DNA of 42,529 nt from a virus: positions 1 to 42,529 of the IMG/VR virus record IMGVR_UViG_3300010299_000013, one strand, 5' to 3'. Shown here piece after piece: positions 1 to 42,529 of the stretch (positions within the stretch are counted from its first letter, which is position 1; every line of letters begins with the position of its first letter). The notes under the pieces are model-generated. The model ran no database searches. It saw only the letters and a program-made list of their open reading frames with translations, and was not told the DNA's origin. A program made the position numbers and the translations under genes.

Positions 1-2
1 CA

Positions 3-224
3 TCATCCGTACCAGGAAGCCGTTGGGTATTTCGTTGTGGATCTGCACACGCTCACGCATTAATTTCAGGATCTTCTGAAACAACAATTCGTCCGTTTAC
101 TGATGGTTCAGCAAACGGTGGTCAGTGTGCATTAGAAAACGTTGTTGGCTCTTCTGTTGTTCTTATGTCAGATGGAGCAAACTGGGTTGTTCTTGGTAAC
201 TCAGGTTCTTTGACCATTTCATAA
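3..224 (+). CDS. C-terminal end of a fibre-like virion protein (5' partial)
   Basis: An open frame runs in from the left edge and stops at TAA 222-224, giving the last 73 residues of a protein whose start lies outside the window. The tail is rich in Gly, Ser, Thr and Val and ends with a block containing VVLMSDGANWVVLG and NSGSLTIS. Short beta-rich endings of the form 'DG-x-W-V-V-L' are common at the C-termini of phage fibre, head-decoration and other trimeric virion proteins. That family link is inferred from style only. The position ahead of neck genes fits a virion protein, but no specific T4 homologue can be named. Confidence 0.6.
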   Translation, partial: SSVPGSRWVFRCGSAHAHALISGSSETTIRPFTDGSANGGQCALENVVGSSVVLMSDGANWVVLGNSGSLTIS

Positions 225-273
225 TGTCCTTTTTTCGGCATTCATGCTGGAAATCTGATATATATTAATTGTT

Positions 274-606
274 ATGAAGCTACAAGACATTTGTGAAGGA
301 ATCATAGCACGGCATAGATATCCAATCATTATGGGAAATGATTTCATTCTCAAATTGATTAAAAACATTGCTGAAAAAGATTTGTTTTCTGACGATCTTT
401 TGGGGGAAATTGATCTAAATCCATTTAATGAAATGGCTGGTTCATTGCACCAAGATACATTTCCAATGATTCATGAGCCTTTTACTGAACCTCTTATTAC
501 AGAGCCTCAGATATATTGTGATAATTCAAATTTTGATATTGTTGTTGAAAATACAATTGCTGGTTGGCCAGCTACTTTTGCAGATATCATGACTAGTGTG
601 TCTTAA
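274..606 (+). CDS. Hypothetical protein, 110 aa
   Basis: This acidic 110-residue protein begins MKLQDICEGIIARH and was not recognised. The N-terminal half is helical in character; the C-terminal half is rich in Pro, Glu and Thr with repeated EP dipeptides (about residues 68-80) and looks extended. No Cys or His cluster and no membrane segment are visible. No Shine-Dalgarno sequence precedes the ATG. An A+T box (260-267) lies 6 bases before the start codon, as at several other genes here. The start is therefore set by the only upstream ATG. It stands alone between a fibre-like gene and the next small gene. Confidence 0.6.
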   Translation: MKLQDICEGIIARHRYPIIMGNDFILKLIKNIAEKDLFSDDLLGEIDLNPFNEMAGSLHQDTFPMIHEPFTEPLITEPQIYCDNSNFDIVVENTIAGWPATFADIMTSVS

Positions 607-620
607 TATAATAAATTTGG

Positions 621-628
621 TATAATAT
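621..628 (+). promoter_or_regulatory. -10-like box TATAATAT just before a start codon
   Basis: TATAATAT lies 4 bases before the ATG at 633, and no Shine-Dalgarno sequence lies between them. If this is a T4-type late or sigma70-type -10 box, transcription would start at about the ATG itself. No -35 element is obvious. Confidence 0.35.
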
Positions 629-632
629 CTAC

Positions 633-1085
633 ATGAAACTATCTAACATTTTTGACAAAATAAGAGAAAAATTTGCATGGGAACGTTCAAAGATCCCAGA
701 TGAAAGATTTTATTACTTTTTCTGGGACCTTGTCCATTATCACAAAGGCATTACTAACAGGTATACTCGTCCAAAATTTCTTGATTCAAATAAAAATGAA
801 CTTGAAGTTAATAAAGACGATATTGTTGATGCATTAGAAGAAGCTATTAGAGAGTTTAGCTTACGACTAATGAAAATTAATTCTAAGCTTTCTCATCCAA
901 TTAATCTTAATAACATTAATCGATATGGATGGGAATGGATTATGGGATATGCAAAATTAATAATTTTCCGTGATTATAGCGGAGAATATGAACAAACAAA
1001 TAAAAAAATTGAAAATCATAAAAACTCTTTATCTGGAATTTTCAAAGATCCAACAAGGATTGGTTATAAAGGAAAATTGCGTTAA
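633..1085 (+). CDS. Hypothetical protein, 150 aa
   Basis: This basic, aromatic-rich 150-residue protein begins MKLSNIFDKIREKF and has no family I recognise. It has many Trp, Tyr and Phe residues in the first third (FYYFFWDLVHYH, about residues 26-37), then a charged helical middle and a short Lys/Gly-rich end. No signal peptide or zinc motif is visible. There is no Shine-Dalgarno sequence. The gene converges on the minus-strand metallopeptidase and the two stop codons share the palindrome TTAA (1082-1085), which leaves no room for a terminator between them. Confidence 0.6.
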   Translation: MKLSNIFDKIREKFAWERSKIPDERFYYFFWDLVHYHKGITNRYTRPKFLDSNKNELEVNKDDIVDALEEAIREFSLRLMKINSKLSHPINLNNINRYGWEWIMGYAKLIIFRDYSGEYEQTNKKIENHKNSLSGIFKDPTRIGYKGKLR

Positions 1086-1504
1086 TCTAGAGTTGTATAA
1101 ATTTGTGGATTGTTAATTCCATAAGCCTTAACAATCTGTCCGGCGACGGCGTTGGCTTCATCTTCAATATGACCTCCAACGCCGTCTTCATGTACAACCT
1201 CAATACGTTCTTCTTCATTTTGCAAGTGGTGTACAAGTTCATGAGCCAAGCTTCTTAGAATATCTGACAGACATCGTCCTCGCCCAACGACTTTGATTCT
1301 TTTAGCGTCTGGCCAATATGCTCCATGAGTTCCTTTTGGAATTTGATTTACAATAGAAACGATTGGTATTTCTTGTAATCCAAGGCGTTCTGCACAAAAA
1401 TCCATAAATGATGAAATCTCTGATTCGATTCCTCGTTTATCATTGATTTGGATTTTTAGCTTTCGCTCTTCAATCATTTCTCGTATTAGTGCACGTAGAA
1501 GCAT
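1082..1504 (-). CDS. HExxH zinc metallopeptidase-like protein, 140 aa
   Basis: The protein carries LAHELVHHLQN (about residues 87-97), a classic HExxH zinc-binding and catalytic motif, followed about 25 residues later by DEANAVAGQ. The Glu or Asp there is a plausible third zinc ligand, as in gluzincin-type or ImmA/SprT-like small metallopeptidases. This supports a zinc-dependent peptidase fold; the substrate is unknown. The N-terminus MLLRALIREMIEE is an amphipathic helix with (I/L)-x-E sites and resembles T4 capsid-targeting peptides. That would fit a protein carried in the head, which is an inference. It is transcribed against the structural genes. Upstream on the minus strand, GAAAG may act as a weak ribosome binding site. 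Confidence 0.75.
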   Translation of the reverse strand: MLLRALIREMIEERKLKIQINDKRGIESEISSFMDFCAERLGLQEIPIVSIVNQIPKGTHGAYWPDAKRIKVVGRGRCLSDILRSLAHELVHHLQNEEERIEVVHEDGVGGHIEDEANAVAGQIVKAYGINNPQIYTTLD

Positions 1505-1536
1505 ATAATATAACTATTCATCTTTCAAGAGCATTT

Positions 1537-1549
1537 CCATATTTATTGG
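1537..1549. promoter_or_regulatory. A+T box between divergent genes, possible bidirectional late promoter
   Basis: The 13 bases CCATATTTATTGG contain ATATTTAT on the plus strand and AATAAATA on the minus strand, the latter matching seven of eight positions of the T4 late consensus TATAAATA. The box lies 7 bases before the gp13-like ATG (1554) and about 35 bases before the divergent metallopeptidase ATG (1504). Confidence 0.4.
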
Positions 1550-1553
1550 TATT

Positions 1554-2726
1554 ATGCCATTTGCTAACGTAGTACGTCCAACACCTTACGGTATTTTTGA
1601 TTCAGATACTGTTTTTCAAACGTTTGCTGATAATACTGTGACATTTGTTAAAAGGTCGCTTGGAGATGATGTTTTATCTGTAGAACTTACATCCAAAGCA
1701 ATTTGGGCATGTTTGGAAGAAGCTGTTCTTGCATGGAATGCATATATTCTAGAATTCCAGGCTAAATCTAATTTAGCGAATATTTTAGGTCAGCCAACTG
1801 GATCAAATGTTCAAAACCTATACCCCAGAGAAACATTGGAATTTCTTCTTAGACAAGCTGAACCATATGCAATGGCTGCATCTTATTCTGGATATCAAAA
1901 TGAAGTTTCTGGTTCAATAACATTAGAACCTGGTAGACAAGATTATGATTTAACAACCGAGCTTGTAAATGCAAGTGGAACTCCATTATTTCAACTTCAA
2001 GCAACAGGATCTGTTCGACCATTTAGAGTTACGGAAGTATTTCATTTTAGTCCAGCTGTTGCATTTAGGTTTTTTGATAGCACAAGTGCTATAAACTTTT
2101 TGAATAATGAATTTAGTTTTGAAAGTTTTACGCCAGAAACTGTGTTTTATGTATTGCCAGTATTTGAAGATTTACTTAGACAAGGACAAATGCAAATGTC
2201 CCAACGTGTAAGAAGATCAAATTACAGTTATCGTATTGTTGGTCAAAACTTGAGAATATTTCCACTTCCAAGACCAACATCAAATCCTAGAAAATTGTTT
2301 GTAAGAGTTCAATTTGTATCAGATGCATTTGGAACAGCAAGTGGATCATTTCAGGATGATTCAATTTATGGAATTTCCCATCTTGGAAATATTCCATATG
2401 AAGATATTCAATTCAATACAATTAATGCTGTTGGAAGACAATGGATTAGAGAATATTGTTTAGCTCTTTGTATGATTACTCTTGGATTTATTAGAGGTAA
2501 AGTTAGAAATATTCCTGTGCCAAACACAGATGTTCAACTTAACTACGATGATCTTCTTGAAAGAGGATATGCAGACAAAGAACGTTTAGTTGAGCAGATA
2601 AGAGAAATGCTTGAATCTTTAACTTATCAATCTCTTATTGAACGTGAAGCTGATAAAAGTGAAAACTTGACCAGACAACTTCGTGGAATACCAATGCCTA
2701 ATGGTTGGTTTATAATTCCTGGATAA
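1554..2726 (+). CDS. 13: Neck protein, T4 gp13-like
   Basis: In T4, gp13 and gp14 form the neck that closes the filled head and receives the tail. Two blocks support the match. Residues 34-65 contain RSLGDDVLSVELTSKAIWAC, which follows the T4 gp13 pattern LG-x5-VELT-x3-I-x2-C near its start. Near residues 300-360, a Trp-rich helix and a charged tail (YDDLLERGYADKERLVEQI) match the end of gp13 in order and spacing. At 390 residues it is longer than T4 gp13 (309), with extra beta-rich sequence in the middle. The next genes are gp14- and gp15-like, as in T4. No Shine-Dalgarno sequence is seen; an A+T box ends 7 bases before the ATG. Confidence 0.82.
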   Translation: MPFANVVRPTPYGIFDSDTVFQTFADNTVTFVKRSLGDDVLSVELTSKAIWACLEEAVLAWNAYILEFQAKSNLANILGQPTGSNVQNLYPRETLEFLLRQAEPYAMAASYSGYQNEVSGSITLEPGRQDYDLTTELVNASGTPLFQLQATGSVRPFRVTEVFHFSPAVAFRFFDSTSAINFLNNEFSFESFTPETVFYVLPVFEDLLRQGQMQMSQRVRRSNYSYRIVGQNLRIFPLPRPTSNPRKLFVRVQFVSDAFGTASGSFQDDSIYGISHLGNIPYEDIQFNTINAVGRQWIREYCLALCMITLGFIRGKVRNIPVPNTDVQLNYDDLLERGYADKERLVEQIREMLESLTYQSLIEREADKSENLTRQLRGIPMPNGWFIIPG

Positions 2727-2740
2727 CATAATTAAATTTA

Positions 2741-3430
2741 ATGCCACGCTTATTCGTAACACCCAGAGAAATTGATTTTATCAATGACATTGCTAAAGAA
2801 GTGACCAAGGATATTGTTGGTCATAAGATTTATTATTTTCCAATTTCTTTTGATAAAACAAAAGTTCATGATGTTTACGAAGAAGCAATTGAAAAAATTA
2901 CAGAAGAAACAATTGAAATAAATTGTATTGTTGATTGGCAGCCAGCTGATGTAAAAACAAATAAATTTGGTCAAGATTCTATTTTGGCAATTAAGGTCTA
3001 TATTCAATCTCGTGACATGATTCAAAAAGGAATTGATTTAAAGGATGGAGATTTTTTTAGTTATGGTAGAGATATCTACGAAATTACTACTGTAAAAACT
3101 TTTAGAAATATTTATGGACAGATTGAGTATGATGACGGAATTGAATTAACAGCACGTCAAGTTCGTCGTGATAACTTTGCGGTTAGACCACCTGGACCAT
3201 TAGAAGAGAGTCACAGTGATGATGATGCTATTCAAGATACATTCCATCAACAAAGAGGCTTCTCAGAGAACAGAGATGGACCTACAGGAGATAGACACGA
3301 TCTTGTTGATAAGGGTGTTCTTGATGCACCAGATATAGATGAACCTGCTGAAGTTTCAAGAAGAGGAACAACGGGTAATGTTGGCAGCGGATTCTATGGA
3401 GAAGGCGATACGCCTAACACAACATCATAA
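2741..3430 (+). CDS. 14: Neck / head-completion protein, T4 gp14-like
   Basis: It follows the gp13-like gene by 14 bases, as gp14 follows gp13 in T4. Residues 30-40 (HKIYYFPISFD) align with the T4 gp14 segment that reads ECYYVPREY, and residues 96-120 (LKDGDFFSYGRDIYEITTVK) follow the gp14 pattern 'GD-I-Y-F-x-LFEI'. These positions suggest the same small beta-barrel neck fold. About the last 75 residues are Gly-, Asp- and Arg-rich and appear disordered. Its length (229) is near T4 gp14 (256). It is expected to sit between gp13 and the tail terminator. Confidence 0.75.
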   Translation: MPRLFVTPREIDFINDIAKEVTKDIVGHKIYYFPISFDKTKVHDVYEEAIEKITEETIEINCIVDWQPADVKTNKFGQDSILAIKVYIQSRDMIQKGIDLKDGDFFSYGRDIYEITTVKTFRNIYGQIEYDDGIELTARQVRRDNFAVRPPGPLEESHSDDDAIQDTFHQQRGFSENRDGPTGDRHDLVDKGVLDAPDIDEPAEVSRRGTTGNVGSGFYGEGDTPNTTS

Positions 3431-3773
3431 TGTTTAATGGTTTTACTTCTCCAAGAACCTCAACATCAACAAACCATTCACCACTACTGTTTTTAGGTTC
3501 TTGGTTTTTAAAATGTGTCATCCATTCTTTTAGCTCTGGATCTGATTTTGGATCTGGGGTTCTTGTAGAACCTCTCAGAAGATCTTCTTTTAAATGCATT
3601 AAACGAAAATTACCAACAACTTTACCTTGATATTTAGAACCAAGTAAATCAACCATTGAACCAGCAGGATATTTGTTTTCTAATTCTTCTTTTGTTATAA
3701 TAATAAATAATACAACATTTGAATCGACATAGTTATTAGCGAGATGACCACTCAAAAAGAAATGGCCAATCAA
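3414..3773 (-). CDS. Minus-strand hypothetical protein between neck genes
   Basis: A reading frame on the minus strand fills the gap between the gp14- and gp15-like genes and looks like real protein: KEELENKYPAGSMVDLLGSK, then a charged run, then GEWFVDVEVLGEVKPL. The composition (Asp, Glu, Lys, Pro, Gly, few Ser or Cys) is unlike the usual antisense shadow. The start is unclear: the most upstream in-frame start is TTG at 3773, inside the gp15-like gene, and the coding-like part begins only around 3705. The last 17 bases overlap the gp14-like gene. Function unknown. Confidence 0.55.
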   Translation of the reverse strand: MIGHFFLSGHLANNYVDSNVVLFIIITKEELENKYPAGSMVDLLGSKYQGKVVGNFRLMHLKEDLLRGSTRTPDPKSDPELKEWMTHFKNQEPKNSSGEWFVDVEVLGEVKPLNIMMLC

Positions 3774-4949
3774 CCAATTGGCAACAGGCTTTTATCAGGA
3801 TATGAGGGAGCAAATGTTCCTGAAGATTTCAAAATTCCATCTGTTGGTATTGAAGATGTAGATAGAGCCATGTTCAATCTTTTTGATAAAAATAATCAAA
3901 TTTACATTGTAACTCGTGATGATGAATCTATTGAACAATTTGAAAAGAAAGTACCAGTTGTTTTTGCAACTGGTGAAAGATTTGCATTAAGAGAAAGAAG
4001 AAACCCAATTCGTGATAAAAGCGGTGCATTAATACTTCCAATTATTTCAATTCGAAGAACTGGAATTAATCAAGCTAAAGAAAACATGGGAAGTGCTATT
4101 GGTCAGGATACTGGAGATTTTGTAATTAAAAATAGATTATCTTCTAAAGATCCAAAATTTCAAAATGCCATTAATAGATTGGCATTACAAAATCAGCAAA
4201 ATGTTGGATCTGAAAGTAATTTACTAAATGCAACAACTCAACAAGGAGCAAATCCTGGTACTTTAGCAACACGAAGAAATGGCTTTTTCAGATCTGAAAA
4301 AGGTCTTTTATCTAATGATGTAAGTCAAAATATAACAGAAGTTATTTCAATACCTTTTCCATTGAGATATGTGGTGACCTATGAAGTTGTCTTTTGGACA
4401 AGCTTTCAAACTCACATGAATCAAATGATTGAAAAGGTATTAACAAATTATGATGGGCAAGGTCACACATATAAACTAACAACAGAAAAGGGTTATTATT
4501 TCGTAGCTTATTTTGATGAAGAAATACAAACCCAAGACAACTTTGATGAATTCACCGATGATGAACGTGTTCATAGATATGCATTTAACGTTCAAGTAAC
4601 GGCTTATATGTTAGCAAATAGAAATGGTGGAGATATGGTTCCATTTAGGCGCTATCTCTCGGCTCCACAAATTTCTTTTGGTATTTTTGATGGAAATCTT
4701 GAATACCCACGCGACGAAGGTACAGCGCCCACCGGTAAGCCTGAAGATTTTATATTGGATGATATTCAAAATTTAGATAACAGAGGAAGACCAATCAAAA
4801 GATTGCAGGATATTTTTGAAAGAAGGGTTATTGTAGACCCTTTTTCGGGCGAAAATGAGAGAGCTTTTGTAAGAATAAAACGAAGAAATGCACGAGCTGG
4901 GGAGACGACAATAAGTACAAAAAGGCTTCTAGATGTGGAAATTCCATAA
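3744..4949 (+). CDS. 15: Tail sheath terminator/stabiliser, T4 gp15-like
   Basis: T4 gp15 caps the contracted or extended sheath and joins tail to neck. The core block at about residues 205-295 (RYVVTYEVVFWTSFQTHMNQ, then EKVLTNY, then VHRYAFNVQVTAYML) follows T4 gp15, where a 'YELSIFTRYEDDMFQIVEQI' strand-helix is followed by 'RRRIEWSLTFEVNGWM'. At 401 residues it is longer than T4 gp15 (272), with an N-terminal extension and a Gln/Asn-rich linker near residues 135-175. Order (after gp14, before sheath) agrees. The ATG at 3744 has only a weak GAG upstream; ATG 3762 is an alternative. Confidence 0.8.
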   Translation: MTTQKEMANQPIGNRLLSGYEGANVPEDFKIPSVGIEDVDRAMFNLFDKNNQIYIVTRDDESIEQFEKKVPVVFATGERFALRERRNPIRDKSGALILPIISIRRTGINQAKENMGSAIGQDTGDFVIKNRLSSKDPKFQNAINRLALQNQQNVGSESNLLNATTQQGANPGTLATRRNGFFRSEKGLLSNDVSQNITEVISIPFPLRYVVTYEVVFWTSFQTHMNQMIEKVLTNYDGQGHTYKLTTEKGYYFVAYFDEEIQTQDNFDEFTDDERVHRYAFNVQVTAYMLANRNGGDMVPFRRYLSAPQISFGIFDGNLEYPRDEGTAPTGKPEDFILDDIQNLDNRGRPIKRLQDIFERRVIVDPFSGENERAFVRIKRRNARAGETTISTKRLLDVEIP

Positions 4950-4960
4950 AGGAAGCCTTT
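4921..4960 (+). repeat. Inverted repeat across the gp15-like stop codon
   Basis: AAAGGCTTC (4921-4929) and GAAGCCTTT (4952-4960) form a perfect 9-bp stem whose loop contains the stop codon TAA 4947-4949 and a small inner GGAA/TTCC pair. No T run follows, so it is not a standard intrinsic terminator. It could slow transcript decay or separate gp15 and sheath expression. Confidence 0.5.
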
Positions 4961-4996
4961 GTGGCAAAATCGTGTTTTGAATACGTGGTCACTACT

Positions 4997-5004
4997 TATT
5001 TATA
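4997..5004 (+). promoter_or_regulatory. Candidate late promoter box before the sheath gene
   Basis: TATTTATA lies 41 bases before the sheath ATG, ahead of a strong ribosome binding site (AGGAGA at about 5030). The box reads TATAAATA, the T4 late consensus, on the opposite strand, so the orientation is uncertain. Confidence 0.3.
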
Positions 5005-5044
5005 GCGTAATCAACCCTCTCTGCGGGTAAGGAGAACACAAAGA

Positions 5045-8000
5045 ATGGTCAAGGCTAAAGAGCAAACATTCAGATCAGCAGGATTTTTCGATCGAGAGAT
5101 TGATCTCACAGCACGTCAAGAGGGTCCAGTCGGAGTCCCTGCCGGTATTATCGGTACAGCTCAGCGTGGACCAGCATTCGTGCCGGTCACTCTCGGTTCA
5201 TTCCCAGATTTTGAAACACGTTTTGGAACATTGGAGCCAAAACACCCAGGAGCATATGCTGCTCAAAGATTTTTGGAAAACAGAACTGCATTGTCCTTTA
5301 TGCGAGTACTTGGCGCTGGAGCCAATGATTCAACAGCAGATATCGAACTAACAAGGCTTACTGGACAAGTAAGAAGTGCTGGTTTTGTTGTGACAGGAAC
5401 AGTCGCTTCGGATGCCAGACGAATTGGTGCAGTTCAGTTATTGGTGGCAAAGCACGAGATTCAAACAAATGAAACTCTTGGAATGCCAGTCTTTACTGAC
5501 AACGATAGTTTCGCTGCAACTTCTGCAACAAATGACGCCTTTATTGTTAGAGCAATGCTTTTCAATACTAGTGGTTCAAGATTCTTGATTGCAGACGGAG
5601 ATGAAGAATTAACAGGATCTCAGCTTGCTGGACCTGTCATTGATGATTTAGCATCTCTTAACTCTAGCAATAATTTCAAGCTTATTTTGAGCAGTGCACT
5701 TGGTGCTGATATTTATACAGCTTCTTTGAATCCAAGTTCTGCCAATTATATTGGAAAGATCCTCAATAAGAATCCAGAAAGATTCCCAGAAAAACAACAC
5801 CTTCTTTATCTTGATTTTGCTGTTGATGATGAAATCGCAACAGTTTCTTCAGATACAAGTTCAATTGCCATTCTTTCTGGTTCGGAACTTACATCATCTA
5901 ATTCTGGTGATAGAACTATTCCATTCCTTGATGCATTTGGTCACTTTGATACCAGATTCACTGCTGCAAAGACTACAAGCTTTATTTCACAACCTTTCGG
6001 TACTACAGAGTTTGATTTGTTTTATTTTGAAGCATTGGATGATGGAGCTTATCCAAATGATAAGTTCAAGATTTCTATTGCTGATTTAAGAGCAAGCACA
6101 GATCCAAGTAATCCATTTGGAACATTCACTGTTCAGGTTCGTGCTTGGGATGATACTGACCAAGATCCACAAATCTTGGAAAGATTCCCAGGATGTACTC
6201 TTGATCCACGTTCTGACGATTACGTTGGAAAGAGGGTTGGAGATCGCAAGATTAAGTACATGTTTGACGCCGATGCTGACGAAGAGCGTCGTTTGGTCGA
6301 TGAAGGAAGATACGATAACAAATCTACACGTGTTCGAATTGTTATGAATGAGGCTGTTGAAAGACGACTCGTTCCAGCAAAGGTATTACCATTTGGATTC
6401 CGTGGAATGGAAGTTTTGAAAACAAACGATCTTTTGACAGATGCCATCCCAGATGCTGCACAAACTCGTATCGGTGGATCTGGTTCAATCGATCTTCTTT
6501 CTGGATCTATTGTTCCTCCACTTCCATATAGGTTCAAGGTAACAAGAGGATCTGTTTCTTCAACAGGCTTTGCTGGAAACCCTGGTGTTTCTGAAGAAAC
6601 AGATGGTCGTCTTTACTGGGGCGCTAAACTTGAAAGAAACAAAGTTCCTTTGAACAGTAATGCCACCAAAGAGAAAAACAACTTGGCAACAGCTTATTCT
6701 AAGATGCATGCATTGCGTGGATTAGATATGCTTGTCACGGGTTCTGAAGCTGATAACTTCAATGAATCAAAGTTTACTCTTGCTCGTGTTGCATTTAGTA
6801 ATGCCGCTGTATCTGAACTTACCGGTACAGATGTTGAGCATATGCGTGAAGCTGCATATTTGAGAAATGCAACACCAGATCCTTCTGACTATACAGTAAC
6901 AGATGGTGTTCTTAGTTCTCGCATTACTCTTGGAACATTGATTAATCTAACATCATCTGTTGATTTCAACAGATTCCAAACATTCAATAAGTTTACTAAT
7001 ATTTTGATGGGTGGGTTTGATGGATTGAATATTCTTGATAAGCATGCTTCACGCATGACGGATAAAGGATCTTCAAGTGATACTGGTGGTGGTGCTGCTA
7101 GTGCCTATGTCTCACCGGGACTAGCATACAACCCAGCAGGAGTTGGAAAAGAAAATAATGCTGTATTCAGTTATAGAACAGCAGCAAGAATCTTTACTGA
7201 TCCATTTACTCTTTCTGCAAACGGTGCACGAGTTCCATCTGTAAACATCTTGGCAATACCAGGAATTAAAGATAGTTTCATTACAGATTACACTGCAACA
7301 AAAGTAAAAGAATTCGCATTGGCATTATATGTCATGGATATTCCAAGTTACGATGACAGTGGTGTTCGTTTGTTTGGAGATGAAGAATTAGCAAAACCAG
7401 ATGTTCGTAAAACATCTGAGAATTTTGATAGTAGAGCTATTGATAACAACTATGCTGCCGTTTACTTCCCAGATGTTGCATTAGAAGACAATGTAAACAA
7501 TAGGGTTGTTGAAGCACCAGCAAGTGTTGCAGCAGTTGCAGCTCTTGGGTTCAACGATAGAGTTGGATTCCCATGGTTTGCACCAGCTGGTTTCAATAGA
7601 GGAGCATTGAGTTTTGTTAGAAATCTCGATGTAAGATTAACAAAAGGCGATAGGGACATTTTGCAAGATGCAAGAATTAACCCTATTGCAAACTTCCCAA
7701 ATACTGGATTTGTCATCTTTGGTCAAAAAGACCTTCAGTTGGCACGTAGTGCTCTTGATAGAGTCAATATTAGAAGACTTCTTATTGAGATTAAGAGAAT
7801 TGTCTCTGCAATCGCAAGAAATCTTGTATTTGAACAGAATACGCCAGCTACACGTGCGCGCTTTGTAAACTCAGTTGTTCCTCAACTTGGTTTGATTCAG
7901 GCACAAGCAGGAATTGAAAGATTTGACGTCATCATGGACGAACGAAACAACAGAACAGAAGATATCGAACAAAATAAATTGAACGGTAGAATCGTTGTTG

Positions 8001-8068
8001 TTCCAACAAGGGCAGTCGAATTTATTGCAGTAGACTTTGTAGTCACAAATGCAGGTGTAATATTCTAA
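5045..8068 (+). CDS. 18: Tail sheath protein, T4 gp18-like, copy 1
   Basis: This 1007-residue protein is a contractile tail sheath subunit, the part that shortens to drive the tube through the host envelope. The start EIDLT then GPVGVPAGIIGTAQRGPAFV is a typical sheath N-terminus, and the C-terminal domain has the sheath hallmarks NILAIPGI, FPWFAPAGFNRGAL, INPIANFPNTGFVIFGQKDL and SALDRVNIRRLLIEIKR, ending in a beta strand EFIAVDFVV. It is longer than T4 gp18 (659), the excess being in the middle, which in sheath proteins forms outer-surface domains. AGGAGA precedes the ATG. A paralogue follows directly. Confidence 0.95.
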   Translation: MVKAKEQTFRSAGFFDREIDLTARQEGPVGVPAGIIGTAQRGPAFVPVTLGSFPDFETRFGTLEPKHPGAYAAQRFLENRTALSFMRVLGAGANDSTADIELTRLTGQVRSAGFVVTGTVASDARRIGAVQLLVAKHEIQTNETLGMPVFTDNDSFAATSATNDAFIVRAMLFNTSGSRFLIADGDEELTGSQLAGPVIDDLASLNSSNNFKLILSSALGADIYTASLNPSSANYIGKILNKNPERFPEKQHLLYLDFAVDDEIATVSSDTSSIAILSGSELTSSNSGDRTIPFLDAFGHFDTRFTAAKTTSFISQPFGTTEFDLFYFEALDDGAYPNDKFKISIADLRASTDPSNPFGTFTVQVRAWDDTDQDPQILERFPGCTLDPRSDDYVGKRVGDRKIKYMFDADADEERRLVDEGRYDNKSTRVRIVMNEAVERRLVPAKVLPFGFRGMEVLKTNDLLTDAIPDAAQTRIGGSGSIDLLSGSIVPPLPYRFKVTRGSVSSTGFAGNPGVSEETDGRLYWGAKLERNKVPLNSNATKEKNNLATAYSKMHALRGLDMLVTGSEADNFNESKFTLARVAFSNAAVSELTGTDVEHMREAAYLRNATPDPSDYTVTDGVLSSRITLGTLINLTSSVDFNRFQTFNKFTNILMGGFDGLNILDKHASRMTDKGSSSDTGGGAASAYVSPGLAYNPAGVGKENNAVFSYRTAARIFTDPFTLSANGARVPSVNILAIPGIKDSFITDYTATKVKEFALALYVMDIPSYDDSGVRLFGDEELAKPDVRKTSENFDSRAIDNNYAAVYFPDVALEDNVNNRVVEAPASVAAVAALGFNDRVGFPWFAPAGFNRGALSFVRNLDVRLTKGDRDILQDARINPIANFPNTGFVIFGQKDLQLARSALDRVNIRRLLIEIKRIVSAIARNLVFEQNTPATRARFVNSVVPQLGLIQAQAGIERFDVIMDERNNRTEDIEQNKLNGRIVVVPTRAVEFIAVDFVVTNAGVIF

Positions 8069-8109
8069 ACGTTTTTTCATGAAGTAAGTATTTAGATTAG
8101 GAGAACCCA

Positions 8110-11100
8110 ATGGCAGAATTGACATTCAAGAGCGCGGGAGTTAGTGCAACCGAAATCGACCTAACTGGACCATCAACAACTGGACCAACCGGAACGCCGG
8201 CCGGTATTATCGGCACAGCTCAGCGCGGACCAGCTTTCGTACCAGTTACAGTTGGAAATTTGCAAAACTTTGAAGCAACTTTCGGACAAAGTGATGGTGA
8301 AAAGTTTGGACCACTTGCAGCAGGCGAGTGGCTCACCAATGCCACAGCATTAACATATCTTCGTGTTCTTGGTGCTGGTACAGGTGAAAGAAGGCTAACA
8401 ACAGGAAATAATATTGGTTCTGTTGCATCAGCTGGATTCGTGGTTGGAGAACAACAACCACGTGATAGTGGAAACTTTGGAAATAATGGTTATGCTGTTC
8501 TTGATGGAGAACTTGGTAGACTTTATTTCCTTGGTTGTTTTATGAGTGAAACTGCTGGGTCTGATATTTTCTCAGCAGCAGGCATTCAAGATGGAGTCAA
8601 TGCTCACCCAATTATTCGTGGTGTAGTAATGGCTGCATCTGGTGTTATTTTAACACTTTCATCTTCAATGTCAGCATCTGATGCACCAAGCACAACATTG
8701 CCGGCACAGGCAGGAGCTGATCACCTTCAAGGTAATCTAACTGGTTCTGTTACTCTTCTTCAAGGAAGTACTGCTTTACAACGGTTTACAATGCTTTTGA
8801 ATGGACATGAGGGATCAGATGCTGCATATCCAAATGTAGTTACTGCATCTTTTGATTCAACAGCTCCAAACTATTTTGCAAATGTTTTCAATACAGATCC
8901 TTTGAAGCTTGAAAAAGCTGGTTATTACCTATACTCTCATTACGATATTCATCCAGCATTGGCTGCTGTAACAGGAACAGGTTTGCTTGCAGCTGCTTCT
9001 GGATCCGGAGCTGGTGGTGCAGGAGCAGAAGAGATTGCATTCCTTACTACATCTTCATTAGGACGAAATGCAGGATCACTAACAGTACCAAACTATGAAA
9101 ACTGGGAGGATCGATACAGTGCTCCAAAGAGTCCATATATCATTTCTCAGAATTTCGGTGGTACTCCAAAGAACTTGTTTAGAGTCCATGGATTGTCTGA
9201 TGGTGAAAGTGATGCTCAACTTTATAAGCTTTCTATTGAAAATATAGCACCACCCCAGTCAGAAGAAGATCTTTATGGAACATTTGATCTTGTTGTTAGA
9301 GATATTGGTGATACAGATGACGATAAAATCGTTCTTGAAAGCTATCGAGGATTGAGCTTCAATCCTTCAGCAGAAAGATTTATTGCAAGAGCAATCGGAG
9401 ATCAAAACGTATACTTTGACTTTGACAAGAGCACAGCTTCTCAAAAGCTTGTTGTTGATGGAAACTTCCCTAATGTTTCAAGCAGAATTAGGGTTGAAGT
9501 TACTGATGAAGTATTGAACGGAGATTTGGAACAAGAGGCATTGCCTGCTGGATTCCGTGGAAAGCTACACCTTGTAACTTCTGGTACAGCTCCATTGACA
9601 AACATAACAGCTCATTATCTAAACGGAAGTGATGTACTTAATAGAGCTATTGAGCCTCCAACTCCATTTAGAAAAAGTTTGGCAATTGGCGTTGATCCTA
9701 AAAAAGTTACGAATCGCAATCTTTACTGGGGTGTTCATTTTGAAAAGAATATTGATGTAAACGAGCCAAACAAAAGTTCTGAAGTTGAAGAAACTGTAAG
9801 AAGCTTTACTCGGTTTATGCCAGATTTTATGACCGTCAATCAAAACATGGTTGTTGGAAATAATGAAGGCACAGCTGATACAGCAGCAAATGGAATCTTA
9901 GATGCCGATAGATTCAATAATAACATTTTTAGTCTTGAAAGAATTCAGGTTGTTACTGGTTCTACTGGAAAGGCTGATCTAAAAACTATTGATCAATGGA
10001 CCTATGTTCGCGAAGGAAATATTGTTGCAAATGCTACAAATAAGACAAGAGCATTAGATTTGTCTACAGATTTGACAGTATTAGGTGTTCGTTCCTTGGC
10101 TAAATTCTCTTTGTTTATGCAGGGTGGATTTGATGGAGTCAATGTTTTCAATAAGAACGAATTTGATCTTGATAACAGAGCAGTTACTGAAGAAATGAAC
10201 TTTACAGCTCGCGGTCAAGACAATGGACCAACAGTAAGAGCTTATCGTAAAGCATTGGATATTATGGGAATAACTTCTGAAGTTGATATCAATGTTCTTG
10301 CTGTTCCTGGTATTAGAAATGCTGTTATAACTGATGCTGCAATCACAACGGTTGAAAACAGATTTGATGCCATTTATCTAATGGATATTGAAGAAAGAGA
10401 TACAGTTAATACTGTTGTTACTTCTTCTCTTCAAGATATCAATGTTCAGAATACGGTCAACTCTTTTGCTGCAAGAGCACTAGACTCAAGCTTCGCTGCG
10501 GCATACTTCCCAGATCTTGTTGTTAGAGATCCTGTGAATGACATTAATGTTCGTGTTCCTCCTTCTGTTGGGGTTATTGGAGCTTATGCATTGAATGATG
10601 CTGTAGCGTTCCCATGGTTTGCACCAGCAGGATTTACGCGAGGAGCTATGAGCAGAGTTTCTTCTGCTGCTGTCAGACTCAATAGAGAAAACCTTGATGA
10701 TCTTTATGAGGTTGATATTAACCCAATCATTGCATTCCCTGGTGGACCAGGAGTTACTGTTTGGGGTCAAAAGACACTTCTTGCAGCTCAAAGTGCTCTT
10801 GATCGTGTCAATGTCAGAAGACTTCTTCTTGAGCTTCGTCGTCGTGTACGAAGAATCGCTGAAGGATTCTTGTTTGAACCTAATCGTGAAGATACATTGA
10901 ACAGATTCTCTGCACGAGTGAATCCTGTTCTTAATAGGATTCAAGAACAATCTGGTGTTGATAGATTCAAGGTACAAATTGATACTACAACCACTACTCA
11001 AGCGGATATTGAAAATAATACTATCCGTGGTGTGATTTTCATTCAGCCAACAAGAACCGCAGAATTTGTTGCACTTGATTTTGTTGTTACAAATAACGGG

Positions 11101-11112
11101 GTTCAGGTCTGA
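8110..11112 (+). CDS. 18: Tail sheath protein, T4 gp18-like, copy 2
   Basis: This second sheath gene (1000 residues) starts 41 bases after copy 1 with its own AGGAGA site. The N-terminal block (GTPAGIIGTAQRGPAFVPVT) and C-terminal block (FPWFAPAGFTRGAM, SALDRVNVRRLLLELRRRVR, EFVALDFVVTNNG) closely match copy 1, while the middle 600 residues differ a good deal. The two therefore share the polymerising core and differ in surface domains. They could be mixed in one sheath, layered, or used at different positions. Both keep the strands needed for inter-subunit contacts, so neither looks dead. Confidence 0.95.
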   Translation: MAELTFKSAGVSATEIDLTGPSTTGPTGTPAGIIGTAQRGPAFVPVTVGNLQNFEATFGQSDGEKFGPLAAGEWLTNATALTYLRVLGAGTGERRLTTGNNIGSVASAGFVVGEQQPRDSGNFGNNGYAVLDGELGRLYFLGCFMSETAGSDIFSAAGIQDGVNAHPIIRGVVMAASGVILTLSSSMSASDAPSTTLPAQAGADHLQGNLTGSVTLLQGSTALQRFTMLLNGHEGSDAAYPNVVTASFDSTAPNYFANVFNTDPLKLEKAGYYLYSHYDIHPALAAVTGTGLLAAASGSGAGGAGAEEIAFLTTSSLGRNAGSLTVPNYENWEDRYSAPKSPYIISQNFGGTPKNLFRVHGLSDGESDAQLYKLSIENIAPPQSEEDLYGTFDLVVRDIGDTDDDKIVLESYRGLSFNPSAERFIARAIGDQNVYFDFDKSTASQKLVVDGNFPNVSSRIRVEVTDEVLNGDLEQEALPAGFRGKLHLVTSGTAPLTNITAHYLNGSDVLNRAIEPPTPFRKSLAIGVDPKKVTNRNLYWGVHFEKNIDVNEPNKSSEVEETVRSFTRFMPDFMTVNQNMVVGNNEGTADTAANGILDADRFNNNIFSLERIQVVTGSTGKADLKTIDQWTYVREGNIVANATNKTRALDLSTDLTVLGVRSLAKFSLFMQGGFDGVNVFNKNEFDLDNRAVTEEMNFTARGQDNGPTVRAYRKALDIMGITSEVDINVLAVPGIRNAVITDAAITTVENRFDAIYLMDIEERDTVNTVVTSSLQDINVQNTVNSFAARALDSSFAAAYFPDLVVRDPVNDINVRVPPSVGVIGAYALNDAVAFPWFAPAGFTRGAMSRVSSAAVRLNRENLDDLYEVDINPIIAFPGGPGVTVWGQKTLLAAQSALDRVNVRRLLLELRRRVRRIAEGFLFEPNREDTLNRFSARVNPVLNRIQEQSGVDRFKVQIDTTTTTQADIENNTIRGVIFIQPTRTAEFVALDFVVTNNGVQV

Positions 11113-11159
11113 TCCAAAATTTTAGGCAAAGATATATATATAAGAAATAGGAGAATAGC

Positions 11160-11648
11160 ATGGCAGAAGTACTTGAAGTCCAGGATATGTTAGCGAACAC
11201 TTTCGAACCAAAAAGAAAGTTTCGTTGGTTCTTAGCTATTGAAGGTATGGATGCATTTCTTTTGAAGAGTGCAGCCAGACCAACAATCCAAACAGAAGAA
11301 TTCCAAATAAATTACATTAACGCAACAAGATACCTTGCTTCGAAGTACACCTTCGAACCAATTGAAATTTCATTACATGATGCTATTGCGCCATCAGGTG
11401 CTCAGCAGGTTATGGAATGGATTCGTTTGGCTCATGAGCATGTTACCCAAAGAGCTGGTTACGCTGACTTTTATAAACGAGACATTCAACTTAAGATGCT
11501 TGATCCATTGGGTGCTGTTGTAGAATTGTGGGACATCAAAGGCGCATTCATTCAAAGTTCAAACTATGGAGAATTGGCTTACGATAACATGGAAAGTGCT
11601 GATATTACATTAACTGTAAGATTTGACCTCGCGGTGCTTCAATATTAA
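11160..11648 (+). CDS. 19: Tail tube protein, T4 gp19-like
   Basis: At 162 residues this matches the size of T4 gp19 (163). It forms the inner tube of stacked hexamers surrounded by the sheath. Family features visible are the early FEPKRKFRWFLAIEGMDAF strand pair, AARPTIQTEEFQINYIN (the loop-strand seen in tube and VgrG/Hcp-type folds), then YTFEPIEISLHDAI and a C-terminal VELWDIKGAFIQS strand with a final beta strand DITLTVRFDLAVL. It directly follows the sheath genes as in T4. AGGAGA lies 5-10 bases before the ATG, and an alternating TATATATA (11133-11140) could be a promoter box. Confidence 0.92.
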   Translation: MAEVLEVQDMLANTFEPKRKFRWFLAIEGMDAFLLKSAARPTIQTEEFQINYINATRYLASKYTFEPIEISLHDAIAPSGAQQVMEWIRLAHEHVTQRAGYADFYKRDIQLKMLDPLGAVVELWDIKGAFIQSSNYGELAYDNMESADITLTVRFDLAVLQY

Positions 11649-11819
11649 TTGATTATATTAACAATCTACATATGATTTGGCTGTTTGCAACAGGTTGGTT
11701 TTACAAAAGATGGTAGACTTGTTGCATATGATTGGTCAAGATTTTAATTAATTTATTGAATTTAACTTGTTTGTTGATATAAGATTGTTGATAGCAAAGC
11801 TATTCTTTGCCGGAAATAT

Positions 11820-11845
11820 GGACACCTTTTACAGGTGTCCTTTTT
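11820..11845 (+). terminator. Intrinsic terminator after the tail tube gene
   Basis: GGACACCT (11820-11827) pairs perfectly with AGGTGTCC (11833-11840) around a 5-base loop, followed by TTTTT. It ends the sheath-tube unit. Between the tube stop and this site (11649-11819) no convincing gene is seen; a 22-codon fragment ending at about 11750 (with GFTKDGRLVAYDWSRF) may be the relic of one. Confidence 0.8.
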
Positions 11846-12002
11846 CGTTTAAAGTATTGTTTTTATATTGAATATCTTGTTTTATTTTTTCAAAAATAAA
11901 ACTTAGAGATTTTGGTTTTTTGGCTATTTCTGGCGGCATAAGATAATACATTGATGTTCCGCAAGAGATGTGTCCTGTTCTAATTGTGTTTTTTTGTGTC
12001 AT
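11829..12002 (-). CDS. Small minus-strand protein, 57 aa
   Basis: ATG at 12002-12000 opens a 57-residue frame ending at TAA 11831-11829, inside the terminator stem of the tube gene. The protein begins MTQKNTIRTGHISCGTSMYY and contains LMPPEIAKKPKSLSF, a balanced and protein-like composition. Its ATG overlaps the stop of an upstream minus-strand frame as ATGA, the usual sign of translational coupling. Function is unknown. There is no clear Shine-Dalgarno sequence, as expected if it depends on re-initiation. Confidence 0.5.
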   Translation of the reverse strand: MTQKNTIRTGHISCGTSMYYLMPPEIAKKPKSLSFIFEKIKQDIQYKNNTLNEKGHL

Positions 12003-12109
12003 AAATAAAATTTACCACAAATTTGTAATTCATGATATGTACCTTCATCTAATGCTTTAACAAAGCATGGCTGCTGTCCTATTCTATGATTGGACCATCT
12101 GAAGGAAAT
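11999..12109 (-). CDS. Small minus-strand frame coupled to the 57-aa gene, start unclear
   Basis: The minus-strand frame ending at TGA 12001-11999 gives a protein-like tail: HRIGQQPCFVKALDEGTYHE then LQICGKFYL. No in-frame ATG, GTG or TTG lies between the plus-strand gp26-like start and this tail, so it would have to start at an ATT (near 12109) or farther inside the gp26-like gene in what looks like antisense sequence. It may be a 5'-truncated gene. The ATGA overlap with the following frame argues that the two belonged together. Confidence 0.35.
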   Translation of the reverse strand: MSFRWSNHRIGQQPCFVKALDEGTYHELQICGKFYL

Positions 12110-12117
12110 AATAATAT

Positions 12118-12957
12118 ATGTCAGATTCAAATGAAGTAGTAACAACAACACCACCAACAAGAGAACAAAATGCTGTTTTCGGTCAACCACAAGCTCCTCT
12201 TCTAGTAGATGATGTCCCATTTGAAAGCGTACCGCTTCCATCAAATGGATTGGTCTACCCAGAAAGTTCTAGTCTTCATGGCCGTGAAACTGTTGATATT
12301 CGTGTAATGACAGCACGTGAAGAAGATATTCTTACATCACGTGCCCTTATCAAAAAAGGCACAGTTATAACAGAACTTCTTAGAAGTTGTATTATGGACA
12401 AGAGTATCGATGTTCAAGACATGATTGCTGGTGATAGAAATGCAATTATGGTAGCATTGAGAATTACTGGGTATGGTGCAGACTATGGTGCAGAAATTCA
12501 GTGCAGTTCTTGCGATCACACATATGAAAATGAATTCAATTTAGCATTGCTTCCTTTGAAGCGTCTTGATATTGATCCAGTTAGACCTGGTGAAAATGCA
12601 TTTGAATTTACTCTTCCTGTTTCTAAAAAGCAAGTTCTTTTCAAGTTCTTGACTGGTAAAGATGAAGAAGATATTAATGTAACACAAGACAGAATGAAAA
12701 AACTTGGAAATTTCCAAGACTCATATGTCACAACAAGGCTAAAGCACTCAATTGTTAAAATTGGTGATGTCACTAGTAAGGGAGATATTGCACGATTTGT
12801 TGATAAAATGAGAGCTGGTGATAGTCGCGCTTTGCGTCGTTACATTGATAATCATGAGCCTGGGATGATCATGAAACAAGAATCTTCATGCCCAGCTTGT
12901 GGACACGAAGAGGAAGTGAGTATGCCCCTTGGCGCGGGCTTTTTTTGGCCTGAATGA
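12118..12957 (+). CDS. 26: Baseplate hub/assembly protein, T4 gp26-like (T4_baseplate family)
   Basis: This 279-residue protein has the plan of the phage T4_baseplate family (gp26-like): an early VPLPSNGLVYP motif, a helical region with DILTSRALIKKGT, a first CxxC pair (CSSCDHTYE, about residues 128-136), a second pair CPACGHEEE near residue 260 and the closing LGAGFFWPE. The two CxxC pairs probably bind one zinc. Such proteins lie just upstream of the tape measure and help hub assembly. AAGGAA stands 12 bases before the ATG. The final 29 bases overlap the next gene in the +1 frame, across a run of seven T. Confidence 0.72.
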   Translation: MSDSNEVVTTTPPTREQNAVFGQPQAPLLVDDVPFESVPLPSNGLVYPESSSLHGRETVDIRVMTAREEDILTSRALIKKGTVITELLRSCIMDKSIDVQDMIAGDRNAIMVALRITGYGADYGAEIQCSSCDHTYENEFNLALLPLKRLDIDPVRPGENAFEFTLPVSKKQVLFKFLTGKDEEDINVTQDRMKKLGNFQDSYVTTRLKHSIVKIGDVTSKGDIARFVDKMRAGDSRALRRYIDNHEPGMIMKQESSCPACGHEEEVSMPLGAGFFWPE

Positions 12958-13315
12958 TAAATCTTTTTATAATCGTGAAATATTTCTCTTAATGTATTAT
13001 GGAGGATTTACATATCATGAAGCTAAATTCTTGCCAATTAATTTAAGAAGATTTTTTATTAATGAAATTTCTAAAGAATTAAAAAGACAAAATGGAAAAA
13101 CTCCTGAAGAAGACGCTGATCGGCAAATGTCTAAATCTGAAAAAGAAATGCTAAAATCAAGGCTTATGCAGGCGAATCCAGAGGCATACAGGGCTCCAAA
13201 ACAAAATATAAATCAAAGTAGAGCACCTCATCACAATCAGCCCGAAGTAAGGGCTTTGCAAAATAAAGAAAGAACCAATATCCCAACAAGACTTATACGT
13301 TTTGATGGGCCTTAA
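12929..13315 (+). CDS. 51: Baseplate hub assembly protein, T4 gp51-like, start or frameshift uncertain
   Basis: This basic protein follows the gp26-like gene as gene 51 follows 26 in T4. The recognisable part is SFYNREIFLLMYYGGFTYHE then AKFLPINLRRFFINEI, close in pattern to the phage hub-assembly/tape-measure-chaperone segment 'FFLIKYG-x-F-(S/T)-Y-x-EA-x-x-LP-x-x-x-R-x-WF'. The rest is polar and probably disordered. The only ATG in frame (12992) would remove half of that conserved segment, so translation must begin at TTG 12929 or enter by a +1/-2 frameshift from the gp26-like frame at the T7 run (12941-12947). Tail-chaperone pairs made by frameshift are well known just before tape measures. 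Confidence 0.65.
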   Translation: MARAFFGLNDKSFYNREIFLLMYYGGFTYHEAKFLPINLRRFFINEISKELKRQNGKTPEEDADRQMSKSEKEMLKSRLMQANPEAYRAPKQNINQSRAPHHNQPEVRALQNKERTNIPTRLIRFDGP

Positions 13316-13318
13316 CAA

Positions 13319-13368
13319 TAAGCTCTTGCCATTTTTTTGATTATGACGATATTTATGGCAAGAGCTTA
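13319..13368 (+). repeat. Perfect 14-bp inverted repeat before the tape measure
   Basis: TAAGCTCTTGCCAT (13319-13332) and ATGGCAAGAGCTTA (13355-13368) are exact reverse complements separated by 22 bases. The right arm contains AAGAG, the only ribosome-binding-like sequence before the tape measure ATG (13376). No T run follows the right arm, so it is not a plain terminator. A hairpin here would hide the ribosome binding site. Confidence 0.75.
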
Positions 13369-13375
13369 AATTATT

Positions 13376-16300
13376 ATGGCCGATGCTAGTAATCTTGAAA
13401 TTCAGCAGCAATTAAACAAATTGCTTTCTGAGCAAAAAAAGATAATGCGTGATACCACGCGATCTTTGCGTGAGCAAGTGGGTTTAGCCAATGAAATGGC
13501 TGAAGCACTTAATAAAGCTAATATTGGCCAAGATCTTGTTCAAAAATCACAAAGTTTAAAGCAGTCTCTTATGGGAGCTGCTGAAGAAGCATCTAAATTT
13601 ACAAAAAATAATCAAGATATGGCATCGGCCGCATCAGGTGCATTACAAGAAACTGATGATGGTTTTGAAGGTCTTCTTGCAACATATGGAAAAGCAACAT
13701 CTAAAGCAAGTGCCTGGGGTGCTGCTACTGGTGGATTTATTGAGGGAATTACGAAAGGATTCGGTCTTTTAAAGACTGGTCTTTCTGGTGTTCTTTCTTT
13801 GGCCGGATCTGTTGTTGAAGGAATGTTTAGTATTGGAAAAGCTATATTAGCAATTCCATTTAAAATATTTAATGCATTTGTAAATGAGGCTAACAGAATG
13901 CGTGGCGAGCCATTGTTGGCTAGAGAGTTTGAAGAAACTCGAAAAAGTTTTGGTGATTTTGGTGAAGATTTATCAAAACATGTAATTGGTGGATATAAAA
14001 AACTTCGTGGAGAATTGGCTGAAACTGGATTGTCTGTTTATCGAGTTCTTGGATATCGTCATGAGCAATTAAAATTTGTTAGAGAACAGTTTGAGGCATT
14101 GGGTCCTGTTGCTCATCAGTTTGGTCAAGAAATAGCATCACAAGCTGAGCACTTTGCTGCATATCAAAAAGGACTAGGTCTTTCTGGTGAAATGATGAAA
14201 GGTTTAGCTCAAGCGACCCAGGGAACAGAAGACTCCTTTGAAGAAACACTAAGAACAACAACCAACTTTACAACAAACCTTGGAAAGAGATTTGGAATAT
14301 CTCAAAAGGTCATTGGACGTGATGTTGGAGAAATGTCTAAAGATTTAAAGACATTTGGCTCTGTTGGTGTTCGACAAATGGGGCAATTGTCTGTCTTTGC
14401 TCGTAAGCTTGGCGCTGACTTTAAAGATTTGCTTGGTGTTGTTAATAAATTTGACAACTTTGAAGATGCGGCTGAAAGTGCAGCTCGTTTAGCTCAAGCA
14501 TTCGGTCTAAACATTGATGCAATGGAAATGATCAATGAGCAAGACCCAGGTGCTCGAATTGAACAATTAAGAAAAGCTTTCTTCCAGACCGGTAAAGATA
14601 TTACCAAACTTACAAGACAAGAAAGAAATTATCTTGCTGCAACAGCAGGTATTGAAGATCAGGCATTGAACTCTGTCTTTGCATTGCAAAACCAAGGCAA
14701 GACATATGATGAAATTTCAGCAGCAGGACAAACAGCCGAACAACAACAAATCACACAAGCTGAAGCTATGCAAAAGCTATCTGATTCCATTGAGAGAATG
14801 ATTAAAAGTGGTCATCGTGTTGGTGGATTCTTCGATAGATTCATGATGGGATTCAAGCGAGGAATGCGCTGGGCCAAGCCATTCAGAGACGTGATGAGAA
14901 ATATTCGTAAGAGCTTGTGGGCAGCTGAACGAGCTGGTCGAGCTGTTGGTCGCGCATTTGTTCAAAGCTTCCCTGGTGTGAAGAAATTCCTTGAAGGAAT
15001 GAAAGACTTTTTTGATCCTAAAAAATTCCGAAGAATGGGTGGAAAAGTTGTTTCTGCATTCAAGACATTCTTTAAAGAGTTGGGTGACCCAAAGACATCA
15101 GAAAAAGCCCTTGGAAACTTACTTGGTTCATTGAAGAAAGCATTCTTTGGAATGGCCGGCGAACAACGCGGAGCCATGTCAAACATTATTGACGGATTCA
15201 AATCTGCATTCAAAGCAGTTGGTCAAATTATTCTATCTAGCATTAAAGTTGCAATGAAGTATATGAAGAAATTCTTCAAAGCAATAACAAAAGTTATTAA
15301 AGGAGAATCCTCTTTTGGTGATGCAATAGAAGAAATGTTCAATGATGGAGTAAATAAAGGTTCTTCATTTATGGGTGATGTTTGGAATATGATCCAAACA
15401 CAACTGGGACCCGTCACATCCCAGCTTGGAGATGCATTTGTCGAAATGATGGGCGAAGCATGGAAAAAGTTTGAGGACTGGTGGGAAGATATTGATTGGT
15501 GGGGTGTATTCAAGAAAGTCATTTCATCTGATGCTGGTAAGGCTTTGGCTGCTGTTATATTTGGACCAACATTTATCAAAGCTGGTATTAGTGGAATTGG
15601 AAGTCTACTAACATCACCTGCTGTATTGAGTTCAGTTGGAAAGTTTGCTGCAAGATTTGGCCCAACAGGAGCAGCGGCATTGGCAGCATTTGGTGCAGGT
15701 TTTGCATTAGGAAATTGGCTTGAAAAAGAATTCCAAATTTCAGATAAAATTATTGATAAATTTACAAACATCAATCAAAAAATGAATCGAGAAATTCTTG
15801 TAGAAACAACAAAGAATTCAAAGATGATTAGAGATGTTCAGATTAAAAACAATATTGAAGTATTGAAAAAGCAAGGCGCTGGACAAAATGTAATCAATGC
15901 ATTGAAATCTGATGAAGCAAATAGAACTCGTGAGATTGGAAAGCTTCTTAAAAACAATGTTGATCTTTCACTACAAGAAAGAAAAGTATTAATTCAAAAC
16001 CTTCAAATTGAACAAGATCGTTTGATTAATGAACGTGCAAGAATTAAATTTAAAGAAATGACAAAAGGTAAGCAGGTTCGAGGAATGGGACCTGCTAAAG
16101 AAGCAAGAGCTGCCGCAATTGCTGAATTGAAAGCATCTGGACAACTGGAAATGGATCCAGATAAGCTTGGAAAAGAATTGGTTGATCTAACAGAAAAGAC
16201 AGTTGGAATTGGAAAGAAAGTTGTTGAAAAAGCCAAGAAGCAAACACCTGAATTTTCTACATCAGATTTATTCTTTTCTATTGATAAAGCTGAAAGCTTA

Positions 16301-17014
16301 GCTCCTAAAAAATTGAAGAACCTTGAAAAAGAAATAAAAGAAGCAAAAAATATTATTTCTAAAAAAGGTGGAATTAGGGACTCAATGGATGAGATTACAA
16401 AATCATTCGAAGGATTCGATCAGCAAAAATTCTCAACAACTGCTGATACCATTAGTGCATTGTCAGAAATTCCTTCTGCTCTTGCTGCTATCTCAAAAAC
16501 ACGTTTGGGTGGAAGAGTTATTGAAAAATCTGTAGATGGAACAAAAATGGCTATTTATGCTCTTTCTGATCTTGCGATAGAAGTAGGCCCGGTTGCAAAT
16601 AAAGCAGGAAAAGATGCAGGAAAAGTTAGTCAAAATGTTGCAAAATTAATTGAAATACCTGAATCTGTTAGACAAATGGCAGAAAGCTATAGCAATGCTT
16701 CTGGTGAAATTAGTACGTTTGCAAAAACAAAAAATATTAAAAATCTTCCTATTGTCAAAGGAATATCTAATTTGGTTGAAGCTTCAAATAATATTCGTGG
16801 AGAATTGGCTGGCATTAGCGAAGTAAACCTTAAGCCAAAGATTGAAAATCTTGGCAAGGTATTAGGTTTAAAGGGAGCAGATTCTTTAAAGATTGAGCAT
16901 GAAAACTTCAATGTTAATGTAAATGTTATGGTTGAGCTTGATCCTACTAAACTTACTGACGCAGTTGTAGATACTGGTAGAGTACTTAGAACACCAAAGA
17001 TGCCAAGGAGATAA
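13376..17014 (+). CDS. Tail tape measure protein, 1212 aa
   Basis: This is the longest gene in the window, placed after the hub-assembly pair and before baseplate genes. It is helix-rich throughout, starts with a coiled-coil-like Gln/Lys-rich segment, and has two hydrophobic Gly/Ala stretches, about residues 117-165 (including KTGLSGVLSLAGSVVEGMF) and about 740-790 (FGPTGAAALAAFGAGFALG). Such segments are usual in tape measure proteins, which fill the tube, set its length and leave with the DNA. It is twice as long as T4 gp29 (590), implying a tail about twice as long if one residue spans about 0.15 nm, which is an inference. The weak AAGAG site is buried in the preceding inverted repeat. Confidence 0.85.
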   Translation: MADASNLEIQQQLNKLLSEQKKIMRDTTRSLREQVGLANEMAEALNKANIGQDLVQKSQSLKQSLMGAAEEASKFTKNNQDMASAASGALQETDDGFEGLLATYGKATSKASAWGAATGGFIEGITKGFGLLKTGLSGVLSLAGSVVEGMFSIGKAILAIPFKIFNAFVNEANRMRGEPLLAREFEETRKSFGDFGEDLSKHVIGGYKKLRGELAETGLSVYRVLGYRHEQLKFVREQFEALGPVAHQFGQEIASQAEHFAAYQKGLGLSGEMMKGLAQATQGTEDSFEETLRTTTNFTTNLGKRFGISQKVIGRDVGEMSKDLKTFGSVGVRQMGQLSVFARKLGADFKDLLGVVNKFDNFEDAAESAARLAQAFGLNIDAMEMINEQDPGARIEQLRKAFFQTGKDITKLTRQERNYLAATAGIEDQALNSVFALQNQGKTYDEISAAGQTAEQQQITQAEAMQKLSDSIERMIKSGHRVGGFFDRFMMGFKRGMRWAKPFRDVMRNIRKSLWAAERAGRAVGRAFVQSFPGVKKFLEGMKDFFDPKKFRRMGGKVVSAFKTFFKELGDPKTSEKALGNLLGSLKKAFFGMAGEQRGAMSNIIDGFKSAFKAVGQIILSSIKVAMKYMKKFFKAITKVIKGESSFGDAIEEMFNDGVNKGSSFMGDVWNMIQTQLGPVTSQLGDAFVEMMGEAWKKFEDWWEDIDWWGVFKKVISSDAGKALAAVIFGPTFIKAGISGIGSLLTSPAVLSSVGKFAARFGPTGAAALAAFGAGFALGNWLEKEFQISDKIIDKFTNINQKMNREILVETTKNSKMIRDVQIKNNIEVLKKQGAGQNVINALKSDEANRTREIGKLLKNNVDLSLQERKVLIQNLQIEQDRLINERARIKFKEMTKGKQVRGMGPAKEARAAAIAELKASGQLEMDPDKLGKELVDLTEKTVGIGKKVVEKAKKQTPEFSTSDLFFSIDKAESLAPKKLKNLEKEIKEAKNIISKKGGIRDSMDEITKSFEGFDQQKFSTTADTISALSEIPSALAAISKTRLGGRVIEKSVDGTKMAIYALSDLAIEVGPVANKAGKDAGKVSQNVAKLIEIPESVRQMAESYSNASGEISTFAKTKNIKNLPIVKGISNLVEASNNIRGELAGISEVNLKPKIENLGKVLGLKGADSLKIEHENFNVNVNVMVELDPTKLTDAVVDTGRVLRTPKMPRR

Positions 17015-17017
17015 TAA

Positions 17018-17269
17018 ATGAAACTTGAAGATTTTTATAAAGATGTACATAAAGCACTTTTGGATGATCCAAAATACCAACAAGTTCTAAAATCAATGGA
17101 TGAAGAAGAACAAAAACAAACCCAGCAGTTTATGAAAAATTTTATGGGATATTGGCAAGAACAAGCTCTTGATCCATTGGTTGAAAGATTGAACAATGAT
17201 CCAGAATTCAAAAAAGCTTTGTACCAGAAAATGAATGACTTACTACCTAATACAACAAGCAAGGAATAA
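17018..17269 (+). CDS. Small acidic protein after the tape measure, 83 aa
   Basis: This 83-residue, Gln/Asp/Lys-rich, probably all-helical protein begins MKLEDFYKDVHKALLDDP and has no cysteine. It lies 3 bases after the tape measure stop and is preceded by AAGGAG inside the end of that gene, so it is cotranslated with it. Residues 29-45 (EEEQKQTQQFMKNFMGY) suggest a helical hairpin. It may be a minor tail or assembly protein, but I do not recognise it. Confidence 0.7.
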   Translation: MKLEDFYKDVHKALLDDPKYQQVLKSMDEEEQKQTQQFMKNFMGYWQEQALDPLVERLNNDPEFKKALYQKMNDLLPNTTSKE

Positions 17270-17271
17270 AG

Positions 17272-20200
17272 ATGGCAAATGTTGACAAAAATACCGAGAT
17301 TATCTACACCATTAATGGAAGTGGTGCGGGTGGTAAATTCAAAGAAGGCGATGATCTTGAACAAGAAGTTCTTGAAACTTTGTCAACATACTTACATTGC
17401 TTATCAAAAGATGGTCGTGATGGAAATAAATTTCAAATAGCACCAGAAATACAAATAAGATCGATTCGTGATGCAAACGGAGATCCTGCACCACTAGATG
17501 ATAATCTTAATGGTTCAACAAATCCATATGCTCCAACAGCTCAGAATGCTCAACTTCGTGAGGCTTCTAATAGTGGAAAAGTATTTCGTCCATCAATTGG
17601 TTCTTTTTTGTCTAAAGGTAAGTCAGATACTTTTATTAAAGATTTGGGAAATGGCTCTACAAATAGAGCTGGCCAAGCAAATGCAACAAAAGAAGAAGGA
17701 CCAATTTTTGATGCTATCAGAACAGCACTAGATGGAAATAGATTTTCTCCTGGTGCCAATGGACCTTATGTTGGACCTGATAATATTACCACCATTGATC
17801 CTACAATTGGAGGTATAGATGATAAAACAAGTCAAGAAATTACTGTTATTGGAAAAACGCAACCATTATTTGGTCGTCATGTAGGGCTTTCTGATTCGAA
17901 TTCTCCTACTGGTGCTGATATCAAAATGGAAGATTTGAAAAAAATTGGTACTTCATTGATGCTTCGTGCTGCTCGTGAAATCAAAGCAGTTCAAGAAGGA
18001 GATCCGTTTGAAGCACCAGAAAGTTTTGCTGTTGGATTAGGTGCTTTGATACCAGGAGCTTCGCAAATTGCATTGTTGAAAGTTGATACAAATCAATTAA
18101 AAGCATCTGCTGTTATGGAAGAAAACTTTGGATTACCACCAAAGCCAAAAACAGATACAGAAGGCATTGTTGTTCCTGGTAACAGATCTTGGGGTCATTT
18201 AAATACACCACTTGAACCATATGATGGATTTTTGCCAATTGGAATGACAGCATTGGCTTTGGTCTTGACAATCGCCATTAGAGTTCTTGCATTCGCATTT
18301 GTTGGTCTTTTGGCATTGGTTGTAAAGCCAAAAGGTTCAGAAGTTCCAAATCGTGGTCCTTTTATAACTGGTGAGTATGGAAAACCAAATCCACCAGGAG
18401 CTTTGTTTAGTTTGTCAGCAATTGGAATTAGAGATACTGAAAGAGACTTTTTGGCTATGGTCAATGAAGGTCTAGATATATTCTTTTCTTTTGATGGAGC
18501 TGATTTTAGGAGAGTTCTTCGTGAACCTCAGTTTTTTACAATCTTTGTTAGAAACATTATTCGTTCTGGAAATATTGTTGTGAATAGTGTTCGTGATGTT
18601 TTTAGTCAGGGACAAAATCCATTAGCAGCAGCTCAAGCATTTATTGGTCTTATAGATGTTTTAAAATCTTCAAAGATTGTTGCTTTTCTAAATATCATGG
18701 CCCAGCTTGGAGACAAGGCAGCCGAGGCTCGTGATCAAGGATTTGATCCTCAAGAAAAGAAGAAATCTTCTATTGAAAATCTACCAATCAATCCTGCAAC
18801 AAATGTAATGAGGATTCGTAATAGTAAAAGCGATCTTCGTTCTGGGATGAGAACTGGTGCGACAATGTCGAAATTCTTATTTCCAACAGAAATATTGAGA
18901 GCTTCTGATGTTATTGCAAATATTTCAAGTGCACAAAAATCTTTAGCATCATTGCCATCAGAGCATTTGGCAGAAAGTTATGATCTTGATTCAAGTGGAA
19001 GAATATCTGCTGATACTGTTGCTTTTGTAGAATCTCAATTAGATGCGGAATATGTTCCTTTTTATTTTCATGACTTAAGAACGAATGAAATTCTTTCTTT
19101 TCATGCATTTTTAGATAATCTTGAAGACAATTATACGCCTCAATATGAAAGCGCAACAGCTTATGGTCGTATCGACAATGTAAGAACATACGTTGCGACA
19201 GAAAGAACTATTACATTAAGTTTTAAAATCGTTGCAACATCAAAAGATGATTTTGATTTTATGTGGTGGAAAATCAATAAATTAACAACATTAGTTTATC
19301 CATCATGGACAAGGGGTAGACAGGTTGCGGCAGGAGATTCTAAATTTATTCAACCATTTAGTCAAGTGCCAGCAAGTACGCCAGTTATTCGTATGAGAAT
19401 TGGAGACTTGATTAGATCAAACTTTTCAAAACTTGGATTGGCACGAGTATTTGGTGCCGGACTAAAAGAAGATCAATTCAACCTTGTTGAAACTCTAATG
19501 TCAGAAGATTCATTGTTAGAGCAATTGAGATCAAAAATTCATGATACAAGAAATAGGATGATGAGAAATCCTGCTTTCAATGATGCACGTAAGGATGGGT
19601 ATTTTGCAGGAGAAACAGCTGTTCTTCTACCAAAAAGAACAGGTTATAGCGAAGCTCCAAATGTTTTAGATAGCATTCCTGGTGCAGCAGGTGCAGCAGC
19701 ATTGTTAGGCCAAACACCAAAGAAAAAATTAACAATAACAGCAAATACAAAAGTAAAGATTCTTGGACCAACACCTGTTCCATTACCTCTTCAGTCAGCT
19801 GCTAATATTATTGACTATGGAGAGCATAGAATTGCTTTTTATACAGTTGAAGTTTTGGATGCACAATCTGATGAATTACAAGGAAAGTTTCTTGTAACAT
19901 ATGACGATCTTGTACCTGATGCTGATCAGGTTGTTACATCTGCAACCGCAGGATTGCCATTGCCACCAGAATTGCCAATTCCATTAAGTGCATTGACTCC
20001 TCCAAACCCATTTGATCCTGAAAAAAATGTTATTGTCAAGTCATTCCAAACCGTTCAAGGAAAAGGTCTTGGTGGAGTTATTACTGGAATGACATTTACT
20101 GATCTCGCATCTCCAAATGTTACTTGGGAAACTTCTGAATTTGGAGCAAGGGCTCCAAAAATGATAAATGTAAATATGACATTTGCAGTAATCCACGATA

Positions 20201-20409
20201 TAGCACCAGGTATTGATGAAAAAGGATTCAATAGATCATTCCAATACCCTGTTGGAAATGCAGTGCGTCATCTTACTGGCGATAATACTATTACAGATTT
20301 CAATAGTGGAGAAACAGATTTCAACTCTAATCACCAAGATGCAGCTAGAGGATTGAGAAATTCCAATGCTAAAGGCGGAGGTGGAGCCAAATTTCCTGGT
20401 GGACTTTAA
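17272..20409 (+). CDS. Large baseplate structural protein, 1045 aa
   Basis: The strongest family signal is about residues 595-690: YFHDLRTNEILSFHAFLDNL, then a Tyr/Gly-rich strand (YGRIDNVRTYVATERTITLS), then DFDFMWWKINKLTTLVYPSW. This block is common in baseplate proteins of large myophages and is usually followed by a LysM-type wedge protein, as here. The N-terminal 300 residues are Gly/Asn/Asp-rich. About residues 321-353 form a long hydrophobic stretch (GMTALALVLTIAIRVLAFAF then VGLLALVV) that looks like one or two membrane helices, which is unusual for a baseplate protein. It has an AAGGA site and a gap of only 2 bases from the previous gene. Confidence 0.7.
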   Translation: MANVDKNTEIIYTINGSGAGGKFKEGDDLEQEVLETLSTYLHCLSKDGRDGNKFQIAPEIQIRSIRDANGDPAPLDDNLNGSTNPYAPTAQNAQLREASNSGKVFRPSIGSFLSKGKSDTFIKDLGNGSTNRAGQANATKEEGPIFDAIRTALDGNRFSPGANGPYVGPDNITTIDPTIGGIDDKTSQEITVIGKTQPLFGRHVGLSDSNSPTGADIKMEDLKKIGTSLMLRAAREIKAVQEGDPFEAPESFAVGLGALIPGASQIALLKVDTNQLKASAVMEENFGLPPKPKTDTEGIVVPGNRSWGHLNTPLEPYDGFLPIGMTALALVLTIAIRVLAFAFVGLLALVVKPKGSEVPNRGPFITGEYGKPNPPGALFSLSAIGIRDTERDFLAMVNEGLDIFFSFDGADFRRVLREPQFFTIFVRNIIRSGNIVVNSVRDVFSQGQNPLAAAQAFIGLIDVLKSSKIVAFLNIMAQLGDKAAEARDQGFDPQEKKKSSIENLPINPATNVMRIRNSKSDLRSGMRTGATMSKFLFPTEILRASDVIANISSAQKSLASLPSEHLAESYDLDSSGRISADTVAFVESQLDAEYVPFYFHDLRTNEILSFHAFLDNLEDNYTPQYESATAYGRIDNVRTYVATERTITLSFKIVATSKDDFDFMWWKINKLTTLVYPSWTRGRQVAAGDSKFIQPFSQVPASTPVIRMRIGDLIRSNFSKLGLARVFGAGLKEDQFNLVETLMSEDSLLEQLRSKIHDTRNRMMRNPAFNDARKDGYFAGETAVLLPKRTGYSEAPNVLDSIPGAAGAAALLGQTPKKKLTITANTKVKILGPTPVPLPLQSAANIIDYGEHRIAFYTVEVLDAQSDELQGKFLVTYDDLVPDADQVVTSATAGLPLPPELPIPLSALTPPNPFDPEKNVIVKSFQTVQGKGLGGVITGMTFTDLASPNVTWETSEFGARAPKMINVNMTFAVIHDIAPGIDEKGFNRSFQYPVGNAVRHLTGDNTITDFNSGETDFNSNHQDAARGLRNSNAKGGGGAKFPGGL

Positions 20410-20431
20410 GAAATAATAGGAGAACAAATAA

Positions 20432-20725
20432 ATGGCACTTAGAAGATATGCACGAGCAACAGTTCTCGGTGCAAATAAACAATATGGAACTTCTCGCGCT
20501 ATTCGTACCATTCGTAATGGTATTGAAGCAGGAACGATTAGATATTCTACTCAAAGACTTCTTCAAGGACAAAGATTAGATAGTCTTGCTGGTAGCGTAT
20601 ATGGAAATGGAAGACTATGGTGGGTTATTGCAGCAGCATCAGATATTGGATGGGGATTGCAAGCTCCTCCTGAAACAGTTGTTCGCATACCTAATCTTGG
20701 AGATGTAACTGCACTTATTGGATAA
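20432..20725 (+). CDS. 53: Baseplate wedge protein with LysM-like domain, T4 gp53-like
   Basis: This 97-residue protein ends in GQRLDSLAGSVYGNGRLWWV then IAAASDIGWGL and TVVRIPN, the LysM-like pattern 'DRLD-x-LA-x-x-x-YGD-x-x-LWWVIA-x-x-N-x-I' found in gp53-type wedge proteins and in tail protein X. LysM in this setting works as a structural fold within the baseplate, not as a peptidoglycan enzyme. It is half the length of T4 gp53 (196), so it keeps little beyond the LysM core. AGGAGA precedes the start. It lies between two large baseplate genes. Confidence 0.75.
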   Translation: MALRRYARATVLGANKQYGTSRAIRTIRNGIEAGTIRYSTQRLLQGQRLDSLAGSVYGNGRLWWVIAAASDIGWGLQAPPETVVRIPNLGDVTALIG

Positions 20726-20728
20726 CTT

Positions 20729-23700
20729 ATGCCACAAACTAAATTAGATGATGCGGTTAATGCATTGAGAAAATGGTTTTTACTTTTTTCTCTTGAAGAA
20801 TTTGTTGCTGGTGATTTGTCTAGAACATTATTTCCACAGGCCGGAGCTGGGGTTGTCAGTTCTCTTGAGCCTGACAACGAAGCTATTGGAGTAAATATTG
20901 GAGGTGCTGTGGTTCAACCTGGTGGTAAAACTTCTGCAACTATCCAAGCTCTAGCAAGTATTATTGTAAATTCACAACGCGGTGGATATACATCACCAGT
21001 TCTTATTCAAAAAATAAATGATATATTTGTTGATTTTCAACTAGCTGGTTTGGCAAAACCTTCTGCATCATCTCAGTTAACCGATCTTTTAGATGTTATT
21101 ACTCCATTTTATGAGACATCAGTTATTTCTGACAGCAAGGTAAACACATCTTTAGGGTCTCTGGTTTCGATTACTGATGTCCTTGGAGATTTGTCTCCAA
21201 AAGATAGTGGGATCAATAGCAACCCAAAAGCCCCATCAAAAGATTCCCCTACGGTTTCTATGATTTTCAACAAGACAACACAGATTGCATTATCAAATAA
21301 AAATGGAAATGCATTGAGCATATTCTTTAATGCTATCCCAACAATGGAATGGAGTCGCGCTATTCCATTTATTGAAATTAAATTTCAATATCAAAGACCA
21401 TCTGTCTCAACTGACAATAGAGCGGTTACGCCTTCTGTTGTAAGGTTTTTAAATGGTGCTGCTCAATTGTCTCCGTCGTCAAACTTGCCTGGTGGAGCAG
21501 CGGCAGCAGCTGCGACTTTGCCTGGAGGGACTGGTGATACTTTTAATCTAAAATTACAAACAGCAGTGTCTATCGATAATGACTTTGCACTAACAGGAGA
21601 TGCAAACCCAGACGGGATTGGAGAAAGTGGAACAGAACTATTTTTGCTTCCTCAAACTTTGATTAATGCAGATCAAAGTAATTCTGAAGAAAACAGAGTT
21701 ACTCCTGTTGTTGATGTTTTTAGACCATTGGCCTCATTGAGAAAGTTTGAAGTTGATGTAAGTCAGGCTGCTGGTATGATTGCTTATAGAACAGCTAAAC
21801 TTTCTTTTACTCTTCATGACCGATCAAGACTTCATGAAATTGCTGACTTTATTAAGGCAGGATTATACAATAAAACAGAAATGCTTATAGAGTGGGGATG
21901 GGAACATCCTGACAAGTCTGGTGATAATGTATTTGCTGATTTTATTAATGGATTAAAAGTAAAAGAAAAATATCAGATTAGCAATTATGATTTAAGAATG
22001 AAAACCAATGGTGAAGTTGATATTGATCTTTCTATTTTCACTAAAGGTGGTGTTGATCTTTATACAAGCAAAATTGCTGATTCTGATGACACAATTGAAC
22101 CACAAGAACTTGTCCGCCAACTTCAGGAAAGAATTTCTCAATTAAGACAAAGGATTTTTAAGCAAGATCAAAATTTTGTTGAAGAAGTTCGTGGTCAACA
22201 AATCTTGAGTACAGCTGGTGATAACAATGCAAGCATTTCTTTAAAACCAGAATTAAGAAGAGAACTTAGAAAAACATTATCACAACTTAGTAGCAACCCA
22301 GCTGAAAGTGCAAAAGAACTCAGAAAAGCTTTGGAAGACTTGTATGGCAAAGATGGTACAAATGGTGCCGCACGTGAACTAATCACAACTATTGCTGATC
22401 GTATTGATAAAAAGATTCAAATTATCAAAGGTCGTCCTGTTATCATGGGAGGAACTAAAACTCCTGATCCATACTTGAATCCAAAAACATATACTCCACT
22501 TAAAAATGATGCATATGTTAGTTTGGCAAAACTTCTTTTAATATTTGTTATTCAACCATTAGCTCTTACAAAAAAGTTTGATGATATTCAAGTAATTTTC
22601 TACAACATGAATGATCATGCTGGGTTTGGTGCTAACCAAAATCTCGGTAGTTTTCCTATTGAAATTGGAAATTTTCAAAAGAACTTTAAAAAACTTGGAA
22701 CACAAAGAAGAACACCAAATATTGCGTTACAAGAATTTATTAGATTTATTAGTAATCGATATCTTGAAGACATATCGAATCCTCTTTATGGATTAAGAGA
22801 TTTTTATAGATATGAACCAGATAAAGAAACAGGTAAGAGGAATATTCCTGTTAAGAAGTTTAAAAACAATCCAACAGCACTAAATGGTGCAATTGAAGAC
22901 AGAATGATAGAAGCAGGTATTCCTGATGGAATATTTAAGCTTCCTCAAGTTGATTTCTATGTGGAGTGCGTGCCAGCAGCTCCTGATGGCGAAGGTGAAG
23001 CTGAAAATATTTTTGAAAGCTTGACTATTCTTAGAATTCATGTTTTTGATAAATTGGCAACATCATATGAAGGGCAGCAAGCATTTCTTGAAGCACAAAG
23101 ACGAAATTCTATTAGATCTCTTGGAAATATTCCACATAGCAGAGATAATGAAGACAAATTCAAAAGTTCAGTCAAAGACATTGTAACAAGGGCGGAAGAA
23201 TCAAACTTGATTGAAGTTATCAGAAAAGATTCTGATTCTGTTGTTAAATTCAAAGGTGGTCCTAGAGAAATAAAAAACTTTATTGCTCAAACAATGCCAA
23301 CAATGTTTTTTGGAGTCAATAATACATCAGTTTTAGATGCAGGATTAAAAACTCTTCAAGATCAAAAGCTTACAACAATCAATATGATTAATGCTGGTGA
23401 TAAGGGAGATTTGACACCAAATGGTGGTGCAACAAATGGTTTACCAATAAGACTATTCCCAGCTCAAATGAATATGAGATTATTTGGATGTCCTATTATG
23501 GAATTTACGCAAAGTATTTTTTGTGATTTTGGAACAGGAACTTCTTTTGATAACATTTATGCTGCAACTAAAATTCAACATAGTTTAGAGCCAGGAAAAT
23601 TTTATACTAGTGTTCTTATGACACCGTTGGATGCTTATGGTCAATATCAGAGTGCTGTACAAAAAGTTGGAGATGCAATTGCAATTCTTTCAGAATTTGA

Positions 23701-23737
23701 TGGAACTAACGATATTGGTCAAATTGGTGGCTTGTGA
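20729..23737 (+). CDS. Baseplate hub-type structural protein, 1002 aa
   Basis: It starts 3 bases after the wedge gene. A conserved block at about residues 330-440 contains VFRPLASLRKFEVDVSQAAG, SFTLHDRSRLHEIADFIKAG, MLIEWGWEHPDKSG and KVKEKYQISNYDLRMKTNGE, which I know from baseplate proteins of large myophages. A hub-like ending, IQHSLEPGKFYTSVLMTPLD followed by AYGQYQ, closes the protein; in gp27/VgrG-like hubs such strands form the torus under the tube. A coiled-coil stretch follows about residue 455. Assignment to the hub rather than the wedge is an inference. No Shine-Dalgarno sequence is visible. Confidence 0.7.
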   Translation: MPQTKLDDAVNALRKWFLLFSLEEFVAGDLSRTLFPQAGAGVVSSLEPDNEAIGVNIGGAVVQPGGKTSATIQALASIIVNSQRGGYTSPVLIQKINDIFVDFQLAGLAKPSASSQLTDLLDVITPFYETSVISDSKVNTSLGSLVSITDVLGDLSPKDSGINSNPKAPSKDSPTVSMIFNKTTQIALSNKNGNALSIFFNAIPTMEWSRAIPFIEIKFQYQRPSVSTDNRAVTPSVVRFLNGAAQLSPSSNLPGGAAAAAATLPGGTGDTFNLKLQTAVSIDNDFALTGDANPDGIGESGTELFLLPQTLINADQSNSEENRVTPVVDVFRPLASLRKFEVDVSQAAGMIAYRTAKLSFTLHDRSRLHEIADFIKAGLYNKTEMLIEWGWEHPDKSGDNVFADFINGLKVKEKYQISNYDLRMKTNGEVDIDLSIFTKGGVDLYTSKIADSDDTIEPQELVRQLQERISQLRQRIFKQDQNFVEEVRGQQILSTAGDNNASISLKPELRRELRKTLSQLSSNPAESAKELRKALEDLYGKDGTNGAARELITTIADRIDKKIQIIKGRPVIMGGTKTPDPYLNPKTYTPLKNDAYVSLAKLLLIFVIQPLALTKKFDDIQVIFYNMNDHAGFGANQNLGSFPIEIGNFQKNFKKLGTQRRTPNIALQEFIRFISNRYLEDISNPLYGLRDFYRYEPDKETGKRNIPVKKFKNNPTALNGAIEDRMIEAGIPDGIFKLPQVDFYVECVPAAPDGEGEAENIFESLTILRIHVFDKLATSYEGQQAFLEAQRRNSIRSLGNIPHSRDNEDKFKSSVKDIVTRAEESNLIEVIRKDSDSVVKFKGGPREIKNFIAQTMPTMFFGVNNTSVLDAGLKTLQDQKLTTINMINAGDKGDLTPNGGATNGLPIRLFPAQMNMRLFGCPIMEFTQSIFCDFGTGTSFDNIYAATKIQHSLEPGKFYTSVLMTPLDAYGQYQSAVQKVGDAIAILSEFDGTNDIGQIGGL

Positions 23738-23752
23738 TGCTATGATCTGTTC

Positions 23753-24946
23753 GTGGATTTTGTCATCCATTCTGAACTAATTGGTTCCAAACAACATTTG
23801 TCTTCAGAAGGGTTGTGGATTGACGATCTTTCTGAATGCAAGTGGGTTGTTGGAAAATCGTCACCAGAAAAAAATCTTTTAACAGCATTGATGCTTTCTG
23901 GAAAAAAAGTTGAAATAGAGCCACCGAAGTTATTTTCTAAAATTATGAATAACTTTGCTTTTAGAGAAAATGTTCCATGGCAGATGATAATGCCAGAGAA
24001 AGCATATCGTGAATGGGTCACAGAGGTCATAGAAAAAGTTTCTAAGGCTTTTAGTTGTGTTGACCTATCGTACCATGAAAATGTATTTAAAAAGTCTTGT
24101 GAAGTTTTAGAGGCTCTTCGGCCTATGAAGATTCATGGAAAAAAATGGGATTATTTAGCTTCACATGACATTCAAGGAGTAAGTCTTGATGTTATTGACA
24201 GTTTTGAACCATATGAAGATGGGTTTGCTGATGAATTGAAGTATTCAATGACATCAACTACAACTGGTCGTTTAATAGTGAAGTCTGGTCCTGAGATTCT
24301 TCGTTTAAACAAGGAACTAAAAACTATAATAAAAAGCAGGTTCAAAGGTGGAAAGATTATTCAGTTTGATTATGTTTCATTGGAACCTCGTTTGGCTTTG
24401 GTTTTAGCGGGACATGGTGTATCTGATGATATTTATACCGATATTAATCAAATGGTTTTTGATGGAAAGTTTTCTCGTGATGTTGTAAAAGTTTCAACAT
24501 TATCTGTAATGTATGGAGCTGGTGCTAGTTCTCTTGAAGAAAAAACAGGATTCACCATCAAGGAATGTAAGGCCATTATCAAAGAACTAAAAGAGTTTTT
24601 TGGTATTTATGAAATGGCGAAAAAGCTTACGAAAGAATATAGAAGTAAAAAATATATTAGAAATCATTTTGGAAGAGCAATTTATCCTGATTCAGGTGCT
24701 GGTCACAAACTTTATAACAACTTTATTCAAAGTTCTGCTATTGATTGTGCAATGCTTGGTTTTTGGAATATTATTCAACTTTGGAAAAATAATGATGTTG
24801 TTCCAATATTTGTTATTCATGACAATTTGGGTTTAGATTTTCATCCTTCTTTATTAACGAATGAGAATATTGAAAAAACTAAAGATGTTGGTGCTAAAAT
24901 TCCAAACTTGTGTGGCAAACTTTTACTTGGTCATGATAAGATTTAG
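23753..24946 (+). CDS. Compact family A DNA polymerase (palm/fingers only)
   Basis: Polymerase motifs lie in the right order: TTTGRL (residues 169-174); motif A FDYVSLEPRL (205-214, Asp206 and the steric-gate Glu211 equivalent kept); motif B R242-x3-K246-x7-Y254-G; a strand like Pol I 'N-x-x-IQ-x-x-AAD' (NNFIQSSAID); and motif C VIHDN (354-358), where Asp357 is kept but the usual following Glu is Asn. The residue matching Phe762 of E. coli Pol I is Leu250. No 3'-5' or 5'-3' exonuclease domain is present in 397 residues. It should copy DNA with help from the SSB and helicase nearby. Start GTG 23753; no Shine-Dalgarno sequence and no in-frame ATG nearby. Confidence 0.85.
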   Translation: MDFVIHSELIGSKQHLSSEGLWIDDLSECKWVVGKSSPEKNLLTALMLSGKKVEIEPPKLFSKIMNNFAFRENVPWQMIMPEKAYREWVTEVIEKVSKAFSCVDLSYHENVFKKSCEVLEALRPMKIHGKKWDYLASHDIQGVSLDVIDSFEPYEDGFADELKYSMTSTTTGRLIVKSGPEILRLNKELKTIIKSRFKGGKIIQFDYVSLEPRLALVLAGHGVSDDIYTDINQMVFDGKFSRDVVKVSTLSVMYGAGASSLEEKTGFTIKECKAIIKELKEFFGIYEMAKKLTKEYRSKKYIRNHFGRAIYPDSGAGHKLYNNFIQSSAIDCAMLGFWNIIQLWKNNDVVPIFVIHDNLGLDFHPSLLTNENIEKTKDVGAKIPNLCGKLLLGHDKI

Positions 24947-24949
24947 GCT

Positions 24950-25507
24950 ATGGAAACCGATCTAATTGAAAAGAATTGGGAAACCTTCTGTAATTTGGCA
25001 GAGAGTGGTACTGATCAAAAAGAATCTATTACTAATCTTTTGGATACACTTGGTGAAAGATTGGCTGCTTGTCCGTCAAATACAAAAAGTGATCCTGGCT
25101 CTCTTATTGATTTTAACTTGAAAGTATTAAAAGCATGTGCAAGTCTAAATAAAAAGTTTGATCTTGGACTTAGTAAAGAATCTATGGTTCTTTGTTGCTT
25201 GTTTAGGAATCTTGGTCTTGTTGGTGATTTAGAGACAGATTTATTTATACCTGAAGACAAGTGGCATCAAGAAAAAGGAATGTTTTTCAAATATAATCAG
25301 GACTTGCAATTTATGAAGCCATTTGATAGAACTGTTTGGTTATTTAATCATTTCGGCATCAAATTGTCCCAGGATGAATTTTTGGCATTTTTATCAGGTT
25401 CTGGCAATAATGACAATTATAAGTTTGGTGAAGTTCCACTTGCATTTGCAGTATATGCCGCAGTGAGATTTGTTGGATTCAAAGAAGATGAAACTAAAGA
25501 ACAATAG
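24950..25507 (+). CDS. Degenerate HD-domain-like protein, 185 aa
   Basis: The pattern LGLSKESMVLCCLFRNLGLV (about residues 72-91) followed by GDLETDLFIPEDKWHQEKGM matches phage HD-superfamily proteins in which the first part reads 'ALLHDIGKVGD' and is followed by 'YIPQ-x-x-x-W-H-x-E-K-x-G-x-x-YKYN'. Here the His-Asp dyad position reads Arg-Asn, so the metal-binding catalytic pair seems lost while the fold is kept. It starts 3 bases after the polymerase gene, suggesting a shared transcript. A binding or regulatory role is more likely than phosphohydrolase activity. The family call is an inference from pattern memory. Confidence 0.55.
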   Translation: METDLIEKNWETFCNLAESGTDQKESITNLLDTLGERLAACPSNTKSDPGSLIDFNLKVLKACASLNKKFDLGLSKESMVLCCLFRNLGLVGDLETDLFIPEDKWHQEKGMFFKYNQDLQFMKPFDRTVWLFNHFGIKLSQDEFLAFLSGSGNNDNYKFGEVPLAFAVYAAVRFVGFKEDETKEQ

Positions 25508-25763
25508 AAAACCAAAGTCAGGAAAAAAAGTAAAAACTCCTTCAGTAAATATTGGAAATGATATGAAGGAGATTATGGAACAATGGCAAGAGCAACAGCG
25601 CAAAGAGCAAGAAGAACTCGCAGCTCAGACTTGGCCAACATGGCTATTACCAGAAGATTTTGAAAAATGGTATGTATACGAACAAGAGTGGAGACGTGAT
25701 CTTGGGTACATACCATTGCCAAATCCCCCATCTGATGTAATAAATCAAATTTTAAAGAAATAA
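25488..25763 (+). CDS. Small basic/acidic protein, 91 aa, overlapping the HD-like gene
   Basis: Starting at ATG 25488, 20 bases inside the end of the HD-like gene, this 91-residue protein begins MKLKNNRKPKSGKKVKTP, a basic N-terminus, followed by a helix rich in Gln and Glu (EIMEQWQEQQRKEQEEL) and a Trp/Tyr-rich end containing WPTWLLPEDFEKWYVYEQEW. I do not recognise it. The basic start could bind nucleic acid. An intrinsic terminator follows 10 bases after its stop, so it closes the polymerase transcript. Confidence 0.6.
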   Translation: MKLKNNRKPKSGKKVKTPSVNIGNDMKEIMEQWQEQQRKEQEELAAQTWPTWLLPEDFEKWYVYEQEWRRDLGYIPLPNPPSDVINQILKK

Positions 25764-25772
25764 ATGAATTTC

Positions 25773-25800
25773 AAAACACCCAGTAAAATGGGTGTTTTTT
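25773..25800 (+). terminator. Intrinsic terminator after the polymerase operon
   Basis: AAAACACCCA (25773-25782) pairs with TGGGTGTTTT (25789-25798) around a GTAAAA loop, giving a 10-bp stem merging into a T run that continues to 25801. The next start codon is only 13 bases later. Confidence 0.9.
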
Positions 25801-25801
25801 T

Positions 25802-25809
25802 ATATTTAT
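25802..25809 (+). promoter_or_regulatory. A+T box between a terminator and a start codon
   Basis: ATATTTAT sits directly after the terminator and 4 bases before ATG 25814. There is no Shine-Dalgarno sequence. If this is a -10 box, the transcript would begin at about the ATG. Confidence 0.4.
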
Positions 25810-25813
25810 CAGT

Positions 25814-27301
25814 ATGAAAATTGATGAACTTACAAGATATAGAAAAGAAAAAGGTGAAAAATATGATATTTATCACTCTTTAAAGAATGTTGCGAAAGAT
25901 CCCTATGCTTTTGTTCATTTTTCAGATCTTGATAAATTAGGCATAAATCCTAAAAGTTCATTCAATACTCCTATTGGAATATATGGATATCCTCTTGAGG
26001 TATTTGATATTGAAGATATCATTAATGGAAATGTTCCATTTGCTGGTGATCGTCATTATATTCATATATTTTCTATAAAGCCCGAATATAGAGATTCTGT
26101 TGTATTTTTGTCTAGAGATGGGAGTGCAATAAATGATGATTCAGATAAAGAATATGAAAATCGTGCCCGAGCGATTCAAGACGAAGCAGAGGTTGCACAG
26201 CAAGAACTTGCAGATAAGAATAAAAAGATTTATCAAGACATAGAAGTGGCTATAAATGATTTCATTGATATTTTAGAAAGAAGTGAAGATAAAAATCATA
26301 AAATAATAGGAAGTATTATTGGCTCAAATTACAAAAATCATAATTTTGCTATAGAAATGATTAAATCCGTAGCTGCCGATAAAGAGAATAGAACAACAGA
26401 ACAAGTCAGATCAGCACGAAAACTTCTTGATTTTATAATTATTGCACAAGATGAAATGGGAAAAAATCTTAAGAAAAGGATGAGTTTTCTTGATCAAAGG
26501 GCTGCTATTGCATCAAGTGACCACAGGACTCGTTTTGGAGAGTATTGGAATGCAACAAGGCTTAAGAATAGAAAAAATCCACAAAAATGGGCAAAAACGC
26601 TTGTTGGTGATGGGATTGTTGGTGTAGTAGATTATGGTTCTGGTATTATTCATTCAAATGAGCCAACCCAGGCTGTGTTTTTTTCAAAGAAGTTTATTAA
26701 TCATATTGGGACAGTTCCAAATAAAAACAAATTGGCTTCCATGAATGAAGGTGTTGGTCCGTTTTCTACAACTCCACATAGTACACATTTGCAGTCAAGA
26801 ACGCCAAAACCATGGCCAAGGGGTGGTCAATCTGGGGATCCAAATCAAGCTCCAACAATGACTGCTTCTCGTCTAATGCAGCAAACATCAACAGATGATG
26901 ATATTAAGTATTGGATGGGAGATCCAGACGATCCTGATGATGTTGGAGCTACATTCAATCCTCCATTTGATCATGTTCCACGTTATTATTCAAATTACAA
27001 TGCCGCTTCCAAATATTGGGATAGTTCTCCTGCTCAACTTGGAGAAGATGAAGAATATTTATTCAATATGAAAGACTTAATTGAATCAACAAAAAAAGAA
27101 ATAGATGAGATTGAAGATTTATTGAATAAATTTACTTTAGATGAATTTTCTTCAATTGGAGGCGGTGCAGTTCGTGGTCATATTGGTCCTTTAGGATCTG
27201 ATAACAGAAGCCCATATTTGAAAAGTGACAAAAAGAAAAAAAAGAAGAAAAAACATTATGAGCCAACTATGCGAGCATTTGGCGGAGCTTCAGAAGTGTA
27301 A
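25814..27301 (+). CDS. Large unknown protein with conserved phage effector-like blocks, 495 aa
   Basis: Two blocks stand out. Residues 31-62 (YAFVHFSDLDKLGINP and TPIGIYGYPLEVF) and residues about 270-292 (GIVGVVDYGSGIIHSNEPTQ then AVFFS). Together they give a His, a T-P-x-G-x-Y strand and a late E-P-x-Q-x-V-F-F motif, which recalls the H/S-T/E layout of ADP-ribosyltransferases of the phage 'polyvalent' type. That is a tentative structural guess, not a family call. A coiled coil lies around residues 120-145; after residue 320 the protein is disordered, ending in a Lys8 run. The lone start without ribosome binding site follows a terminator. It overlaps the next gene by one base (TAATG). Confidence 0.55.
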   Translation: MKIDELTRYRKEKGEKYDIYHSLKNVAKDPYAFVHFSDLDKLGINPKSSFNTPIGIYGYPLEVFDIEDIINGNVPFAGDRHYIHIFSIKPEYRDSVVFLSRDGSAINDDSDKEYENRARAIQDEAEVAQQELADKNKKIYQDIEVAINDFIDILERSEDKNHKIIGSIIGSNYKNHNFAIEMIKSVAADKENRTTEQVRSARKLLDFIIIAQDEMGKNLKKRMSFLDQRAAIASSDHRTRFGEYWNATRLKNRKNPQKWAKTLVGDGIVGVVDYGSGIIHSNEPTQAVFFSKKFINHIGTVPNKNKLASMNEGVGPFSTTPHSTHLQSRTPKPWPRGGQSGDPNQAPTMTASRLMQQTSTDDDIKYWMGDPDDPDDVGATFNPPFDHVPRYYSNYNAASKYWDSSPAQLGEDEEYLFNMKDLIESTKKEIDEIEDLLNKFTLDEFSSIGGGAVRGHIGPLGSDNRSPYLKSDKKKKKKKKHYEPTMRAFGGASEV

Positions 27302-27696
27302 TGTTAAATGAAACAATAAAGTTAATTTTGCAAGAATTTTTTGATCAAAAAATTAATTGCATAGGATTGATAACAGCTCAAAACCCACAAGAACAGCAAC
27401 AAGATTCCAAATACAATGAATCTGCAAATGATAAATTGCTTGCTGATCTGCAAGGAATGGGATATGAACCTTTTCCAACATTTTATTATGGTGAAAGTGG
27501 GTTTTTAGTTCCAAATATTTCAAAGAGTTCATTAATTGGTCTTGGAAAAAAGTACAATCAGCGTGCCGTTATTTGGGGACAAAAAGTACCTGAAGACAGG
27601 AATGGACTTAGTTTTGAATGGAATTATTTGGAAGATGGAAAAATAAGAAATCAAAAAACATCAGGACATCCATTTGTTGTTCCTGAATTTAGTTGA
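27301..27696 (+). CDS. DUF3293-like protein, 131 aa
   Basis: Residues 22-36 (GLITAQNPQEQQQDS), N-x-x-LLADL, then a middle Gly-rich strand with FYYGESGFLVPNIS and finally LIGLGKKYNQRAVIWG follow the DUF3293 pattern (ITA-x-NP, N-x-x-L-x-x-x-L, E-S-F-x-V, A-x-x-x-x-Q-x-A-x-I). Function of that family is not established. The N-terminus MLNETIKLILQEFF resembles that of the metallopeptidase and of the 677-residue protein, a possible head-targeting peptide with an L-x-E site. It is translated from a TAATG overlap with the previous gene and converges on the GIY-YIG gene, overlapping it by 8 bases. Confidence 0.6.
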   Translation: MLNETIKLILQEFFDQKINCIGLITAQNPQEQQQDSKYNESANDKLLADLQGMGYEPFPTFYYGESGFLVPNISKSSLIGLGKKYNQRAVIWGQKVPEDRNGLSFEWNYLEDGKIRNQKTSGHPFVVPEFS

Positions 27697-28402
27697 TATT
27701 TTTCCATGTTTTATTATTTCTAATATTATAAATTGCTCTTAAAGATACATTGTATATATTTGAAATACTTTTATTATCATAACCATTTTTTATTAAGTCC
27801 TTGATTTTTATAACATCTTTTATTGTTAATTTTCTTTTTGTTTTTTTATCAAGAAGATTTTTATATTTTTTTGTTATGTGTGTCCATGTTTTGCCTGATT
27901 TAATTAGACTAACAGTGTCTTCACTAACATTAAAAGATTTTGCTATGTCTTTAATTGGTTCATTAGACAATATTGAAAAAATAATATTTTCAACATCTTT
28001 GTTTTTTAAATTTGTATTGGAATTGTTTTCTCCTATGTGAGATTGAGACATTTTCTGTTTTGTTTCTTTTGAGTGTTTTTTACCCCACCATATAGAATCT
28101 TTTCCTCTTGTTGTGTTTCCTCCTTTTTTTATGTTATATCCATTTGGAACTTCAGACTTATATTGCTCAATCCAAAATTTTTCTTTTTCATCAAGTTTAG
28201 AAATTTTACATGTTTCAATTTCATCTATGAAAAAATTGTCTTTTCCATATTTTTTTATGGCATTGCATATTGGATAATTTTTATGTTTTGACTGATGAAC
28301 ATGTGAATACCATCTTTTTATTATTGGTCTAATTGTTTGTCCTATGTAAACTTTTTTATTTATTTTATTTGTAAGAGAGTAAATAATTCCATTTCGTTCC
28401 AT
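27689..28402 (-). CDS. GIY-YIG homing endonuclease with NUMOD3/HTH domains
   Basis: From ATG 28402 the protein has an N-terminal GIY-YIG nuclease domain (residues 4-90): GIIYSLTNK, VYIGQTIRPIIKRWYSH with the catalytic Arg, and a later E in FWIEQY with NGYNIKKGG. Residues about 105-125 (GKKHSKETKQKMSQSHIG) form the NUMOD3-type DNA-contact repeat, and the C-terminal part has two helix-turn-helix-like units (IKDIAKSFNVSEDTVSLIKS and its copy DNKSISNIYNVSLRAIYNIR). Such enzymes cut a phage gene that lacks the element and spread by repair. It is freestanding and opposes its neighbours. The TTG at 28429 is a less likely start. Confidence 0.9.
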   Translation of the reverse strand: MERNGIIYSLTNKINKKVYIGQTIRPIIKRWYSHVHQSKHKNYPICNAIKKYGKDNFFIDEIETCKISKLDEKEKFWIEQYKSEVPNGYNIKKGGNTTRGKDSIWWGKKHSKETKQKMSQSHIGENNSNTNLKNKDVENIIFSILSNEPIKDIAKSFNVSEDTVSLIKSGKTWTHITKKYKNLLDKKTKRKLTIKDVIKIKDLIKNGYDNKSISNIYNVSLRAIYNIRNNKTWKNIN

Positions 28403-28476
28403 GTAAAACAATATATAAAATTTCAACAAAATTGAAATGGTATATCATAAAGCAATTAGAATTATTTTCTAAGTTA

Positions 28477-28504
28477 TTGATATTATTGAAGAAAATCTTG
28501 TCAA
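28477..28504 (-). promoter_or_regulatory. Candidate sigma70-type promoter for the GIY-YIG gene
   Basis: On the minus strand TTGACA (28504-28499) and TATCAA (28482-28477) are 16 bases apart, about 75 bases before the endonuclease ATG. The -35 hexamer is perfect; the -10 matches four of six. Confidence 0.35.
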
Positions 28505-28532
28505 CTTTTTCAACAAACAAGTGATTACGTGA

Positions 28533-28588
28533 TATAAAATATTAGTACTCAGAAGGTCACCATGATCGAAAGGCCAAGAGTACTTTTT
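28533..28588 (+). promoter_or_regulatory. ssb leader: -10-like box and hairpin with T run
   Basis: TATAAAAT (28533-28540) is followed at once by AGTACTC (28544-28550), which pairs with GAGTACT (28578-28584), then TTTT. An inner GGTC/GGCC pair strengthens the stem. The hairpin would open a leader of about 90 bases ahead of the SSB gene. T4 gene 32 is known to control its own translation through a folded leader, so a similar function is plausible here. Confidence 0.5.
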
Positions 28589-28663
28589 GAGATCTCACAA
28601 ACAACCACAGTGATTGAAAGGTTGAGAGGATATAATGGCAAAATTAAATCTAACAAAACTTAA
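28562..28663 (+). CDS. Possible 33-codon leader peptide overlapping the ssb start
   Basis: ATG 28562 opens a 33-residue frame (MIERPRVLFEISQ, then TTTVIERLRGYNG) that runs over the ssb ATG at 28635 and stops at TAA 28661. It contains two imperfect direct repeats of 18 bases (28563-28580 and 28611-28628, differing only by transitions), so the peptide repeats IER. AAGG lies about 8 bases before its ATG. Real translation is unproven; it may only reflect repeated RNA sites. Confidence 0.3.
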   Translation: MIERPRVLFEISQTTTVIERLRGYNGKIKSNKT

Positions 28664-29591
28664 AGACAAGGTCGCTCAATTAAAGGGCGAAAAACCGGCA
28701 AGCAGCCGCAAGTCAATTTTCTGGACTCCACAACTCCCAAAGGGAGATACAAGTGCAGAATATCAGGTCTTCTTACTTCCATGGCCAGACCTTGAGGATT
28801 ACCCATTCAAGGAAAGATGGTTTTACTATAGTCTTGGAAATATGAAAGATGCTGAGGGCAATAGTATGAAAGACGAAAATGGTCGTTACATCAAGGCTCC
28901 ATTGACGCTTAAGCAGTTTGGAGAAGCTGATCCGGTTGATGATCTTATTCGCCAGTTATGGGACACAGAAGGAAAAGAAGATGAAGAAGCAAAGCAGGAT
29001 CGTGAAGATGCGAAGAAGCTTTTTGCATCTCAGACAGTTTATGTTCCTGTTATTGTAAAAGGAGAAGAGTCTCTTGGTGTTCGTATTTGGAAATTTAGTT
29101 CCAAGAAAGTTTATGAACGACTTATTGAACTTTTCATGAAAGATCGTATTGGAGTCCTTAACGATCCGGAAAATGATATTTGGTTGACCGTTAAGGTTGT
29201 AGAAGAACCAAAGAAGCCATTCCCATTAAATAAAACCATTGGTTCTATTGATTTGGAATTGCTTGATCGTGCACCTTTGTCTGAGGACAAAGACCAAATT
29301 GAAAAATGGGTTGGTAGTGTACCAGATTTGGATGAAGCACTCAAATATCAGCGTTATACTTCAGAAGGTTTAAAGAAATTGTTGCTTATGTGGGCTGATT
29401 CAGGTGCAACAGAAAAAAACCTTTCCGAAAGTGATGGAACAGAAGGTGCAAAGTCTGAATCAAAATCAAAATCAAAGCGTGGTCGCCCAAAGAAAGAAAA
29501 GTCAGAAGAGCCAAAAAACAAAGAAGAAGCTCTAAAAGAACTTGATGATTTCATGAGTGATGACGACGATGACGATGATGACGACGAATAA
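28635..29591 (+). CDS. 32: Single-stranded DNA-binding protein, T4 gp32-like
   Basis: Evidence: length 318 (T4 gp32 is 301), a basic N-terminal arm (MAKLNLTKLKDKVAQLKG), a core with aromatic and basic residues (SIFWTPQLPKGDTSAEYQVF, then FKERWFYYSLG), and a C-terminal tail of nine Asp and a Glu. The acidic tail is the usual docking site by which SSBs recruit partners such as UvsX, helicase and polymerase, encoded nearby. Before the tail lies a KRGRPKKEK AT-hook-like segment. The zinc-binding Cys/His set of T4 gp32 is missing; there is no cysteine. Ribosome binding site AGAGGA 4 bases before ATG. Confidence 0.82.
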   Translation: MAKLNLTKLKDKVAQLKGEKPASSRKSIFWTPQLPKGDTSAEYQVFLLPWPDLEDYPFKERWFYYSLGNMKDAEGNSMKDENGRYIKAPLTLKQFGEADPVDDLIRQLWDTEGKEDEEAKQDREDAKKLFASQTVYVPVIVKGEESLGVRIWKFSSKKVYERLIELFMKDRIGVLNDPENDIWLTVKVVEEPKKPFPLNKTIGSIDLELLDRAPLSEDKDQIEKWVGSVPDLDEALKYQRYTSEGLKKLLLMWADSGATEKNLSESDGTEGAKSESKSKSKRGRPKKEKSEEPKNKEEALKELDDFMSDDDDDDDDDE

Positions 29592-29622
29592 AAACAAAAA
29601 ATAAACAAGCCTGAGAGCGGGG

Positions 29623-29628
29623 TATAAT
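29623..29628 (+). promoter_or_regulatory. -10-like TATAAT before uvsX
   Basis: A perfect TATAAT sits between GGGG and TTCCC, 63 bases before the uvsX ATG and after the ssb stop. No -35 hexamer is visible at the right distance, so a phage-modified or activator-dependent promoter would be needed. Confidence 0.4.
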
Positions 29629-29644
29629 ATTCCCATAGGCAAAG

Positions 29645-29678
29645 ACAGGGACGGTAACTCTCGCCTCCCTGTTTTTTT
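29645..29678 (+). terminator. Intrinsic terminator just ahead of the uvsX ribosome binding site
   Basis: ACAGGGA (29645-29651) pairs with TCCCTGT (29666-29672), with an inner GG/CC pair, followed by seven T. The uvsX site AGGAGA begins at 29681. The loop carries CTCTCG, which could pair with TGAGAG at 29612-29617, upstream of the -10 box. As placed, it both ends ssb transcription and lies in any uvsX leader. Confidence 0.85.
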
Positions 29679-29691
29679 ATAGGAGAACATA

Positions 29692-30927
29692 ATGGCCAAA
29701 AGTAAAGACAACGACCAAAAAGACATTAAAGCATTTTCAAATAAAATGATTGAAAACCTAAACGCAAAACTTGGCGGAAAAGGTGGCAAAATTTTCTATA
29801 ACTTGGGACAAGACAAAGAAGACCCAGCTAAAATTAAAAGATGGTATTCAACACATTCAATGACATTAGATTGGATTTGTGGAGCTGAAAATAAAGGAAT
29901 GCCAGGTGGAAGATTGGTAGAGGTATTCGGTCCAGAATCTATTGGTAAATCTCACATTTGTTATCAAATGGCAAGATGGGTTCAAGAACATGGTGGTATT
30001 TCTTTATATATCGATACAGAACTTGCAACATCTGTTCCAAACCTTATGGATCTTGGTGTTGATGTTGGGGAAAGATTTATTTATGCAAAAGTAGACTCTA
30101 TTGAAGGTGCATTTGAGGCAGCAGAAGAATTTCTTAAAGAAGTCGCACCATTAGGGCAAGATGTGCCAATTGCTGTTTTCTGGGATTCTATTGGAGGAAT
30201 CGGTTCTCGAATTGAAAGAGACATGTCATTTGATGACATTCAGCGCCCTGGTCTTAATGCTAAACAAATTACATTTGGCCTTAGAAAAATAATGCCAGCA
30301 ATCAACGAAGCGGCAGCATTGTTTGTTCTTGTTAATCAAGAATATGATATTCTAAATGCTCAAAAATTTGATGCGAAGAAAAAAGAAACCAAAGGTGGAA
30401 AAATGATCAAGTATGGATCTTCTGTTCGTCTTGGAATAGCAAAAGTTACAGATGTTTATCCTGATGAAATGGATAAAAAACAGGCTTATGCAAAAGGTAT
30501 TCTTCCATGCGGAATTCGTGTTCGTGCAAGAACATATAAGAACAAAGTTGCTGCTCCATTTCGTTCTGCTGAAATTGATATTATTTTTGGAGTTGGAATT
30601 AAAGAGCATTCAGCTATATGGGATATGTTCAATAATGAAAAAGAGATTCATGTTCTTGATAAAATTTATAGATTCAGCTCTTCTCAATGGAAAAAGATTA
30701 CTATTGTTGATGCGGCAACAGGAAAAGATTTAGAAGAAATTAAATTTAGAAAAAAAGAAACTGAAGAAATGCTTATGGAAAAGCACAGAGACATAACTCA
30801 AGCATGCTTTGATAGTGTTATGGGTAGAGTCATGCAGAGAAACAATTCAGAATTCAATGAATATGATCCTGAACTTGATGGATCATTGTCTGCAAGTGAA
30901 AAAGAAATAATGGGAGATATTGAATAA
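29692..30927 (+). CDS. uvsX: RecA/UvsX recombinase
   Basis: The protein coats single-stranded DNA with ATP and drives strand exchange for repair and recombination-dependent replication. Residues about 82-89 hold the Walker A GPESIGKS (RecA: GPESSGKT). An aspartate-ended strand IAVFWDSIGG is the Walker B, LFVLVNQEYD gives the NQ motif, and GGKMIKYGSSVRLGI the L2/ATP-cap region, all in RecA order. Length 411 is near UvsX (391) and RecA (352). It begins the operon uvsX-dut-unknown-5' nuclease-helicase, where genes are 2 to 20 bases apart. AGGAGA precedes the ATG, behind a terminator hairpin. Confidence 0.92.
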   Translation: MAKSKDNDQKDIKAFSNKMIENLNAKLGGKGGKIFYNLGQDKEDPAKIKRWYSTHSMTLDWICGAENKGMPGGRLVEVFGPESIGKSHICYQMARWVQEHGGISLYIDTELATSVPNLMDLGVDVGERFIYAKVDSIEGAFEAAEEFLKEVAPLGQDVPIAVFWDSIGGIGSRIERDMSFDDIQRPGLNAKQITFGLRKIMPAINEAAALFVLVNQEYDILNAQKFDAKKKETKGGKMIKYGSSVRLGIAKVTDVYPDEMDKKQAYAKGILPCGIRVRARTYKNKVAAPFRSAEIDIIFGVGIKEHSAIWDMFNNEKEIHVLDKIYRFSSSQWKKITIVDAATGKDLEEIKFRKKETEEMLMEKHRDITQACFDSVMGRVMQRNNSEFNEYDPELDGSLSASEKEIMGDIE

Positions 30928-30929
30928 AA

Positions 30930-31445
30930 ATGAGAAAAAGATATGCTACATCATTAGGATTAATAAAATCACACCCAGATGCAAAACTTCCAACACAAAG
31001 TATGGATGATGTTGGTTTTGACGTGTATTCTGTAGAAGATGTTTCTATAGAAAATGGAAATGTCGGAAAAGTAAATACCGGATTACAGTATGCAACCAGA
31101 CCTTATTTTCCAGAAAGCCTTCATATGGTTGCATCTTCTGGTACGTATGCTTATGATGATAGGTGGTCTTTTGAAACAAAAGTAGAAGGACGTTCTGGGC
31201 TTGCTTCAAAATTTATTTTTCCTATTGGTGGAATAATTGATCCAAGTTATCGTGGTGATTTTGTAATCATTCTTGCGAATCATAGTGGTGAAACATTTAA
31301 TGTAAAAAAAGGTGACAAAATTGCACAGCTTGTTTTACGTCCTGTTCTTGCCAATACCGAAAATCATCATGTTGAATTTGTGTTTAGAGAAAGTCAAGAT
31401 ACAACTGAACGTGGTACTAAAGGATTTGGGTCGTCTGGGGTTTAG
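30930..31445 (+). CDS. dut: Trimeric dUTPase
   Basis: It hydrolyses dUTP to dUMP and pyrophosphate, keeping uracil out of DNA and feeding thymidylate synthase. All five motifs are present: DVGFDVYS (I, residues 27-34), EGRSGLASK (II), GGIIDPSYRGDF (III), GDKIAQLVLRP (IV) and RGTKGFGSSG (V, near the C-terminus). Length 171 is slightly above the usual 140-155 because of a loop of about 25 residues between motifs I and II (around ESLHMVASSGTYAYDD). It starts 2 bases after uvsX. Confidence 0.93.
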   Translation: MRKRYATSLGLIKSHPDAKLPTQSMDDVGFDVYSVEDVSIENGNVGKVNTGLQYATRPYFPESLHMVASSGTYAYDDRWSFETKVEGRSGLASKFIFPIGGIIDPSYRGDFVIILANHSGETFNVKKGDKIAQLVLRPVLANTENHHVEFVFRESQDTTERGTKGFGSSGV

Positions 31446-31447
31446 TA

Positions 31448-31981
31448 ATGGTTGAAAAAAATAAAAAAATTAGAAAGCCTAAAAAACCAACAGAACCTAA
31501 AAAACCATTAATGCCATCAAAATTTATTGATAGATTTGAGATTTTAGAAAGTTGTTCTTATATGGATGATGAAACTGTTCATATAAATTTTTCTGATATT
31601 TTAGAAAAATTATCAGAAGGATATGATCTAAATGATGTAAAAATAAAAATATGGAATAATAAAAAAGAGTCATACAGCTACAATTGTTGTTGTAGTAGCT
31701 ATTCATCTGAGTCAGGATTTCAAATTTATTATAAAATTTCTGCTCTGAACCCAGATTATGAAAAAAATTTGGAAAAATATAATAAAGAATATCTTCTATA
31801 TGAAGAAAAAATGAAAAAATATCGATCTATAAAAGCAGAATATGATAATCAAAAGAAATTTTATGATGCTCAGCAAAAAGTAAAAGAAGTAAGTCGATTG
31901 AAAAAAGAAGTTGAAAAAATGGAAAAAGATAAGAAAAAATTATCTTCCATGCTTGAGAAATTGCAGAAAGAGATTGAATAA
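31448..31981 (+). CDS. Hypothetical coiled-coil protein, 177 aa
   Basis: The N-terminus is a Lys/Pro repeat (KPKKPTEPKKPLMP), the middle contains a Cys3 cluster in YSYNCCCSSYS (about residues 77-87), and from residue 105 on the protein is a highly charged coiled coil ending LSSMLEKLQKEIE. I do not recognise the family. Its place between dut and the 5' nuclease, with a 2-base gap before and a one-base overlap (TAATG) after, points to coordinated expression with replication genes. The Cys cluster could bind metal but has no paired His or Cys partner in view. Confidence 0.6.
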   Translation: MVEKNKKIRKPKKPTEPKKPLMPSKFIDRFEILESCSYMDDETVHINFSDILEKLSEGYDLNDVKIKIWNNKKESYSYNCCCSSYSSESGFQIYYKISALNPDYEKNLEKYNKEYLLYEEKMKKYRSIKAEYDNQKKFYDAQQKVKEVSRLKKEVEKMEKDKKKLSSMLEKLQKEIE

Positions 31982-32937
31982 TGGAACGACCAATAATGTT
32001 GATAGATTCTATGAATCTATTTATTAGAAACTATATGGCTAATCCTCAAATGGATAAAAATGGAAATTTAATTGGTGGAGCCATTGGTTATCTAAAAAGT
32101 TTGGCTTCGCTTGTCAAAAAGCACTCTCCTAAAAAAGTTTATATCATTTGGGAGACGGGTGGCAGTCCACGTAGATTAAAACTCTACCCAGAATATAAAA
32201 ATAGAAGCAGACCCACTAGAACGAATCGAACATATGGAGATGCCATACCTGACACGGATGAAAATGAAGCGTATCAAAAACAAGTTGTTTTAAACTTGTT
32301 ACAGCATCTTCCTGTTTCACAAATTCATGTAGAAAACTGTGAAGCTGATGATATAATCGCATATCTTTGTAAATCAATATATTCTGATCGTCAGAAAATT
32401 ATTGTTTCTTCTGATAAAGATTTTTATCAACTTCTTGATGAAAATACAAAGATTTATCGTCCTGGAAAGAAATTATTCTATAAAGAAAAAGACATGCTTG
32501 AAGAATACAAAATCACACCAGAAAATTTTGTAGTAGCTAAAGCAATGAATGGAGATCCAAGTGATAACATTCCTGGGGTTGAGCGTGTTGGATTTAAAAC
32601 TCTTGCTAAGAGATTTGTATTGAATGAAGGAAAAGTATCGATTGATGAGATCTTGAACAAAGCAAAAACACACGTTATGGAAGATAAAAAGCCCCTAGTC
32701 ATGTTCGAGAATATAGCCAAGAGCGAGGATCTAATCCGAAGAAATGTGGAATTAATGGACTTGAATGATAAATTGCTAACAGCAAATCAAGTCCAAGCAG
32801 TGAATCGGATTGTTAGGGAGTTTAAGCCTCAGTACAATAAGATCAAATTTTGGAGAACCTATTTAGATCTTGAACTTGATGGACTGGATGTTGAGAATCT
32901 TTGCAACTGCTTTCATTTCCTTATCCATACCGCTTGA
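31981..32937 (+). CDS. rnh: 5'-3' exonuclease / T4 RNase H-like flap nuclease
   Basis: The PIN/FEN-type fold is seen in order: MLIDSMNLF (first metal-binding Asp), the arch region with LYPEYKNRSRPTRTNR, CEADDIIAYL and VSSDKDFYQL (metal-binding acidic residues), and the helix-hairpin-helix MNGDPSDNIPGVERVGFKTL. T4 RNase H (305 residues) has this plan, removing RNA primers and flaps from the lagging strand. This protein has 318 residues. In a phage whose polymerase lacks a 5' nuclease domain, it probably supplies primer removal. The gene overlaps its neighbour by one base and is followed by the helicase. Confidence 0.88.
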   Translation: MERPIMLIDSMNLFIRNYMANPQMDKNGNLIGGAIGYLKSLASLVKKHSPKKVYIIWETGGSPRRLKLYPEYKNRSRPTRTNRTYGDAIPDTDENEAYQKQVVLNLLQHLPVSQIHVENCEADDIIAYLCKSIYSDRQKIIVSSDKDFYQLLDENTKIYRPGKKLFYKEKDMLEEYKITPENFVVAKAMNGDPSDNIPGVERVGFKTLAKRFVLNEGKVSIDEILNKAKTHVMEDKKPLVMFENIAKSEDLIRRNVELMDLNDKLLTANQVQAVNRIVREFKPQYNKIKFWRTYLDLELDGLDVENLCNCFHFLIHTA

Positions 32938-32955
32938 ATGGGAGAAAAATAATAC

Positions 32956-34380
32956 ATGATTGACAATGACTCATTAATTAATGGGGCAAAACAGCCTTCA
33001 TTCTCTGATTACGGAGAAGAGTTTCAAGAAAGAATAATTCAAGCTCTATTAACAGATTTTTCTTGGGCTGAACAAATGCACGAAATTATTCGTGTTGAAT
33101 ATTTCGAACTTGAACATTTTCAATACCTTGTAAAAAGATATTATGATTATTATGGAAAGTGGAGAACATTTCCAACAATTGCTATTTTGGCAAACGTTTT
33201 AAAAGATAGTCTCAAAAAAGATGTTGGTTTTGATGATATAATCCTTCAAAAGATTGTTCCACTTCTAAAAAAGATTAAAAAAAGCCCAGATCTAAGAGAC
33301 TTACCTTACGTAAAAGAGAAGGCATTAGATTTTTGTAAAAAACAAGCAATGAAAGAGGCTTTGTATCGTTCGACAGAGCTTATTCTTGAGGACAAACACA
33401 CAGAAGTTCTTGATATTATGAAAAAGGCATTGGTTGCAGGAGAAGAAACTTCTTGCGGTCATGATTTCGAAGAAGACAGAGAAGCTCGATTTACTGACGT
33501 TCAACGAGATCCGATTCCAACAGGCATACACCAGTTAGATCAAAAAGATGTTTTGAATGGTGGACTAGGCAGAGGTGAGCTTGGAATTTTTGTTGCAGCG
33601 CCTTCTGTTGGTAAATCTCATTGGCTTGTCCAAGTTGGGGCAGCAGCATTGAAAGCTGGCTTTAATGTTCTTCATTATACATTGGAAATGGGCGAAGCTG
33701 AAGTTGGTCGTCGTTATGACGGATGGTTTACTGGTATCAATAACAGAGATATTATCAATAATAGAGATACTGTAAATCGTTGGTACGAAGAAAAAGGTCA
33801 AAGCCTTGGTAAATTAATGATCAAGGAATACCCAAGTAGCACCGTAACAACAAATACATTTAGAGCTCATATTCAAAAGCTCATGACAAAAAAGAACTTT
33901 TATCCTGATATAGTCATTGTTGATTATGCTGATGAAATGTGTTCAATAAAGAAATTTGATAGTTCAGCTTCACGTCATGAGTTCAAGGCAATCTATCGTG
34001 ATCTAAGAAACTTAGGTCGAGAAATGTCACCAAAGTTTGCTGTTTGGTCAGCTTCACAAAGTAACCGCGAAGGTTCTTCTGCTGATATCGTAACTGGTGA
34101 AAACATGAGCGAATCATTTCGCAAGCTGGACGTCCCAGATTTTGTTTTCACAGGAGCAGTTAGACCTGACCAGAAAGCTACTGGTGCCATGAAGGGATTT
34201 ACTGCAAAAAATCGTAATGGTCGTGATGGAGACATTTTGCCAATGTTTGTCAACAAAACAACGTCCCGGTTTGAGGTCATTTCTGAAGAAAAATTTGCAG
34301 AACTTGTGGTATCTGAAAAAGATAAGGAAAATAATTTAAAAAGCAAAGTTGGAAAAATGTTGAGAAACTTTGATGACTAG
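32956..34380 (+). CDS. 41: Replicative DNA helicase, DnaB/T4 gp41-like
   Basis: This 474-residue protein unwinds DNA ahead of the fork as a hexamer. The helical N-terminal domain covers about residues 1-150. The RecA-like motor follows: FVAAPSVGKSHWL (Walker A, about residues 215-227), VLHYTLEMGEAEVGRR (the DnaB 'SLEM' motif), DIVIVDYADEM (Walker B), FAVWSASQSNREG (sensor/H3) and TAKNRNGRDGDILPMFV with the Arg finger region. DnaB-type order is complete. It belongs to the uvsX operon, with GGGAG 13 bases before ATG. No primase gene is in the window. Confidence 0.92.
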   Translation: MIDNDSLINGAKQPSFSDYGEEFQERIIQALLTDFSWAEQMHEIIRVEYFELEHFQYLVKRYYDYYGKWRTFPTIAILANVLKDSLKKDVGFDDIILQKIVPLLKKIKKSPDLRDLPYVKEKALDFCKKQAMKEALYRSTELILEDKHTEVLDIMKKALVAGEETSCGHDFEEDREARFTDVQRDPIPTGIHQLDQKDVLNGGLGRGELGIFVAAPSVGKSHWLVQVGAAALKAGFNVLHYTLEMGEAEVGRRYDGWFTGINNRDIINNRDTVNRWYEEKGQSLGKLMIKEYPSSTVTTNTFRAHIQKLMTKKNFYPDIVIVDYADEMCSIKKFDSSASRHEFKAIYRDLRNLGREMSPKFAVWSASQSNREGSSADIVTGENMSESFRKLDVPDFVFTGAVRPDQKATGAMKGFTAKNRNGRDGDILPMFVNKTTSRFEVISEEKFAELVVSEKDKENNLKSKVGKMLRNFDD

Positions 34381-34465
34381 TTTCCATATGTAGTTTTTAC
34401 ATAACCCGCCACACCACAATATATTGCGACAAGTCGTAATCTTTAAATGTCTGGAGATTGTGATA

Positions 34466-36493
34466 ATGAAATTTTATACCCGTGAACAAGCATTAGAAAA
34501 ATCAATAAACTATTTCAATGGCGATACACTCGCTGCTGATGTATTCGTAAAAAAATATGCATTATCTGATGGAGAGAAGTTTTATGAACAAACTCCAGAT
34601 GAAATGCATAAAAGACTAGCAAAAGAATTTGCTAGAATTGAAGAAAATTATCCAAATCCAATGACAGAAGATGAAATTTTTAGTCTTTTGGATAGGTTTC
34701 AGTATATTGTTCCACAAGGTTCTCCTATGAGTGCCATTGGAAATGATATGCAAGTTCAATCTACTAGCAATTGTTTTGTAATTCAGTCACCATATGACAG
34801 TTATGGTGGTATTTTAAAAACTGATCAAGAACTTGTTCAAATTGCAAAAAGACGTGGTGGTATTGGTTTTGACATATCTACAATCAGACCAAAAGGCATG
34901 AGAACAAATAATGCTGCTAAAACTACAGACGGCATTGGTGTTTTCATGGAAAGGTATAGCAATTCAACAAGAGAGGTTGCTCAAAATGGACGTCGAGGAG
35001 CATTGATGTTAACCATTTCAGTGCATCACCCAGAAATACTTACATTTATCAATATAAAAAGAGATTTAAATAAAGTAACTGGTGCGAATATCAGTGTTAG
35101 ACTGAGTGATGAATTCATGCAAGCAGTGAAAGATGATACTGAAGTCGAACTTCGTTGGCCAGTAGATTCAAGAGATCCTCAAGTTAGTGAAAAAGTATCT
35201 GCAAAAATGATTTGGGATGAAATCATTGAAAATGCCCATGCTACAGCAGAGCCTGGGCTTTTGTTTTGGGATACTGCAAAAACAATGACACCTTCTGACA
35301 TTTATGAAGACGAAGGATTTGGTAGTGTTTCAACAAATCCATGTGGAGAAATTATTCTTTCTCCTTACGATAGTTGTAGACTTCTTCTTATTAATCTTAT
35401 TTCTTTTGTAAGAAATCCATTTACAAAAGATGCATTTTTTGATTACAAACTTTATAATCAAATTGTCCGAAAAGCTCAACGTCTTATGGATGATATGATT
35501 GATTTAGAGCTTGAAAAAATTGGGAAAATTCTTTCAAAAATAGAGAAAGATTCTGAACCAGATCATGTAAAAAGGACAGAAAAAGAACTCTGGACAAGTG
35601 TATATGATGCTTGTCGTCGTGGAAGAAGAACCGGTCTTGGGGTCACAGCAGTTGGAGACACATTGGCTGCATTAGGAATTGTTTATGGTTCCACTGAAAG
35701 TATTAGTGTTGTTGAAGAAATTTATAAAAATCTTGGTTTGGCAAGTTATACCGAATCAATTAATTTAGCAGAAGAAAGAGGATCTTTTTCCGTTTGTAAT
35801 GTAGAAAAGGAAATGAGACACCCATTTATTAAAAGAATCCTCGACAATCTTCCGGCAGATATTTTTAATAAATACAAAAAGCATGGTAGGAGGAATATTG
35901 CGAATACAACAACAGCTCCCGCAGGATCAGTATCATGTTTAACTCAAACAACTTCTGGAATAGAGCCAGCGTATTTGCTAGAATACAAACGCCGTCGAAA
36001 GTTAATGCATAATGAAGAACTGGAGCCAGATTTTGTTGATAATATTGGTGATCGTTGGATTGAGTACAAGGTCTATCACCACGGATACAAAAAGTGGATG
36101 GAGATTTCAGGAAGAGATCGAGTTGAGGAATCGCCGTATTTCGGAGCGACATCAAACGACATAGATTGGGTATCTAAAATCAAAATGCAAGCAGCTGCTC
36201 AAAAGTGGATTTGCCATGCAATTTCTAATACGACAAACGTCCCAGAAGATACCTCTGTTGATAAAATCAAAAAGATTTATATGACAGGTTGGGAACATGG
36301 ATGCAAAGGTGTAACTGTGTATCGTGACGGTAGTCGTACTGGTGTTTTGGTTCAAGATAAAAAGAAGCCAAAGAAATACGAAATTGTCACAGGCGATGGA
36401 AGTATTATGATTTTAAACAGCACTGACATGGTAGAATACCAAGGAAAGAGCGTTAAATTGGCAGATATTGTAGAGGATTTGCAGTTAAAATGA
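34466..36493 (+). CDS. nrdJ: Class II (B12-dependent) ribonucleotide reductase, catalytic part
   Basis: NrdJ reduces ribonucleotides to deoxyribonucleotides using adenosylcobalamin. Residues (from the ATG at 34466): SNCF with Cys103, NPCGE (291-295, Cys293 the radical Cys, with Asn and Glu), and Cys304 eleven residues later, which repeats the T. maritima NrdJ spacing Cys322/Cys333. The late segment VYRDGSRTGVL is also typical. The C-terminal Cys-rich part of the enzyme is missing here and is encoded by the next gene, which overlaps by four bases. The start is ATG 34466, after GGAG, rather than the upstream TTG 34424, which has no ribosome binding site. Confidence 0.9.
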   Translation: MKFYTREQALEKSINYFNGDTLAADVFVKKYALSDGEKFYEQTPDEMHKRLAKEFARIEENYPNPMTEDEIFSLLDRFQYIVPQGSPMSAIGNDMQVQSTSNCFVIQSPYDSYGGILKTDQELVQIAKRRGGIGFDISTIRPKGMRTNNAAKTTDGIGVFMERYSNSTREVAQNGRRGALMLTISVHHPEILTFINIKRDLNKVTGANISVRLSDEFMQAVKDDTEVELRWPVDSRDPQVSEKVSAKMIWDEIIENAHATAEPGLLFWDTAKTMTPSDIYEDEGFGSVSTNPCGEIILSPYDSCRLLLINLISFVRNPFTKDAFFDYKLYNQIVRKAQRLMDDMIDLELEKIGKILSKIEKDSEPDHVKRTEKELWTSVYDACRRGRRTGLGVTAVGDTLAALGIVYGSTESISVVEEIYKNLGLASYTESINLAEERGSFSVCNVEKEMRHPFIKRILDNLPADIFNKYKKHGRRNIANTTTAPAGSVSCLTQTTSGIEPAYLLEYKRRRKLMHNEELEPDFVDNIGDRWIEYKVYHHGYKKWMEISGRDRVEESPYFGATSNDIDWVSKIKMQAAAQKWICHAISNTTNVPEDTSVDKIKKIYMTGWEHGCKGVTVYRDGSRTGVLVQDKKKPKKYEIVTGDGSIMILNSTDMVEYQGKSVKLADIVEDLQLK

Positions 36494-37092
36494 TTAAAAT
36501 TGACAAGGGTGTAGTTTCAATCAAGGAGATTGATCCAAATTTACCTGAACGAATTATATACGAAAGTGCACCAAAAAGGCCATCGATTCTATCTTGCGAC
36601 ATTCACAGAAAGATGATCAAAGGAGAAGAGTGGACAATTTTTGTTGGTCTTCTTGAGGGTGATCCATTTGAAATATTTGGAGGTCTATCTGATACGATAG
36701 AAATTCCAAAAAAATATAAACAAGGCAAAATAAAGAAAAGATCCTTCAAGGGCGGAGGAAAATATGATCTTGTTCTTGGTGAAGGTGAAGAAGAAATGAA
36801 AGTTAAAGACATTGTCAAGGTATTTGACAATGCAAATTATTCAGCATTTACAAGATTGCTTTCTTTGTCTATGAGACATGGTGCTCCGATTATGTATGTC
36901 GTTGAACAGTTGCTTCGCGACAAAGAAGCTGATATGCATAGTTTTGCAAAGGTCATGGCACGAGTTTTGAAAACATATATTGCAGATGGCGTTAAGCGCG
37001 ATAGAACATGTGATGACTGTGGTAGTACTGAAATGGCCTATGAAGAAGGCTGTTTGAAGTGCATGAGCTGTGGCTATGCAAAATGTGGATAA
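36490..37092 (+). CDS. nrdJ: C-terminal part of split class II ribonucleotide reductase
   Basis: This 200-residue protein matches the C-terminal third of one-piece NrdJ: KRPSILSCDIHRKMIKGEEW, FVGLLEGDPFEIFGG, a middle with FTRLLSLSMRHGAPI, ARVLKTYIADG and the closing zinc/redox tail CDDCGSTEMAYEEGCLKC then CGYAKCG. In class II enzymes the final cysteines shuttle electrons to the active site. The ATG overlaps the TGA of the catalytic gene (ATGA), which suggests coupled synthesis of two subunits. A two-gene NrdJ (nrdJa/nrdJb) is known in Pseudomonas aeruginosa, so a working split enzyme is plausible. Confidence 0.88.
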   Translation: MIKIDKGVVSIKEIDPNLPERIIYESAPKRPSILSCDIHRKMIKGEEWTIFVGLLEGDPFEIFGGLSDTIEIPKKYKQGKIKKRSFKGGGKYDLVLGEGEEEMKVKDIVKVFDNANYSAFTRLLSLSMRHGAPIMYVVEQLLRDKEADMHSFAKVMARVLKTYIADGVKRDRTCDDCGSTEMAYEEGCLKCMSCGYAKCG

Positions 37093-37094
37093 AA

Positions 37095-37319
37095 ATGGAA
37101 TTAAAAGAAATTTGTAGTACAATAGCAGGCAATCATTTAAAACCTGGTGATGTAGTAGAATGCATTAGAGAAAATAGTCGTGGAGGTTCTGCATATAACA
37201 ATTGTTATGTTGGTAGAAGGTACGTAGTATCTGATGTGCTTTATGATAAATTTAAGTACATTATTTTAAAAGGTGTTCGTCACGGACATTTTTCTCATTT
37301 TTTCAAAAAGGTTGATTAA
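37095..37319 (+). CDS. Small protein, 74 aa, SH3-like barrel likely
   Basis: From ATG 37095 the protein begins MELKEICSTIAGNHLKPGDV and contains YVGRRYVVSDVLYDKFKYII, an alternating strand pattern such as small beta barrels have. 'LKPGD-V-E-C-I-R-E' followed by 'Y-x-V-x-D' recalls short phage proteins that regulate or bind nucleic acids, but no family is certain. The gap from the NrdJ C-terminal gene is 2 bases, and it shares a base with the next gene (TAATG), so it is in the same operon. An alternative start 36 bases upstream (37059) lies in the NrdJ gene. Confidence 0.55.
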   Translation: MELKEICSTIAGNHLKPGDVVECIRENSRGGSAYNNCYVGRRYVVSDVLYDKFKYIILKGVRHGHFSHFFKKVD

Positions 37320-37516
37320 TGGAAGCCATAAGAGGAGAATTGTATAAACACAAAAAAGGTGGACGATATCGTGTTTTGGATATAGGAAAGCATTCTGAAA
37401 CATATGAAGATATGGTTGTCTATTTGAGTTTAGACTATGGAACTTTATGGGTTCGTCCTAAAGATATCTTTGAAGAACCTGGAAAGTTTGAATTATTATA
37501 TGAACAAAATTCATAA
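37319..37516 (+). CDS. DUF1653 protein, 65 aa
   Basis: RGELYKHKKGGRYRVLDIGK, then HSETYEDMVVYLSLDYGTLW and VRPKDIFEEP, match the DUF1653 pattern (Y-x-H-x-KG-x-x-Y-x-V-x-x-x-A-x-HSET-x-E-x-MVVY...WVRP-x-x-MF) over its full length. DUF1653 is a small SH3-like domain of unknown function. It is translated from a one-base overlap with the gene before it. It overlaps the start of the next, broken gene. Confidence 0.85.
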   Translation: MEAIRGELYKHKKGGRYRVLDIGKHSETYEDMVVYLSLDYGTLWVRPKDIFEEPGKFELLYEQNS

Positions 37517-37998
37517 AATTGTATTATATTAACTGGTGGTCCTTGTGGTGGAAAAACTACAGCATTGGCAAAAATAACAGAACGATTAGAAACATTGGGA
37601 TATGTTGTAATTATTTGTTCAATGACGATGGACTTGAAGCTAGAGTTCGTAGACGCGGCCAGAACGGTCACAGCATTTATACATATTGCACGAAGACCAA
37701 AGCAGTCTCCAAGCTCAAGCGCATGCAAAAAGAACATCAAATAAGTGGTAAAGAGTATCTCAAGCTTCTTGAAAAACGAGATCCAGCAAGAAAAACCATC
37801 AGAAAACAACGTTATTGCTTTTTGTATTATGGAAAATATTTTGAATTGGATATTTTTACAGATCTTGATTTAATGATGCTTGAGGTAGAGCTAGAACATG
37901 AAGATGATCAATTTGAACTACCAGAAGCATTCAATGTAATAAAAGAAGTTACAGATGATTCGTCATATTCCAACTATGCCTTGGCTAAAATAAATTAA
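37500..37998 (+). pseudogene. Broken P-loop ATPase (AAA_28-type) / CYTH fusion gene
   Basis: Three pieces of one ancestral protein lie in three frames. ATG 37500 gives MNKIHKIVLY then a stop. Just after, another frame gives LTGGPCGGKTTALAKITERL, a Walker A of the AAA_28/NadR kind, continuing to about 37610. The third frame, from about 37615 to 37998, gives DGLEARVRRRGQNG, a Glu/Asp-rich middle and VIKEVTDDSSYSNYALAK, a CYTH triphosphatase-like domain. The first shift is explained by a 5-bp tandem copy, TATTA-TATTA (37522-37531); removing one copy restores MNKIHKIVLTGGPCGGK. The second joint has lost most of the ATPase. A 159-residue reading frame exists from TTG 37519, but its first 35 residues are out-of-frame ATPase sequence. 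Confidence 0.8.
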
Positions 37999-38005
37999 TA
38001 ATCAC

Positions 38006-38013
38006 ATATTTAT
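38006..38013 (+). promoter_or_regulatory. A+T box within an inverted repeat, before a GTG start
   Basis: ATATTTAT lies 4 bases before GTG 38018, inside the inverted repeat CACATA (38003-38008) / TATGTG (38015-38020), whose right arm contains the start codon. No Shine-Dalgarno sequence is present. Confidence 0.35.
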
Positions 38014-38017
38014 TTAT

Positions 38018-38227
38018 GTGAAGAACTATTATCCATATTTTGGTTATCCATCTAGTTTGTATCAAAAACATGATGACGAAGATGATATAATTAAAGATAT
38101 TCCTAATGATATGGAAATTTGTTCTGAAATGGGCTGTATTAAAGGTTCTGTTTTGCTTTTGTATTCAAGAATACCTTGTACAAAATGTAATGGAACAGGT
38201 AGAGTCAAAAAAACTATAAGTAAATGA
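38018..38227 (+). CDS. Small zinc-ribbon-like protein, 69 aa
   Basis: The start is GTG 38018, since the overlapping ATG runs straight into a stop. The protein has an aromatic N-terminus (YYPYFGYPSSLY), an acidic stretch (HDDEDDIIKD), and four cysteines as CSEMGC and CTKCNGTGR. The last is a CxxCxGxG motif, as in the zinc-binding repeats of DnaJ. The four Cys could hold one zinc, giving a small zinc finger. No partner is known. A similar Cys/Gly motif opens the DHFR gene 1.3 kb downstream. Confidence 0.55.
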   Translation: MKNYYPYFGYPSSLYQKHDDEDDIIKDIPNDMEICSEMGCIKGSVLLLYSRIPCTKCNGTGRVKKTISK

Positions 38228-38259
38228 TGTCTTCTGTATGCTAGACTATTTTGTAGACC

Positions 38260-39561
38260 ATGAAAAAATGTTTAGATTTAACAAATGAAAAATATGGAAA
38301 ATTAACAGTCATAAAAGAAGAGTCAAGAATTTCAAAATATGAAAGAAGATGGCTTTGTCTGTGTGAATGTGGAAATAAATCCATTGTAAGTCAAAGAAAT
38401 TTAAGAAATGGAAAAACTGTTAGTTGTGGTTGTTTTAGATTAGAACAACTTCAAAAGGCAAGAACAAAACATGGATTTGCTAAGGAAAAATCAAGATGTT
38501 CAGAATATAATACTTGGCGAACGATGTTATCTAGATGTAATAATCCTAATTCAAAATCTTATAAATACTATGGTGAAAAAGGTATAAAGGTTTGTGAAAG
38601 ATGGAATGATTTTGAAAATTTTTATAAAGATATGGGACCAAAACCAAATAAAAAATATTCTATAGACAGAATTGATAATTTGAAAGATTATGAACCTGAA
38701 AATTGTAGATGGTATCCTGCTAAAAAGCAGGCAAACAATAGAAGTAGCAATAAAACTGCTGAAAAACAATATCTAGAAATTTTAGAAAACATATTAGATC
38801 ATGGAGAAAATAGAGAGGACAGAACTGGTGTTGGTACTATCTCTATTTTCTCCCCGCAAAAAATAGAGGTATTTTTAGATCAAGGGTTTCCTTTATTGAC
38901 AACAAAAAAAATGGCTTGGATCAACATGATTGATGAATTGTTGTGGTTTTTATCTGGCAAAAGCAATATCAATGACTTGCCAAACAGGACAAAGCATTGG
39001 TGGAAACCATGGGCTGATGAAAATGGGGATTTAGGTCCTGTTTACGGGGTTTTATGGAGAAAATGGCCTTATAAAGATAAAAAAATAGATCAATTATTAA
39101 ATCTTATTAATTCAATTAAAAACAATCCCTATTCTAGAAGACACATATTGACAACATGGCATCCTGGAGAATTAGAAAATCAGGCACTACCCCCATGTCA
39201 TGGGCTTGTAATTCAGTTTTATGTTGACAAAGATAGACAATTGTCATGTAGTGTATATCAAAGATCTGCTGATTGTTTTATTGGTTTACCACATAATATT
39301 GCTTCCTATAGTTTGTTTTTGATGATGATAGCACAGGTGTGTGAATTGACTCCATATAAATTATCTTATTTGGTTGGAGATGCTCACATTTACAATAATC
39401 ATATTGATCAGGTAAAACTTCAGTTATCACGAGAACCAAAAACAGGTCCTAAAATGATTATAAATCCTGAAATAAAGAATATTGATGACTTCAAATATGA
39501 AGACTTCAAGCTTGAAGGATATGAACATCACCCAGCAATTAAGGGAGAGGTATCAGTATGA
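38260..39561 (+). CDS. thyA: HNH endonuclease fused to thymidylate synthase
   Basis: Residues 1-165 are a phage HNH-type nuclease: YGKLTVIKEES, a zinc knuckle (WLCLCECGN, then SCGC at 55-58), WRTMLSRCNNPNSKSYKYYG, CERWNDFENFYKDMG and SIDRIDNLKDYEPENCRWYP. Residues 168-433 are a complete ThyA: EKQYLEILENILDHG, DRTGVGTISIF, FPLLTTKK, ELLWFLSG, the catalytic Cys313 in LPPCH, QRSADCFIGLPHNIASYSLF and LQLSREP. ThyA turns dUMP into dTMP with methylene-tetrahydrofolate. There is no start codon at the domain joint; the next Met lies well inside ThyA. So the synthase can only be made as a fusion unless it starts at an unusual codon. It overlaps the DHFR gene by four bases. Confidence 0.92.
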   Translation: MKKCLDLTNEKYGKLTVIKEESRISKYERRWLCLCECGNKSIVSQRNLRNGKTVSCGCFRLEQLQKARTKHGFAKEKSRCSEYNTWRTMLSRCNNPNSKSYKYYGEKGIKVCERWNDFENFYKDMGPKPNKKYSIDRIDNLKDYEPENCRWYPAKKQANNRSSNKTAEKQYLEILENILDHGENREDRTGVGTISIFSPQKIEVFLDQGFPLLTTKKMAWINMIDELLWFLSGKSNINDLPNRTKHWWKPWADENGDLGPVYGVLWRKWPYKDKKIDQLLNLINSIKNNPYSRRHILTTWHPGELENQALPPCHGLVIQFYVDKDRQLSCSVYQRSADCFIGLPHNIASYSLFLMMIAQVCELTPYKLSYLVGDAHIYNNHIDQVKLQLSREPKTGPKMIINPEIKNIDDFKYEDFKLEGYEHHPAIKGEVSV

Positions 39562-40220
39562 GTCACAGATATGACTGCCCAGGAGGATGTAAAGGAAGAG
39601 GTTCTTTTGAAGTACCAATTCCGATCGAAGAAAGACCAACGGTATGCTATGACCATTGGGATAAATACGATTATATTCCATGTGATGGTGGGATCAAAAA
39701 AGCTAAAGGAAACATGAAATTAGCTTCAGTTGTCGCTATGACACCAGGAACACACATTATTGGTAAAAATAATGAAATTCCATGGAGAATACCTTCGGAC
39801 TTGAAAAGATTCAAACAATTGACATTGAATTCTCCGGTTATAATGGGAAGAAAAACATATGAAAGTATTATTGCATTTCTAAAAAAACCATTACCAGATA
39901 GAGTTAATATTGTTTTGACAACAAATAAAAAATACAAAGCTCCTGGTTGTATTGTGGTAAATGATTTAAGATCAGCATTTGAGGCTTGTGGAAATGTTGA
40001 AAAAGCATTTGTTATTGGTGGAGCAAAAATTTATGATTTAACAATGCCATACATTGATGAATTATTGGTTTCTTTTGTTTTGGGTGCTTATGATGGAGAT
40101 ACAGCATTTCCCAAATTTGAAAAGGAGTGGAAGCTTGTTTCGTCAGAATTGGCTGAAAAAGGTCCAAAAGACGATATTCTTCACTCGTTTTGTGTCTTTA
40201 GAAGAAAAAAATCATTGTAA
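39558..40220 (+). CDS. dfrA: Dihydrofolate reductase with Cys-rich N-terminal extension
   Basis: DHFR reduces the dihydrofolate made by ThyA, which is the previous gene (overlap ATGA). From residue 53 on the enzyme is complete: MKLASVVAMTPG, NEIPWRIPSDLKRFKQLT, SPVIMGRKTYESI, a RVNIVLTTN strand and FVIGGAKIYDLTMPYIDEL. Residues 1-52 are extra: DCPGGCKGRG, then C-Y-D-H and IPCDGG, a CxxxCxGxG-plus-two-Cys array that might bind zinc. Normal DHFR would start at Met53 (ATG 39714), where AAAGGA lies only 3 bases upstream, so a separate short product is possible but poorly spaced. Confidence 0.9.
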   Translation: MSHRYDCPGGCKGRGSFEVPIPIEERPTVCYDHWDKYDYIPCDGGIKKAKGNMKLASVVAMTPGTHIIGKNNEIPWRIPSDLKRFKQLTLNSPVIMGRKTYESIIAFLKKPLPDRVNIVLTTNKKYKAPGCIVVNDLRSAFEACGNVEKAFVIGGAKIYDLTMPYIDELLVSFVLGAYDGDTAFPKFEKEWKLVSSELAEKGPKDDILHSFCVFRRKKSL

Positions 40221-40223
40221 GAA

Positions 40224-40231
40224 AATAAATA
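40224..40231 (+). promoter_or_regulatory. T4-late-like box before the 677-residue gene
   Basis: AATAAATA differs from the T4 late consensus TATAAATA by one base. It ends 7 bases before ATG 40239, and no Shine-Dalgarno sequence separates them. Confidence 0.45.
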
Positions 40232-40238
40232 TTGATAT

Positions 40239-42272
40239 ATGCAACTTCTTGTTCAGTCTATTAGAGAAATATTATCAGAAGTATTTCTTAACGAGATTAG
40301 CTATGCTGCTATAAATCACGTTTTAGAGAGAAATTCTGACAAACTTCCTTTTGACGATCTTTTTGATGGTCAATTGAGAAAAGTAATTCCAATAGATTCA
40401 CCTGTTGTTTCCAAAATGAAGGGGCAATTACAAAATCAAGGATTTGAAGTTGATGTAAAAAACAGGAAGGCGTTTGTAACAAAACAAACCCAGCGTGGTC
40501 CTAAAAAGATAGAAATGAGACTTGGTAAGGCTATTGGTTCAACTGAAAAAAGCCTTTTAACTGCATTGAAAAATGCGTTTACCAACAATGGAAGCTTGGA
40601 ACAAAATAATCAGTATTTCAAAGATTTTGTTGGTATTTTGAACAAAGTAAAATCATTTGTAAAAAACGAATTTGATGTTAAGTCTATTCTTGCAGATATT
40701 AAATTAAAGCATGAAGATTTTTCTTTAGAAAATCACAAAGAAATAGCTTTGCGTGCCATTGATTATTTGCAATTTTTGTCTTTGAAAAAGGATTTTGAAA
40801 AAAGTGGAAATGAGCTAGATACTAGTGATTATTCTATTGTTTTGTCGAGAGCGCCAGCTGATGTTTTAAGAATGAGTGATCATAGAGGAATGAGTTCTTG
40901 TCATGCAGAAGGTCATGATTATTTTCAATGTGCAATAACAGAAGCAATAAGAGGTGGAGCTATTGCATATGTTGTTCGTACAAAAGATCTTGAAGATACT
41001 AATTTGCAAGATTCAGAAATATTTGAAGATTCAGACAGAAGAATAGCTGGTATTGAACCTTTATCAAGAATAAGAATTAGAAATTTTGCTTCTCCTGATG
41101 TTGAACTAGCAGTACCAGAAACACGTTCTTACGGTAACAATATTGCAGGATTCAAATCAACACTTACCAAATGGGCTCGTGATGCTCAAATTTCAAAATT
41201 TACTGATGAAGATGGAAATGTTGTTTTTCCAGATATTGATGATTTTGTATTGCGTGGTGGAACATATACTGATACAGAAGCTGACGAATTGCTCAACAAT
41301 TTATTTGATACAGATGAATTTGTAGGAGATATTGATGCTGAAGATAATGATGAAGAATATGGTGACTCATTTGAATCAATTGTAGATCAGCTTGAGTCTG
41401 AGCTTAGTGAGTATGTAGAACAGTCAAGCACAGGAGATGTTAACTTTTATTTTGATCAAGCAGAAATGGTTGAGGAAGATCGAGCTTATTTTTCTGTTTC
41501 TGCAAATTTGAGTGTAGAAATGCCTGATGATGTTGCAAAGGCTCTAGACGAACTATCATGGAGAGATCGTCAAGAATATATTGATGCATTCGTATATGAA
41601 ATCGATGTTTCTTATTCGGATTATGAATATAATCATCCATATATGTCAATTTATATCGAAGATCAAGATTTAACAGCAGTTGTTACACCAGATGATACAG
41701 ATTTAGATAATCTAAAAAGTACCATTGATTATTGGGAAAATTATAGTTTTGATGTTGAAGATGGAATAAATGCAGTTAGAAACAAGTTGATTATTGATGA
41801 TCATTTGCCGGGATATCAAGAAGATTATGCTGATGAATTGGCGGATAAATTTACAAACTTCAGCATAGAATTTGAGGAAGATCCTTCTGATGAAGATTTT
41901 AATGTCATTACTGCAACAGCAATAATATCCAATCTAGAAGATATTAAAAATCCGGATCTAAAAAAACAAGTAAATGTTCTTTTGTCTAAAAAGAAGTTTG
42001 TTGAATTATTTTTTAATGAGGTTGTTGGTTTCTTTAAGCCAAATCTAAAACAGCTTATATTACCAAATGTAGATTATGGACCAATGTCTTTGATCAAGGC
42101 ACCAGATGGTGCAACTCTTGTTATGAGTGGTGGCAAAATTATCATGAATGTACACTTTAGAGTTGATGATAATGCGGAAGATTTTATAGAATTTGTGTCT
42201 ACGATGGATAAGAATCTTGTTCTTGTAGAAAAGATTCTTGGAAGAACCATCAAACAAGCACTACAAATGTGA
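40239..42272 (+). CDS. Large unknown protein with Ser-Cys-His block, 677 aa
   Basis: The conserved-looking core is residues 203-270: SRAPADVLRMSDHRGMSSCH, then EGHDYFQCAITEA and GGAIAYVVR, followed later by ELAVPETRSYG. I have seen such 'D-V-L-x-M-S-D... S-C-H' blocks in unassigned proteins of large phages; no activity is known to me, though Cys and His in one loop could be catalytic. The N-terminus MQLLVQSIREILSEVFLNE carries L-x-E and I-x-E sites like T4 head-targeted internal proteins. After residue 350 it is strongly acidic (Asp, Glu) with repeated beta-like segments. It starts a new unit, with a T4-late-like box and no ribosome binding site. Confidence 0.6.
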   Translation: MQLLVQSIREILSEVFLNEISYAAINHVLERNSDKLPFDDLFDGQLRKVIPIDSPVVSKMKGQLQNQGFEVDVKNRKAFVTKQTQRGPKKIEMRLGKAIGSTEKSLLTALKNAFTNNGSLEQNNQYFKDFVGILNKVKSFVKNEFDVKSILADIKLKHEDFSLENHKEIALRAIDYLQFLSLKKDFEKSGNELDTSDYSIVLSRAPADVLRMSDHRGMSSCHAEGHDYFQCAITEAIRGGAIAYVVRTKDLEDTNLQDSEIFEDSDRRIAGIEPLSRIRIRNFASPDVELAVPETRSYGNNIAGFKSTLTKWARDAQISKFTDEDGNVVFPDIDDFVLRGGTYTDTEADELLNNLFDTDEFVGDIDAEDNDEEYGDSFESIVDQLESELSEYVEQSSTGDVNFYFDQAEMVEEDRAYFSVSANLSVEMPDDVAKALDELSWRDRQEYIDAFVYEIDVSYSDYEYNHPYMSIYIEDQDLTAVVTPDDTDLDNLKSTIDYWENYSFDVEDGINAVRNKLIIDDHLPGYQEDYADELADKFTNFSIEFEEDPSDEDFNVITATAIISNLEDIKNPDLKKQVNVLLSKKKFVELFFNEVVGFFKPNLKQLILPNVDYGPMSLIKAPDGATLVMSGGKIIMNVHFRVDDNAEDFIEFVSTMDKNLVLVEKILGRTIKQALQM

Positions 42273-42284
42273 TAAAATCCAAGC

Positions 42285-42529
42285 ATGGATTATAAACTTA
42301 GTGATAATGTTATTGCAAACATCATTCAGCTTCTTCAGCTATCAATGATGACAGGAACAGATATTTCTGACCAATTTAGAACAATTAGCTTAAGGCCATC
42401 TGAATTGTCCGAGGGAAAACTAGATTTATCCCCAGACTATGCTAAAGCTCATGATGATATGATTGCTGGTCTTATGGAAGAAGCACAAGCTCTTCAGGAT
42501 AGACTTCAAAAAGAAGCAAATCAAAATGG
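42285..42529 (+). CDS. Start of a hypothetical protein (3' partial)
   Basis: ATG 42285, 12 bases after the previous stop, opens a frame running off the window's right edge. The 81 residues begin MDYKLSDNVIANIIQLLQLS and continue with MMTGTDISDQFRTISLRPSE and a helix rich in Ala, Glu and Gln. Small phage proteins with a 'NIIQLLQLAMLTGTDI-x-D' start are familiar, but their role is not known to me. GATAAAAT lies about 7 bases before the ATG with no ribosome binding site. Confidence 0.6.
   Translation, partial: MDYKLSDNVIANIIQLLQLSMMTGTDISDQFRTISLRPSELSEGKLDLSPDYAKAHDDMIAGLMEEAQALQDRLQKEANQN

Follow-up and report, generated by a model that had tools for sequence, protein, structure and literature searches.

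An in-frame joining of a homing-type HNH endonuclease to the N-terminus of a phage thymidylate synthase

Introduction

The stretch of DNA analysed here (the window) comprises all 42,529 bases of an IMG/VR virus record and, judged from its tail sheath gene, it probably belongs to a phage with a contractile tail. On its plus strand, at 38260-39561, an HNH endonuclease and a thymidylate synthase (ThyA) are encoded in a single ORF of 433 codons that runs from ATG to TGA without an internal stop. It is probable that an HNH gene of homing type inserted at the start of thyA and captured the translation of ThyA. Mobile endonuclease genes usually spare the host gene, either through splicing (introns and inteins) or by taking an intergenic position. 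The window fusion would be a natural case of a mobile gene that takes the start of a useful gene without splicing. The features of the locus are collected in Table 1.

Table 1. Features of the fusion ORF and its neighbours, in window positions
Feature	Position	Strand	Basis or remarks
69-aa ORF, probably equivalent to the small cysteine-rich gene of L222	38018..38227	+	gene order and weak sequence resemblance
Leader of the fusion ORF	38228..38259	+	no Shine-Dalgarno-like sequence, a feature shared with the leaders of thyA in L222, L001 and L227
HNH nuclease part, residues 1-164	38260..38751	+	complete short form, phrog_374; AF2 mean pLDDT 90
Zinc-knuckle cysteines, C33-x-C35-x-C37-G-N ... S-C56-G-C58	38356..38433	+	invariant columns, 67-sequence alignment
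Predicted beta-beta-alpha nuclease core, YSIDRIDN...Y..ENCRW...Q..N, residues 133-160	38656..38739	+	AF2 secondary structure
Junction, K165 T166 A167	38752..38760	+	three codons without stop or start; ThyA-only alignment and codon scan
Thymidylate synthase, residue 168 to stop	38761..39561	+	PF00303 1-266/266; GAA (E168) at the relatives' start-codon position
DHFR ORF	39558..40220	+	PF00186 from residue 57; ATGA overlap with the fusion stop, as in L001 and L222

The Fusion ORF and Its Junction

In profile searches, the phrog_374 HNH endonuclease family covers residues 1-166 of the ORF (E 4e-62), and PF00303 aligns in full (1-266/266, E 1e-103) with residues 169-433; these values exclude chance matches for both halves. 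The sequence-only reading had described a complete HNH nuclease and a complete ThyA in one ORF, and these searches bear it out. Its domain boundaries (1-165 and 168-433) are slightly corrected, with the junction at N164-K165-T166-A167 followed by E168, the residue that aligns to ThyA Met1 of the relatives that carry ThyA alone. ThyA had also been said to have no start codon of its own, and a codon scan agrees: ATG, GTG and TTG are absent from all frames between 38712 and 38800, and stops near the junction interrupt the two remaining frames. Because this stretch is free of starts in every frame, a single indel error would give ThyA no start of its own.

Separate ThyA could be made from a start inside the HNH part (M89, M125 or TTG L141, all in frame) or from the near-cognate AUU and AUA codons at 38779 and 38791, which are possible weak starts; most ThyA would then be made without the whole nuclease. 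The two in-frame ATGs lie 80 and 44 codons upstream of ThyA, and in the Salmonella phage SPLA3 the 3' end of an HNH element gives the start GGAGAATAAAACAATG to a separate thyA. In the window, however, no Shine-Dalgarno-like sequence is seen by eye ahead of M89, M125 or L141, the 38712-38800 stretch offers no start codon, and a protein started at M125 would still carry 43 residues of HNH in front of ThyA. Separate production from an internal start is therefore quite unlikely.

Spliced arrangements were also considered and rejected. A group I intron of the td type finds no Rfam intron match, and the HNH and ThyA parts have no non-coding space between them. The window gives no Rfam match at gathering score, and a relaxed threshold over 37900-39700 yields nothing beyond low-scoring, chance-level, non-intron matches; these scans were run without a known intron as a positive control, and Rfam is silent at the split thyA of L216 (see below) as well, so that this silence alone is weak evidence. 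An intein is rejected because the ORF begins with the HNH part itself and an in-frame TAG lies at 38254, which leaves no room for an N-extein. Judged from the sequence, the fusion appears to be neither a td-type intron nor an intein. A bifunctional DHFR-TS is rejected as well, since the N-terminal partner is HNH and DHFR is the separate next ORF.

The Nuclease Half

In an alignment of 67 sequences, the HNH part of the window retains all 12 invariant and all 20 nearly invariant columns. The invariant residues include C33, C35, C37, G38, S55, C56 and C58 of the zinc knuckle and R137, Y144 and N148 of the nuclease core, in which W151, Q157 and N160 are nearly invariant. By sequence, the nuclease half belongs to the phrog_374 family. 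Among 98 other phrog_374-type HNH genes the end of the frame varies and many have an extra C-terminal region of about 55 residues; 26 of the 98 end no more than 14 residues from the end point of the window HNH, so the window HNH is the whole short form and not a truncated one. The window tail, KQANNRSSN, is almost identical to the tail QQANNRSTN of the HNH genes at L151 and L164. Searches of the PDB returned nothing below E 0.6 for the fold of the AF2 model and one irrelevant lipoprotein for the sequence. The HNH part has a GC content of 27% (13% at third codon positions), against 33% (26%) for the ThyA part and 35% for the window, and this low value is consistent with an acquired element. Elsewhere in the window, on the opposite strand at 27689-28429 (-), a GIY-YIG homing endonuclease gene with NUMOD3 (GC 23%) adjoins a gene at 28635, so the genome has at least two homing-type genes.

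The Thymidylate Synthase Half

Numbered from residue 167, the ThyA part has R22, K50, E60, W82, C147, H148, R169, D172, N180, H210 and Y212. These positions are invariant over nine phage ThyA proteins and include the catalytic cysteine and others that contact substrate and cofactor in E. coli thymidylate synthase. The predicted model superposes on the E. coli enzyme with a TM score of 0.96, and the structure search also matched two protozoal DHFR-TS entries (6aog and 3dga). By its sequence, complete fold and catalytic residues, this half is a thymidylate synthase. Its terminal branch in the tree is long (0.99 vs a median of 0.44), and it carries two unique one-residue insertions and the substitution F345H, so that thymidylate synthase function may be altered, shifted or relaxed. 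The tree test does not reject common descent with ThyA of L001 and of L222 (p-AU 0.37).

The Insertion Point

Relatives of the window phage were located through the helicase and ThyA. In L222, a small cysteine-rich gene is followed after 45 bp by ThyA alone, which starts ATG AGA CAG TAT TTA GAT (MRQYLDLL), and then by DHFR with an ATGA overlap; in L001, ThyA alone (MQQYLNLI) and DHFR share the same type of overlap. The window has a small gene, 32 bp, HNH-ThyA and the DHFR ORF in the same overlap, so that about 500 bp of HNH separate ThyA codon 2 from a leader that resembles those of the relatives in being without a Shine-Dalgarno sequence. The small 69-aa ORF had no tblastn match at 1e-4, and the window copy no family match. 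L222 and L001 thus serve as empty alleles, from which the insertion maps to the start codon of thyA, although their divergence from the window is too high for a base-exact boundary. The search for ThyA-only relatives that the sequence-only reading had proposed was therefore fruitful, with a gene order that is partly shared; as for a homing gene, the insertion lies at a conserved gene of which empty alleles exist. Judged by helicase and RNR, the nearest relative is L217, in which this locus contains no ThyA and no HNH. The 677-aa protein encoded downstream matched no relatives in viral_contigs.

Two apparent traces of the insertion were rejected. The start of the HNH part, MKKCLDLT, could be read as a relic of the ThyA start MKQYLDLL; its likeness to a thyA start ranks second of the 1066 window ATGs and exceeds that of 68 other HNH starts. 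An unrelated ATG nevertheless has a better score, and the HNH family itself typically has LDLT, which leaves the likeness suggestive only. The motif GTATGCT, common to the leaders of L001 and the window, is not enriched over chance.

Other changes were seen in the neighbourhood. The DHFR ORF begins with a 52-aa N-terminal extension (39558-39713, +) that contains CPGGCKGRG and further Cys and His residues and that L001 and L222 lack in their DHFR. A DHFR-like start is found at the internal ATG 39714, which makes the extension a second in-frame N-terminal addition, directly after the fusion gene. At 34424-37092 (+), the window has RNR and a separate TSCPD-domain gene, which are also found in L217, whereas L001 has nrdB and nrdA; the nucleotide-metabolism block from the helicase to the 677-aa protein is exchanged between relatives. 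The related phage L227 carries at 9839-15031 (+) a ribonucleotide reductase ORF of 1730 aa whose inserts resemble several inteins (with ends such as THNC, VHNC and SHNT). Upstream of the fusion, 37532-37998 (+) holds one probable gene that lies in two frames and whose middle is apparently missing; it shows a P-loop (GGPCGGKTTALAK) and, towards the C-terminus, a CYTH-like part, with weak matches to AAA_28 (E 0.003) and CYTH (E 0.006). It is apparently a decayed gene, a programmed shift or a local sequence error.

The broken look of this P-loop/CYTH gene points to real decay or to indels near the fusion in the contig, and the fusion itself might be an artefact, either of neighbouring genes joined by a wrong indel (a stop missed through sequence error) or of a chimeric contig. 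The window is an IMG/VR record without an isolate, and the apparently frameshifted gene lies 260 bp upstream. An indel at the junction, however, would still not provide ThyA with a start codon in any of the frames. Gene order also agrees with L222, with the small Cys-rich ORF before the fusion and DHFR after it, and the same adjacency of HNH and thyA occurs in SPLA3, an independent complete genome. We regard an artefact as highly improbable.

Other Unspliced HNH Insertions in thyA

The Salmonella phage SPLA3 (OR413581, Seoulvirus) carries an element of 935 bp exactly at its thyA start codon. The element consists of two phrog_374-family HNH modules and separates the ribosome-binding site of thyA from its start, a place at which SPN3US and MET_P1 are uninterrupted. 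The second module is 40% identical to the window HNH; the last one is degenerate and has lost the DRIDN motif. The stop of the element is formed by the thyA ATGA, so ThyA stays a separate gene. Nucleases of one family have thus reached the thyA start codon in two phages that are unrelated. A co-conversion tract in SPLA3 was considered and set aside as not clean, since SPN3US and MET_P1 also differ there.

In the Bacillus phage 015DV002, gp207 is annotated simply as thymidylate synthase and carries an HNH of another family, phrog_2081, in frame within an internal ThyA loop; the IMG/VR loci L023, L025 and L026 are arranged in the same way, and these internal HNH-ThyA loci give no Rfam intron match. 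Between 015DV002 and 015DV004 the flanks share 95-100% identity, apart from a tract of about 150 bp immediately after the insertion that begins at 65%. Co-conversion during homing leaves one-sided divergence beside an insertion, and the divergent tract is presumably co-converted sequence. In the Bacillus phages KKP_4047, 4048 and 4050 (L216, 1568-1865, +), an interruption of about 300 bp at a different position divides thyA, which is annotated as two thymidylate synthase genes; the split thyA of KKP_4047 gives no Rfam match. The window, SPLA3 and the internal in-frame loci together make ThyA a repeated recipient of unspliced HNH elements.

Rarity of the N-Terminal Fusion

HNH is joined to the N-terminus of ThyA in one of 105 ThyA loci, that of the window, although the fusion searches may miss records very near the window's own and a close sister is possible. 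The 98 HNH relatives include no fusion with an enzyme. A degenerate junction pattern, which covers GAA-coded ENCRW only, had 5 matches in viral_contigs and 13 in genome_contigs, none with HNH or ThyA homology. A literature search, with subscription papers mostly outside its coverage, found thymidylate synthase introns but no HNH-TS fusion. HNH-dUTPase fusions by annotation (Rosita and TJE2) were rejected because gene lengths and neighbours fit a stand-alone HNH misnamed dUTPase. No other example of the N-terminal HNH-ThyA fusion was found.

As a second independent N-terminal fusion was not found, a rare accident or a decaying allele is possible. The nuclease would then be decaying or tamed after a chance read-through in one lineage, tolerated with ThyA still made or dispensable. 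The finding of a single case in 105 ThyA loci and in 98 HNH relatives, the long ThyA branch with its unusual substitutions and the lack of thyA at the locus in L217 are in keeping with such a dead end. On the other hand, the 433 codons contain no stop and preserve every invariant HNH residue together with all catalytic residues of ThyA. What decay looks like can be seen in SPLA3, whose HNH at this site is degenerate and has lost DRIDN. A dead end is therefore somewhat unlikely.

A Model for the Origin of the Fusion

In the preferred model, a zinc-knuckle phrog_374 HNH gene of homing type would have entered a phage thyA at its start codon and removed that codon. With the HNH stop absent or lost, the two reading frames would become one, and ribosomes starting at 38260 would make one nuclease-thymidylate synthase polypeptide of 433 aa from which nothing is spliced out. 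The C-terminal ThyA would fold as a normal thymidylate synthase despite its N-terminal partner, as in protozoal DHFR-TS. ThyA would need the HNH start for its translation, which would tie the nuclease frame to ThyA, and the insertion would break the presumed recognition site at the 5' end of thyA and so protect the allele.

The homing-type origin is well supported because an HNH of the same family lies at the same point of thyA in the unrelated SPLA3. The in-frame element of 015DV002, with its presumably co-converted tract, also fits, but it belongs to another family, phrog_2081, which weighs against the explanation, as does the unclean tract of SPLA3. The sequence-only reading had proposed that thyA took up a homing-type nuclease as an N-terminal domain; the origin holds up (empty alleles, AT-rich HNH, invariant residues and SPLA3), whereas homing by this copy, as the route, is what we infer, together with translation as one polypeptide and an active synthase. 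That reading also took the enzyme to be essential; dependence of the phage on it is no more than possible, as L217 has no thyA there. A bolder reading is that the mobile nuclease is now a constitutive N-terminal domain, with both activities kept, the thymidylate synthase dimer pairing two HNH domains and ThyA made only through the nuclease start; this we offer tentatively, as possible but doubtful. If so, selection for the enzyme would maintain a selfish gene without any splicing element. With translation taken over at the start codon, as the model has it, loss of the nuclease frame would cost the enzyme. Together with SPLA3, whose HNH gene at this codon stays separate, and with the in-frame insertions inside ThyA, the window makes thyA a series of unspliced HNH insertions, in which it becomes testable whether enzyme selection keeps a selfish nuclease alive or fusion tames the nuclease.

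Comparison with Known Systems

The SPLA3 element shares with the window the HNH family, the site at the thyA start codon and a known empty site (SPN3US and MET_P1). It differs in having two modules, the last degenerate, in a separate gene whose stop overlaps the thyA ATGA, so that ThyA keeps its own start. The 015DV002 gp207 type (with L023, L025 and L026) resembles the window in joining HNH and thymidylate synthase in one ORF with no intron or intein found, but its insertion lies in an internal ThyA loop and is of phrog_2081.

Thymidylate synthase introns are known from T4 td (group I, with I-TevI), beta22 and pVa5 (PMC2988022, PMC5746245). As in the window, a mobile endonuclease exploits the thymidylate synthase gene. 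There, however, a self-splicing intron lies inside the gene and the endonuclease stays outside the enzyme, whereas the window has an insertion at the start codon, a fused protein and no intron; the analogy with T4 td that had been drawn for the window is thus loose. Free-standing HNH homing genes can also split phage genes, such as mobE in nrdA of Aeh1 and mobA in gene 60 of T4 (PMC2988022). These too are unspliced HNH insertions in genes of nucleotide or DNA metabolism, but they split the host gene into two polypeptides, whereas ThyA of the window gains an N-terminal domain. Protozoal DHFR-TS (6aog and 3dga) likewise has a partner fused to the N-terminus of thymidylate synthase, although that partner is DHFR, an enzyme of the pathway, and in the window it is a nuclease with DHFR as the next gene. 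The window fusion would work like a homing element that holds the start of its host gene.
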